Below are positions 1 through 64,000 of a stretch of DNA of 64,000 bases, one piece after another. The position numbers and the translations under genes are program-made. Source of the DNA: Boothiomyces macroporosus (taxonomy: Eukaryota > Chytridiomycota > Chytridiomycetes > Rhizophydiales > Terramycetaceae); the NCBI GenBank assembly GCA_027604185.1, contig JADGKB010000079.1, positions 1 to 64,000 of the forward strand, given 5' to 3'. The notes beneath the pieces are model-generated. The model had not been told where the DNA came from. It saw only the letters and a list, made by a program, of their open reading frames with translations, and ran no database searches. The first letter of the stretch is position 1; every line of letters begins with the position of its first letter.

Positions 1-179
1 ACTACCTTTGTATGCATCATTTAGCTGCTGTTTATGTGTATTTCAGTATATTTGTGTAATTCACATATGTACATCAATGTAAAAATGTTCAAGATATGCG
101 AAAGCCATTTATTTGTATGAGTTGACATTGATTTTGTGTTTCAGCAAGACCACCTATTACTTTTGCCATATTAAATCAT
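1..179. repeat. Left arm of 179-bp inverted repeat
   Basis: This segment is the reverse complement of 1941-2119, with about five mismatches by eye (roughly 97% identity). It begins at the first base of the window, so it may extend further left. The two arms enclose the ankyrin-like repeat gene at 500-1897. Similarity stops at about base 179. No transposase is visible inside the arms, so the unit could be a non-autonomous element, a duplicated flank, or an arrangement that allows inversion of the gene. Confidence 0.9.
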
Positions 180-499
180 ATGAGATTTTAGTCTTACAAT
201 TTGTTGATAAGGTTGCGATGATGCTATGGTCCCAATGTGTTTAAAAGTGTCAATCGCAAGCCATACCAGTTGATCTATTAGTATACTCTCTGTATTCCCA
301 CCACAAAGAAAGTCAATAGATCAAAAACATTACATCCTTTATTTAGTAATTTCCCAATGGAATATTTCACCTTTTTATCCTCCCTTATCCTCCCATTCAA
401 GGTTTGTATGATAGTTCAATGAAAAACGATGACTGACCAACTTCCCACTTGTCTGTGTTCGCAAACAGATCAATTTAATTTGCACAAATAGAAGTGGAA

Positions 500-1897
500 A
501 TGAGCTTACCAACTAAAATTTGGGATAAATTATGGTTGCAATGTGGTAAAGAAACACTGAAGAGCACCAGGTGGTTACAAAGCGAATATGTAAAGAAAAA
601 AACAGAATGGTTTAACACTGCAGATGCAGCAAGAAATGGCAATCTAGACAATATGAAATGGTTGAAAGAGAATAATTGGCCTTGGGATAGATGGACATTC
701 AGACATGCGGCAAAGAATGGCAATTTAGACAATATGAAGTGGTTGAAAGAGAATAACTGTCCTTGGAATAGATGGACATTTTCCAGTGCAGCAGAATATG
801 GCAATCTAGATAACATGAAGTGGTTGAAAGAGAATAATTGTCCTTGGGATGAAGAGACATTTTCCAGTGCAGCAAGAAATGGAAATTTAGACAATATGAA
901 GTGGTTGAAAGCGAATAATTGTCCTTGGGATGAAAATACATTTTCCGGTGCAGCAGAATATGGTAACCTAGACAATATGAAGTGGTTGAAAGAGAATAAT
1001 TGCCCATGGAATGAATGGACATTCAGAAATGCAGCAAGAAATGGCAATCTAGACAATATGAAGTGGTTGAAAGAGAATAATTGGCCTTGGGATAGATGGA
1101 CATTCAGACATGCGGCAAAGAATGGCAATTTAGACAATATGAAGTGGTTGAAAGAGAATAACTGTCCATGTGATGGACGGACATTTGTATATGCAGCATA
1201 CAATGGCAATCTAGACAATATGAAGTGGTTGAAAGAGAATGGTTGTCCTTGGAATAGATGGACATTTTCCAGTGCAGCAGAATATGGCAATCTAGATAAC
1301 ATGAAGTGGCTCAAAGAGAATGATTGTCCTTGGGATAAAGAGGCATTTTCCGGTGCAGCAAGAAATGGCAATTTAGATAATATGAAGTGGCTCAAAGAGA
1401 ATGATTGTCCTTGGAATGAAAATACATTTTCCAGTGCAGTATACAATGGCAATCTAGACAATATGAAGTGGTTGAAAGAGAACAATTGTCCTTGGGATAA
1501 AGAGACATTCAGGTATGCAGTATACAATGGCAATCTAGATAATATGAGGTGGCTCAAAGAGAATAACTGTCCTTGGGATAGATGCACATTTGATACTGCA
1601 GCAGAATATGGCAATCTAGACAATATGAAGTGGCTCAAAGAGAATAACTGTCCTTGGCATGAAAATACATTTTCCAGTGCAGCAAGAAATGGAAATTTAG
1701 ACAATATGAAGTGGTTGAAAGCGAACAATTGTCCTTGGGATGAAAATACATTTTCCGGTGCAGCAGACAATGACAATCTAGAAAATATGAAGTGGTTGAA
1801 AGAGAATAATTGCCCATGGGATGAAGAGGCATTTTCCAGTGCAGCAGAATATGGCAATTTAGACAATATGAAATGGCTGAAAGAGAATTTGAAATAA
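500..1897 (+). CDS. Ankyrin-like tandem-repeat protein (465 aa)
   Basis: The first 42 or so residues (starting MSLPTKIWDKLW) look like a short F-box-like or capping segment. After them come 16 copies of a 27-residue unit with the core GNLDNMKWLKENNCPW followed by a variable part and AA(R/E/K)(N/Y). Repeats of this type are ankyrin-like helical repeats, common in giant viruses and some protists, and usually bind proteins. Copies 1 and 6 are identical and copies 4 and 14 nearly so, which indicates recent internal duplication or conversion. No intron is needed. I chose the ATG at 500; the frame is open two codons further to a GTG. The opposite strand is also open across the whole repeat block, which I take as a by-product of the repeat. 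The gene sits between 179-bp inverted repeats. Confidence 0.8.
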   Translation: MSLPTKIWDKLWLQCGKETLKSTRWLQSEYVKKKTEWFNTADAARNGNLDNMKWLKENNWPWDRWTFRHAAKNGNLDNMKWLKENNCPWNRWTFSSAAEYGNLDNMKWLKENNCPWDEETFSSAARNGNLDNMKWLKANNCPWDENTFSGAAEYGNLDNMKWLKENNCPWNEWTFRNAARNGNLDNMKWLKENNWPWDRWTFRHAAKNGNLDNMKWLKENNCPCDGRTFVYAAYNGNLDNMKWLKENGCPWNRWTFSSAAEYGNLDNMKWLKENDCPWDKEAFSGAARNGNLDNMKWLKENDCPWNENTFSSAVYNGNLDNMKWLKENNCPWDKETFRYAVYNGNLDNMRWLKENNCPWDRCTFDTAAEYGNLDNMKWLKENNCPWHENTFSSAARNGNLDNMKWLKANNCPWDENTFSGAADNDNLENMKWLKENNCPWDEEAFSSAAEYGNLDNMKWLKENLK

Positions 1898-1940
1898 ACT
1901 CTTGAATATCTAATTTGCATTTACCACAAAGACATGATGT

Positions 1941-2119
1941 ATTATTTAATATGGCAAAAGTAATAGGTGGTTTTGCTGAAACACAAAATCAATGTCAACT
2001 CTTACAGATAAATTGCTTTCGCATATCTTGAACATTTTTACATTGATGTACATATGTGAATTACACAAATATACTGAAATACACATAAACAGCAGCTAAA
2101 TGATGCATACAAAGGTAGT
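1941..2119. repeat. Right arm of 179-bp inverted repeat
   Basis: Reverse complement of 1-179. The outer end reads ...gatgcatacaaaggtagt at 2102-2119 and matches the first bases of the window. The limit on this side is therefore set by the window edge and not by loss of similarity. The inner end lies about 43 bp after the stop codon of the ankyrin-like gene. Confidence 0.9.
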
Positions 2120-2448
2120 GGACTGTAACATACTTTGACGATAAAGAAATTGATTACTGCTTGCAAGAATAACCCTAATATTAATTCAGAATATAGTTTC
2201 ATGGAATAGCACCAGAGTGTGGTAGTCACTCTTTAAACATGAAATGGGTTACCATCGCGACCTTTAGGACAAGCAAGATCAAGAATGCATTATCCAAAGA
2301 AGTCCTCTGTCTGTAAAAGTTCAAATATACTTTTGAAAGCACTGATTTTGATTCATCGATTTCTTCCTTTATATTGATGGAATGGTGTTCTTTCTCGATG
2401 CTGTTTTTGGAATTGTTCATTAATGCCCATGCTTTTTTGCAGTTCACC
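2120..2448. other. Intergenic region before the nitrilase gene
   Basis: I find no gene here. The nitrilase frame is open from 2374 and has an in-frame ATG there. That would add about 25 hydrophobic residues to the nitrilase, so part of this stretch could code for a leader. Confidence 0.5.
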
Positions 2449-3264
2449 ATGTTGGCAGCAGTTGCGCAAATCTGTTCAACTCCACGAATAAAGGACAACC
2501 TCCACCAAATTCTCAAGCTTATATCCACAGCAACAGCAAAGGGAGCTAAAGCAATCTTCTTTCCTGAAGCGAGTGATTTCATTGCGGAAAACAAGCAGCA
2601 AGCGCTGGAGTTGGTGCAACCGTTGAACGGGGAATTTGTATCGGAAATCAAACGAGCAGCAATAGAAAACAAAATTATTGTGTCTATTGGGATACATGAA
2701 CAGTCGAGTGAACAGACGAGGTTGTTTAATACCCATCTTCTCATTAATGAAACTGGAGCAATTCATCTGTACAGGAAAATACACTTGTTTGATCTGAATC
2801 TGCCTGGAAATGTACTAATGGAATCTAAAAGCACGATTCCTGGTGATGGATATGTAGCTCCTATTTCAACCACTGTTGGAAGGGTAGGATTAGCCCTTTG
2901 CTATGATTTGCGATTTCCTGAATACTCTAGATTATTACAACTGCAGGGAATGGATATTCTTACTTATCCATCCGCGTTCACTGTACCAACTGGAAAAGCT
3001 CACTGGCATGTTCTATTACGAGCGAGAGCTATTGAAACCCAATCTTATGTAATTGCAGCCGCGCAATACGGCCAAAACACTGCAACTAGGTCTACTTATG
3101 GACATGCGCTAATTGTAGATCCTTGGGGAGAAATTATTGCCGAGTGTGATGATCTGGGTTTGCAGTATGCTGATATTGATTTGGATAAAATCAAGAAAAT
3201 TAAAGAGCAGATGCCCGTACTCGATCATAGACGAACGGATGTTTATAGCTTGAAACTCTGTTAA
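2449..3264 (+). CDS. NIT1: Nitrilase-family amidase (deaminated glutathione amidase-like)
   Basis: A 271-residue carbon-nitrogen hydrolase with the full catalytic triad: Glu40 (FFPEAS), Lys110 (YRKIHLFD) and Cys151 (LALCYDLRFPE). The start MLAAVAQICST matches the usual beginning of NIT1-type enzymes, which hydrolyse deaminated glutathione as metabolite repair. This is why I chose 2449. An upstream in-frame ATG at 2374 would add a hydrophobic leader that could direct the enzyme to mitochondria. No intron is needed. Substrate assignment within the nitrilase superfamily rests on family resemblance only. Confidence 0.88.
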   Translation: MLAAVAQICSTPRIKDNLHQILKLISTATAKGAKAIFFPEASDFIAENKQQALELVQPLNGEFVSEIKRAAIENKIIVSIGIHEQSSEQTRLFNTHLLINETGAIHLYRKIHLFDLNLPGNVLMESKSTIPGDGYVAPISTTVGRVGLALCYDLRFPEYSRLLQLQGMDILTYPSAFTVPTGKAHWHVLLRARAIETQSYVIAAAQYGQNTATRSTYGHALIVDPWGEIIAECDDLGLQYADIDLDKIKKIKEQMPVLDHRRTDVYSLKLC

Positions 3265-3527
3265 TAAATAATCGTTATCGAGCTTGATTGCAATCATAAT
3301 CGTTTAATGGGTATATCCCGAGTGCCCTGGTATGTGGGGTTTCAAGACCAACGAGCAACCGAGAGAGCAGATTACCTGTCTTTAGTCTGCTTAGAGAAAA
3401 GCCACTCTACTGTTATTGATCCTTGCACTATCACCAAAAAAGTTTGAAAAACAATGAGCGACAAATCTCCCGCGGTTTGGCTGCAATGTAAAAATCCATA
3501 ACTTTAGGGATCAATTTAAAACGAAAT

Positions 3528-5454
3528 ATGCTGGATTCTAATCACCTACTGGAAGCACTAAAGACAGCGGTTGGAAAGTAATTGTGATTCACACCAGGAT
3601 TTCTATAGATTACAAAGATGACCCAATATTACTACAGCTATGGTTGGAAATAATAGATATAGAACGAGAGAGGAATACAGATTACAAGACGATTACTGCT
3701 ATATTTAAACAACTTGGACTCAGAGGAATCGGAATCAACAATCCAGACTTTTATATCTATTGGTACTCTGTACTTATTCAGGGCAAATTATGAAGCAGGA
3801 GTCTCAAACAATGAGCGGGCAAAAAAGATATTGAAAGCTGCAATGAACAGTGCTGGGGTACAACCATATGCAAAATTGGAGGAGGCGTACAACAATTTAT
3901 CAGATACACCTGCAAGGAAACCACTTCAAGTGAAGCAAGTGCGAGACGTTCAAGCTAAACCAAGGGAGGAATGCCATAGCACTTTTGAAACTCTCAAACC
4001 GAAACTTTCGCGGAGTGATTCACTAAGCACTATTCATGAGAATGACGATAAAGAGAACGGAAATACTTTTACTAGGATGGATCTGTCTATTATTGATGAA
4101 TCTAGGGAAATAAGTCGAAGAGATATCGATACATCTGTTTGTGAAGATGAAAATAACACAAACGACTTTAAAAGACCTTTTAAACCAAGATTTACCAGAT
4201 TTGGTAAGGCTAATAGGTTACCAAAGTCTGAGTTTGCACAACCAGTATCGCCTGTAAGCAATCCATCCACTCCATCGTCATCAGCTGGGTCTCTTAACCC
4301 AACCCCACCTAAACACCCAATAGATGAAACAACTGATATGGACATGTCAAATACAGTAACTTTTGCAAAGAGGCAGCCTGTTGAAGATGAAACTATCGGA
4401 AAAGAGTCTTTCTGGGATGTAAAAACTATATTACAGGATAAAAAGAACTTTAGGGTAAATGGAAAGTGCTATGTTCGTTCTGAATTGATAGGAAAAGGTG
4501 GGAGCTGTAAAGTTTTTAAAGTGTTTGATCAAAATGGCCATGTATATGCTTTAAAAAGGGTAAAACTGAAAGGACAGGATGGGTCAGTTGCTGCGGGATA
4601 CAAGAATGAAATTATTTTACTCAACAAGCTAAAGAACAATGAGAGAATCATCAAACTAATCAATGCTGAGCACAATCTTCAGGATCATGTACTATTGATG
4701 GTATTGGAGTATGGCGAAATCGACTTGGAAAAGATGCTGCAAAAACAGCCAATAATAAGTCCAAACTTTATGCGAAATTATTGGGAACAGATGCTCCAAG
4801 CTGTCAATGCTATACACGAACAGAATATTATACATTCAGATTTAAAGCCTGCCAACTTTTTATTAGTAGAAGGTTGTCTAAAACTAATTGATTTTGGTAT
4901 TGCAAAAGCGATCCCTAATGATACAACAAATATACAGCGAGAACATCAGACAGGTACATATTGCTAACAAGGTACCCTAAACTATATGGCGCCAGAAGCT
5001 ATAAATTATGTTGAAATACAGGGAGCAAAGCAGAACTATCTAAAACAAGGACGAGCATCTGATGTTTGGTCTCTAGGATGCATATTATATCGTCTAGTGT
5101 ACCAAGCACCACCGTTTGGCAATTTGGCACTGATGCAAAAAATCAAATGCATCACAAACCCTGATCATGTAATACCTTATCCCCCACTTCCGCCTAATCT
5201 AGAAAACGATCAAGATGTCATTGATGTCTTGAAAGGCTGTCTCAAATACTATCCTAAAGATAGGAGTACGATACCAGAGCTACTAAATCACCCTTTTCTA
5301 CATCCAATCAAGGATACTAGAGATTTGAATCTAATTAGAAAGATTCTTGATCTGGCCCTACGAGCTGGTCTGTCAAAGAACAATATCGATTCTGTAGCCA
5401 AGGTAAATATTGTTAATATAGGCAATCGCATCGGAATTGAAAAAGCAAGAATAA
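3528..5454 (+). CDS. MPS1: MPS1/TTK-type spindle checkpoint kinase
   Basis: Model: join(3528..3577, 3598..3762, 3782..4953, 4972..5402, 5422..5454), 616 aa, with introns of 20, 19, 18 and 19 nt. The N-terminus is a TPR-like module as in Mps1/Bub1 proteins (LWLEIID, DFYIYWANYEAG, ERAKKILKAAM). A long polar linker follows. The kinase domain starts near residue 300 with GKGGSCKVF, the lysine of YALKRV, catalytic loop HSDLKPANF, LIDFGIAKA, and HQTGTLNYMAPEA, the P+1 region typical of Mps1. The 18-nt intron at 4954-4971 lies inside that loop and carries a CTAAC; without splicing the frame stops there. The last intron restores a short acidic-basic tail ending KKQE. Mps1 phosphorylates kinetochore proteins to hold anaphase. 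The next gene converges with a 28-bp gap. Confidence 0.92.
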
Positions 5455-5482
5455 ATACTATAATTTCCTCGCGTATAATAGT

Positions 5483-6399
5483 TTATTGTTCAAAGCCAGT
5501 ATTTTGAAACACATTATCCACATCGGCAATTTTCCACCTTCCCTCAAACATCCCAGTGAAATGACTGCTTTCAAATCTGAAAGCCATCGGCCTGTCAATC
5601 ACTGTGCTCCATTTATTGGTTTCGGACTCGTCAGTGATACTTATCGTTGCATGAACGTCACAAATAACGTCAATTCCAACCATTGCCCCTGCTTTGGTTA
5701 GTCTAGTGCGTAAATCCAAAGAGGGAGGCTCTGCTTCACCATCATCTGTAATTGAAACATCATTCTTGTCCACATAATATTCAAACGCGATTTCTCTGAA
5801 TAGCCATTGCTTTCTTTTTGGGTTGAACCTCCACATTACCATTGGACCAATATAAGTGTGAATAGGAGCATTCAGCACGGTACTTTTTACTTTTTCTTCT
5901 GGACCAAATGTTAACCAATTCTCTCCTTTTCTGAATCCACCTAATCCGTGTAGTTGAAATTTAAGTTTTAATCCTTGCTCTCTTATGCTTTTATGGTGGT
6001 ATTCAAATGAATCATGTAACTGCATAGTAACAATATCAGTTAGACTTTGCTGCCCTTCATTATTATTGATATCGTCTTCCAATAATTTGAAAAATCTCTT
6101 GATTCCAGCTTGCGCTCCATACATGAATGTTTCAGGCAAGTAGTCTTCGCTGCCTCCAAATCTCCTGTTTATCCAATTAGTAGTTGCATAATTAGCAAGT
6201 GAACTGGGGTTAAGAAAAGGTACTTGCGGAGAGGAATTAAAATCGCTTTGTCAAACACTGATTGCTCTGCGCTCTGCAGTTCAAAGCAAGTTTTCCTGAT
6301 ACCCTCTTCAATACTTATTGGATAGCTTTCAATAAAGTCTGAAATTCCATATGACTTGGTGGCAAATAATCTTTTCAACAGCTGGCGAGATTGAATCAT
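5483..6399 (-). CDS. Probable mitochondrial protein, possibly Tim44/MBA1-like
   Basis: Model: complement(join(5483..6203, 6224..6399)), 298 aa. The N-terminus (MIQSRQLLKRLFATKSYG) is basic and amphipathic, as in a mitochondrial presequence. The 20-nt intron at 6204-6223 (branch-like TTAAC) restores the frame across LRNSLANYATTNWINRRFGG. The C-terminal 200 residues resemble an alpha/beta Tim44/MBA1/mL45-type fold (LHDSFEYHH, VDIVCDVHATISI, FEGRWKIADVDNVF), but I cannot assign the family firmly. Splicing and the presequence make me confident it is a real gene; its function is not settled. Confidence 0.75.
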
Positions 6400-6511
6400 T
6401 TTTGGGAAAAAATGTCTCTTCTTTAATGGAGTGCTGCCTCATTTGATGAATTTGAGGAATACCAAGATAAGGCTAATCATCCTGATTTTTCTGTCCATTA
6501 TATTTTCTGAC

Positions 6512-6530
6512 AGAGTTACATCATTCACCA
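6512..6530 (+). promoter_or_regulatory. TTACATCA motif before family member 1
   Basis: TTACATCA at 6516-6523 lies 15 nt before the ATG at 6531. The same octamer is found 15-27 nt before the ATG of members 1 to 4 of this tandem family. It resembles a CRE/ATF-like half site. It is not read in one fixed frame relative to the four start codons, so conserved coding sequence is unlikely. Confidence 0.4.
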
Positions 6531-8062
6531 ATGCATCGATACGCTTTAATTGGCCTCGTTACAGCTGATCATATATTAGAATCAGCTTGGGAGTTTGGAG
6601 ATTGTAGCGGCCAACCTTCTACAATGACCCTATTTCCAGATACGAACACTTCACTACTGTGGGACTACCTGCAAAGCGAATATTACTACCCATGTAACTA
6701 TCATTGACACTAGATTGTGGAACCTATTACAATCCCTTGACTACGGGGTGCTGCGTTTCTGCTCTGTACAAGCAAGAGGCGTATGGATTTCAAAGTGCTA
6801 CTTATGTAATACAAAACGAGAATATATCAATTAACGAGTATTGGAGTGGTGCTAATAGTCAGTATTTTTGTAAATTTAGCTCCCAGAATGGAGCAAGTTT
6901 AGACTGGGGGTATACGACGCGATATTTGAAACCAAACGGAATATGTTATGGGGGAATGGTGTGTACTAATTACCAACTGTATTCCTACAACAGCTCTGAC
7001 TGTACGGGTGATTTTCAGTTATTTCAATTATCATCTTTTGACATGAAGTATGCAAGTTACAAGTTCAATCAGAATATTACCGCATCATACACTTTTTTCA
7101 CTGGTGGAACTGCTAGCACAAGATGGACAATGTTTTTCCCCTTGACAGCTGTAGTTCCAACCTTCCACTATCCGTTGGAAATTATAGGCTTTGCAGGATA
7201 CTTACTGGCGCTTATGCTATCATTATTTGCTGCTTACAATGAATTACGAAAAGTATTGAGGAAAGCAAAAGGCGCAAAGTACCTCTTAATGGGTCAGGTA
7301 CTGTGGATACTTTGGATTATACTTAGTTTTATGGATTGGAACTATATATATCCTTTAGTCATCTTAATGGAAGTTATAGATTCCTTTTTAGCGTTGCTAT
7401 ACAATGTATCTACTTTACTCTCCATATCTGCTACCTTTTCATTGGTTTTGAATTTCTATTCTGTGGAAGGCGAATGGAAACGAAGAAGCCGGTTTGCCAT
7501 TCTATTTCTTACACATTTTGTACTGGCAGGCGGAGGGTATTTGTATTTTCTAGGTTATCTTCCGGACCACGCGTATCTTTTCACTTATTGGTACACACTT
7601 TTCCCAGCATGGAATCTATTGTTGTACCTGGTGAATACCATTCCACCAATGCTTATTTTAATTAAAATAGGAAGTATGTACGGCTTTATCAATGATATTT
7701 CCTCACCAATTACCATTTTCAGTCACTTGATTAAAAAAGCTCCTATAATGGGTGTACTTTTACCATGTCAAACTTTAAACACCATCATTTATATTATTTT
7801 GATTGCTACCATTCAATATTCCGACATTTTGAAAAACGATAGGAACTTTTTGGCATGGAATGGGTTAATCAGTCTATGTATGATTGTGCACGAAGTATTG
7901 AATTATTGGATTAAAAGTTTCATAAATAGGCTACTAAAGAAAGTAAACAAAAAGACTGGTAAAGAGCTTTCAAGGAGTAATACTACGAGAATCAGAACAT
8001 CCATGGCCCATTCTGTTGTCGCGTTTACTACAAGCAAGACCCTACCCAATGTATCCCACTAG
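6531..8062 (+). CDS. Seven-pass membrane protein, tandem family member 1
   Basis: Model: join(6531..6693, 6714..8062), 503 aa; the 20-nt intron restores the conserved YYYPYCG. A short hydrophobic N-terminus leads into a Cys-rich ectodomain of about 200 residues (GDCSGQPSTMTLFPDTN, GCCVSA, LDWGYTTRYLKPNGICYGG, YNSSDCTG with a glycosylation sequon). About seven hydrophobic segments follow, containing LAGGGYLYFLGY, FPAWNLLLYLVNTIPP and NDRNFLAWNGLISLCMIVHEVLNYW. The tail is short and Ser/Thr-rich. The layout resembles a receptor, but I recognise no known GPCR or transporter family. It is the first of five tandem copies. Confidence 0.85.
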
Positions 8063-8549
8063 TTCATCAAATAAAAACCTGTCGCATTTTACACAGAATT
8101 TAACATCCACACTGTGTTTATAAGCGCTATATCAGAAAGAGCATCAAAGTTAGAGCACTTGTATGGGAAACGGGGAATAGGAGAAAACTTTTAAAACAGT
8201 ATCCAATAGTATTAGCCTGGATAATTAAGGGAAGGATAAAATTGATGGGCAAATGCTGAAAGAATTGCCCAAGTAACTCTGGCGAGAATGAAGGCAGACT
8301 CATGTGGGAAGAAACGAAGAGGTTCTCAAAAGATTACCAGTCGACTCGAAACAAATCAGAGCCAATCTAACCCAACTAATGTGGAGCATACAACAGCGAT
8401 TTGCAACGAATTAAATGATCTCGATGTGGTAGGTGGCATGGAAGAAACTTCTATGGTGATTAGGAATCAATTCGATGGAGTAATACATTATATGGAGATG
8501 ATTGAATTTACAAAGTCTACCTTGAAAAAGTTACATCACCCTCTTTGTG
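8063..8549. other. Spacer between family members 1 and 2
   Basis: A frame open from an ATG at 8288 to 8629 could code for 113 residues, but it runs over the start of member 2 in another frame and resembles nothing I know. I do not call it a gene. TTACATCA occurs at 8531-8538, 12 nt or so before the ATG at 8550. Confidence 0.4.
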
Positions 8550-10042
8550 ATGATTCAGTTATTCTTGGGTTACAAATTAGTGCTAGGTGCTCTAATTTTA
8601 GAATCTGCGTGGGAAATGGGAGATTGTGATGGTCAACCATCTATAATGACTTTATTTTCAGACACCAATACTTCTGCACTTTGGAATATTCTTCAACAAG
8701 AGTACTACTATCCATGTAAGGATTGTTAATATTAGATTGCGGATGTGATTACAATGATTTATACTCTGGCTGTTGTATCTCGTCGCTTTCCCCAAATGAC
8801 ACACTTGGCTACCAAAGTATTACCTATGTTGTCCAAAATGACCAAATATCTACAAGCGAATATTGGACAGGAGCTAACAACCAATATTATTGTGTATACT
8901 CTGCAATCAATGGTGAGCAACTAGACTGGGGCTATCTCAAGAGATATATCAAACCGAATGGGGTGTGCTACGACAGCATGAAATGTGAACAAAATCGACT
9001 TTTGATCTACAACAGCTCCGCCTGCAATGGTGATTATATGGAGATACCACTAGACTCTCAAAATACATCCAGATACATTGCGCCGCTTCAGAAAGACATC
9101 TACGCGTCTTTTGTCCAGTTCCAAGGAGGATCGGTAGACACTATATGGACCATGTTTTATCCATTGGCAGAAGTCACACCAAAGTTTGTGTATCCCATGG
9201 AATCCATTGGTTTGATTTGCTACATTCTCGCACTGATGCTCTCCATGTTTGCAGCTTACAAGGAGCTTCGCAAAGTATTGAGAAAAATCGAAGGTGCAGG
9301 CTATCTCTTTGTGGCACAAGTACTTTGGATCATTTGGATTGCATTTTGCTTTGCCGATTGGACATCTTCGTATTCGTCAGTGCAAACCATGGCAATTATT
9401 GATGGGTTGATTCCTGCAATCTACAATATTTCAACTCTGCTCTCCATGTTTGCCACAGTTGGGTTGATAATGAAATTTATGGGCAGAAGACATAAGCTGA
9501 ATGGTGTCCTAGTGTATGGCTTGGTTGCAGCAAGTCACTTTGTTCTTGCAGGAGGCGGATACATATTTGTATTTTGCTTCATTCCAGAAATCGCCTACAT
9601 TTTTACCAGTTGGTATACATTATCTCCGCTTTGGAATCTTCTACTTTTTCTGGTAAATACAGGACCACCAATGATTATCCTTGGGCAAATTGGAAACTTG
9701 TATGGGTTCAATAATGATATAAAGTCACCAATGGTAATCTACAGAAATCTTTTACAGCAATCGCCTATTATGCAGATCCTTCTTCCCACTCAGGTGTTAA
9801 ACACTGTTGTTTATGTAGCGCTGGTAGTAGTTTTGCAATTTACAGAGCTGTTAAAGAATGATAGAAATTTTATGGCTTGGAACGGACTAATTATTCTATC
9901 TATGATTATTCATGAAGTATTAAATTACTGGATCAAAGGATACCTCAGTAAATTGCTTGAACTAGTAGGTTCCCAGAGGAAATCTACACCAGATTACAAA
10001 AATACTACTTCCACTAGTATCGCGAAAAAGGAAGACCAGTGA
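8550..10042 (+). CDS. Seven-pass membrane protein, tandem family member 2
   Basis: Model: join(8550..8715, 8736..10042), 490 aa. The 20-nt intron is at the same codon as in members 1, 3 and 4, inside the conserved YYYPYC. Same architecture: Cys-rich ectodomain (GDCDGQPSIMTLF, GCCISS, YWTGANNQYYC, LDWGYLKRY, YNSSACNG), then about seven membrane segments with LAGGGYIFVF, PLWNLLLFLVNTGPP and NDRNFMAWNGLIILSMIIHEVLNYW, and a short polar tail. The start is set by alignment of ALILESAWEMGDC with the other members. Confidence 0.85.
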
Positions 10043-10708
10043 ATTGTCGATCATTTCTGGAACTCATTTTCAAATATAATTTCGTCCGTGATTGCTTTAC
10101 CTTTTTCGTATATGGTATGCTTTCATAGCAGTATACATATCACGTCTTCAATTCTGTGTTGGATAGTAGAATACGGTATGCAATATTAGTATGATTGAGT
10201 AATCTCACATCTTGTAGATAGTAACACAACCAAGACCTTTCAATATCACTACAACCGGAAGCATCAGGGGGAACCAGAACTTTCATGAATCCTTTGCTAT
10301 TCTGAAAGTCATCACAGGAAATGACACCCTTAATAAGCATGACATGGCTCTCCTTTCTGGAAAGGTCAATTTAGAACTACTCTACACCAATTCGAGTAGT
10401 TTCAATATCAGCCGCTTTTGGAATAAAGGAGTATCACTGTGAAAAAGGGTGTAATCTCTCACTCTATTGATTCCTTACAGTGACATGAATAAACCTCTCA
10501 TTACTTGGAAAATTCTCATAGTGTCGCCCTCCTTTAAAGCAGAATGAGTGACTGCAGTTTGTTCAAAGACAGTGAAGCACTCATTATTAGCATAGAGAAT
10601 AGGGTTAGATTTATCAAAGAGGTTGGTTGGAATAGAAAATAGTTCAAAGATTTTCAGGTGATCATATCTCCCATTACAGGGTTACATCATCATTTGATTT
10701 TTGTCTTT
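10043..10708. other. Spacer between family members 2 and 3
   Basis: About 670 bp without a recognisable gene. A minus-strand frame of 66 codons at 10140-10340 has no features that I recognise. TTACATCA occurs at 10682-10689, shortly before the ATG of member 3. This is the longest spacer in the tandem array and could hold a decayed copy, but I see no trace of the family motifs. Confidence 0.4.
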
Positions 10709-12271
10709 ATGCTACACTTTTTAGCAATTTATGGGATTGCTAGCTGTGCATATATTCTAGAATCTGTATGGGAAGTAGGCGACTGCGATGGTCAGCCTTC
10801 GCTAATGACTTTGTTCCCTGACACAAACGTGTCTTTACTTTGGCAGGCATGGGAAAACGATTACCTGTATCCATGTACATTTCATTTTAATCTAGATTGC
10901 AGCTGTACCTATATACCCTTGCCTGTGGGCTGCTGTATCTCTTCAATAGATCTGGTTACATCAATGGGATACCAGAGTGCTACATATGTTTCTTCTGACA
11001 GCCCAATTTCAATCAGCGACTATTGGGCTGGGGCAAACAATCATTATTTTTGCAAGTACAGTTCATTAGATGGTAATAGCTTGGATTGGGGATACACTAC
11101 ACGATATATAAAGCCTAATGGGATATGTTACGATGGGGTACTTTGTCAAAACCAGATGCTCTACAGCTATAATTCATCAGATTGTACTGGAACCTATCAA
11201 ATTATTTCACTGACTTCAACAACCAAAGAATATTGGATTGACAAATTCAACTCTTCAATATCAGCAGAATTTGTTCAATTTACTGGCGGTGATGCATCCA
11301 CCCAATGGGTGGCATATTTCCCTGCTGCTGTGTTAATCCCCAACTTCAGAACCCCGATTGAGGTTTTAGGGTTAATATCGTACGTGTCAGCTCTGGCATT
11401 ATCTCTGTATGCGGCAATCTGCGAACTGAAACGCGCTCTAAAGAAAACCCCAGGATCGTTATCTCTGTTTATCGCACAAATACTCTGGATCTGGTGGGTG
11501 GTTCTCAATATCATAGATTGGACCATAAAATATCCTTCAGATTTTTCGTATGAAATCGTCGAGTCAATCATTGAAATCCTGTACAATATTTCAACCTGGT
11601 TTTCGATGTCAGCGACCTTCTCCTTGATATTGAATTATTACGTAATTAACGATAAAAGAAAGCGACTAGTGCGATATATTGTCCTCTTTGTTGCACATCT
11701 GGTTTTGGCAGGAGGCGGATACATTTATATCATCGGTTTTTATCCTGATATTGCTTTCATATTTACTTATTGGTATGATCTATTCCCACTATGGAACCTG
11801 CTGCTCTATTTTATGAATACAGTACCACCAGTAGTGATTTTAATCAAAATTGGAATAATGTATGGTTATATGCACGGAATCGCATCCCCTTACCAAATAT
11901 TTATGGAACTAATGAAAAAGTCTCCGATTATGAGTGTACTAATTCCTTGCCAAATTGTCAACACCATTGCGTTCTTTGTTCTTGTTTCAATTATTCAGTA
12001 CACCACCATTCTATACAATGATAGAAATTTCATTGCTTGGAACGGATTAATTAGTTTTTGCATGATTGTACATGAAGTGCTCAACTACTGGATCAAGAGC
12101 TTTATCAACAAATTGGTGGGTAAGGTAGATCGCGAGGCAAACAAGGATACAAATGGCAAATCTAGCAATATCGACTCAACCGCAATTCCGCAAACTCCTT
12201 CACAGCCATCTATAGTAAAGAATTCTAATGGAAACACTGCCAATAGCAAAACTGCAATCTTGAGATATTAA
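10709..12271 (+). CDS. Seven-pass membrane protein, tandem family member 3
   Basis: Model: join(10709..10874, 10896..12271), 513 aa. The intron (10875-10894 plus one base, 21 nt) is a multiple of three and has no in-frame stop. Reading through it would replace YLYPYC by a seven-residue-longer, aberrant sequence; alignment with the other members shows it is spliced. Ectodomain: ILESVWEVGDCDGQPS, GCCISS, YWAGANNHYFCKYS, LDWGYTTRYIKPNG, YNSSDCTG. Membrane part: LAGGGYIYIIGF, PLWNLLLYFMNTVPP, NDRNFIAWNGLISFCMIVHE. The C-terminal tail is about 60 residues, polar and Asn/Ser-rich. Confidence 0.85.
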   Translation: MLHFLAIYGIASCAYILESVWEVGDCDGQPSLMTLFPDTNVSLLWQAWENDYLYPCTFHFNLDCSCTYIPLPVGCCISSIDLVTSMGYQSATYVSSDSPISISDYWAGANNHYFCKYSSLDGNSLDWGYTTRYIKPNGICYDGVLCQNQMLYSYNSSDCTGTYQIISLTSTTKEYWIDKFNSSISAEFVQFTGGDASTQWVAYFPAAVLIPNFRTPIEVLGLISYVSALALSLYAAICELKRALKKTPGSLSLFIAQILWIWWVVLNIIDWTIKYPSDFSYEIVESIIEILYNISTWFSMSATFSLILNYYVINDKRKRLVRYIVLFVAHLVLAGGGYIYIIGFYPDIAFIFTYWYDLFPLWNLLLYFMNTVPPVVILIKIGIMYGYMHGIASPYQIFMELMKKSPIMSVLIPCQIVNTIAFFVLVSIIQYTTILYNDRNFIAWNGLISFCMIVHEVLNYWIKSFINKLVGKVDREANKDTNGKSSNIDSTAIPQTPSQPSIVKNSNGNTANSKTAILRY

Positions 12272-12418
12272 GGTATTGCGTTCAATTACCCCGATGCATG
12301 CAAAGAGAAGCCTGTTAATTTTAGCTCTAATAAAGAAACAATGAAATTTAGAATCGGTTGCAATTGTAAATCCTGCTGACAATCACTCTAAAAAGATTAC
12401 ATCACCCACCAATTGGTC

Positions 12419-13905
12419 ATGCAAAAGTATATTTTATTCGGCAATGCCGTAGGGCAGATGATATTGGAAACAATCTGGGATATACAAGAATGTTCTGGAC
12501 AGCCTACTGCAATGACAATCTTCCCTCAAAATAATGCTTCCTCACTTTGGCAGTTCTTTCAAAATGATTATCTGTATCCATGTAAAAGAAATTAACCATA
12601 GATTGCGGATGCGATTACATTCCCCTTCAAATGGGTTGTTGTATTTCTTCAATTGATTTGTCGCAGACAGAAGGGATGCAAAGTGCAGCTTATGTCGTAG
12701 AAGATGTCCAAATAGCCATTTCAGACTACTGGGTAGCCGCGAATAACCGCTATTACTGCAAGTACTATGCCACCGATTCGAGTCAGCTTGATTGGGGATA
12801 TTTTGTCCGTTATTTGAGCCCAGAAGGCATATGTTATGATGGGTTAATATGCATTGAAAACGAACTACAAGCGTATGCTTTAAAAAATTGCACTGGAACG
12901 AAAGAAGTGTTTCCACTAAGTGGGAATGACCAAGTATTTACGAGCAGCACGTTTGGAAAATCCATCGCAGTCTCATACAGCACATTTACTGGAGGAGAGG
13001 CAAATACCCAATGGACAACTTATATTCCTATGGCTATTCTCGTTCCGCAATTTCATGTCACCATGGAAAGGATCGGATTAGCTTCCTATATTTTGGCTGT
13101 CGGAATATCCGTGTATGCATCCTATGTTGAATTTAAAAGAGTGTTGAGAAATGCAAAAGGCTCAGTATTTCTTTTTATAGCACAATTATTGTGGTTGGTT
13201 TGGGTTTCATTAAATATTATGGACTGGACTTTTCAGTATCCCAGTGTTCTCGCTTACCAAGTCACTGAAGCCATTCTGAGTGCGCAATACAGCTTTTCTA
13301 CATTATTAGCAACCCTAACTACATTTACTTTGATATTGGATTATTACGGAATCAGCGGAAGAAACAGAGCAATCAGATATGCTGTTTTGATTGTAATACA
13401 TTTGATATTCGCCGGCGGTGGGTATTTGTACTTTATCAGCTATTTTGACCTTACAGCAACTACATTCACCTATTGGTATTACATGTTTCCTATTTGGAAC
13501 TTACTGTTCTTCTTGCTCAATACTATCCCGCCGATTCTAATTCTTGTGCAAATCGGTAAATTGTACGGATACGTCCACAAAAGCGCCTCCAAATATGAAA
13601 TTCTTGTTGGCTTAATGTCCAGATCGCCAGAAATGGCAATCTTGATGCCAATCCAAATGCTCAACACAGTGGCCTATATGGTCTTTCTATCAGTAATCCA
13701 GTTTACCCAGCTATTGCAAAATGACCGCAACTTCATCGCGTGGAACGGATTGATAAGCTTATCCTTGATTATACACGAAGTTTTGAACTATTGGATAAAG
13801 AACTTTGTTCACAAGTTGATGCAAAAAATCAATACTGAAAACACAAAGAGCTCGTACACGTCAAAGGCAGATGATATTACAATGGAGAAAAGGGGCACTG
13901 AATAA
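12419..13905 (+). CDS. Seven-pass membrane protein, tandem family member 4
   Basis: Model: join(12419..12581, 12602..13905), 488 aa, with the conserved 20-nt intron in YLYPYC. It keeps GCCISSIDLS, LDWGYFVRYLSPEGICYDG, the FTGGEANTQWT segment before the first membrane helix, FAGGGYLYFISYF, PIWNLLFFLLNTIPP and NDRNFIAWNGLISLSLIIHEVLNYW. It lacks the YNSS sequon, having ALKNCTG in its place. TTACATCA lies at 12397-12404, 14 nt before the ATG. Confidence 0.85.
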
Positions 13906-14293
13906 AGTCCTGAATCATAATTGTCGTTTTATACTTGAGAATGGCTTCGCAATCATTATAAATAGCGTAAATGGCGCTTGGACCCCACATAGAAAGAGGG
14001 CATCACTATTTGCAAAAGAGCTGCATTCACTAGTTTAGGAATGTAGTGGATGACAGCACAAACAGGGCTTTGGCAAATATATCTTATTGACAGATCGATA
14101 TAACAAGGCTGTACCACCGCAGCATGCTTATTAATAGACAAATGCACGGCTCAAATGTTTACACATATTGATGTAGACATCAATATATTTAATTTTCTGT
14201 TCGACACGGGCAAGTCAGTGGGAATGCATTCCATTGTGACGAACAATGGAAATTTTGTTGAGATAAAGTCTTATTATTAGTAAAACAATTGCA
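13906..14293. other. Spacer between family members 4 and 5
   Basis: About 390 bp with no gene that I recognise. Unlike the spacers before members 1 to 4, no TTACATCA is found near the start codon at 14294. Confidence 0.4.
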
Positions 14294-16620
14294 ATGTTTC
14301 TAACTGCAGTTCTTCAGCAAGCATATGTTGCTCAATTTGTTTTGGAGACAGCATGGCTAAATGATAGCCTATGTGGGGAGCCACCATCAATAATTACAAT
14401 TTTCACCATAACCAATCCTTCTGCTTTATACCAAACTTGGTCTGCAGATTATATATACCCGTATTGCAGTCGCGATGTATTTCCGGTACCTAACGGATGC
14501 TGTATCTCTTCATTAAACCCACAAAACTCTTTTAACGTCAAAAGTGTCAGCTACAGTATGGATTTATTTGAAATGCCGGACCAGTTGTTTTATCAATCGG
14601 CAAACAACGAATATTATTGTAAATATACAGAGCAGAATGGCAGATTGCTGGATTGGGGATATTTGACGCGTTTTCTATCCCCAAACGCGTACTGCTTTGA
14701 TGGGATAAGCTGTTACAACTCGGCCGAAATACGAATATTTGATCATATTGATTGCACAGGATCCTTTAAATCTTTTAATTTGAATAATACTCCGATTATT
14801 GTGGAAAGCCCAGCTTTGAAGGCAAATTTATCTGTTTCCTATATAAAGCTCTCTGGAGGCCAAACTACAACCATGTGGACTGCGTTTTTCCCATCAGGTG
14901 AGGCAACACCCAATTTCCAATGGCCCCTCGAAATTTTTGGGATGGTTTGTTATCTTCTAGCAATAGTTGTAGCGTCAATTGTATCCGCAATGTATATCAA
15001 ACAATATTATGACGGAGATCAGGCTGCAAAAACTGTACTACTATCTCAAATAATGTGGATTGCGTGGGTAATCCTCAGTCTGGCGTATTGGGTGACAGTG
15101 TTTCAATCTTTCCATGCATGGTTAATCATGCTTGCATTCAACTCGATATTATACAACATTGCGTCAATGATAGCTGTCACGGACACATATTCAATGATTT
15201 TGAACTTTATTAATGTGAAGAAAAGAAGCATGAAATTCTTTGCTTACTCTATACTGGTGATAGTTCATCTAGTTTTGGCCGGCAGTGGCTATATATTCAT
15301 AGTGAATCTTTTTCCAAATTTGGTGGGCATCTACACTGACTGGTATTACATTTTCCCACTCTGGAACCTATTCCAGTTTTCCATCAACAGTAATTTCACA
15401 TTAAACTAGCTTTTCCTGCACTGTACATTTATTATCGAATTATTCGACTATATGCGGACAAGCATTCAGTTGATTTGACTACAGCACATCGAAAAACTGG
15501 AAAAAATAGTCTTGCGGTTTCGGTACTTCTTCCATGCCAGATATCAAATACCTTACTCTACATGTTTTTGAGTGTGGTAATTGAATATACCTCTATATTG
15601 GGAAATGATCGGAATTTCATGGCATGGAACGGGTTGATGTGTCTAAGTAACATTTTGCACGAAGTTTTGAATTTATCTCTGATGGCTTCATTGAACAAGC
15701 TTGTAATGAAAATGCATAATGGCGCACTTTCAATGTCATCGCAAAGCAAACCTGAACAAAGTAAGATTGGAGAACCAGGGGACAACCTATTCAACAACAG
15801 CTCAAAAACAATGGGCCCTCCTGAAAAAGATATGCACGCAATTGCGGAAAGAAGACGATCTGTCTTTGTAAACGGGAGGTCTCTTAAAAATGCGCTGTTG
15901 GAAGAGGAGAGCAGAATATCGGAAATTGACAAACCAAGTGTAAAAATACCAACGTCTACTTCTATGCGGCAAATACCTGGAGTAGAAATTGAGCAAAGAG
16001 TGTCCGTTTCAACAAAAAACGCTTCATTACGAATCTCTGTTGATACCAACCATAGCGGTCCGAAAATTGATAGCGCTGGTATAACTGCAGAAGGTTCTCC
16101 CAAAAAATCCCCTCACCAGGACGAACAGAAAATTCCCGCTTACCATGGAGAAGATTCACATGTAAACCCATTCCAAACGTCAGGCAGCCGAAGGGCGACG
16201 ATCAACACTTTCCAGCCTGCAAGGACTAGCGATAGAGGATCAAGCTTTGATGACTATAGAAAAAGGTTTTCAGTCCTTCAGCCAGCCAAAGAAGAGCGTA
16301 TTGACGAGGGAAGTGCCGAACCAGCAACTAATACTTCTGTTACCACCAGAAAAAAGAGAGAGCGAAGGGTTACGCTTGACTCTAAAGTTACCAATCCAAT
16401 GGAAATGCTGACCAAAATAGAATTGCTTAAGCAGTCCGCAGCAGAGGAGCAAGGTCTGGTGAAAGACGTTCCAGATAATAACCAAATAGAATACCCAGCA
16501 GAGCAGAAAGAGTCATCTCTGATAAATCCACCCAGAGAGATTTCAAGAGAAAACATAAGTGAACAGAACCAGCCGCCAACTTTGGATCCTCGACCTGTTC
16601 CCCCAGATAGTGATGCCTGA
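14294..16620 (+). CDS. Seven-pass membrane protein, tandem family member 5, with long cytoplasmic tail
   Basis: Model: join(14294..15389, 15410..16620), 768 aa. It is the most divergent copy. It lacks the ectodomain intron shared by members 1-4 (YIYPYC is uninterrupted) and instead has its own 20-nt intron between membrane segments 5 and 6 (FSIN|TFPALYIYY). The ectodomain keeps GCCISS, LDWGYLTRFLSPNAYCFDG and FDHIDCTGS; the membrane part keeps LAGSGYIFIV, PLWNLFQF and NDRNFMAWNGLMCLSNILHE. After the last helix there is a polar, probably disordered tail of about 300 residues rich in Ser, Glu, Lys and Pro (RKKRERRVTLDS near the middle), absent from the other copies. Such a tail suggests coupling to cytoplasmic partners. 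Confidence 0.85.
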
Positions 16621-16670
16621 ATCTATCAATTGAACAATAGTGAATAAAAAATGAATATATTGAAATTAAA

Positions 16671-17168
16671 CTATTTAGCACCTTGCAACAGTATTTTGAT
16701 TCCCCATCTGGTTCCTATATCCTGCAGGAAAGAGCCAGTGTACTCGACAAATCCCATATCCATGTATCCATCATTTACTTGTATAAAGTATTTGTAATTG
16801 AATCCAGGATACTGATAGCGTAATATAACTTGGTTTGGGGCTGGAATTTGTTCAACAACCAAATTGCCAATCTTTTGCCCCAACTTCAATTGGAATTCTG
16901 GGTTATAACTGGTACTAGAAATCAAATATTCGATTTCATAGAACGGCTGTGTAAATAAAGCTTTTAAAGCGTTTGACAAGTTTGAATTGTAATTGTTTCG
17001 GCGAAAGTAACCATAGGTTGAGGAAGACGAAATTATGCTCCTGAATGATCTGGGAGTTTCCCCGATTGGTACTGTTTGAATATCTTTGGTGAAATAGTAG
17101 TATGTCCCAACCAGTCCTGCAGAAGCGGTGCAGTATGCTACCGTTATATTTTTCAGGATTCTGCTCAT
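16671..17168 (-). CDS. Small membrane protein of unknown function (165 aa)
   Basis: An intact frame of 165 residues starting MSRILKNITVAYC. Residues 8-28 form one probable membrane segment (ASAGLVGTYYYF), followed by a soluble domain with YEIEYLISSTSYNP, GQKIGNLVVEQIP and MGFVEYTGSFLQDIGTRWGIKI. The short basic N-terminus followed by one helix fits a mitochondrial inner-membrane protein. I do not recognise the family. It converges on seven-pass member 5 with a 50-bp gap. Confidence 0.7.
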   Translation of the reverse strand: MSRILKNITVAYCTASAGLVGTYYYFTKDIQTVPIGETPRSFRSIISSSSTYGYFRRNNYNSNLSNALKALFTQPFYEIEYLISSTSYNPEFQLKLGQKIGNLVVEQIPAPNQVILRYQYPGFNYKYFIQVNDGYMDMGFVEYTGSFLQDIGTRWGIKILLQGAK

Positions 17169-17390
17169 TTAAAAAAGGAAACCCCACACCACTGCTGCTG
17201 GAAATTTCAACTTCCAAGTATCACTCTTTTACAAACTAGTAGGGTTTAGGTCGCTTATTTAACAGCAAATTTGTGATCCACTTTGCAAGGCTACTAAGAG
17301 GGCTTGGTAATTTATAATGGTATATTAATAGGATATTCATTGGTAGTGATCTAGTTGAAACCTTTCAAATTATTGACGCGTCACAACAAT

Positions 17391-20228
17391 ATGCAAGTTC
17401 AAATGAACCCCATAGGCGGGCAAAGTGACCCAAGAGAACAGCAAAGACGGTTGAAGCTACAAGAGGAAAGAAGTAGAGATATGAAAGAATTTCTAGCAAG
17501 TCAAGCGGCGATGGCACATCCTAGGTTGAAGCGGTTGTTAAAGAATCGAGATGAACCTTTACAAAACGCAGTTCCAATTCAGCCTCAACCTACAGCCAAA
17601 TCATATCAGAATAACACAGCTTTACCAACAGTGCCGCCAAATGCAGAAAAGCTGCCCTCAATACTCCCAAACAACACAAATCCAACACCAGTAAATAATA
17701 CACTTTATAATCCTCAGCCAATGTTTCAGCCATATCAGCCTCCACAAATTCCAAATTATGGGATGTATGCAGATCCAAGGGTTAATATGGCTATGCCACC
17801 ACCCTTCTATCCTATAAATTGGGGATATCACAACTATCAACTACCACAACCAAATACCCAGCCTGATTCTGCATTTAATCTATACGGAACATATCCTAGG
17901 GATAATTTTAGACCAAAAGAGCCTCATCATTTTCAATACAATGACCGCGGCGAGAGTATAAGATCAGAAAGTAGGAATTCATCCCAAAACCTAAACTTAT
18001 CAGATAGAAACTATACCGGCAAAAAGTATCAGAGTAAAGAGCAGTACGCAAAAGAGCTTGGTAAGTATTTTTGATACCAGATCGTCAAATCGCAGAAAAG
18101 GCAAAGCAGAAGCAAGCGGAAAAGCAAAAACAGCTTGAACCAGTAAATGACTTTTAATTCTAGGAGCCTGGATTTGAAATCAATAATAAAAGACAGGTGA
18201 GTCTAATTTAACAAGATCAATCCTGTAAAAACAAGAAACTTGTACAACAAATACAACAACAACTTTATTCATGAAAGAGCAGAAAATCCAGATTTCCATG
18301 AAAGGGTTCAGCAAGTAACTTGAAAACTAAAAAAGCAATCGAAATACCTCAAAGATTTGGATGAGCAAATCCGAGTAAAGAATGAAATGTTGCAACGCCA
18401 AAAATTGCTGGAACGAAGAGAGGATTCAGAGGTATCCATTATTTCATAAAGATATACGGTGTAAAGGAGTTTAAAAACTCTAGTCCGTATTCTACAGGGG
18501 CTCCAGAGCTTTTTCATCACTCAAGAAAGCAATTTCCAGACCAGCAAGCTAAAATATATCATTCAGAGGTATTTCCAAGTATTTCCAATCGGTCGCCGTC
18601 ACTTAATCAATATTCTGCCTTGCCACCGATTGGAGCAAATGTGCTAATTAACAACGAATATTCTCCATCTAGAATGATGGAACAAAGGAGCCATAACTTG
18701 TCAATGAATAGCTCGTTCCCTCCTTCCAACTTGACTTTCGAGTAAGAAAAGGCTTATTTTAGCAAAGTACTCAACAACCAAGGGTCGAATGTTTCCGACC
18801 CTGCTCAAACAAAATATCTTCGTGGAGCCATGCAATTAGAAGATATGCCCGCTTGGCAAAAAGAGGAATTCTTGGCCAAAGAACAAATGAAGCAAAAGAA
18901 CCAAAGAGATATCCAGGTAGATATAACTAACCTCTGAATGTACTGAAGATGCAAATCGCTGAAAAAGAAAGACAGAAACAAATCCAACTGGAAAAGCAAA
19001 AGATTGAGGATGAAAAGGAACGAATTCGTATCGAAAATGAATTGAATTTGATGAGAGAGCAGTATAAAAGAGAGCAAGAGGAAGATAGAAAGAAAGCGGT
19101 ACATTTCAGTTGATGATAGGAAATGGAAAGGTTGGAAAATGAGAGAATACAAAAAGAGAAATTGGAAAAAGAAAGGCAGGCTGAAATGCTTCTTAAAGAA
19201 CCATTGACCAAACCAAAGAGAGTCGTACGGCATCCAAGCCCTGGTAATAGCAATCTAACTCAGAACCGGAACATGAACGCGACATACCAGCACCTCAATT
19301 TAGGTCCAACTCACCTCCTATTCCTGCTGTTTTGAAAAAGATGAAGGAGGAGGGAATAATCGCACCGGATAGTAATACAACAGAACAAGTGAAAGAGTCT
19401 ACACAAAATATTACGAATTCTCCGCCAATCAGATCAAAGCATACTGAGAGTTTAAAGCAGCAGAGTGCAGCCACTAGAGAGCCCGCTGAATCAGAACCAT
19501 CCATGTCCGAGATAAAAACAAAGAGCAGCTTAAAAGAAACATCAGCTACAACAAACACCAAGGTGCATGAGCCAAAAGTGGAGGAATACTCTATTGTTGA
19601 TTCAAATCACGAAATTTTGGAGCAATTGGCGGCCATACAGCGGGAGTTGGAATCGGAAAATCACAAACTACGTCAAGATATGGAGCAAGATGTAAAGCCT
19701 CTGGTAAAAGATCTTCCACCCGACCCTCTATTGGCAAAAGTAGAAAGCATGGAAAGAGATATTGAACGTATCAAGTCTCGCTCTGCAGCAAGAAAGCCAC
19801 GCACTCCTTATGAGTCAATGGATCCTCAGGGGCGTAATTCTATATCATCCAAGTTTCGAAAGTTGAAGACCCCAATTGAATCAATTAACGCGTCTAAAGA
19901 ATTATTCACCACCGAAACGGAAATCATGGATATATCAAATAATTTGAATTTGAACTCGGATATATTCATGAACGCGAATGATTTTAACTATCAATCAGAG
20001 GAAGGTATGTCTCCAGCTAAAAAAGATGATTTTAACATTGAAGAAATAGAACAAAGAAATGAAGCACGGCTGAGGAAAATTAATTTGCGAGCAAAGACTC
20101 CAAAGCTGAATGATAAAGAGCTGTTAGAGAACTTTATGAATGGGGTAAACATTTGACTAAACCAGGGAGAAAACAGCATTCCTCACTCACCGTCTACATA
20201 TCAAGCCGTTTCTTTAGATCAGCTGTAA
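17391..20228 (+). CDS. CSPP1: CSPP1-like centrosome and spindle pole-associated protein
   Basis: Eleven exons, 873 aa. Introns: 18061-18080, 18143-18163, 18197-18215, 18315-18335, 18432-18451, 18742-18762, 18917-18948 (32 nt), 19099-19119, 19244-19263 and 20145-20165. The protein alternates Pro/Asn-rich stretches with short charged coiled-coil motifs of the CSPP1 type (YAKELDRQIAEKAKQKQ, YLKDLDEQIRVKNEM, MQIAEKERQKQIQLEKQK) and the conserved IPAVLKKMKEEG. CSPP1 binds microtubules in the lumen at spindle poles and in the axoneme. In the unspliced DNA the reading frame is broken about every 100-200 bases, so gene finders would fragment this locus. I started at the ATG at 17391. Confidence 0.8.
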
Positions 20229-20325
20229 TAATATTCACGTTTGTTCATTAATACAAGTAAATTAGTTGTTACTTTGTCGTGACGTAATTCAATTTTATAT
20301 CAAAAAAAGCAAGCTCCATTTCTTT

Positions 20326-22509
20326 ATGGAATCAGAGAAAGTAACTGAGACTAATGATAGCCAAAGAAAACCTCAATATTTTCAAAATTGAAAAAGCTGA
20401 CAGGATCGCAGCCCTTGTCATCCACATCCACAGAGGAACTGTCAAGCAAGCTAACACAGAAGCAAAAGAAAAAGAGCTCATTGACATCGCTAAACAAAAA
20501 TGAAGATTCCGCATCCAATTCACAGATTATTACTAAATCTCAGCCAGTCCTTGCATCAGAAAATCAGAAACCAAAGATTCTCGTTTCTTCGCTGCATTCA
20601 CTAGATGTAAATCAAAGCGGCAATACCAGTTTACAGCAGATTGTAGAGGAACCAAAATCAGCAACTGGAACCCCGTCAACCACGCCCTCCACAAAATCTC
20701 AGAATATTGAGCAGGTTGTGACCAATGGCAAAGGATCACCAGCAGAAGAAAGCAAAATCACTTCTTCCTCGCCCATATCTTCTGATGCAAGTATGAAAAT
20801 TCAATCCAAAAACCTACAAGGGCCAATTCAAAAAGATTCACCGCTTCAAATGCGTAAAGTCGAGGACAAGACTGGACCAAACGAATCTGCTTCCAGTATA
20901 AAAGAGAGCGTAAAAATGACACATGTCAAAACTCCCTCGCCATCTGGATTAACAAGTCCATCAGAGCAGTTGTTATCTCCAACTTTACATTCAAAACCAG
21001 AAAATCCATCTCCACTAAATTCAGCAAGACCATCGAGAACAGAGAAAGGATTGGCAAACGGGAAATTAGCAGAAAAAACAGCAGCGAATGAATTGACCAA
21101 AATTGTTACTCAGAATATCAATACTCCAATGAAATCTCCAGAATCAGCAAAAATTCTATCAGCGATATCATCACACTCTCCAAGCTCACCATTATCACAG
21201 TCAGTGGTATTCGATACTACTGATATTGTGTCTCCAGTTCACGTGCCTTTTCACGACAGAGGGCCAGCAGAGCATCATAAAGCATCAAGGTCAGAGCAGT
21301 GGCCAAGCAGAAGCGAAGTTATTCCGAAACCATTTCTCTCTCAGCAAAACTCTGCACATGCTTCAGGGATGAATACTCCAGCCAGATCTATGAGGTTTGA
21401 CTCGACGGGGTCTCAGAATACTGTGAATATGAGAGTTCGTGCTGGGTCGAGCAGTCAGTCCAGCTCACATGCTCCCGTTGTAAATAGAGGAAGAGCAGAC
21501 TCTTCAGCTCACACAGTCCAACAGCAAATGAAGCTGAGAAATGAACTACAAAGACCAAGAGCAGAATCCATTGCTCAAGCATCTGTTCCCAGCCATCTAA
21601 GAAGCGAGTCTGGTAGTGCCCGCTCCTCAGTTAAATCTGAAACCCCTGAAGAATTGCTCAATAGATTGCGACATGCAGCGACACAAGTAAAACCTGCTGC
21701 GCAAACCTCGCAGCAAACTATGGTAGATGTGACTAAAAATCAAAGTGCTACTGAATTAGGCTCATTTCGAAAGAATTCAAGCGTTCCTCCACCCAAACCA
21801 ATTGATCCTCAAAATAAACCGCAGTCTCCATTTGACAAAACGCCTTCTGGGAAAAACATTCTGCAAAATGCTCCGCCGAAACCGGTTTTACCTGGTAAAA
21901 ACTCTCCAGCAAGTTCAGCAATCAGGCTGGAAACAAGCCAAACAGTAAAGTCCCTTTCTCCATTTGCAAACAACATGACTACAGATCCGCAATCCTACGT
22001 TCCAAGCACACCAACAAAAACATTGGAATCTCAACTACAATCATTGAGAAATAGATCCCACTCGAGTTCATTTGGAAGCCCTTCTTCTAGAACCAAAGAT
22101 GTGGGATTAAGAAATGAAACCAAAGGGTTGACAACAATCAATTCTGTCAATAACTCTGCTGATTGTTTGAATGCAGGTTCAGGCCAACACTCAATCAGGT
22201 CTGCAAAGTCTTCGCAGCCAGGATCAATAAGTTCTGTAGACAACTTGACTGATAAACCGACAAACGAATTTGCGGTAGAAGATAACCCACATCTCGTTCA
22301 GTGCTTTAAAAGCGAAGAAGACGGGCTGTTCAAATTATCCTATGGCTGGTATATTGAAGGTAAATTTTACTCATGTAGCATACCCTGATTTGAAGTATAA
22401 TATTTGGCGCAGAGCACTTTTCGAAATTATGCAGTCCCAAAGAGATTTCCCGCTACTGATACCTGAAGAACTAATGGCAATACTTAATGATGAGCAAATG
22501 TTGGATTAA
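20326..22509 (+). CDS. Ser/Pro-rich, largely disordered protein of unknown function
   Basis: Model: join(20326..20340, 20361..22359, 22379..22509), 714 aa, introns of 20 and 19 nt. The first exon codes for only five residues (MESEK). Residues 10-660 are Ser-, Pro-, Gln- and Lys-rich with many SP/TP sites, so they could be a target of proline-directed kinases. The second intron joins the last disordered segment to a short ordered-looking end (YPDLKYNIWRRALFEIMQ ... EELMAILND), which may be the functional domain. No homologue is recognised. It follows the CSPP1-like gene on the same strand with a 97-bp spacer. Confidence 0.7.
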
Positions 22510-22584
22510 ATTATATAAATGTAAATAGTTCATTTTTCTCGAGTTTCCCAAAACTAAATTTCGATCTGATCAGCAGCAAATAAA

Positions 22585-23187
22585 ATGGCAACCATCGACG
22601 CAAACCCTAGAGGAATCCCTAGAGCGCCATTCGTAGACAACGTAAGCGCTTTCTTGGATGGATCCGATCACGAAAGCACTCTTGCGAAATTCCAAGAAAT
22701 GTAATCCTTGATTAATCAAAAGGATCTCGAAATACAAATTCATGGAAAACCATTTGTTACAGAGACAAGTCGGTCTGGAAACAAAAATACCTGAAATCGA
22801 AAAGTCGCTGGAATTAGTTGTATTTTTGGCATCTAAAGAAGTAAGAAGGATCTAAAGAAAGGATGATAGCGAACCTATAATTACAGATTTTGAACTTAAT
22901 GATACACTATGGGTCAAGGCAAAGATACCAAAGACGAAAACTGTGAATCTTTGGTTGGGGGTAATTAATTTCGCTTACGGTAGGCGAACGTGATGCTAGA
23001 GTATCCAATCGAGGAAGCGAAGCAATTATTGGAATCAAAGCTAGGAAGCGCCAGGATTAGCTTGGCTCAAGTTGAGGAGGATCTCGAATACTTGAAAGAA
23101 CAAATTACGACAATGGAAGTCAATATGGCCCGTGTTTATAACGACGATGTTCGACAAAGGAAGGTACAGAAAAGTAAAACCAAATAA
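22585..23187 (+). CDS. PAC10: Prefoldin subunit 3
   Basis: Model: join(22585..22700, 22723..22840, 22862..22960, 22984..23187), 178 aa, with introns of 22, 21 and 23 nt. The family signature is complete: NPRGIPRAPFVDNV, KYKFMENHLLQRQVGLETK, FELNDTLWVKAKIP, LWLGANVMLEYPIEEA and DLEYLKEQITTMEVNMARVYN. It is an alpha-class prefoldin subunit (VBP1/PFDN3), part of the hexamer that delivers unfolded actin and tubulin to the CCT chaperonin. Length is typical. Confidence 0.95.
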
Positions 23188-23250
23188 AAAAACTCGATTT
23201 CTGTTTTTGGCAACAAGGCAAAAATTCTCAATTTTTTTTATCCACTAGAC

Positions 23251-24541
23251 ATGCAAGTAGTCAGCCAAACACCTGCTCCTTTTAAAGTCATTTGCTTGAC
23301 CGGCGGTCCATGCGGGGGAAAAACTTCCTCTGTTTCTATCCTCTCAGAGTAATATTTATCTCATTTAGTTTATTTGAAAGTTTGGGTTGGAGGGTATACA
23401 GAGTCCCAGAAACCGCAACTATTCTCTTTGGTGGTGGTGTTCACTTTCCAGATATGGAGGAAGACCAAGCTTATTCGTTTCAAAAGTCAATTCTTGCTGT
23501 CATGATTCAAATTGAAAACACTTATCGTGAATTGGCCAAATTAAACAGCAAGAGGGGAATCAAGACCGTTATTATTTGTGATAGAGGTGCTATGGATCCT
23601 TCTGCATATATGAAGAGAGAGGACTGGCTAAGAATGTTGGATGAACTGCATTTAGGTAAATGTTACTAATAGTAGATGAAGTAGCATTGTAATTAAAAGC
23701 ATTAATGTAGGCGGGACCATCGTTATGATTGTGTTGTTCATTTAGTAACAGCAGCCAAAGGAGCTGAATCATTTTATTCCTTGGAGAATAATGCAACCAG
23801 AACTGAAGGCTTGGAACTAGCAAGAGCGTTGGACACAGCAGTAATGAGCGCTTGGGTTGGCCATGCTTCCTTGCAAGTAATTGATAATGTGTCTGTGCAA
23901 AACTTTATGGAAAAGTGTGACAGGGTAGTACAGGCAGTGTCTACCAGATTAGGCTTGACTGCGGACTCTAACAGATACGGAAAGCAAGTAAAGAAACACA
24001 AGTTTCTGGTCAAGAATTTCTCACTTGGAATGCAATTCCCTGTCCAGTATAGAGAATTTCTAGTTGAACACCGATATTTAGTAAATACACAAGGTGATGG
24101 TACGCAAACTAGAATCAGAAGGTACTTTAATCTAACATCAGACGTGTAGAAGTTGGAACTAGTACCGTGCACTTGAACTCTACCATTCGATATCCTCCCC
24201 AAAACGGACAAAGAGTAGAAATTAGAAGAAACATCAACCCTAGAGAATTTGAATCACTTCGTACCCAAGTAGATCCTACCAGAGTCGCAATTAACAAAGT
24301 CCGAAGATGTTTCTTGTTCAATGACCGATACTACCAACTAGATATTTATAAAAGCCCTTCTCAAGGTTTAGTGTTGCTTGAAGCTTACTTGGACTATGAT
24401 GAAACTGGTAAAGTTATGGTTCCGGAATGGCTTGACTGTGAAGATGTCACTGATAAGCCAGGTTACTCCATGTACGATCTGGCTTTGAAAGAAAATGATG
24501 AAATGATTGTTTGTGGAACGGGCAACTGTGAGGTATTGTAA
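23251..24541 (+). CDS. TTD14-like protein: P-loop NTPase domain plus CYTH-like domain
   Basis: Model: join(23251..23348, 23369..23655, 23676..23688, 23711..24121, 24142..24541), 402 aa. Exon 3 is only 13 nt, between introns of 20 and 22 nt, and is needed to rebuild HLDEVALRDHRYDCVVHLVTAAKGAE. The N-terminal domain has the P-loop GGPCGGKTSS and DRGAMDPSAYM. The C-terminal half (VEVGTSTVHLNSTIR, VDPTRVAINKVRRCFLF, LLEAYLDYDETGKVMVPEWLDCEDVT) resembles CYTH-like barrels. This domain pair is that of animal TTD14 (TRPL translocation defect 14), a GTP- and lipid-binding protein involved in membrane trafficking, which is also widespread in protists. Confidence 0.88.
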
Positions 24542-24589
24542 TTTTAATAGAATTTATCACATTCGATCTAATATTTTTGATTTATTGAT

Positions 24590-27305
24590 TTATTCACCAT
24601 AGTCTGACAAGAAATCCAATATTTGTGCTACCAACCAAGCTTCTTGATCTCGTTGAGCAATCACCATACGCTGTAGTAACTCTGTTTCAATCTTTTTTGA
24701 ATGCTTGCCAGAAAATCTGGTGCATTCGATGTAAGTTCTAAATGATCGTTCTCTTATTCCGGTGAACTGCATTAATAATTCAGGTGGAACTGCGTATTGG
24801 GCCACTGGTCGTTTGGATAATAGATACAACACTTTCATCAAGCTGGGTATAGCAATAATCTCTGATTTCTGTTCTGCTGGCGCTAGGCCAATGATGGAAT
24901 TAAGATTTAACATTGTCAGTTCCCATAGAGCTAGTTGACTTGGCTGTGCATCTATTGGCAAACCGGTCCAAGGTAGATTCTTTAATAAGACATTGGCTAA
25001 ATCAAGCAATTTGCTACATGCTCCAATTAAAATCTGGTTGGTGCTTTGTAGCAGCACTCTTGCGAGCAAATCAGTGGCTGGATATACATAGTATGTATTT
25101 GCTTCTGAAATGAAATCTGTACACACATCAATGAGCAATTGAGCATATTTATCATTAGGTATGGTAATGTTGTGCCCGATATTTGACAATATAATGACAG
25201 CATTCTTGCGGTGCTCCAGGACATGAAATACAGGATATGATAAAATAGTTCCAGAGACGCTCTTGTCCAAATGAGCAATTGCTTCAGGAACTGGGAGGTT
25301 TAATGTCCAAAACAACATTTGCACTAGATCTTCTTTTTGCGACATAAGTGCGTGGTTTTCGGGGTGCATACTTGCATTTCGTAGAATCAGTCCTATAGTT
25401 GTGGCTTCTTCCATCAGATTCTTTACTACGTCTATAGAACCAACACAATTGTCTTGTAGTTGCGATATCGAATTCCATTCGTATTCAAACAGTTCTTTGT
25501 ACGAATAGAACTTGTCATTTGATCTATTTTCAGTGGACTTTTTCAGACAGTCTTCCATATGATATACTAATGAATTCAACAAATCCGGATATTCTGCGAA
25601 TTTTAAATTGAACTCTGCAGAGTAAATAGACAAACAGTCCAACGCAAACTTCACTTGTAAAGGCATTTTTGATTTCAAAGACATATTCAGCTTTCTCAAA
25701 TCTTTTGGTGCTAAAATTAGCCAAAAATGTACCATAATGCTCCTTTGCAGGTCTAACACGGTGTAAAGCTGCTCCAAGTGTAGTCAAGTCGATCCCGCCA
25801 AAACTTTGCAACTTGACTGCCTTTGGATAGTAAGTTGCTGGATCAATAGGCTCTGGTGGTACAACTTTTGCTTCAGGGATTACAGGAGGAGCTTTTGGTA
25901 ATGGTGGAGTTTGGGGTTTTGGGATGGTTGGTGGCTGATTTGCATTCATATAGTTATTGTTATATAGTCCTGGTGTGCTTGCCATAGCAGGCGACATTGC
26001 AGATATATTTGGATTACTCTGTGCAGAAGAGGGTCTTTGAATTGCACTTCTATTAACCATTTGCTCCAGAGGGTACAAGAATGTTTGGTATGCCGCTTGC
26101 AGGGTAGTAATATTCATTGGATTTACATCTATCCCTAGTTTATGACAAATTGCAGGCCATGAGTTTTGGTTTCTAACCTATAATTAAACGCTGATCACCT
26201 TTTCAAACCCTCCGTCTTGTATAACTACGTGAAATGCTAGAAATGTATCCAATGGCTTCCCATCTAGAGGGGGAACTCTTGCGGCAGGGTTCCTTTGACG
26301 CAAAAAGCTATTGAAAGCATTTTCAAAATATGATCTTTCATTCAGTTGTGCTTGAGGCCCCTGGAAAGTGGTCATTGAGTTTACTGTAGGAGTAAATTGA
26401 GTTTGCTGATACACATTTCCATGGGATTGGGGAGACTGGATTGAACTAAGGGCAACTTGAGGGGTAGTAGGGGATTGATTATCTACAGTTAAATTATGGT
26501 TACTGTTTACGAAATTCTGCGCTGAAAATGCTCCAGGCACTTGAGCGGTGCCTCCAAGTTGACTATTGCCTGACATTTGGTTCATTAATCCCAACTGGTT
26601 GTTTTGCGCAAAAGTAGATGACGGCACTTGCGTCTGAGGCAAATTACTTTGGTTAAACTGCATTGATTGATCTCCCTGATTAAACTGCCCGCCTTGTTGT
26701 TGCAGCTGCTGATAATATAGTGCTGTAATTAAAAATCGATTACCTTGTGTCTGATTATTATTGATAGGTATCTGCTGGTTCATTTGATATCGCTGCTGCA
26801 AGGCTGGACTCTGCTGTTGATTTACTTGGGCTTGCTGGTTTCCTTGCTGATTGAACATCATATTCTGATTATTTTGTTGGTTTTGTAATTGATAGTACAT
26901 TTGTCGTTGGTTTTGCATCTGAAGCATGTTTAAATTAGGAGAGCTGTGAGCTGAGTCGGCTATGGTAAATAGTCGTAGTACCTTGTGGCCGTTCTTGTGA
27001 AGTCGTGGACCTTTGAGTGTTTTGTCTTGGTTAAAGAGAAATATTTACTGTTCGTTCTGTTGCATTCCGTACATCTGATTCATTCCTTGCCGTTGATACA
27101 TCATATTGTTTGACATATCGCTCTGCTGGTAAAACTGCTGATTCATGGAATTCATATTTTGATTGAGCTGTTGATTTAACATTGTATTTTGATTCATTTG
27201 TGTATTCAACTGTTGCTGATTGCTGATACCGCTCTGAAATCCAAATTGTTCCATCTTTGGCAGCTGTTGCTGGCCAGTATTCTGGTAGTAGGAATAGTCG
27301 CTCAT
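24590..27305 (-). CDS. SWI1: SWI1/ARID1-type subunit of the SWI/SNF chromatin remodeller
   Basis: Model: complement(join(24590..25710, 25733..26177, 26199..26722, 26744..26959, 26982..27025, 27049..27305)), 868 aa, introns 22, 21, 21, 22 and 23 nt. The N-terminal third is extremely Gln/Asn-rich (prion-like, as in yeast Swi1). An ARID DNA-binding domain spans roughly residues 296-385 (FNSFLRQRNP, DTFLAFHVVIQDGGFEKV, NQNSWPAICHKLG). The intron at 26178-26198 lies inside it. The C-terminal 450 residues are helical and end in RSFRTYIECTRFSGKHSKK...LLQRMVIAQRDQEAWLVAQIL, as in ARID1/Swi1 proteins. The intron at 26723-26743 is 21 nt with no stop, so it could be missed. Confidence 0.88.
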
Positions 27306-27804
27306 CAGAGATTGAGGACTTTTTGGACAAAAAAATGAAAAGCAAATTTGAAATAGAATTTGATTTCAAATACATCCTCTCTTGCTGGCATGGTGAGATC
27401 TCTGTCTAGATTCATTCCTTTTCGGTTGCGTCACCCCCCACAATATACTCAGTTTCGCGATTTGAAATAGAGGGTTAATCGATAGGATAGTTTAAACCAA
27501 GAGAAACTTGATTGGCTGGAAAATATAGAGAATAATAATAGGAGAGAATTGTCCGAACCCAAGCTCCAACCAACCAATCTCCGCATGCCGTATCCGAGTC
27601 ACGGCTTGGCTGATGTCAGCACATGGAAGTGTTAAATACATATTTAATTTATTATCGAAATTAAATTACATTGTTTAAAAGGTAGACCATGTCCAATCTG
27701 AGGGAACAGACATCATTGGCGTTTCTGCGATATCATTTGTTAGCGTAAAAAATACCTGGGTTGGGCTTGGCGACATTAATATCAATTGTAACTACAGTTA
27801 GAAT
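27306..27804. other. Intergenic region between SWI1 and the FYVE gene
   Basis: About 500 bp upstream of SWI1 and downstream of the FYVE gene, both on the minus strand. I find no gene; this probably holds the SWI1 promoter. Confidence 0.5.
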
Positions 27805-28309
27805 CTATCTACTTGGCCCCTCTTGAACCTCTTCAGGAGTAGCGGCGGCTGGTATAAGTGATTCCTTGTAGCATGGATCGCAAACTCTTGATAAAATCCC
27901 CGCTTGGTGAAATTGTACATCTTGATCTAATCTAGCAGTATTCTACATTAGCAAAATGTACTTGACAACAATCTCCGCAGAATATATCTCCGCATCTTCT
28001 GCTGGATGTTAGTTTTAGTTACCAATGGTGTTTACGAACGAAAAATGTAAACTTTTGTCCGCAAAGTGAGCACTCTGGAGCCAAGTGGTCAGGCTAAACA
28101 TTATCGAGCATGTACCTTCCAATGATCTCTATGTGGTGGTCCGGTAACAAATCGAATTGGAGGAGATTCTATTTCACGAATGGGTCTGGTTTGTCCATGC
28201 CTCCTTTGCGGTTTAGGGTCAGGCTGTGTTTGAATACTTGGATTCTGCGGTCTTTTCATCCTCTCCTGAATCATTTGCTTCAATTAACTAATAGTACTTG
28301 AGGATCCAT
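27805..28309 (-). CDS. Small FYVE zinc-finger protein (140 aa)
   Basis: Model: complement(join(27805..27942, 27962..28001, 28023..28093, 28116..28277, 28298..28309)), with introns of 19, 21, 22 and 20 nt. The first exon is 12 nt (four codons, MDPQ). A Pro/Gln/Arg-rich N-terminus leads into a complete FYVE finger: CSLCGQKFTFF, the basic patch RKHHCRRCG, IFCGDCC, and RVCDPCY. FYVE domains bind PI3P on endosomes. The 21-nt intron at 28002-28022 splits the RKHHCRRCG signature, and without splicing no FYVE domain is visible. The tail after the finger is short and acidic. The domain call is firm; the specific orthologue is not known. Confidence 0.88.
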
Positions 28310-28458
28310 CCTTTTGAATTTTTAAGCAAGGATGAAACTTTGTTTTCTAATTTTTGTTTCAGCAAGCCACAATTAGGAATTTGAAATTGCAAATTCCAAA
28401 TTCAAAGGAGTCAATGATAGATTCAACTCAGCAACTCAAGCTGTTGGTTCATTATAAA

Positions 28459-29268
28459 TTAAGATTTATTTACAGCCCTTTGGATGGCATCCTGAATAGC
28501 GGATTGGTACGCTGATTCGGCCTTGATTGGGTTGCTTACTTCAAATTTCAAGTCCTCGATTATCCCTGTGGACAATCTATAGCACCAACCGTGAACAGTT
28601 AACGGCTGCCCTCTTTTCCACGCATTTTGGACTACTTGAGTAAGACAAGCATTTCTGGCATTTGTAATTGCGTTTAATTCACACATCAAGTCAAATGCCA
28701 ACTCGTGGTCCAGCTTGTCGAGTGTTTCATGAATCTGATCATCCAGATTTCTGATATTGGCTATCCACTGCTCTATAATGGGCAATCCGGCTACGATTAA
28801 TTATAGATTACTGTTCTTTCCCATTCCAGCCTTCACTGCACCGCACTTGTAATGCCCGCAAACGATTACATGCTTAACTTTCAAAGCATCAATCGAATAT
28901 TGCATTACAGCGTTGGCATTCATGTCAAGAGAGTGTACAGCATTTCCAATATTTCTATGTACAAAAAAATCACCTGGTTTTGTTTGAGTTATATGAGTTG
29001 GTGGAACTCTTGAATCAGAACACCCTATCCAGAGCATGGTTGGTTGCTGCCCAGCATTCTGTTTGTTAAAAAACTCTGGATTGACTCTTTGAACATTCCT
29101 TGCCCATCTTTTATTGGCTTCGAGAATACCCAGCAACGAGGAGCCGTTTTTAACCAAGTCCTCGTACTTTTCTGGATGGGCCACAATTTCATTGGATATA
29201 TTGGCAATAACACCTCGGAGGCTTTTCACCAAGTCGGATTGGATTTGATATTTTGATTGTACAACCAT
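28459..29268 (-). CDS. Beta-carbonic anhydrase, copy 1
   Basis: Model: complement(join(28459..28790, 28812..29268)), 262 aa, one 21-nt intron. Zinc ligands and catalytic dyad are present: Cys-Asp-Ser-Asp-Arg in WIGCSDSRVPP and His/Cys in CGHYKCGAVKAG. It interconverts CO2 and bicarbonate. It has an N-terminal extension of about 50 residues compared with copy 2, with no clear targeting signal. It lies directly downstream of copy 2 on the same strand. Confidence 0.93.
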
Positions 29269-29659
29269 TTTGTTGTTTCCTGTTTCACAAAAATTTTTAG
29301 GAGGCTTTTTGTTGGAAAAATAAGTTTGGCTCTACTTCAAACTACCCCATTGTCCCCAGGTCAATCAACGGAATTGTTTCACTTTCATTCGCCATTTGTT
29401 TCTAAAGTTTGACTACTGAATGATTCAAGATTTCATCGGGCACTCTCCTAACTAGAACTCAGCTGCTGGTCTGGCAATTTGCAGCTGTAGTGAAACCAAG
29501 GTTCAACGCAAAGTAAAAACTAACCCTGGTCCTCTAATGATCAATCTGTTTGATTCAAAAGGGTCCAATCTGTGTGGTAACTCTCCAGAAAGCAACTACT
29601 GGTAGTACCGATAAAGCGACTGCAAAGGTAATTCAAATTAACAAACATTTATTATAACA
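29269..29659. other. Intergenic region between the two carbonic anhydrase genes
   Basis: About 390 bp upstream of copy 1. No gene or repeat was recognised. Confidence 0.5.
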
Positions 29660-30382
29660 TTATTGAGTAGCTACAGCTTTCTTAATTGCGTGTTTCATGG
29701 CGGCTTCAAACGTATATTCAACTTGCTTTGGATCATCAACTTCAAAGTTCAAATCCTCAATGATACCATTTGCTAGCCTATAGCACCAGCCATGTACAAC
29801 TAATTTCTGGCCTCTTTTCCAAGCATTTTGTACAACAACAGAGAGGCAGGCGTTTTTTGCATTAGTGATAGCGTTCAGTTCGCACATTAGATCAAACCTA
29901 ACTTGAGGAGGGAGTCTCTTTAAAGTATCGTGGAATTGAGCGTCTAGAGTACGGATATGCGCAATCCATTGTTCGATTATGGGTAATCCAGCTTTGGTTA
30001 AAAAAAATTTACTAGAATGGCCAAGAGCAGCATGAACAGCACCACATTTATAATGGCCACATACAATTAAATGCTTCACTTTTAAAACATCTACAGCGTA
30101 CTGCATCACTGCATTGGCGTTCAGGTCAAGGGCCAACACAGCATTACCAATATTACGATGTACAAATATATCTCCAGGATTAGTAGCGGTAATATGATTT
30201 GGCGGCACTCTAGAATCGGAGCAACCTATCCACAAAAAGGAAGGAGCTTGGCCAGCATTTTGCTCCATGAAAAAGTCTGGATTAGAATCTTCAATTGCTT
30301 TAGCCCATTTCTTATTGGCGTCAAGTAAAAAGTGCAAAGAGGAATCTTCTTTTACCAACATGTCAGAATCTGTCGCAGTCAT
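29660..30382 (-). CDS. Beta-carbonic anhydrase, copy 2
   Basis: Model: complement(join(29660..29991, 30013..30382)), 233 aa. Motifs WIGCSDSRVPP and CGHYKCGAVHAA supply the zinc site. The 21-nt intron at 29992-30012 is at exactly the same codon as in copy 1 (GHS|T-GLPIIEQW). It has no in-frame stop, so the unspliced frame stays open and adds seven residues. Alignment with copy 1 shows it is an intron. The frame continues upstream only to a TTG, so I took the ATG at 30382. Copies 1 and 2 are a tandem duplication that postdates this intron. Confidence 0.93.
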   Translation of the reverse strand: MTATDSDMLVKEDSSLHFLLDANKKWAKAIEDSNPDFFMEQNAGQAPSFLWIGCSDSRVPPNHITATNPGDIFVHRNIGNAVLALDLNANAVMQYAVDVLKVKHLIVCGHYKCGAVHAALGHSSKFFLTKAGLPIIEQWIAHIRTLDAQFHDTLKRLPPQVRFDLMCELNAITNAKNACLSVVVQNAWKRGQKLVVHGWCYRLANGIIEDLNFEVDDPKQVEYTFEAAMKHAIKKAVATQ

Positions 30383-31498
30383 TTCGTAACTTGGAGAGTT
30401 TCGCTTCAATCACTTGTGGGGTGTTTAAATGAAAACACCGACCGTCATAAAGCCACAGCGGTACAAGACGTTTCTCTTTTGTGCGACGCTTCTTTGATTA
30501 ATACTCATCATAAGTTAATAGCCGAAATCTAGTCTTTGCTGCGAGCAGAACAAGCTGTTGAAATTTGCAAGTGGTGACTTGCGATTTCGTGTGCTTTCCA
30601 GATAACACTATCTTGTGAAAAAGGCGATTGACCCTCCGCAAAATTAAAAGCTTCAGGAGCCAACATTCGTATTTGAATATGAAACCCATTTAGATTGAAG
30701 GGAAATTGAATGAAATACGATAACTTGATCCGCCAGACTAACACACAGCCAAATCTTTCCACAATCTTTTCTATTAGGAGCACACAGCCAGTATACCTGT
30801 GTACTAGATAATGAGCATACGATGAACAGCACACAAAAACAGATTCTTTTAATATTTATTGCAATGGGTTTCTTGTAAATCTAGAGTCGGTAGGCCAACA
30901 TTGAGCCTCAATCGCAAAAGAATCAGCCAGGAGGTACATGGAGTCGCTAGTTGGATGCGACTTGAAATTTGCATTTGCAACCACAAAATAACTTGGTCAA
31001 GGGCTGTACACAACAATACGATTGAAGGGATTTAAAAACACGGTGAGAAGGATCCTACCCTTGCTTATTGGCAATCTTTGCACTGGTGATATGCAATTCT
31101 TTGGTTACCCTCGATTAACGTGTATGATTACGCCAACTAGCATGCGATTACCCCTCATTTCTTCACAGCCATCCATTAAATGATTAGAACGGTGGATGGC
31201 CGATTGGTCAGTAATTGAACAGCTTGCTCACTTATTGGACACATCTTGAGTTTTGATTGGTGGAAAATCTTTGAAGGTCAAGCCACAGTCCGGTCCCTGA
31301 CTTGAAAGCTCCCAAAAATAATTTCTCCAATTATCTCTTTCAGAGAAACTACCAGGAGAAAGCTTTCCAATTTTTAATTGCCCAGTACGTGTAAGTGTAT
31401 TTTTAAAGCAGTCTCAAACTCTTTATATTCATCGCATAATCAATTCCGAGGATCAAGACACACAACTGCACCAGAAAGACAACCTCGATAAATCAAAA
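30383..31498. other. Large intergenic region upstream of INO1
   Basis: At 1.1 kb this is the longest gene-free stretch in the window. A minus-strand frame at 30529-30834 (101 codons) has no recognisable features and I do not call it. The length is unusual for so compact a genome and suggests an extended promoter for INO1 or an unrecognised non-coding RNA. Confidence 0.4.
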
Positions 31499-33098
31499 AT
31501 GGCCCCAGCTTCTATTCCTAATTCATTACCGACTAGCTTTGTCGTAAATTCACCAAATGTTTCCTACACTGATGACCATATCACTTCTAAATATGTATAT
31601 CGTGATGCTAAAGTAAATCTTACTCCTTCAGGAATGACTGTTGTTCCTACTGAAAAGGAGTACAGTTTCAAAGTTGAACGAAATGTGCCAAAATTGGGGT
31701 AGGTTTTGTTTTAATGGTAGATTGATGATGGTTGGATGGGGTGGAAACAATGGATCCACTTTAACTGCTTCAATTCTTGCAAACAAGCAAAATATCTCAT
31801 GGCGCACAAAAGATGGAGTTCAAAACTCCAACTACTACGGCTCTATCACTCAAGCATCCACTTTCAAAATTGGTACTGACCAAGCTGGAAATGATGTGTA
31901 TGTTCCATTTTCTTCAATGTTGCCAATGGTCAATCCAAATGACATTGTCATTGGAGGGTGGGATATTTCATCAGCCAACTTGTTTGAAGCAATGCAAAGG
32001 GCAAAAGTCTTGGAGTGGGATTTGCAAAAACAATTGGAAAAGCAAATGTCTGCATTAAAACCACTTCCATCTATCTACTACCCTGACTTTATTGCTGCCA
32101 ACCAAAATGAAAGAGCCGATAATTTGATCCATGGAACCAAGCAGGAACAATTGGAAAAAATTAGACAAGACATCAGGTAACATTTGGTTAATTTTAGAGA
32201 GTTCAAGCAAAAGAATGGCTTGGATAAAGTTATTGTGGTATGGACTGCTAACACTGAACGCTATGCTGATATCTTGGAGGGCGTCAATGACACCTCAGCG
32301 AATTTGTTGAAAGCCGTTCAAGAAGGCCACTCTGAAATTGCCCCATCGACTATCTTTGCTTTGGCTTGTATCATGGAAAACACTCCTTTCATTAACGGAA
32401 GCCCTCAAAACACCTTTGTCCCTGGCGCTATCCAATTTGCTGAAGAAAAGAAGGTCTTTATTGGAGGTGATGATTTCAAGTCTGGCCAAACCAAACTCAA
32501 GTCTGTCTTGGTTGATTTCCTCGTTAATGCTGGTATCAAACCGCTTGCAATCACTTCTTACAACCACTTGGGCAATAATGACGGAATGAACTTGTCTGCT
32601 CCTCAGCAATTCCGCTCAAAGGAAATTTCCAAATCTAATGTTGTTGATGACATGGTCGATGCCAACAAAATTTTGTACAAGGATGGAGAACACCCTGACC
32701 ACATTGTTGTTATCAAGTACTGCCCATCGGTAGGTGACTCCAAGAGAGCTTTGGATGAATACGTATCTGAAATCTTTATGGGCGGCCGTTCAACCATCTC
32801 CATCTACAATGTTTGCGAAGACTCGCTTTTGGCTTCCCCTTTAATTCTTGACTTGACCATCATGTGTGAACTTTTCACCCGTATTTCTTACTCTACTGAA
32901 GAAACTAACGGCAAATTCGTTTCATTCCACCCAGTTTTGTCAGTATTGTCTTACATGCTGAAGGCACCACTCGTCCCAACTGGAACTCCTGTGGTTAACG
33001 CTCTTTCAAAGCAAAGAAGTGCCATTGAAAACATCCTCAGGGCTTGCTTGGGAATGGCTCCTCAATCTGACATGGCTTTGGAGCACCGTTGCTTCTAA
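31499..33098 (+). CDS. INO1: Myo-inositol-1-phosphate synthase
   Basis: Model: join(31499..31698, 31721..32176, 32198..33098), 518 aa, introns of 22 and 21 nt. Family signatures: [13 protein letters not shown] (NAD-binding), [64 protein letters not shown] and [11 protein letters not shown]. The enzyme converts glucose-6-phosphate to inositol-1-phosphate, the first step of inositol lipid synthesis. The first intron splits the Rossmann glycine-rich region; without it the frame shifts. Length is typical of the eukaryotic enzyme. Confidence 0.96.
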
Positions 33099-33171
33099 TA
33101 AAAAGTCTTTCTTGTCCTAATTTTCGCTTGTCTCTTTAAAAAGCAAAACTCTGAACACCAATCGATATTTA

Positions 33172-33279
33172 TTACAAAGTGGTTTTCGTTCCTTGAATAA
33201 AGTGATATATGATGATTAATCCAAATACTACTGCTCCCAAGATGTTCACTGTTGCTGTTAGTTGCTGGTCGGTGATCAT
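33172..33279 (-). CDS. OST4: OST4-like oligosaccharyltransferase mini-subunit (35 aa)
   Basis: A 35-residue protein starting MITDQQLTATVNILG with a single membrane helix (GAVVFGLIIIYHFI) and a short polar end. Length, the MI(T/S)DxQL start and the LYHF-like end of the helix match OST4, the smallest subunit of the ER oligosaccharyltransferase, which stabilises the catalytic STT3 subunit. It is divergent from MYG1, with the two ATGs 39 bp apart. It is too short for most gene finders. Confidence 0.85.
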   Translation of the reverse strand: MITDQQLTATVNILGAVVFGLIIIYHFIQGTKTTL

Positions 33280-33318
33280 AATTTTTGCTTTACAATTTTC
33301 AAAAAAATAATCAGGCAA

Positions 33319-34334
33319 ATGACCACCATAATAACCCACTCTGGAACATTTCATGCGGACGAATCACTTGCTGTGTTCATGTTGAAGCAGTTACCGGAAT
33401 ACGCTAATGCAAAAGTTATCAGAACCAGAGACGCTGAAGTAATTAAAGGAGGCAGTATCGTAGTTGATGTTGGCGGTGTGTACGATCCAAAAACAAGTAG
33501 ATTTGACCATCATCAGAGAGGCTTTGAAGAGACCTTTAGCAAGGACTACAATATCAAGCTATCAAGTGCTGGATTGGTGTACAAACATTTCGGAAAGAAT
33601 GTCTTGGCAAAACTATTGAATTGGGATCTCACTCATCCCCAGTTGGAATTTGTATATCAAAAGATTTATGATGAATTGATATTAATGTTTGATGGTGTGG
33701 ACAATGGCGTGATGCAATATCCTTCAGAAACACCATGTGCTTACTCTGATTCTACTTGTATTTCTTCAAGAGTCGCAAGATTGAACCCTGCATGGAATGA
33801 GCCAACCAGTGATGATATTTTGTATCAAAGATTTATGACGGCTGTCGAGTTGGCTGGTGAAGAGCTTGTTGCAAAGGTACTATTATATTAATGAGGCTAA
33901 ATATGTTGGTTTATCTTGGTTGCCTGCAAGAGACTTGGTTGTTGAAGCACTTAAAACCCGGTTTGATGTCCATCCTTCAGGAAAAATTCTTGTTCTTTCT
34001 CAATACTGTCCTTGGGCCAGTCATTTGCATGAGTTGGAACAAGAACAGAATATAAAGGGTTCCGACCTACCACTATATGTGCTCTTCAAGGATACTTCTT
34101 CTGCGTGGAGGATCCAAGTAATTCTTATTAACATAGGCAGTTGCAGAATCGCCAAATTCATTCATTTCACGAAAAGCATTGCCAGAACCATGGAGAGGAG
34201 TTAGAGACGACGAATTATCTAAATTAACTGGCGTTGATGGGTGTATTTTCATTCATGCATCTGGATTTATTGGTGGAGCTAAAACTAAAGAAGCCACTAT
34301 GAAATTAGCTCTGATGGCACTTGAATATCAATAA
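33319..34334 (+). CDS. MYG1: MYG1 exonuclease
   Basis: Model: join(33319..33876, 33896..34117, 34137..34334), 325 aa, both introns 19 nt. Signatures: THSGTFHADESLAVFML, RTRDAEVI, VVDVGGVYDP, RFDHHQRGF, DNGVMQYP, SWLPARDLV, and the C-terminal WRIQAVAESPNSF, LPEPWRG and FIHASGFIGGAKTKE. MYG1 is a DHH-related 3'-5' RNA exonuclease that acts in the nucleolus and mitochondria. The active-site HxD and DHH motifs are both intact. An in-frame ATG at 33262 would overlap the OST4 start region, so I chose 33319. Confidence 0.94.
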
Positions 34335-34509
34335 AACCTAGTTTCCAATAAATGCAATTCTACCGAATCCCAAGAATATAAATGAACATGAGATATGATA
34401 TTTAGCGTTGCTCAATTAGACCTTTTTCATCCACTGTATTTCATTGTAAAGTGAAAGGTGAATGACGTAACGCCGTAACTTCAAGGGCATTCGATTCTTT
34501 TCGCTAAAT

Positions 34510-37500
34510 ATGTATGTAGGTCAAGAGGAATCGACAGGCGAAGATCAGTTGCTGTTTATTCCACCTGAAGATGACACTTTGGATATAACGGAAATACGTG
34601 AAAAGAAAGAAAAGGGTAGACCAAAACGCACTGGGATTTTTAAAGATGATAAAGTACTATACGCACTAGTATTAGCTATTTTATATTAGTGTTCACATAA
34701 TGGAATATCAGAGTCGCAGTACTTGAGCAGTGGAAGTAGAATTGCTTCGATCGATATGTGTCACTACAACTTTCCAATGATTACTGGATTACACCATTTC
34801 CCACAAATAACATCGCTTTGTATCGTTGCGCAAGATATTAGAGAGATTGGAGGATTAGAGGCTTGTCCTAATCTAGAACAACTTTGGATCTGCGAGACGC
34901 GAATAACTAGGATTTCTGGACTGGAGACACTAGCAAAACTGAAAAAATTATTTCTGTACAGCAATCGTATTGCCAGGATGGAAGGGTTGAGTGACTTGAC
35001 GCAATTGGAGCTTCTATCACTATCAGATAACGGTAGATTAATAATAACCAAGAAATAACGGAGATTGAAAATCTAGATTCTTTGGATTCTTTAACTAATC
35101 TCCAACTGGGTAATAACAGAATTAGGGTTATTGGGAACTCGCTGAATTCTTGCAAGAACCTCAAAGTAAATATTCTTGACAAAGGAACTGAATCTTGCTG
35201 GGAATCAAATTTCCTCGTTCAGAGAGATATTGCATTTATCTGGACTAAAGAAACTAGAACATTTATGTTTAAGCGACCCGAATTTCTCTGATAATCCAAT
35301 TTGCTCACTATGCAACTACCAAACGAATGTAGTTCACCATTTGCCGCGGTTGATATCGTTCGATACATTGGATGTAACACAAGAATCTAGGAAAATGATT
35401 TCGGCAACTATAGTCAAAAAGAGAATGTAATTATTAGTTAACGAAAGGTATTATAACATGAGAATTATTACTATTCGTCGGAATTGCCAGTTTCTACTGC
35501 AGTCACTTGAGAGTGCCTCTGAACCAAGTATTTCCTATGTCGAGGGCGAATATGAAAAGATCGCTTCGCGCTTGGCAAAGATAGTTCAGTATCTCGACAC
35601 TCAATCGTTAAAACCAAACCATAGAGTATTTTCAACTAATGTAGAAGAATGCAAATGTACCAAAGTTGGAAATGATTAGAAAAACTATGAGTGTAGTTGT
35701 AGAAACAAAAAACAAGTACAAAACGCAGTTAGTTGAAAGATTGGATTCCATTAAATTGCAAATTATAGAACAGTGCAATGAAGCAATTCGATGTTTGTTG
35801 TTGGAGTTGGAAACGGGAGGAAATGTTCGATTTGAAGACGAACAAAAAGGCGCGCAGTGGGTGAACCATTGCGAAAAGCAGATTAAAAAGTTTATAAAAA
35901 GAGTAGCTTCAAAAGATTCGCCAAAAACGATCCAGATTCACCGTATTTCAAAGCTACATAACAGAGGATCAAAGCTGAAATTTGACGTACGTTCGACTAA
36001 TTCCAGGAAAAGGCTGCAAATTCCAATGGTAATGAGAAATATTTTTGTTTCCAAATCAATCCAGCAAATCAAGATATATTTTCAATAGCTGAAAATGGTT
36101 TAGAACACGATCGATCATCTGGAATCGTAGTGACCAACTACTTTGAATGTAATATTAGCGAACTGCCAAAAACAAGAAAGAATGGATTGAGAAGGGCAAT
36201 TATTGTTCGAACTGTTGGTTTGCATTGCCAAGAAGTATCAGCAGAGCTGGATCTTTTAAAAATAACTAAATACGATTACCCAGGATTTGATGCAGTTTAT
36301 CAGAAAATTGGGAATTCAGAGACGAAAAGTTCTGCCGAGCAATCGAGAAAATATCTGATATTTAACACTGACGCGGTTGTAGCAGAGTATTCTGTCGAGT
36401 ATTCTCTTGAATCTGATACAGAAAAAAGCATTAGTCAGTTAGAACGGCTTTTACTCGATATTGCTTTTTCCAACAGGATATCTCATGCCAATATGCCTGC
36501 AATTGTTCAAGAATTATCTGCAAAGATAAAGCAAACAGTATCTATCATTTAATGTAGCCTGCAAACCAGCAATATAAAGACATGCTGAATTTAGAGAAAT
36601 TGGAAAAGGATTATCCTGAATTGAAAGGGATGGATGATATGTCAAAGTCGGTTGCTGAATATCAGGTTAGTATCTTGCTTATATACAGAAACATTACCAA
36701 TCAGGAGAGGTATCAAAGGATTATTTAAATTTCACCGGATTTCACAACATTGAATTTGATACTCACATAGACAGAAACAAAATCGTAAGGCTTACAATCA
36801 ATCATTCAAATTTAAAGCATTTTCCATACATTCCTCTGCTTCCCAACTTGGAATATCTAAACTTGAGCTTTAATGAAATACAAATAATCCCAGAGCTTCC
36901 GCAATTACCACGTTTAAAGAGTTTAGAATTAATAGCAAACCAATGCACTGATTTTACGGACATCATTTCGCTTTCAAAGTGCAATCAAAACTTTGAAGCC
37001 ATTGATTTACGATTGAACCCTGTCAGCAAAAAGAACGAATTCAAGAGCTTCTTGATTCATCAAATCAAAAATGTCTGTTCAATAAACGGTTGCACGATAT
37101 CGACAGAAGAAAAGGCATTGCACATCAAGTTATATGCTACCAGTTGGAAACAGTTTTTCGAACAGAGTAGTTCCAATCAAAATCAAAGCTTCCGCCCACT
37201 TTCAATTAGAACACTATCTGGACCAGAGTCATCTTCTCTGGAGCAAAATTACTTTAAAATTTCACATTCGCTTCAAGAAAAACTCGACCCACAACTTTTA
37301 ACGACTTTGGAATTGGATAACTGCCAGCTTTTGAATTTGGATGCGTTACCAGACCAGTAATCTCTATTTAAATTAGAATGGAGAAATTAAAATGGGCAAG
37401 TTTTAGAAACAACTTCCTCAGAGATATTACAAAACTTTCAAAGTATACAAATTTGGAGGAATTGTCTGTTGAGAAAAACGAAATAACCAACATTGATTGT

Positions 37501-38952
37501 TTAGCAAATCTCCACAGTCTTACTAAATTGGATGCATCAGCAAACAGAATTTCTCAGGTGGAAAATGGATCCTTCAAATCACTCATGTTCCTCTGCCTTG
37601 AAAAGAATTTAATCAAGAGCCTTCGACCGTTTGCAAAGATTTCTTCACTTTTAGAGCTCTGTAAGTATTTATATAATCTAGATGTTGGAGATAATTTAAT
37701 TACTCACTCGTTCACCACGTTTCCCTTAAAAGAATTACCAAAGCTGATTATCTTGGACTTGACGTTGAATGCGGTATGCAAGGTGCCCAATTTCCGACTG
37801 TTTACAATTTTCCACCTGAATAGGTTAAAGATTTTGAATGGTACTGGCATCACAGTAAAAGACCAAGCCCAAGCAAAGGAAATGTATATGGGGAAATTGA
37901 CAATTGAACTATTAGGAGAAAAAATTGGGCATTTCAATTTCAAAAACATTACCGAGCTTGATTTGAGAAATTGTAAAATTAGAGAAATCGATTGCTTGGC
38001 AGGAGGTGAATTTAGGAGTTTGCGAAAATTGAATTTTGACAATAATCTGCTGGTCAATATCGACTGTTTTACAACTCTTTGTGGACTAAGACATCTCAGC
38101 TTGAACAATAACAAGATTGAAAGATTGCTCTCTGTTGACCAAGTGGCCAATGGTAAACCAGATGATGTAGCTAAACCATACTTGAAGAGCCTGTTGCCAA
38201 ATTTAGAGGAACTATACCTTGGTTACAACAGTATTGCTAGGATATCAGATTTGGGTTTACATCGAATGCCGCAACTCAAGATCCTTTATCTTCAAGGAAA
38301 TAAAATTGGAAGAGTAAATATAGTTAATGCAGGTGGATGGCTTGGAGCAAATGACAAACTTGATCGAGCTGGTACTGGATAAGAATCAAATCAAACAGAT
38401 TGATCCGCTTTCTTTCTTATCTCTGATAAACTTGCGGGAATTACATATAAAGTAAATCCTTTTGATTCTAGGGAAAACAGGTTAAAGACACTAGCAAACT
38501 TTGATTGTCTACCAAATCTACAAATATTATTCCTCACTAATAATCGTATACACGAAATGTCAGAGATTGAAGTAAGTAATATTAATGTAGAAAATGAAAT
38601 TGCCAAGTATCCTTGAGATTTCTCTTGCTTCTAACGCGGTGTGTAGAAAACAACTGTATAGAATAGGTTTAGTGATTAGATTCCCACATATTATGGGGAT
38701 AGATGGAAAAGAAGTTACCAATGAAGAACGGCAGCGTGCTCATACATTTTATTTGGAACAGTGTTTGATTAGAGAAGATCCAGTTTCGAAAATTGTTGCT
38801 AATTCGCAAAACAATAACATTATGGGATCAGCAATTAATCCGAAAAATACTGTAAAAATCACTTCTGTAGTTTTAGATGGTAATTATTTGTAATTGTAGG
38901 CTTGGAAATGAAATTATCTGCCAATTCTGGGTTTGGTGTAGGTAGACCATAG
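34510..38952 (+). CDS. LRRC9: LRRC9-like leucine-rich repeat protein (1386 aa)
   Basis: Fifteen exons and 14 introns of 19-23 nt (34669-34689, 35033-35052, 35166-35184, 35427-35447, 35626-35644, 35987-36006, 36538-36557, 36666-36688, 37357-37376, 37661-37681, 38314-38332, 38452-38471, 38572-38590, 38880-38899). The spliced length is divisible by three. Order of parts as in LRRC9: CSHNGIS, first LRR block (LCIVAQDIREIGGLE, NLAGNQISSF), NPICSLCNYQTNVVHHLP with FDTLDV, RMYYNMRI, a helical linker, then further LRR blocks (LYVGDNLI, LPKLIILDL, LYLQGNKIGRV). LRRC9 is found in flagellated eukaryotes and is linked to cilia. The intron at 37661-37681 has no stop. Confidence 0.92.
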
Positions 38953-39096
38953 ATGTAATTATACCAATAAATAGAGCGTATATTTCTGTTTGCATTTCAA
39001 AATATCATTTTCAGCTCCACTCTAATCATATTCTTTGTTAACACTTTTTTGTATTTCGGAAATACACTACTAAACAAACATTGAGATTTATTAGTT

Positions 39097-39172
39097 GAGT
39101 TACTAATCAATCTGATTCTCTCGAGTTACTAATCAATCTGATTCTCTCGAGTTACTAATCAATCTGATTCTC
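39097..39172. repeat. Three tandem copies of a 26-bp unit
   Basis: Units begin GAGTTACTAATCAATCTGAT and end TCTCTC, at 39097-39122, 39123-39148 and 39149-39172 (last copy cut by two bases). They lie in the short space between the converging ends of LRRC9 and RPP1. They are a simple direct repeat, possibly polymorphic in copy number. Confidence 0.9.
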
Positions 39173-39204
39173 ATTGATAAACTTTACAATTATCAATATT
39201 TGAA

Positions 39205-40138
39205 TCATTTTTTATTCTTTTTATTCGCTTCTTTTGGATTTGCACTCTCTTCCCTACTTCTTTTCTTTTCATTTTTAGGGCTTTCTATCAATATCACTGA
39301 TTTAAAAGTTTTCTGACGTGTAACTACAATCAACAATAAAATACATCCATGCACAACGCAGCTGGCAGGATTAGAATTGATGGCATCCCTTGCAACTTGA
39401 CCATTCATTTTAAGCATAAAGCAGAGGTTAATAACATCGGCAGCTCCTCTGAACTGGAGCAAGTCACTAGCTTCACTGGAAATAATCACGTTTTTCCCTT
39501 TTGTAACTCTCATTAGTGCCATTGCATTTGAAATAATGTTGCGCTTCACAGTGACATCTCCTTTAGGATTGTGATACCTTTAATGGCAGGGGCATAAGTC
39601 AATTCAAAGTGTATCCCCCTGCTAATGGCCATATTAATTGACGGAAGCTTCAAATAGAACGGAAGCCTCTGTGTGCAATCTATTGTGATTATATCTACTT
39701 CCATTTCCTGACACGCTTGATTGAACTGTTTTTCATTGTACGGAACTACACTAATTAAATTATAACTTTGGAATAAAGGGTTTGATTTAATTGAATAATT
39801 GAATGTCAGATTTGTTAATGGGATATGAAGGCGAGTATAAATCTTGAATAAATCATCAGGTGATCTTAGCTTGGTGTTGGTAATTCTATGCTGCGTGATT
39901 AAATTCATGTAGTCGCTCACTGGTATTGAACATGGCTTTTTAGAATACAGCTACCTACGGTAAGACTCGTCTACCTGCGGTTAGTTTTAAAAACCTTGCA
40001 TTAGAAACCAGCTACCTTTTCCTTTGTCAAATTATTCGTCGTCACTGTCAATGCGATCCCATTGTAACCCAATTCGCTCATCAATTTAATCGTTTCAAGT
40101 GGCTTCTTGAAAGTATCATTTGGGACAAGGAGATCCAT
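39205..40138 (-). CDS. RPP1: RNase P/MRP protein subunit RPP1 (RPP30)
   Basis: Model: complement(join(39205..39323, 39345..39557, 39578..39935, 40016..40138)), 270 aa. Family features: an N-terminal TIM-barrel start (MDLLVPNDTFKK, LGYNGIALTVTT), LPFYLKLPSINMAISRGIHFELTYAPAIKD, and ALMRVTKGKNVIISSEA...FRGAADVINLC. It is a subunit of the ribonucleoproteins that mature tRNA and rRNA. The 21-nt intron at 39324-39344 has no stop. The acceptor at 39558 could also be used three bases earlier (17-nt intron). Between exons 1 and 2 lies an 80-nt block made of four intron-like units. The ATG is 18 bp from that of PRP17. Confidence 0.92.
39936..40015 (-). other. Composite intervening sequence: four intron-like units end to end
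   Basis: On the RPP1 strand the exon ...LTKEK is followed by units at 40015-39995 (21 nt), 39994-39975 (20), 39974-39955 (20) and 39954-39936 (19), and then by the exon PCSIPVSDYMN. Every unit begins with GT (GTAGCTGG, GTTTTTAA, GTAGACGA, GTAGCTGT) and ends with AG. Each has a pyrimidine-TAA or TTAC core in the usual branch position (TTCTAATG, ACTAACC, CTTACC, TTCTAAA). Each has the length of a single intron here. Removal of all 80 nt keeps the frame and matches the RPP30 spacing. The first and last units start with the same seven bases. Confidence 0.8.
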
Positions 40139-40156
40139 TTTTTTATTTTTTTGAAA

Positions 40157-41817
40157 ATGGGGATCGTTGATTACTCGGATTCAGACGACGATCAACCAGT
40201 AAAGAAAATAAAAACGGATTTCGCACCGGATGTCACAGTGAAGGAGCTGCCAACCATGTACACCACAGTCGATTCGAAAGAGCTCACCAGAAACATTCCC
40301 TTGAAAGATTTGAATGAACCAATCCAAGGGCCAGCGAATCCATTTTCAGTTACAAAGCAGATACAAGCACGAAACATGATGTCTGGATTTGTCGAAGAGC
40401 ACCACATGAATGATGCTACCTTTAATAACTTGTCTCGTACTTTTGATGCATATGGATATACTGTAAATCCAGACGGGAGCCATACTGATATGGTTGGTGA
40501 TATGGACCTGGCAAAGAAGCAAGAAGGCAGAACCATTGATGAAATCAAAAAGAAGAGAAAGGAAAGAGAGGGTAAAGGGAATGTTGAAGATGACTCTTTC
40601 AAAGGGCCATGGGTAACTATAGTTAATATAGGCTGGATTCAAGGATAAAATATATGATATGCCGATGCGAACAAAAGAACAGGATGTGTATGTGGCTCCA
40701 CAGTACACCTTTGATAAGAAAAAGCTGGAACCAAAAGAAACAAAGGAAACTACCACTTTCCATGGCAACGAGGAATACGATTATTTGGGTAGATCGTTCA
40801 TGCATCCGCCTTCTGATGTTGGTGTTAATCTGCACGGGGAGATTGGAAACAAAGAGTGCTTTATTCCAAAGAATCTTATTCATACTTGGACTGGGCATAC
40901 CAAAGGAGTCAATGCTATTAGATTCTTTCCTAAAACTGCCCATCTTCTCCTATCTTGTAGTTTAGATCACAAAATCAAGCTATGGGATGTGTATCGGGAA
41001 AGACAATGTAAGCGAACATATATGGGCCACGAAAAAGGTGTCAGGGATGTACAGTTCAATAATGACGGAACGAAATTCCTATCCGCATCGTACGATAAAT
41101 TTGTAAAGCTATGGGATACAGAAACAGGACAATGTGTACAACGATACCCAATGAAAAAAATTCCATTCTGTTTGCGATTCAACCCTAACGAGTCAAAGAA
41201 TAACATGTTCTTGGTTGGCAGTGAAGATAGAAAGATTTATCAGTACGATACTCGATCACAAGAGGTTGTTGAAACCTATGATCGTCACTTGGGTCCTGTA
41301 AATTCAATTACATTCTGTCACGACAACCGCAAGTTTATTTCTACAAGGTAATTGTAACTGATTTAGTGATGACAAAACTTTAAGAATATGGGAATTTGGA
41401 ATCCCCATCGTAATCAAGTTTGTGGCTGAATCTGATTTACATTCTATGCCTGCAGTCACCCTGTCTTATGATCGCAAAAACTTTGCTTGTCAGTCCCTTG
41501 ACAACAAGATCTACATCTTTTCAGCTGAAGGCATGCTCAGACAAAACAAGAAAAAGATTTTCCAAGGACACCTAGTTGCCGGGTATGCTTGCCAACCAGG
41601 CTGGTCGCCAGATAACCGCTTCATAATGAGTGGAGACAGTGAAGGTAAAATGTGGTTCTGGGATTACAAAACTACAAAGCTATATAAAAAGTTTCAAGCT
41701 CATGATAAAGTAATCACCAGTTGTTTATGGCATCCGCATGAAAGCAGTAAGGTTGCTACTAGTAGTTGGGATGGCACAATCAAGTAAGTATTTCTTAATA
41801 TTAGATTCTGGGATTAA
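40157..41817 (+). CDS. PRP17: PRP17/CDC40 splicing factor
   Basis: Model: join(40157..40612, 40632..41347, 41367..41783, 41805..41817), 533 aa, introns of 19, 19 and 21 nt. The last exon is 13 nt and gives the end FWD. The N-terminus has the PRP17 features ANPFSVTKQIQARN, FNNLSRTFDAYGYTVNP and KGPWAGFKDK. A seven-blade WD40 propeller follows (HTKGVNAIRFFPKTAHLLLS, IKLWDVYRERQCKRTYMGH, DDKTLRIWEFGIPIVIKF, LPAVT-like segment, SSWDGTIKFWD). Prp17 acts in the second step of pre-mRNA splicing, so a factor of the machinery that must handle these very short introns is encoded here. Confidence 0.95.
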
Positions 41818-41966
41818 GCAAATTTCAACATAATATATTTTTGAAACGAATTTTACTTTGCGGTTATATTGAAGTTTGGAATTACAAAGAAACTAAAGGA
41901 TTGAGCATCTGTGTGATAAATTGTAAACAATTACTCTTTAGACTAATATTTATTAAGATCAAACTT

Positions 41967-44778
41967 TCAGTTTGTTGAGATGCTGGTGCGAGTTTTGCGT
42001 TCATACTCTGCCCATCTCATCAATGGTACTTTGTGTTGTTCAAAAGGAGAAGACTCATCGTCGCCATGCCCAGCTTTTGATTGCTTTTCACCAGTAACCT
42101 TGCGAGTTTCGCCCCAGGAGAAATCATCAAAGTTCCAAAATGCATATAGTGGTAGTATGAATTGCCAGATTGGTAATGCGAGCAAATAGATTAGCATCCA
42201 ACCAATATATGACAGCCGACGGCCAGTTAACAGAACAATGAAGGCAGGTAAAAAGATTACTAGAACCATTGAAATTGTCATTACTGCATTCGTGATGTTA
42301 TCAGTGATTGGGGGTGCTTTAGCTATGGTTGAAAAGATCAGATAGTATGTGGAAATGAGACCTGCAGGCATGACAGCAGTAGAGAGCAGGTCCATAAAGA
42401 CTAGAAACTATTGTTAACATAAGGTACCTGCATAGAAAAGCAAAACGTTCCACATAAAGCATCAACAAGTACCAATTCCATCAAATTGTGAATAGTAGAG
42501 TTGATCCATCTTCTACGTTGTGATAAAAGAGTCTTGAAATCATCTGGCACAACAGTTTTACAAAATGCTTTTGGAACATATATAGTCTTACGCAATGGGA
42601 ATTGTCGAAGCATGATTGTGGTCAAAAATCTATCTTCACCCAACAATAGCAAATTCTTGTCGTGTAAGGTAAAGACTTCGTTTGTGGAATATTGTTCAAT
42701 GATATCTGGGTTTCCGATTACCGGTATAGTCAGCCCGTCCTTGTTGGTACTTTTAATTCTCCACATGCAGAAACAACCTGGCAAGCAAGTAACACCGCCA
42801 AATAGAGACTCAAATGCTTTACCCATACCATGCGAGATAAAGTATTCAAATACTTGAATCATGGTAACCCAAGACTGCTTTTTGTTTGCAATTCGAGTTT
42901 CACCGCATAGACCATTGATTAGAGGATCATTTTGCACGGCATTAATCAAATAGTGCAATGACATTGTATCAACCATGGTATCTGCATCCACCATGAGCAC
43001 TGTTTCATAGAAATCTGGTGTGACACCTGCAACATGGTTAATCTTGGTAAAAAGGTCGTAATCTAGAGGAGTCATGCGATCATTTAGAGTTACACGAGAG
43101 AAAAAGTTCATCAGAATTAATTGAGAATCTCTTTTTCCTCTGTTTCCAGGTTTTGCACTTCCTTGCTCTTCGGGCGTACCACATTTCACAATCAGAACCA
43201 TTGGCACCATATGACCGTCTACATTGTAGGTACCGCAATACACTTTGGCCATATTCAGCTGTTTAGATCCGGTTGCAATTGCAACGTACTGCTTTGGTTC
43301 TGGGTCTTTACCAAATTTCTTGGAATGGTGCATCATCCTGATCAATATTTCTGGTGTGGTATATTCATTTCCACTACCTTTAACAAGCCCATCAGCAATG
43401 ACAAAAAGAAGCTTCTTTCGGTCATCATAATCTGTTTTCGCTAATGAATCCAACGTGTTCTTGAGAGATTCTCTTCCTTCACTGTAGCAGGTTACCAAGC
43501 AAGCAGTATATAATTCTCCAGCTTGAACCTTTTCAACAGTTGTTTCAGAATCCATAGTTAAGACTGATCCTCGAAGGACCTGAATACCATCTCCTAGTAA
43601 CGGTTCAGATTGATGGCTAGGTGATTTCAAAGCAAATTCACTGACCATATGTTCAGAAGTAGGGTTTCTCGCCAATCTGGCTGATACAAACCAATCAAAC
43701 AGCAGTGCCATGATGAATTTGGAAAAGAGGATAGTCAATATAATTGCTGCAATGGTATAAACAAAAAGCTTTGACAAGATACAGCTCATAGGCAAGTTGT
43801 TTAGCGTCCCCACCGTATACTTTTGAATTAGGCAATCGGCAACAATACCAGTAGCTACCTTTGACTGAGCCATTAAATGTGTCATGTCATTCAGTGTTTG
43901 TGCTTTTCTGATCAGTGCATCAACAGGATCTCCTTTAATAGGGTCTGGAAATTGACTAAAGTAGGGCTGGAAATTCAAAACATTTGTCTGATAAACCACC
44001 AAGTTTCGTTGAATAACATCTGACCAATCGTAAGCAGGTTTAGGACTGACTGTTACAAGTTTGTTTTGGAAACCAGTGATTTGAGTGTACAACGTGAGGT
44101 TTTGATTCTGGACCAAATCATTGAGATCCAGGCAGTTATTATTCTGCTGACACAACGATTGCACTTTGGAAAAAGAATACAAAGAAACTGCGTTGTCTGA
44201 ACAGCTAGCAATCGGGTCTGCCTGAAATACAGCTGACACATCTATGCCAGAAAAGGAAGATGATGTCTGTTCAAACAAAGTATTGTACGGTGGGAACATT
44301 GTCGTTGATAAATACATGTTGCCAAATATTACTACACCTCCTGCTATTAGTAAAAGTTACCATAGGCGTTTATTGGCACTGTGTTTTGTAGTAGCGATTC
44401 GGGGCAGAGCAAATTGGGCATGAACAGCAAGACAAATATCGTTGAAGCCATCATTAGAAATGCAATAAAACAGAGGGCAATCTTTTCCCTCCAAGCTTGC
44501 TGCGATTGTGGTAAAATACCGAAAAGCCTAAGCAGGAATGGGGGGAAGCAACAAGTAACACCCCAAGAAAAGATCACCCACGAGCTGGGTTTATCTTTAG
44601 GCTTTTCAAATATGACTTTGTTTCTAGCGATCGTAGTTTTCCTTCCAACTGTTCTGCTAGCGGTTGCCTTTCGTGCAATGGTCCTCCTGCGATCTGCTCC
44701 ATTTTCTGTTTGCCTGCGAGTAGGCGCGAATAATGTTGGTCTACGAGCTGCAGAGAATAGCGACTCTTCGTCTCCCAT
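41967..44778 (-). CDS. Chitin synthase, class IV-like, copy A
   Basis: Model: complement(join(41967..42407, 42428..44340, 44361..44778)), 923 aa, two 20-nt introns. A basic N-terminal tail (RRRTIARKAT) and membrane helices come first. A lumenal region and the GT2 catalytic domain follow: TCYSEGRESLKNTLDSL, LMVDADTMVD, GGVTCLPGCFCMWRIK, LLLGEDRFLTT and SQRRRWINSTIHNL near residue 745. C-terminal membrane segments complete the chitin-extruding channel. The order and the CLPGCF...EDRFLTT...QRRRW signature match fungal class IV (Chs3-like) enzymes. No myosin or cytochrome b5 domain is evident. It uses UDP-GlcNAc to make wall chitin. I chose the ATG at 44778. Confidence 0.94.
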
Positions 44779-45215
44779 TAATTTTAGTATAAAAGTCACC
44801 GCACCATTATTTTTTTAAAGGATCTGTAAATACGGGGCTTGACCGTAGGCGCAAAAGTCTAATCAGCCTTGTGTTTGTGCAGAGAAAAGAGAAAGGAAAC
44901 GGGCATGGAATGATTGAAGGCATACACGACAGTTACTGTGTTGCTGAATTCATCATTAGGAATTCCCTGCAAGAAAATGAACGACACACTTAGTGTATAG
45001 GATGATAAACCAAAATAAACTCTTGTAAAGTTGAGTGTATGATGCCAATCCGAGACTTTTCCAAGCATTTCTTTCAATTACGCGATATATCGTATTAACA
45101 TCAACACGAATGAATTATAACTAGCTCGTATTCAATTCGCCATGATAAAGCGGTCATGGAAATACCGTGCTGAGGAATCCCTAGTGGCTTGAATGTTCGA
45201 AAAAGTTTCCTCAAG
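44779..45215. other. Intergenic region upstream of chitin synthase A
   Basis: A minus-strand frame at 44859-45071 could code for about 71 residues starting MLGKVSDWHH. I could not confirm it as a gene or join it to another exon, and it may be a leader of the chitin synthase transcript. Confidence 0.35.
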
Positions 45216-45458
45216 ATGGCAAAGTGGGCAGTGGTTAGCACGTACTACAAACACGAAGAATACTCTCTAGATATTTTTTATAGTGATAATGCCTTGAAAT
45301 CTCATCTACAAGAAGAATTGTATAAAGTGTCCAAACGCTTTGATGATGTAGAAATCAGCCAATCGTTGGATGACTTGATTGATGCTTGTACATTCTTCGG
45401 CAACAAGATGGTTTCTGATCAATATGGATGGGGAATCAGAGAAATCCGAAAGATTTAA
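45216..45458 (+). CDS. Small hypothetical protein (80 aa)
   Basis: The frame codes for MAKWAVVSTYYKHEEYSLD and continues with a charged, probably helical sequence (LQEELYKVSKRFDDVEISQS, ACTFFGNKMVSDQYGWGIREI). Composition looks like a genuine soluble protein and not a random frame, but I recognise no family. The frame is open nine codons further to 45189. It converges on thymidylate kinase. Confidence 0.5.
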   Translation: MAKWAVVSTYYKHEEYSLDIFYSDNALKSHLQEELYKVSKRFDDVEISQSLDDLIDACTFFGNKMVSDQYGWGIREIRKI

Positions 45459-45550
45459 AAGAATTTGAATATAAATTTAGGGTACTTTGAGTCCAAGTAT
45501 TTTCTAGAAGAACGACAGTGAGATTTCAGTTGATCGGTAATTACACGTTT

Positions 45551-46246
45551 TTATTCATCTTTAAATTCTAGATATTCAAATTCTTTACTGGTAGATAAAT
45601 GGGAACCTATGATTTCCTTTACCGAATTAAATACTTTTTCTTTGGTACTATTAGAATCAATTACAGTCCATCCTTTACTCCTGGATTAGTTGGTCTTACA
45701 TTTTCTGGAAATTGGAATAGACTTTTTTTTGAAATTCTAGTTTTTCATATCTCTCTGTTCCATAATCTCCTCTTTGAATTGCCAACTCTGGATCCAAGTC
45801 AAAGAATAGAACCAAGTCAGGTTCTAGATTAGTAAAAAGTACTGAGTATTCCTTCATCACTGTGACAACACCAGTGAAAATCCAGTCCTTTGGCGGATGA
45901 ATAAGCGATACCAGAATAACAGTATCGATCAACCAAAAGCACGTAGCCCTCCAACAATAACTGTTTCATTTCATCCATTTGTTCCCACCTATTAGCAGAG
46001 AATAACAGATGAATCGCTTGGTCATTATTGCTCTTTCCGTTCAAGTAATCATTAATGATCTTTCCCGTAAGTGATTCGCGGTCTTGTTAACTACATTTAC
46101 TAGGAAATTTGAAAATCTTTGATTTCAATCCCAACTCTGAAAGGTACTGATTAATCAACTGTATTTGCGTAGACTTGCCGCTTCGATCACTGATTAGTGA
46201 AAATATACACTCCCTCGATAACAATCAACGTTCCCCTCTTTGTCAT
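45551..46246 (-). CDS. CDC8: Thymidylate kinase
   Basis: Model: complement(join(45551..45680, 45700..45823, 45843..46082, 46101..46189, 46209..46246)), 206 aa, with introns of 19, 19, 18 and 19 nt. P-loop: VIEGVDRSGKSTQ, split by the first intron. FPNRESLTGKIINDYL follows the 18-nt intron at 46083-46100. The DRY-type motif is LVDRYCYSGIAYSSAKGLD, and KPDLVLFFDLDPELAIQRG follows. The enzyme phosphorylates dTMP to dTDP. All motifs appear only after splicing. Its ATG is 28 bp from that of the divergent bL31m gene. Confidence 0.95.
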
Positions 46247-46274
46247 GATTTTATTTTTTCAAAATCAAAAAAAA

Positions 46275-46607
46275 ATGAAATCCACAGTATCAAGGCAATT
46301 CGTTCGCAATAGTTCATTTAAAGCAGTTCATCCAAGACCAATAAATATCAATCCGCCTACATTCCTACAGACCATTGTTCACTCTGATGGAAGCACATTC
46401 AGAATAAAAACAACTTCGCCAAAATCAATGATTACACTGACTAAAGATACTATTAATCATTCGCTGTGGAATCCGCTATCGCAAGTTGTGGATGATGAAA
46501 TTGGTGAATTGGCTAAATTTGAACAGCGATTTGGGGATTTAAGTGGTCTAGATTTTGTAGAAGCAAAAGAAACGAAAAAGGAAGCTAAGCCTAATAAAAA
46601 AAAGTAG
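46275..46607 (+). CDS. MRPL36: Mitochondrial ribosomal protein bL31m
   Basis: A 110-residue protein: short basic N-terminus (MKSTVSRQFVRNSSFK) fitting a presequence, then RPININPPTFLQTIVHSDGSTFRIKTTSP (quoted in parts: PPTFLQTIV, SDGSTF) and KDTINHSLWNP, the bL31m hallmarks, and a Lys-rich end. It belongs to the large subunit of the mitochondrial ribosome. The start codon at 46275 is preceded by a run of A. No intron. Confidence 0.88.
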   Translation: MKSTVSRQFVRNSSFKAVHPRPININPPTFLQTIVHSDGSTFRIKTTSPKSMITLTKDTINHSLWNPLSQVVDDEIGELAKFEQRFGDLSGLDFVEAKETKKEAKPNKKK

Positions 46608-46710
46608 AGCTTTAATGTATTTTGACTCTATCGGGTCATAGTATTTGGCCTGTGGTTTCTACACAAGAGTAAGTGACAAACTAGTACAAAGTCGGCCATG
46701 TATAAAGCAG

Positions 46711-47434
46711 TTACTTTTTATTAACGATTTTTTCAACAGCGTTTTCAACCAAAGTCATTAATGGGCCAGAGCCGGCATTCACCATTCCCCTGACAATATT
46801 TTCCACATATTTACCCATAGGATCAACTTCAAGGTTCACCAGAGCCCCAACTGTTTTGGTAGGCATAATTACTTTGGATTGCGTGTAGGCAATCAACATG
46901 ACTGAAAACAGCCTATTGGGCCAGTCTACGTCGATAACAGTCAAGGATGTACCATCTAGACACACGTAACCTTTAGGCACAATGTAGGAAAGGAATTCAA
47001 TATCAGATTCCCTTACTTTAAAATGAATAATCAATGAATTTGGCGGATCTTTGGTAATTGAATGAATAGTAACAGTTGTATCAACATGGCCCTGTATTAG
47101 CGGTTATTACTTGAACAAAGTGACCTCCGAATCTAGTGGTTGCGCTCATTGCACGCTCCAAATTAACTTGCTGTCCAACTTTGAATTCCCCCAAATTAGT
47201 CTTTCGGAGTGTTTCCGGAGCTACACCAATCTTGAACATGGTTCTTTCTGTATTGAATTCAGTGACCGTCAAACATACACCGTTGACAGCGATTGAATCT
47301 CCCAAATTCACATCGGTCAAGACTACTTTGGCATTGTCAATCGTAATTGTGAATCCGTTGCCTCCCGATTCGGTAGCATCTAGAGGCTCCACTGCGCTCA
47401 CTCGACCCATTGTCTCTACAATTCCTGTAAACAT
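46711..47434 (-). CDS. RIB5: Riboflavin synthase
   Basis: Model: complement(join(46711..47091, 47111..47434)), 234 aa, one 19-nt intron. It has the start MFTGIVETMG and two lumazine-binding barrels: first DSIAVNGVCLTVTEF with FKIGVAPETLRKTNLG and RFGGHFVQGHVDTT, second CLDGTSLTVIDVDW with VGALVNLEVDPMGKYVE. It dismutates two 6,7-dimethyl-8-ribityllumazine to riboflavin, the last step of riboflavin synthesis. The intron falls exactly between VQ and GHVDTT of the first barrel. The organism can therefore probably make its own flavin. Confidence 0.95.
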
Positions 47435-47528
47435 TTTCAGATTGTTGGGAAAAAGTTTGGCTTCTGTTGTAATTTTCCACTAGTGACTCAAACTATTAGA
47501 ACTTTTAAACAGATATGAAAAAATCTTT

Positions 47529-50500
47529 TTATATTCTGATCGGATGCTTCTTTACTTGCCATCGTCCGTCTGCGAATTTCTTTGCCATCTTTCTTACAGG
47601 GCCGAGAATCACAAATCCTTCCCAAGCCAGCAGTGCTGCAAGGTTGAACAGTACAATAAAGAACACTGTCCATCTAAACTCAACTGGAATGACGTTATGT
47701 CCCGATGTGTTGAAATATACTGATGGCGCATCCCACCATACACTATATCCCAAGGACTGTAAAACATCTTGTGTGCCGCAGTTGATGTGGAAGACACAGC
47801 TGATTGGATTAGGATTCAACAATAACAATAATGAGAGCAGTACAAACCCGATTGAATAAATAGCGATAAAGGTCTTGTTACTGAAGAATCCCTTTCTGTA
47901 CTTTGATCCTAAACTGAACACGCATGCAGAGTGAATAATTTGGAATGTGGTTACTATGCCAATCAATTCGCCTTCATAATTATCTGCCAATTCCCACCAC
48001 TTTCGCAAATCTACATATGTGGAATCAAATTGATTGCAGTGATAGAATGCCTGATTAAATAGAGCTGAAACTAATATCCACAGGAAAATGAAGTTAATGA
48101 CGATCTGACCAACTACGGAGAACACAGTTTCAAAACCTACAATTAGATTTAATCAACCTAAAAGCCTTGCAGTTGGTCTGTATGGAATCAATCGCTTGGC
48201 AGGTTCGGCCATCGTCAATGCCCAACTCAATGGTACTGTACAGCCATCGATAAAGATCCACATTGCTTGAGAAAACTGCACCATGAAAAAGTATTGAATC
48301 AGGCCAGAGAATGTCAAGATTTCACCATACATGATCAGCAACCTAATATTAACCATTATTACTTGTAAGACGCAAGAGATACATCAAGCGAGCATCTTGC
48401 TTCTTTAACGAGTTCTACACATGATCGAAGTGAAACATCAATTGAAGAGAAATGAGAAACAACAGATGTGCCAGTGCCACACAATGCAATACCTGCATGC
48501 GCTGCCTTTAATGCACCAGCATCATTACCACCATCACCACACATTGCAGTGATATGATGGTGCATATGCAGACGAACACATTGAACTTTGTCTAAAGGAC
48601 TCATTCTTGCAAAGATTCTAATATCACCCAAGAATTGAGGAGTCCAATGGTGGACCAATAGCTTGGAGAATGCTTTGCCAGCAACAACCAATTCAACTTT
48701 TCTACCGCCTTGTCTTCCTTCATAAACCGACCTTTCAACTTTGGATTGCGGGTAAGTTTCACCAGTATCAACATCATGCCAAGTTATAAGCTCATCGTCA
48801 TCACATTCAGCCATCAAAATCAACGGAGATTGACCAAAAGAATCAATACTAATCAAGCCGGATTGCTTGCCAATAAAGACAGCAGTGTTGGCATGGTCAC
48901 CGGTAATCATAATATTTCTGCATCCACCTTCACGTAAATGCGAAAGGGCCTCCGGAGTATCTTGCTTGAGTTCGTTTCTGAATAGAATCAATGCAATAAT
49001 TTCTGAACCAGCTTCCATTTCTTCCCTTGTGGCTTTTTGGATCAGTTCTGGAGTGAATTTTGGATCAAGCTTTCTTCCTGCAATTGCGAGTACATAATAA
49101 CCTTGGAGAGCTTGTTCTTTTGCTGCTGCTACAAATCCTTCAGGTACGGACTTTGGATCAACCAGTTCCAGTATTTTTTCAAATGAACCCTTCAAGAAAA
49201 TATGCCGTTCACCGGTAGAGTTGTCTTGTGCAACACTCGACATGTATGCATGTGCATGAACAAACTCGAATCTCTTTAAAACCCTGAATTCTTTTCCAGT
49301 GTCTTTTTCAATGACAGTAGAGTTTGAGTTTGGATCAAGGTTTGCTTGAGTGTATTTGAACATTTCAATGTCAACGAAATTGCCCACGTATCTGTTTTGC
49401 ACCTTGGAAATTGAATGGCAGGTTTGCATAGCAAACTGCAGTGGATAAGAGAATGAGGCAAACATACTTTCAATCTTGCCAAGCGTCTTTGTCGTATTGT
49501 TTACCTGAAGAGCTCCACAAAAATCTAGCCCTTCTTTAGTCAATGTTCCAGTTTTATCAAAACAGAAAACTTTAACTTTACCAGCGAGTGTAATTCTGTT
49601 TAAATCGACGCACATGATTCCCTTCTTTCTCAAGCGATCAGCAGCAACAGATTGGTTGATTACGAGGACAGCAGGAAGTAAAGGTGACAGCACTTGAGAT
49701 ATTCCAAACATTCCATAAAACCATGTTCCAATACTGGCAGCTTGCAAGATTGCAATTGAAGCAAACAACATGATAATACCCCAGCAAATCAAAATTGGCA
49801 CCACGATTTTCAAATGTTCAGTAAAGACAAAAACAAAAGGAACTGGGTACAAAATATCCCTGACTAATTTCCCCTTTTCAGTAGATCCACCAGTAGACAA
49901 TACTATTGCCTTGACACACTCACCCTGCTTGTCTTTTTGGGTTTCCAAAACAATCGTTCCGGCAAATAGGCAGTTTCGCTTGGCATTCAATTCCTTTGAG
50001 AAAGGATTGTTGTCGTCTTTTATCGAGAATTTCGTGACTGGCAAAGCTTCTCCAGTTAGCGAAGACTCGTCAACTACAACGTCTCCAGATAAGATGGCAC
50101 AGTCGATCGAAAGTGGCAATCCAGTTAGTCTAACTTCCATAACATCGCCAACAACAAGCTCCTTGCTAGGAATTTCAGTCCATCTATTATTTCTGAAAAC
50201 TTTTGCATATCCAGTGAAGGTTGCCATTTCTAGAACTCTCTGTTGGGCAGCGTTAGAAACAAAGACTTTCATAACACCAGAACCAATTACAATAACAGTA
50301 AGTACCAGCCCCATGTAGTAATAAGCATAAAAGTACCAAATGAATAACATCATAAGCTGGTAGAGATAAAAGATTCCTGTGAATTCTTTCCACAACCCCT
50401 GACCTAATGTATCGACAGCGAACAAGATTTGATTTGGCCCAGACAGTTCAATTCGATTTTCAGCCTCTTCTTCAGAGATGCCACTAGCCAAGGCAAGAAT

Positions 50501-51708
50501 TTCCTTGTTTGTGGATCCAAGATTAAATTGATAAGGTTCGAATCGGTTTCGTTTAGTGCTAAAGACATATCGCACACATTCAAATTCAATATACATTCTG
50601 CCACTTCGTGTGATTTGCAAATTCTTCAAATCTCTAGAGACAGATACCTTATTTTTGGAAAAGTAGGATTCTATTTTTTGAGCCCACATTACTATTTGTC
50701 CCATCTCATCATTCTTTACTGCCTTTTGACGTCTTTTTTCAACCAAGATGAATGTTGCATTTGGAATATCGGTTGGAGTCAAGAACCAAGTTTTCAAGAA
50801 GGATTTGTTGTACTGTAAAGCCAAGAACCAGATTGTAGTTACATGCCAAAAGAATACAAACACTTTTGAGAGATTGTCATGATCAACAAAGATTAACTTT
50901 TGGTTGCTGTTTGACCAGATTGCAAATACTTCATAGTAATCACAGACTAGTGTAATCAACACCACCATCCATCCAAGACTGGTAAGAAAGATTGAATGCT
51001 TGACCAGATTTCCCAAAAAACTTTCTCTGTATCCATAGAAGTGAATGTTTGTGGTTGGTTCCGAAGCAGCAGGGGAGGAAAGAGGTTGTGTCTCTTCTGA
51101 TTTCCCCATTCCTCTTGTCCTCCTTTCAACCCTGCTCTTGTAAACAGAGTATGTGACCAAGATAGCACATTCCATGAGCATAAAAAAGTAAAAGAATACA
51201 AATTCAGGGCTGATCCAGGAAAATAATGCTGGTGCAGCACCTTCACAGTATTGAACATACGAGTCAGGAGTTAGCGATCCTTTTAGCTGTGCTTGACATT
51301 CATCTACAAGTGGTTTATTGGTATCATGTGGTAATACTTGTAAGGAAACGTTAAAATTAGCTTTGCACGGAAGATATGCATTATCGGTAGAGTCTCCAGC
51401 ACAAGAGCATCTACATTAAATTCGATTTACATTGACTGTATTCCGGAACATGCAAATGCCATTGAAGCTCCAGAATGGCAAAGACCATCGCCACAGTAAT
51501 ACATGCCTAAAGGACAAGGATCCGGTTTTAGGAATGAGGGACAATTCGCTAGTGTAGAAACGCAAACTGGAGGACAATCCATCGATCTTTTCACAACAGG
51601 ACATGTCTGTCCGTTTATATCAAACTGATTCACTGTAATTACCGAAAGAGTACCTGTGATCCATGATTTACTGGCTACACTCAGAAACAGGAGTGAATAT
51701 ATTTTCAT
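47529..51708 (-). CDS. P5B-type cation-transporting ATPase (ATP13A2/YPK9-like)
   Basis: Model: complement(join(47529..48136, 48158..48342, 48363..51410, 51431..51632, 51654..51708)), 1365 aa, introns 21, 20, 20 and 21 nt. Core: DESSLTGEALPVTK (actuator), SPLLPAVLVINQS (the P5B-type membrane motif), CVDLNRITLAGKVKVFCFDKTGT (phosphorylated Asp near residue 700), GRKLDP, MITGDHANTA and MCGDGGNDAGALKAAHAGIAL. P5B pumps export polyamines from lysosomes or vacuoles. Unusually, the protein starts with a signal-like peptide (MKIYSLLFLSVAS) and a Cys-rich segment of about 100 residues with roughly a dozen Cys before the first P5B helices. The 21-nt intron at 51633-51653 has no stop. Confidence 0.9.
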
Positions 51709-52361
51709 TTGTGGATTTGAGGGAGGTGGAGTTTTTAAAGTTTTTTGCAGGACAATGCCACTTGAGTTATCGATGGGTCTACGTCACTCAAAATGGGTTC
51801 AAACGAGTCTCGAACCCAATATTTGCACAACAGATGCACTCGCACGTTGTTGGCGGTCAGTAATATGAAGAGTTTGAGATTATCCAAAAGGTTTTAAGTA
51901 TCGGCAGTGTTGATCAATCTGGAGGCTGAGGAGCATTGTGATGATCATGTAGACAATGAAACCACATATAGAGGAACATCGAAAAGGAAAGGCACTATAA
52001 TCTTGTGCCAGTTTCAGCTTCGGCTAAAGAGTACTGGTATACCAGATGGCAGGATATATTAAATTTAACCAGCACATCTCTAACATACTTTAGGTAAAAT
52101 ACAATCTCAGTAGCTCATCAACTGTATGGGCAAAGTCCGCTTATATGCAATATCAGAGAGAAAACTCCGAAAAAGGCTATTTCCAACAGACACTCATAGA
52201 ATACCAATACTCGATTCATTATGCGAATACTTTCCTCTGCTTATTTTTCCGTTTTGGTTAATTTTGTCTTTGGGTTCGTTTTGACCCAAAATCAAAGGTA
52301 GGCTCAGATTGTGGCTGATTGGCGCTCTTTCGTAGCTTGCAATATTAATTTCTCCAAACTA
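51709..52361. other. Divergent promoter region of P5B ATPase and chitin synthase B
   Basis: About 650 bp between two start codons on opposite strands, long for this genome. I see no gene or clear repeat. Confidence 0.5.
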
Positions 52362-55240
52362 ATGGCCTCCAAACGACCAGATATTTTTGCACCACCAGAT
52401 ACACTAGAGAGAAAAGCAAATTCTTTGGAGAGAGGGAAGGGGTCCTTGTTTAGAAGAAGTATATTTTGATTGACATAGAAACGCTAGGGAAAACCTTGAA
52501 CCGAAAGAATACAGCTGTCAGTCATCACAAAAAGATGTTTGAAAAACCGCCTGAAAGGCCTTCGACTTGGGTTTTGTTTTCTTGGATTATTACCTGTTGC
52601 TGCCCTTCACCAATACTGAGCGGATGCGGAATCCTCAAAAATTCTCAACAAGCTTGGAGAGAAAAGATTGCCTTGTGCTTCATAGCATTCATCATGATGG
52701 TCTTTACCATTTTCTTTCTTATTTTCTTTTCAAACGTGGTCTGTCCAAATCCAGACAACTCCATTCGTACTCTATAATTAACAATAGCACTGCACTCTTT
52801 TGGAGGCGTTGTTATTTTTGGAAAGCTTTACAATGCGCAGTTGATGAATCCTCCATTCAACACTTTGTTTGAACAGCTGGACAGCACATTTGCAGGTTAT
52901 GATGTTTCAGATGTGTTCCAACGACCACCCATCGCAGCATGTAACAAGAATACAGTTGCTCAATATGCTTTTGCTAAATTGTTGTCCCCTTGCGAACCTA
53001 ACGATTGCATCAGCTTGAATAATCTTGTTACTCAGCAGGGTTTGCGCTTGTACGATACCTTACATGGAAGCAACAATCAAACCATCAAATACAACCCACA
53101 GCCATCTTTCCAATGGGACGATATTATTAAAAGAAATTTAGTTGTAGTTGATAGCAACATCTTGGATTTCAACTCGTATTTAACAGCTTATCCTGTACCA
53201 TTAGCAAACGACCCAGTAGACGCATTTATTCGGAAAGCCCAGACTATGAATGACGCTACACACTTATTGTCCAACTCAAAGACCATTACGAAGGATTTGA
53301 AGGACTGTCTCACACAAAGATATTATGTGGGTGTGTTGGCAACCCTCCCTATGCAATGTATATTGACCAGACTCTTTTCATGGGGTGTTTCAGCACTAAT
53401 TTTGACAATCATGTTCAGCAAATTTACAATGGCGTTGATCTTTTCTTGGTTTGACTCTAGAAAGCTTGCAAAAGATCCTGCCCCAGATATGATTGTCAAC
53501 AGATATGAAAATATTAGAGCAGCAAAGCCGCTGTTGTATGAAGAACATACGGTTATGCAAACAAGTATCACAAACGGAACTCAAAGAGGGTTAGCATATT
53601 CAATGAAACAGCCTGGATCATACAGCCCTGCACCACACCCTGCCGATTTGTTTACTGTTATGTTGGTCACTTGTTACTCTGAAGGGGAGCAATCACTTCG
53701 AGGAACTTTAGATTCTCTTGCTGCGACTGATTATGATGATTCCAAAAAGTTACTTTTCGTCATTGCGGATGGTCTAGTGCAGGGTAGTGGCAACCCTACC
53801 ACTACTCCAAACATGTTGATTTCAATGATGAATCACGATGCTAGATTTGGTATGCAGCCACAAGCCCAGTCTTACGTAGCAGTTGCTACGGGATCAAAGC
53901 AGCACAATATGGCGCAGGTCTATTGCGGTACTTATGATTACCAGGGCAGAGCTGTTCCAATGATATTGGTGGTAAAATGTGGTACTCCTGATGAAGCGAA
54001 CGGGCCTAAACCAGGCAATAGAGGTAAAAGAGATTCCCAGCTGATTTTGATGAATTTCTTTTCTCGAGTTACTCTAAATGATCGTATGACCCCATTAGAC
54101 TATGACATATTTAGAAAAATTCACCATATAACAGGTGTCACTCCAGATTTTTATGAAACCGTTCTAATGGTGGATGCAGATACAATGGTGGATAAAATGT
54201 CTCTCAGATATCTCATTAATGCCTTACACAATGACCATCAAATTATTGGTTTGTGCGGGGAAACTCGTATCGCCAACAAGAAAGACTCTTGGGTGACCAT
54301 GATACAAGTGTTTGAATACTTTATATCTCATCAAATGGGTAAAGCATTCGAGTCTTTATTTGGTGGTGTTACCTGCTTGCCGGGCTGTTTCTGTATGTGG
54401 AGAATCAAAGCGAACGCAAAAGACGAAATGATTATTCCGATTCTAGGGAACCCAGATATTATTGAACAATACTCTACAAATGAAGTTTACAACTTGCACC
54501 AAAAGAATTTATTGTTGCTGGGAGAAGATAGATTTCTGACCACGAGTATGTTGAAACAGTTCCCAAACAAGCACGTTGTTTATGTTCCTCAAGCATTCTG
54601 CAAGACAGTTGTTCCAGATGACTTTAAGACACTGCTTTCTCAAAGAAGAAGGTGGATTAATTCTACCGTGCACAACTTGATGGAACTTGTAATGGTTGAT
54701 GCTCTTTGTGGTACTTTTTGCTTTTCAATGCAGGTATTTGAAATTTAATCATAGTTTGTTGTCTTGATGGATTTACTCTCTACTGCTGTTTTACCGGCTG
54801 GTTTGCTTGCTACCTACTATTTGATTTTCAGTGCTATTTTCCAAACTCAGTATTCAACTGACAATATTACTGGCATCCTTACTACAACAGTTATGGCCAT
54901 AGTTATATTCTTGCCGGCATTTATTGTACTGTTCACTGGCAAGAAACTTTCCTATGTACTGTGGATGTTCCTTTACCTGTTGGCTCTTCCAATTTGGCAA
55001 TTTGTGTTCCCTCTGTATTCATTCTGGAATTTTGATGATTTCTCTTGGGGCGAAACCCGTAAAGTTTCTGGAGAGGAGCGAACCAAAACTGGGCATGGAC
55101 ACGAAGACGATGGTGCTTTTGCTTCTAGCTTGGTTTCGTTCAAGAGATGGGACGAATACGAACGAGAATGGAGAAAGACTCTTGGACCACTGACTGTCGA
55201 TGACTCCAAGTCTGCCGTATCAATGGCTGTATCTGAATAA
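52362..55240 (+). CDS. Chitin synthase, class IV-like, copy B
   Basis: Model: join(52362..52458, 52479..52766, 52788..54733, 54755..55240), 938 aa, introns 20, 21 and 21 nt. Same domain order as copy A: basic N-terminus, membrane helices, lumenal FNTLFEQLDSTFAGYDVS region, then VTCYSEGEQSLRGTLDSL, LMVDADTMVD, GGVTCLPGCFCMWRIK, LLLGEDRFLTT and SQRRRWINSTVHNL. The last intron is at the same codon as in copy A (SMQ|F). The middle intron lies five codons earlier than its counterpart in A, and the first intron is absent from A. A and B are inverted duplicates separated by about 7.5 kb. The stop codon is 23 bp from the end of the converging phosphatase. Confidence 0.94.
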
Positions 55241-55263
55241 TTTAAAATAAAATGTTTCCTATG

Positions 55264-56159
55264 TCAGTTTATTAACTTTAAAGAGCCTAATGAATCAATG
55301 ACATAGTCTGGAATGGTGTCAGTCTTGTTCAAGGTTTCCTGATTAGTAACGCCAGTCATAACCAAAAGAGTTTTCAATTTACCTAGTTTACCAAATGCAA
55401 TATCCGTGTCCAATCTATCTCCTACCATACATGTTCTTTCCCTATTCAAATGCTTACTATCGACAATGCAGTCCAACATAGTTTGATGCGGCTTTCCTAA
55501 CACAATCGGCTGTCTCTCTAGTGGTGCTGATAATGCAGCAAGCAATGCTCCTGTTCCAGGAAAGATTGTCCCAGCAGCTGGATATGTCAAGTCGCTGTTA
55601 GTAGCAAGGAATAGACAATCCCTGTCTTGCAAGTAGGTGAATGCTTTCGCCAATTTCTTGTAATTTAAATCAACATCAAATCCAAACAACACTGCTCCAA
55701 CATCAGATTCATGCTTGATGTCTCCAATGTGAGCCATATCCTTTATATTTTCATTATCATCTGAACTTCCACAATACCTGCATTAATCTAAAGGTACTTT
55801 ATCCCTTGCGATTCTAATTCGTCGCAAATCCCGTGCATCCCAACCACATACACCTGCTTGTTTGGCGGAAATGCCAGCTGATGCTTCATGTAATACGCTG
55901 CACAATACGCGGATCCAAATACCTCATCAACTGAAGCTTGAATTCCAAGAGACTCGAATTTCTTTAAATAACTTTTGCGGGACTTTGTACTATTGTTGGA
56001 TACAAACAATATTTGCTTATTTAGTTTCCGCAACTCTAGCAATACTTGTTTAACCCCAGGAATCAAGTCGTTGCCTTGCCAAATCACTCCATCGCAATCG
56101 AATAGGAATGTGTCGAAATTACTGACGAATTCGAGATGGTTAGCTTCTTTCAAATTCAT
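55264..56159 (-). CDS. PHO13: PHO13-like HAD phosphatase
   Basis: Model: complement(join(55264..55777, 55798..56159)), 291 aa, one 20-nt intron. HAD motifs: FDTFLFDCDGVIW (nucleophile Asp), LFVSNNSTKSR, LGKPHQTMLDCIV and MVGDRLDTDIAFGK. The C2-type cap lies between them. The family removes toxic side products such as phosphoglycolate and 4-phosphoerythronate. An in-frame ATG at 56243 would add 28 residues (MAEESAGYSH...). I prefer 56159 because it gives the usual distance to the first motif. Confidence 0.9.
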
Positions 56160-56361
56160 ACGGAAAAAATGGGAAAGGTGACTCATGGAATAATTGAAGA
56201 TCCAGCATTGCAGATGAGAATAGCCCGCTGATTCTTCCGCCATTCAGCATTGAGCCTATTAGTAGGGCAAACATCTCAAGTTCTATATTCCTGTAACTAT
56301 TGGGAAACATAAACATCTGGTGTTAACATTTTTTCCTTTGAATACAAGTGGCAAGTCGAAG

Positions 56362-57027
56362 ATGGAAAAACCAACGCAGGAGCAAACATTGGAAATAATC
56401 ATTGAATTTATCGAAGCGGCAATTCACTTTATCCTGTACATTCGCAATATATATCCAGCCGGTACTCGATAGTAACAGTAGAGTTGTTTGATTCCGTGAA
56501 ATTATATGGGGTTCCTACAAAGCAAGCTAGGCACCCGGAGCTGATTGGATATATTCAGGATTTATTAGAGACTATTAAACCAGACTTGAAAAAGGGACGG
56601 GTGTCAAAGATATTCCTTGGGATTAAACAAGAAGAAATAATTGAAAAGTATTCCATTGCAATAAACCACATGTATGTAGATCTCAACGAACCAGGTAAGT
56701 AAACATTGATTATTGGTGTTTTAAACGTAAACGAGCTTTCAATATTCTTGCGGTCGTTCTTGCTCAAGCTTTCCTGTCTGGATTCAACTCTAGTTCCACT
56801 GCCAAAAGGTAAATCATTCTAATCCAGATGTCAGTTGGAATGTATGGGTAGAAATCAACGGTGAAGATCCCACCCCTTTAAAAGGAGTTAATCTTGTTCC
56901 TACTGGACTGAGTGAACTGGCTGTAAAGGAAGGAAGGATTATCCCGTTGAAAAGCATGGATGCGAAATTCTTGAAACTGGAAATGTATGTAGAAGAAGGA
57001 ACTAAAAATGTCGAATTTTCACAATAG
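56362..57027 (+). CDS. REV7: REV7/MAD2L2-type HORMA protein
   Basis: Model: join(56362..56461, 56482..56675, 56736..56808, 56828..57027), 188 aa if the whole block 56676-56735 is removed. HORMA features: FIEAAIHFILYIRNIYP, ARHPELIGYIQDLLETIKP, LSILRSFLLKLSCLDSTL, SWNVWVEIN, RIIPLKSMDAKFLKLEMYVEE. REV7 is the accessory subunit of polymerase zeta and acts in translesion synthesis. The middle intron is unclear: the donor at 56695 gives a frameshift, while removal of 60 nt keeps the frame but drops DLNEP. The stop codon is 2 bp from that of the WD gene on the other strand. Confidence 0.88.
56676..56735 (+). other. Composite intervening sequence in REV7, three intron-sized units
   Basis: Units at 56676-56694 (19 nt, GTAGATCT...CCAG), 56695-56715 (21 nt, GTAAGTAA...TATTG, lacking the final AG) and 56716-56735 (20 nt, GTGTTTTA...CGAG). 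Only removal of all 60 nt joins GT to AG and keeps frame. Using the strong donor GTAAGT at 56695 with the AG at 56735 shifts the frame. Confidence 0.55.
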
Positions 57028-57029
57028 AA

Positions 57030-60000
57030 TTATATTACATATCCTTTTCGTTGATAAAACGGAACTTTCTTTTTCTTTTCGCCAACAGTGTAGGTGCTGA
57101 TATTAGTTGATAGTTTGGTATCATGAAGAGCCTGTCTTCTATGACGTTCTTTGGGAACTAGGGTAGCTAGACTACTGTCGGGCCTTAGCACAACAATTCC
57201 TTGAATCCTGGGATCTACCTTTCTCCTCCAAATTTCTACCTTGTCCAAAGACAGCCGATAATTTGCTTCGTTTTCATTGTTTATCTTTTCAAGAAGGATA
57301 TCCAGCGGATGGACAAACTTTTCCTTTGGAGTGTAAATTCTGTATTCATTGAACATGTGGTACTTTTTCATTGCTTCACTCAAAGCTTCCTTTGTAGAAA
57401 TGCCAAAGTTACCTAGTGCATCTATCGCCGCGTTTACCACTGATTGATCTTTGCTATTTAAGCTTGTAATAAGTGAGAGCATGATTGACTCGTCAGTTTG
57501 CTTTGAAGCACCAAGATTTTCAATGATCTGAACTTGCAGTTTGGCAGGAGCAACTTCAAGTAAATCTAATTCTGCATTCAAAACAAACTCTTTCAAATGC
57601 TGAAAATCTGTTTCAAAAGTCTCTTCGATGAATCTCATACACAATGCTGCTTCTACCTTGCTTTCTTCATCCATTGTTTCGCTTTGCAACACTTGCATTA
57701 GTCCTTTGACCAGAGTTTCAACTGTGATGTTTGATTTATCCTACAATTAGAAAAGAGTACTGAAAAATCAGGGAACCATGGTGCACTTGCCAGGATACCT
57801 ACCATATCCAAGTCTCCGTCAGTTGCCACTTTTGGAGCAAGTGCTACAGCTTGTGCTTGTTCAGTTACGCCTTTTTTCGTCTTTGCCGGTATAGCATCTG
57901 GTTGAAGTTGCAAATCCGTGTTGAATTCGTTCCACCCAGTTATTGCATCTTGTTTGTGCAGTGATTCTTTAGCAACTTTGATCTGCGGCACTTTTGTGGA
58001 TATTTTAGAGAGAGGACCAAGTTTCTTCAAACCTGGCTTTGCAAAAAGATTTGATTTGCTCTCCTCTTTGACAGGTCTCTGTGGTAGACTATCTTCCTCC
58101 TCTACCAAATCGTCATCCAAAGACATGACTTTGGTTTTTCCATCGTTATATCTGTTTTTTTGTGGCATGAATAAGAGACGTTTATCTTTTGGAGGAGAGC
58201 GAGGCTTTTCTACTTGTACTCTCGGTAGCTGATCAATTTCTGGTATGTGACTTTCAACCTCTAGCTCAACCTGAGATTTTTCACTTTGGAACATTGATTG
58301 CATATATTGGATCTCTCCCTTCTTTTGAGATTCTGGAATTGCTTTATCCAATCTTTGGCTCTCTTTCTCTCCATCAATAATCCCAACATAAATTTGCCCT
58401 GGCCGTTTTGTGATGGGTTTTGTGATGGATTTCTTTTTCTCTTGAATTTCTTTTTTGCTTGCACCTTTAAACTTGGCATTTCTATTTTGGAATGAAAATT
58501 TGTCAGAGTAAATTGACTTGAGGTCTTTGACAACATTCTCAGAAAGCAAACCTTCTTTTTTCATCTGAGCTTGTTTAAGTGCAATTTTGAAGAGGCCCCA
58601 AGCTACCGATGCTGCGCTTTGTTCGGAAAGTTTTGGAGGTCCTTTGGGTTCTGGATTATCCAATTTCCAAGCAGTTTGAAGGGAATCTTGTTCTTCCGCT
58701 ACATTATAATCTTGAGACCCACCAGTTTCTCGATTGCGGGACTGGATATTTATTCTATAGTTATATAAGCCTTCTTTTGGATAGTAGCTTCGGTAATTTC
58801 CAGTCAACTTAATCCTTTGACCTTTGAATAGCCCAGATTTTTTATCAAGAATGACATCCCTGAAATTTTCATCTTTGTGATCATCAATCAAGATCATATC
58901 AGCCATCTTCTTTCGATGTAATTCTGCATTTTGGTATTCTGTTGAGAATCTATAGTTAAAATACACCTACTTGACACCTTCTATATCTTCTCCATCACGA
59001 TAACGATTTTCTTCTTTCTCATCTTCTACAACTTTTGGAATTGTAGGCAAATCTATAATGGCATCTTCCTTTTTGCTCAAAGGGGTAGTTACGCTAGCCA
59101 ATGATTGGGACTTTATAACTTGCTTTGACATTTTTCTAGGCAGTGGCACTACTTCTTCAGCAGGGGTTTTATCTCCTTTACCTCCTTTTGCTTTCTTCTT
59201 TTTCCTTTTTCCATTTTTCCCTTCATCTGCTGAAGTTGGTGGAATGGTTTCAAATTCATCATAGTCATCAAACATTTCAGCGTAATTGATTGTGGCATCG
59301 TCTAGTGGTGGAAGGGATTCAGTTGATTGTAAAAGCATGTCAATCGACCGTGATCTACCATGCTTCTTTGGTAACTCTGGCATTTCTTCATCCTCTTTGC
59401 TTCTGGCAACTAAATTTATATTTGGCCCTTGCAATCCTTGTGCGTTAGGTCTTGGAATATCTAATGCGGCATTCTTTTGTAGCTTCAGGGCCTCCTGTTC
59501 TTGCTTCTTTTTGGTTTCTTTTTCTTCAATCAATTTCTTTAGTCTATTTCTTTGCACCAGCTCCATGGCCTCAAGCCGGTCAACTTTTCTCTTTTTTTGC
59601 TTTGCTTCCTTGGTTTTTGCTGTAGTTTCGGTTGAAGGAATGGGAGGTATCACTGGCGCCTTGATTGATATCACTTCAGGTTCCGAAACCAGCGGATTTA
59701 CAATCTTTAATTGACTAGCGGCATCGTATTCGTACGTTTTCGGTCTACTACTTTGGAGCATTTTTTCCAGTGACAATTCAGGCACATTATAAACAACGTT
59801 CTCGTTTTCGTCGACATCAAAAAACCTCTTCTTATATACTGGCTCAACTACTTCTTCATAATCTCGTTTAATTATTGTCATTCTTCTAGATTTGGATCCT
59901 TGGTCCACTGTTCCCTGAACCTCAAACGCATCTGGGTATTTTAATACAGTTTCTCGTGGTTTCTTCAACGGCAGCAATTGCTCCACAATATCCACCGGTT

Positions 60001-62671
60001 TCTTGTCAAAATCAATTCCAAACATAATTCTCCTGATAATTAATTCATTCGTACAATTGCTCCCAAAGCAACGGGTTTTCATGTTGCTTTGCTAACCTCT
60101 TGTTCCTTTTCCAATGTTTACTAGATATATCAAACTTTTCTGGGGCTTCTAGTTCGTCGTCTTCAAAATTGAACTGCAATAACTTTTCCAAATATTCTGG
60201 TGGAAGATAGTCCTGCACTTGAACCAGAACAATTTCAATTGGTAAAGCGACTAGTAAGTCTCCTCTGGGATTTGCAAAAATCACACTAGACACCGGATCG
60301 TTGAATTGAATTTCCCTATTGTTAGTTCGTTGGGAACCTAATAAGAGTATTGCTTTGTAAATCCCATATTTTGACGATTCCGTCAATGCTGGCATTCACA
60401 AGTAAGGGCAAGGTTTCAAGAACATCCAGTTTAGTAATGGTATTGACATGATCGTCTTCTGATGGATGAGGCTTTAGCCGTGCTGCATTAAATTGATACT
60501 TACAAAATGAGTTTGGAGTCTCTTGGTTTTCCTGAAACACCCAAGTTTCTTTGTTTTTGGTGGCAACTCCAATGGCTTTCTGTTTATAGTCAAAAGCGAT
60601 CCCATCTGGAACAGTGTTTACTGTCTGCAGGGTAGACAGCAGAATCAGTTCCATGTAGATATTTCTTCCTTTAATCAGAGCATAGTTACCATTTTTCAGT
60701 TTGACGTTTCTAATATACTTTTCTCCTATTTCAGAGTGCTTGTAATTAATCTTCCAGACTTTAATTGTTCCATCTTGATTAGATACAGCTACCTAGTGAG
60801 CAAGATGTCAGTTTTTCTCCTTTATCGTCTGTTAAAACCTGAATGCATGGTGCACCATGTGCCTGAATGACAAATGATTGGAATCCCTGATCTCTAATAT
60901 CTCTAGTGACAATCTGTCCAGAGTCAGTTCCACATATTAGCAAAAAATATTGCATAGGGACGTTGTTATAAATTACAGTTTCAAAACTTTCTTGTGGAGG
61001 TAATCCAGTCATACAGGACACTTTTTCTTGAAAAACAGTGTATTCCCATTCTTCAGCCATCAAGCAAGGGCTAAAAAATGCTGTATACACAAGCACTGAG
61101 CCAGTGTCAGCTAATAGATATATACGATCTGCATCAATTCTAATTACTTTGATTCATGTCATACACACCTTCAACGATAATGGTATTTCTTACAAACGGA
61201 AAAGATATGAGAAGCTTTTGCCCAGTGCGGGGTGAAACTATCAATATTGAGCCATCACTCCCATAAGCAAATATTCGACTTGGTATAGATTTAGCTGTAA
61301 CCCTTTGTAAGTTTGTCAACGGGGTCCTAAAGTTAATATTGGTTACCCCAAGGTACAGTAAACACTAAAAAAGCGATTCAGAGACCATACAGTGATGTTG
61401 AATTCCGAAAATGTTTGAAATGTGGAATCTTTCAACCACTGAATACCAAGAATAGGTTCATTAACATTATACCTTTGTTAATGAGGAATACTTGTTGATG
61501 CAGAACCCATCTTCCAAATTCCACATTCTAATTGTGCAATCCATTGAACAAGAAAGCAGATACGTAGATTTTGTTTCGTTTCCTACCGTCGCTAAACATA
61601 TCCCAGTTACGGGCTGATAATGCTCTTTGAACTGGAATAATAAACAGTTTTGCGAATTCCATACTTTAACTAGATTATCTATAAATTACTGGTCGCATCT
61701 TTTGAAGATGTAATCCAATATCCGAAAGGAAGCCATAACAATATTTGAGTAATTGGCGCCGAGTGGATATCCAATAGTTTCTCAATCAACACGCCAGTCT
61801 TGAGATTGTATATCTGAATTAAAATGGCTTACATTGACATGGTTCTCGTATACTGCAAATAACAATTCCCGTTTTTGATCAACTGCTAATTTGGATATCC
61901 AATCATCAATCTCCAAATCATTAATTGTAAGGAACGGGGAATCCAGTTCTACCATTCCGCTATTTCTAGTGTGCTTTGATACATTCTTGAAATTGTAGAA
62001 GGTGATATGGCCAATACTACCTGTAATCAAGTAAGGGTGAGGTGTATCAACAAATTCCAGACTCGATTAAATAGGCGTTACCATAAAATTGGTTTAGGGA
62101 CTGAGATTGTGGATAGTACTTTGAACTGGGTGTCCATCAGCTACGATTAGGCTGTTTTACTTTAATTTCCAGTGCAGTCGTTGACAGCACAATCATTTTC
62201 CAGCTTGGCACATATATCCACAAATCTAATCCCGACAAAGGTGATGCGTTGTCCATATTATTCCCTCTAGTCTGCCCAATTGCAATTTTGGTTAAATGCG
62301 AGTTTCCTTGCCAAATGTGCGCAAATTGACTATCAATGCATCCCAACTTTGTTGATTCGCCTTGGGATAGCGCAATTACTGACTTTATAGGCAATTTGGA
62401 CGGTCCAATCATTCGTAGAATTTGGAATCCTGTAGGAATACTAACATTTAATGCTGAATTGTCATCGTGGTGTTGATCATCGTCTTCGCCTGTCGCTGGC
62501 CCTAATTTAATTCCAATCAGTACTTTTCTGGTAATAATTGTTATTTGCTACTATAGTCTCTATTTTTTTCTGGACTGTTTTCCAAGGTAATATTAGCGTT
62601 GTTGATGGCAGCATTAGCTTTGCCAATTCTTCTGGTGTCAATTCAATATCATCATTTAGCAACTCGTCCAT
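57030..62671 (-). CDS. Large WD-repeat protein, WDR87/WDR97-like, probably cilium-associated
   Basis: Fourteen exons, 1787 aa. Introns: 57741-57760, 58950-58970, 60033-60054, 60316-60337, 60774-60792, 61147-61168, 61327-61346, 61473-61491, 61670-61689, 61814-61832, 62062-62081, 62119-62144 and 62548-62575. All exons together give a length divisible by three. The N-terminal 800 residues are WD blades (DCTIRMWNLEDG, GSDGSILIVS, SLDGTIKVWKI, SIDGIVKIWDLQ). Then comes PRGDLLVALPIEIVLVQVQDYLPPEYLEKLL, quoted here as PRGDLLVAL and VQDYLPPEYL, diagnostic in my memory of WDR87/97 proteins. A long charged Lys/Glu/Pro region and a helical C-terminus with APWFPDFSDKSN follow. The first intron (28 nt, donor GTCCAG) and the one at 62119 (26 nt) are the least certain. 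Confidence 0.82.
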
Positions 62672-63007
62672 AGGAAGTTAAAGACACAATCACACTTGTT
62701 TACTGGCCGTAAATAAATGCCGTTTGTTTACACTCAGGCGAATCTGACCTTGCGAGAATATAATGAGTAAATTCTCGTCTCATACTGGATGCGTTTCTAT
62801 GGGAAAGCATAACAAGCACCATTATCGGTTATTTAGAGAGTTGGTTATTATAAATGCCGATTAAAAGGAGGGCCAATACTCGAGATTAGTTTCAGATAGA
62901 TCTGCAGCAATTCATAATCACCGATATCCCCATTTTCTTTGAAATGCTTTCTTCTGACAGCCCTAACCCCTGACATGCAGTTTTTATTTTTTTTTGTTTT
63001 TTTCAAG
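62672..63007. other. Divergent promoter region of the WD gene and RCL1
   Basis: About 340 bp between the two start codons. No gene is seen. A T-rich run lies just before the RCL1 ATG. Confidence 0.5.
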
Positions 63008-64000
63008 ATGGTAGTAAAGAAAGAGCTCTTAAAATTCCAAGGACACAACCATTTTAGACAGCGACTGGTACTTGCTACGCTTTCGGGAAAGTCCATCAGA
63101 ATACAAAATATTAGAACTGATGACCAAGAGCACACTGGTCTGACTGGTAATCAAACATTAACCTAGATTATGAAGCCAGTTTCATTAGGTTAATTGAAAA
63201 AATTACAAATGGGAGCACCATAGAAATCAGCTATACCGGAACTAGTTTAACCTACCACCCCGGTGTCATTAGCGGTGGAGCTATCAACCACGACTGCCCA
63301 AAAACTAGAGCAATAGGATATTTCTTGGAACCGTTGGTAGCATTGGCACCGTTTTGTAAAACACCATTATCGCTCACTTTGAATGGAATTACAAATGATA
63401 ATATTGACGTTTCAGTTGACTCTATCAGAACTGTTTTGCTTCCTCAGCTTCAAAGATTTGGAGTCAGCGACGGTATTGAATTGAAAATCAATAAGCGTGG
63501 TGCTGTTCCCAATGGTGGTGGTCAAGTTACTTTTACTTGTCCTATTGTGAAACAATTGAAGCCAGTCCAATTTACTGACAGTGGCTTGATCAAGAGAATT
63601 AGAGGAATCGCTTACTGCACTAGAATGTCACCTCAAATGGCTAATAGAGTAGTTGAATCAGCTAGAGGTATTCTGACGAGATATATCCCAGACGTTTACA
63701 TTTACACCGATGTTTACAAAGGAAACGAAAGTGGAGCTTCACCTGGCTATGCTCTATCGCTAGTTGCAGAATCGACTACTGATGCCCTTATTTCCACAGA
63801 ATGCGCATATCAACCTCGAAAGAAAGCAAAATTGCAGGAATTCGATCAGTCCAAGATGTTTCAAGAGTCTGTAAATCCGGTAGCAGAAGAAGAAGGATTA
63901 TCCAGCATGCTCGCCAATGATTACAATTTCCCTACCCCAGAAGACCTTGGTGTCCGCACCGCTAGACAGTTATTGACTGAAATCAAAAAAGGTGGAACAG
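63008..64000 (+). CDS. RCL1: RNA 3'-terminal phosphate cyclase-like protein RCL1 (3' end beyond window)
   Basis: Model: join(63008..63146, 63167..64000 and beyond). The 20-nt intron at 63147-63166 joins HTGLTD to YEASFIRLIEKI. Signatures: FQGHNHFRQRLVLATLSGK, TSLTYHPGVISGG, DCPKTRAIGYFLEPLVALAPF, NGITNDN, AVPNGGGQVTFTCP, RIRGIAYCTRMSPQMANR and ESGASPGYALSLVAEST. This is the eukaryotic Rcl1 branch, which partners Bms1 in processing of the 18S rRNA precursor, and not the RtcA cyclase. About 325 residues are visible and the C-terminus is cut off by the window end. Confidence 0.95.

Follow-up and report, generated by a model that had tools for sequence, protein, structure and literature searches.

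The RPP1 gene of Boothiomyces macroporosus, a chytrid of the Rhizophydiales (Terramycetaceae), contains, between its first two exons, an 80-nt block that raises a simple question: is it one intron, an intron followed by a very small exon, or four complete introns with nothing between them? The window analysed was the first 64,000 nucleotides of contig JADGKB010000079.1. RPP1, which encodes RNase P subunit p30, lies on the minus strand of this window, and its product showed the RNase_P_p30 domain (PF01876) with an E value of 2.5e-52. In the gene model, exon 1 (40016..40138, 123 nt) ended in phase 0 after the residues KEK, and exon 2 (39578..39935, 358 nt) started with PCSIP. It was followed by a single 20-nt intron (39558..39577), whose join, K|DVTV, was shared by public proteins P0001 and P0003, then by exon 3 (39345..39557), a single in-frame intron of 21 nt (39324..39344, GTATTTTATTGTTGATTGTAG), and exon 4 with the stop codon (39205..39323), all on the minus strand. 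A perfect tandem repeat of 2.9 copies of the 26-nt unit GAGTTACTAATCAATCTGATTCTCTC was present just downstream of the gene (39097-39172). A search of the window against Rfam at gathering scores matched nothing.

The block itself (39936-40015, minus strand) divided exactly into GT...AG units of 21, 20, 20, and 19 nt, and the coordinates, lengths, and sequences of the four exon-less introns in a row described by the sequence-only reading were all exact. In the order of transcription, these were unit 1 (39995..40015, GTAGCTGGTTTCTAATGCAAG), unit 2 (39975..39994, GTTTTTAAAACTAACCGCAG), unit 3 (39955..39974, GTAGACGAGTCTTACCGTAG), and unit 4 (39936..39954, GTAGCTGTATTCTAAAAAG), with intron scores of 7.7, 7.3, 6.4, and 3.4, respectively. 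Each unit also had the branch-like core that had been attributed to it (CTAAT, CTAAC, CTTAC, and CTAAA), and the distance from the branch A to the unit end was 7 nt for the first three units and 5 nt for unit 4. Among ordinary introns of this genome, for which the median score was 8.8, the four units stood at percentiles 35, 28, 16, and 2.9, unit 4 being the weakest. The features of an ordinary ultrashort intron (GT...AG ends, 18-23 nt, a YTNAY-like branch near the end) were clear in units 1-3 and weak in unit 4. In all 15 non-empty combinations of retained units, a stop codon appeared within 12 codons after the join.

The ordinary introns were determined with a simple gene finder, trained on 269 kb comprising the window contig and, from each of contigs C1-C4, the first 50 kb, and run with intron lengths of 15-26 nt allowed. 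It called 356 introns and, trained on this genome, picked the four-unit parse of RPP1 unprompted. The reference sample was the 350 introns flanked on both sides by more than 12 coding bases, which excluded the four of RPP1 and two others. The data showed that 348 of these 350 introns were 18-23 nt long, with a mode of 20 nt and the bulk at 19-22 nt. In a first-pass set of 195 introns the consensus was GTA...YTAAY, and in 148 of them the branch A preceded the intron end by 6-7 nt. In the same set, G at donor position +5 was rare (16%), despite the canonical 5' end of the U1 gene. When lengths up to 200 nt were permitted, 357 of 369 introns were still 16-23 nt long, and the earlier statement that a single intron of 80 nt would fall outside the local size range was thus upheld. 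The other 12 introns, all longer than 26 nt and unvalidated, included none at RPP1 and none that tiled into short introns; some genuine longer introns may exist in Boothiomyces. A U1 gene, beginning with ATACTTACCTG, was found at 68.8 bits, slightly below the family cut-off of 69.5; the U2 gene bears GTAGTA and the U6 gene bears ACAGAGA. The signal sequences of all three RNAs look canonical.

We analyzed how often such a tiling would arise by chance. Real GT...AG stretches 76-84 nt in length numbered 14,373; only 3 of them tiled into four units, and RPP1 alone reached its score. Eight of 300,000 random 80-mers tiled, and none of the 300,000 reached the score of RPP1. When both strands of the 269 kb were scanned for at least three abutting intron-like units (18-24 nt, score of at least 2), RPP1 was the sole match. 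The parses of the block were compared with the same intron model, in which the long-intron prior was set by hand and which was trained on short introns, so that the comparison is partly circular: four units received 25.1 nats, three introns of 21, 20, and 24 nt followed by a 15-nt exon 13.8 nats, one 80-nt intron 13.6 nats, and a 65-nt intron followed by the 15-nt exon 11.3 nats.

A search of the genome for further concatenated units of about 20 nt, which the sequence-only reading had proposed as a check, was positive. Patterns were run on the assembly of 15.2 Mb in 216 contigs. The abutting-intron pattern TAAYN3AG|GTW..TNAYN2-3AG gave 118 matches, while its reversal gave 38; with one base inserted between the two introns, the same pattern gave 19 matches and its reversal 21. 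The N2 sister pattern, for which the reversed pattern was the only control, showed a weaker enrichment (88 matches vs 52). The random 80-mers and the one-base-spacer control led us to reject a chance origin of the tiling. The sensitivity for abutting pairs, estimated from the 350 introns, was about 21% for the first pattern and about 24% for the sister pattern, and division of the excess over control by the sensitivity yielded about 465 and about 150 AG|GT junctions, respectively. Scaling up the three junctions found in 269 kb gave about 170. The genome would thus hold, as a rough figure inflated by regions present twice in the assembly, some 150-470 abutting junctions.

Sixty short loci were fetched, and after removal of four duplicates or re-fetches, 56 remained. 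By gene models, stacks were present in 34 of the 56 loci and absent from 22. The rate was 18 of 20 among loci chosen as chained or promising, 14 of 34 (7/20 and 7/14) among single matches sampled at regular steps, and 2 of 2 among loci from duplicated regions. Two-unit stacks were the most common among the 42 in total (23), followed by three-unit (13), four-unit (3), five-unit (2), and six-unit (1) stacks. In this tally the stack of the PP2A gene is entered with three units although homology gives five. Whole stacks spanned 38-133 nt. A plain chain scan gave six units at locus L038 and four plus four at L031; one unit of the five-unit stack at L046 was doubtful (score -1.0). Stacks were also shifted toward the start of genes. 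They occupied the first-intron position in 11 of 16 cases, against a background of 99 first introns among 346 ordinary ones (Fisher P = 0.0014), and in a second set in 9 of 16 cases, compared with 83 of 348 (P = 0.007). Ten of 16 stacks, but only 52 of 346 ordinary introns, lay within the first 150 coding bases (P = 4e-5); in the second set this difference (5/16 vs 51/348) was not significant (P = 0.08).

Next to the tiling and the excess of abutting introns stands the evidence of proteins encoded across other stacks. In the gene for the PP2A catalytic subunit, a block of 110 nt with five units (22, 21, 24, 21, and 22 nt) was bridged by the join LCEK|AREIL, across which no gap was needed in the alignment to a solved structure of this subunit (E value 1.2e-140). 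The gene for glycogen debranching enzyme carried six units, each 21-23 nt long and together 133 nt, and the join, within the G codon of HPECGYNLV, was likewise gap-free against a solved debranching enzyme. Gap-free joins against solved structures were also obtained for USP7 (four units, within the W of NKQWRV), an SPX protein (four units, LEK|VNTFY), and GID8 (two units, EEH|PEF). The whole block is therefore absent from the message in these five genes. In OGG1 (two units, FRW|IQTN), compared by eye with four of 120 listed relatives, the length was the same in Terramyces P0019 and Globomyces P0022, while the protein of the more distant Kappamyces (P0106) was a few residues longer right after the join. 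A further sequence, P0021 (source tag 'lgn'), in which both units are read through in frame (VIATNIGIKILTQ), was discarded as splicing evidence, because the next intron is also read into and P0021 is thus an unspliced sequence. The reading across the join of a five-unit stack in an ING-family gene was identical to the JEL0838 annotation P0139. For a METTL6-like gene with three units, the alignment starts downstream of the join and is silent on the block.

From these data, the RPP1 block very likely consists of four complete minimal U2-type introns that abut at AG|GT, and is one of the zero-exon stacks of two to six units that occur throughout the genome. The best of the other explanations, though an unlikely one, is that each stack is removed in one step as one long intron, which in RPP1 would measure 80 nt, and that the inner GT, AG, and branch motifs are relics of duplication or of chance. 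The protein evidence is compatible with one-step removal, since nothing lies between the units and any order of removal, or any pairing of sites that clears the block, yields the same mRNA. The twelve introns above 26 nt in the permissive run, unvalidated as they are, and the occurrence of recent duplicates in two stacks also speak for it. Against it are the negligible chance of the tiling and the rarity of introns longer than 23 nt. The units of a stack are moreover mostly unrelated, with a mean identity of 0.593 (109 pairs from 33 stacks) compared with 0.589 for random intron pairs, yet inner units (n = 30) had a median score of 7.45, compared with 8.75 for ordinary introns. The rarity of longer introns and these good inner signals in mostly unrelated units favor unit-wise removal, but the argument from inner signals is weakened because the loci were found by an intron-like pattern and such signals were partly selected for. 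The RPP1 stack is thus probably excised unit by unit, to judge from the small size of introns in this genome and the intact inner signals.

A second alternative, which we consider very unlikely, is that part of the RPP1 block is an exon, such that a 65-nt intron (or introns of 21, 20, and 24 nt) is followed by a 15-nt exon encoding LYSKK. The three public Boothiomyces RPP1 proteins, all of them predicted annotations, bear on this point: one retains part of unit 4 and one begins downstream of the stack. P0001, from the closely related strain JEL0838, has LYSKK exactly at the join, where the final 15 nt of unit 4 are kept as exon; the reading frame stays open, and unit 4 is the unit with the low score. 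The JEL0866 protein P0002, by contrast, joins KEK directly to PC and lacks LYSKK. P0001 also keeps the in-frame intron at 39324-39344 as CILLLIVV, and the JEL0838 annotation is therefore unreliable for short introns. The same intron is kept in P0003, a B. macroporosus RPP1 which otherwise equals the reading of the window over that part of the gene, and is spliced in P0002 (HGFTRQ), a protein without one conserved stretch further along. Both parses with the 15-nt exon scored well below four units, and an LYSKK exon would leave the PP2A and debranching enzyme stacks unexplained. The annotations of this gene indicate that zero-exon stacks are mishandled by gene predictors.

The relatedness of the units was used to examine their origin. 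Six of 109 pairs reached the 99% level of random pairs, where about one was expected, and by the best pairs listed these lay in L025 and L037. Recent tandem duplicates were thus seen in two of 33 stacks, with units 1 and 2 of L025 identical (1.0) and units 3 and 4 of L037 at 0.86; the remaining 31 stacks are older or of other origin. Since the sequences are mostly unrelated, most stacked units are not fresh copies. The multiplication by tandem duplication that had been suggested for RPP1 therefore holds for L025 and L037, while pairwise identity showed no sign of recent duplication among the RPP1 units, whose best pair (units 1 and 4) reached 0.71, under the 95th percentile of random pairs (0.725). 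These two units do share their first seven bases, as had been noticed, but such a pair occurs in 5.9% of draws of four random introns and is not significant. Three pairs of duplicated assembly regions (C49/C100, two places in C10, and two places in C20) were identical over 901 bases and are thus uninformative on differences in unit number.

The remaining suggestion, that of a mobile structure akin to stwintrons or introners, starts from the presence of several introns at one position and the existence of such systems in fungi, but is most improbable, as no unit is nested within or interrupts the splice signal of another, units of one stack resemble each other no more than random introns do, except in the two stacks above, and the 350-intron sample contained no repeated introner family.

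If the RPP1 block is read as four abutting introns, the Boothiomyces spliceosome would define introns of about 18-24 nt, and each unit would accordingly be recognised and excised individually. Every inner AG|GT would serve as the 3' site of one unit and the 5' site of the next, and inner donors would have a fitting upstream context because AG precedes the next GT as it does at exon ends. After the removal of any unit its neighbor would keep its own donor, branch, and acceptor, which would leave the order of removal free. As to the origin of stacks, we infer that a local duplication spanning one intron length, about 20 nt, could create a second spliceable intron that is silent in the message, after which the units would diverge in sequence and retain their splice signals. 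Stacks of unlike units may alternatively have arisen by insertion of unrelated introns at the AG|GT boundary. A broader proposition, for which we regard the case as evenly balanced, is that the spliceosome has a hard limit of about 24 nt and that whole 20-nt introns are gained and lost at AG|GT, with stacks of up to six excised singly. Under such a limit introns could grow only in whole units, and the genome would naturally document how introns are born step by step. With units of 20 nt, a single slippage-sized duplication would silently copy an intron, and gain and loss would become countable among strains.

In chlorarachniophyte nucleomorphs and in Stentor, standard introns are within 15-25 nt, and we know of no zero-exon stacks from ciliates or the chlorarachniophyte nucleomorph. 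Boothiomyces resembles these systems in having ultrashort introns as the standard size and differs from them as a fungus in which the U1, U2, and U6 signals look canonical. Ciliate introns of about 25 bp are described in PMC5014332. Drosophila ratchet points are zero-length exons at which AG|GT acts as a 3' and then a 5' site and no exon remains in the mRNA (PMC8605326, PMC6110457). The juxtaposed AG|GT sites of Boothiomyces likewise leave nothing in the mRNA, as the joins supported by homologues show, but recursive splicing in Drosophila subdivides long introns, whereas here the segments are themselves complete introns, each about 20 nt long and equipped with a branch-like site, and the RPP1 block is only 80 nt long, with units that are full-size for this genome. 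Stwintrons, known from Hypoxylaceae, Lipomyces, and others, are described as several U2 introns at one position removed in consecutive reactions, with an inner intron that splits a splice signal of the outer intron (donor, branch, or acceptor) and must leave first (PMC7138796, PMC9024468). Boothiomyces stacks are similar in that several fungal U2 introns share a single position in a gene, but their two to six units are adjacent, not nested, and every signal is contiguous. Dual-specific splice sites, in which AGGT is usable as a 5' or a 3' site, are reported in a passage that includes a tandem array in human UBC (PMC10809524); there the sites bound variably kept coding repeats, whereas nothing coding lies between the Boothiomyces sites. 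Work on intron gain treats tandem duplication as a source of new introns (PMC4974935, PMC2395259); known introns born in this way are separated by exons, unlike the Boothiomyces duplicate, which abuts its source and is recent in the two stacks named above only.

Among the matches listed from the open-licence literature, the titles, abstract starts, and passages held no description of zero-exon arrays of complete introns, and no listed title concerned Boothiomyces introns. By term search, the introner survey PMC9860276 was without Boothiomyces, chytrid, or tandem, and PMC5639578 gave no match for any of six terms. The nearest kinds in these sources are recursive splicing, stwintrons, dual-specific AGGT sites, and gain by tandem duplication, none of which was found there to describe arrays of minimal introns. 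Exon-free arrays of complete spliceosomal introns at many places, including core genes such as that for PP2A, would amount to a novel gene architecture, and they bear on how introns are gained and on whether directly abutting introns can be removed by the spliceosome at all.

Several loci showed further particulars. L025 (C8:113730-115130) had two three-unit stacks within one gene, one of them containing a pair of identical 19-nt units; the next exon there also begins with GTAATAG. The five-unit stack of L046 (C8:113300-114200) lies near it on the opposite strand. At L082 (C44:61500-62100, minus strand), a two-unit stack was followed by more intron-like units in a row, among them the near-identical neighbors GTTTAAATATACTAATACTAG and GTTTAAATATACTAATCAAG.
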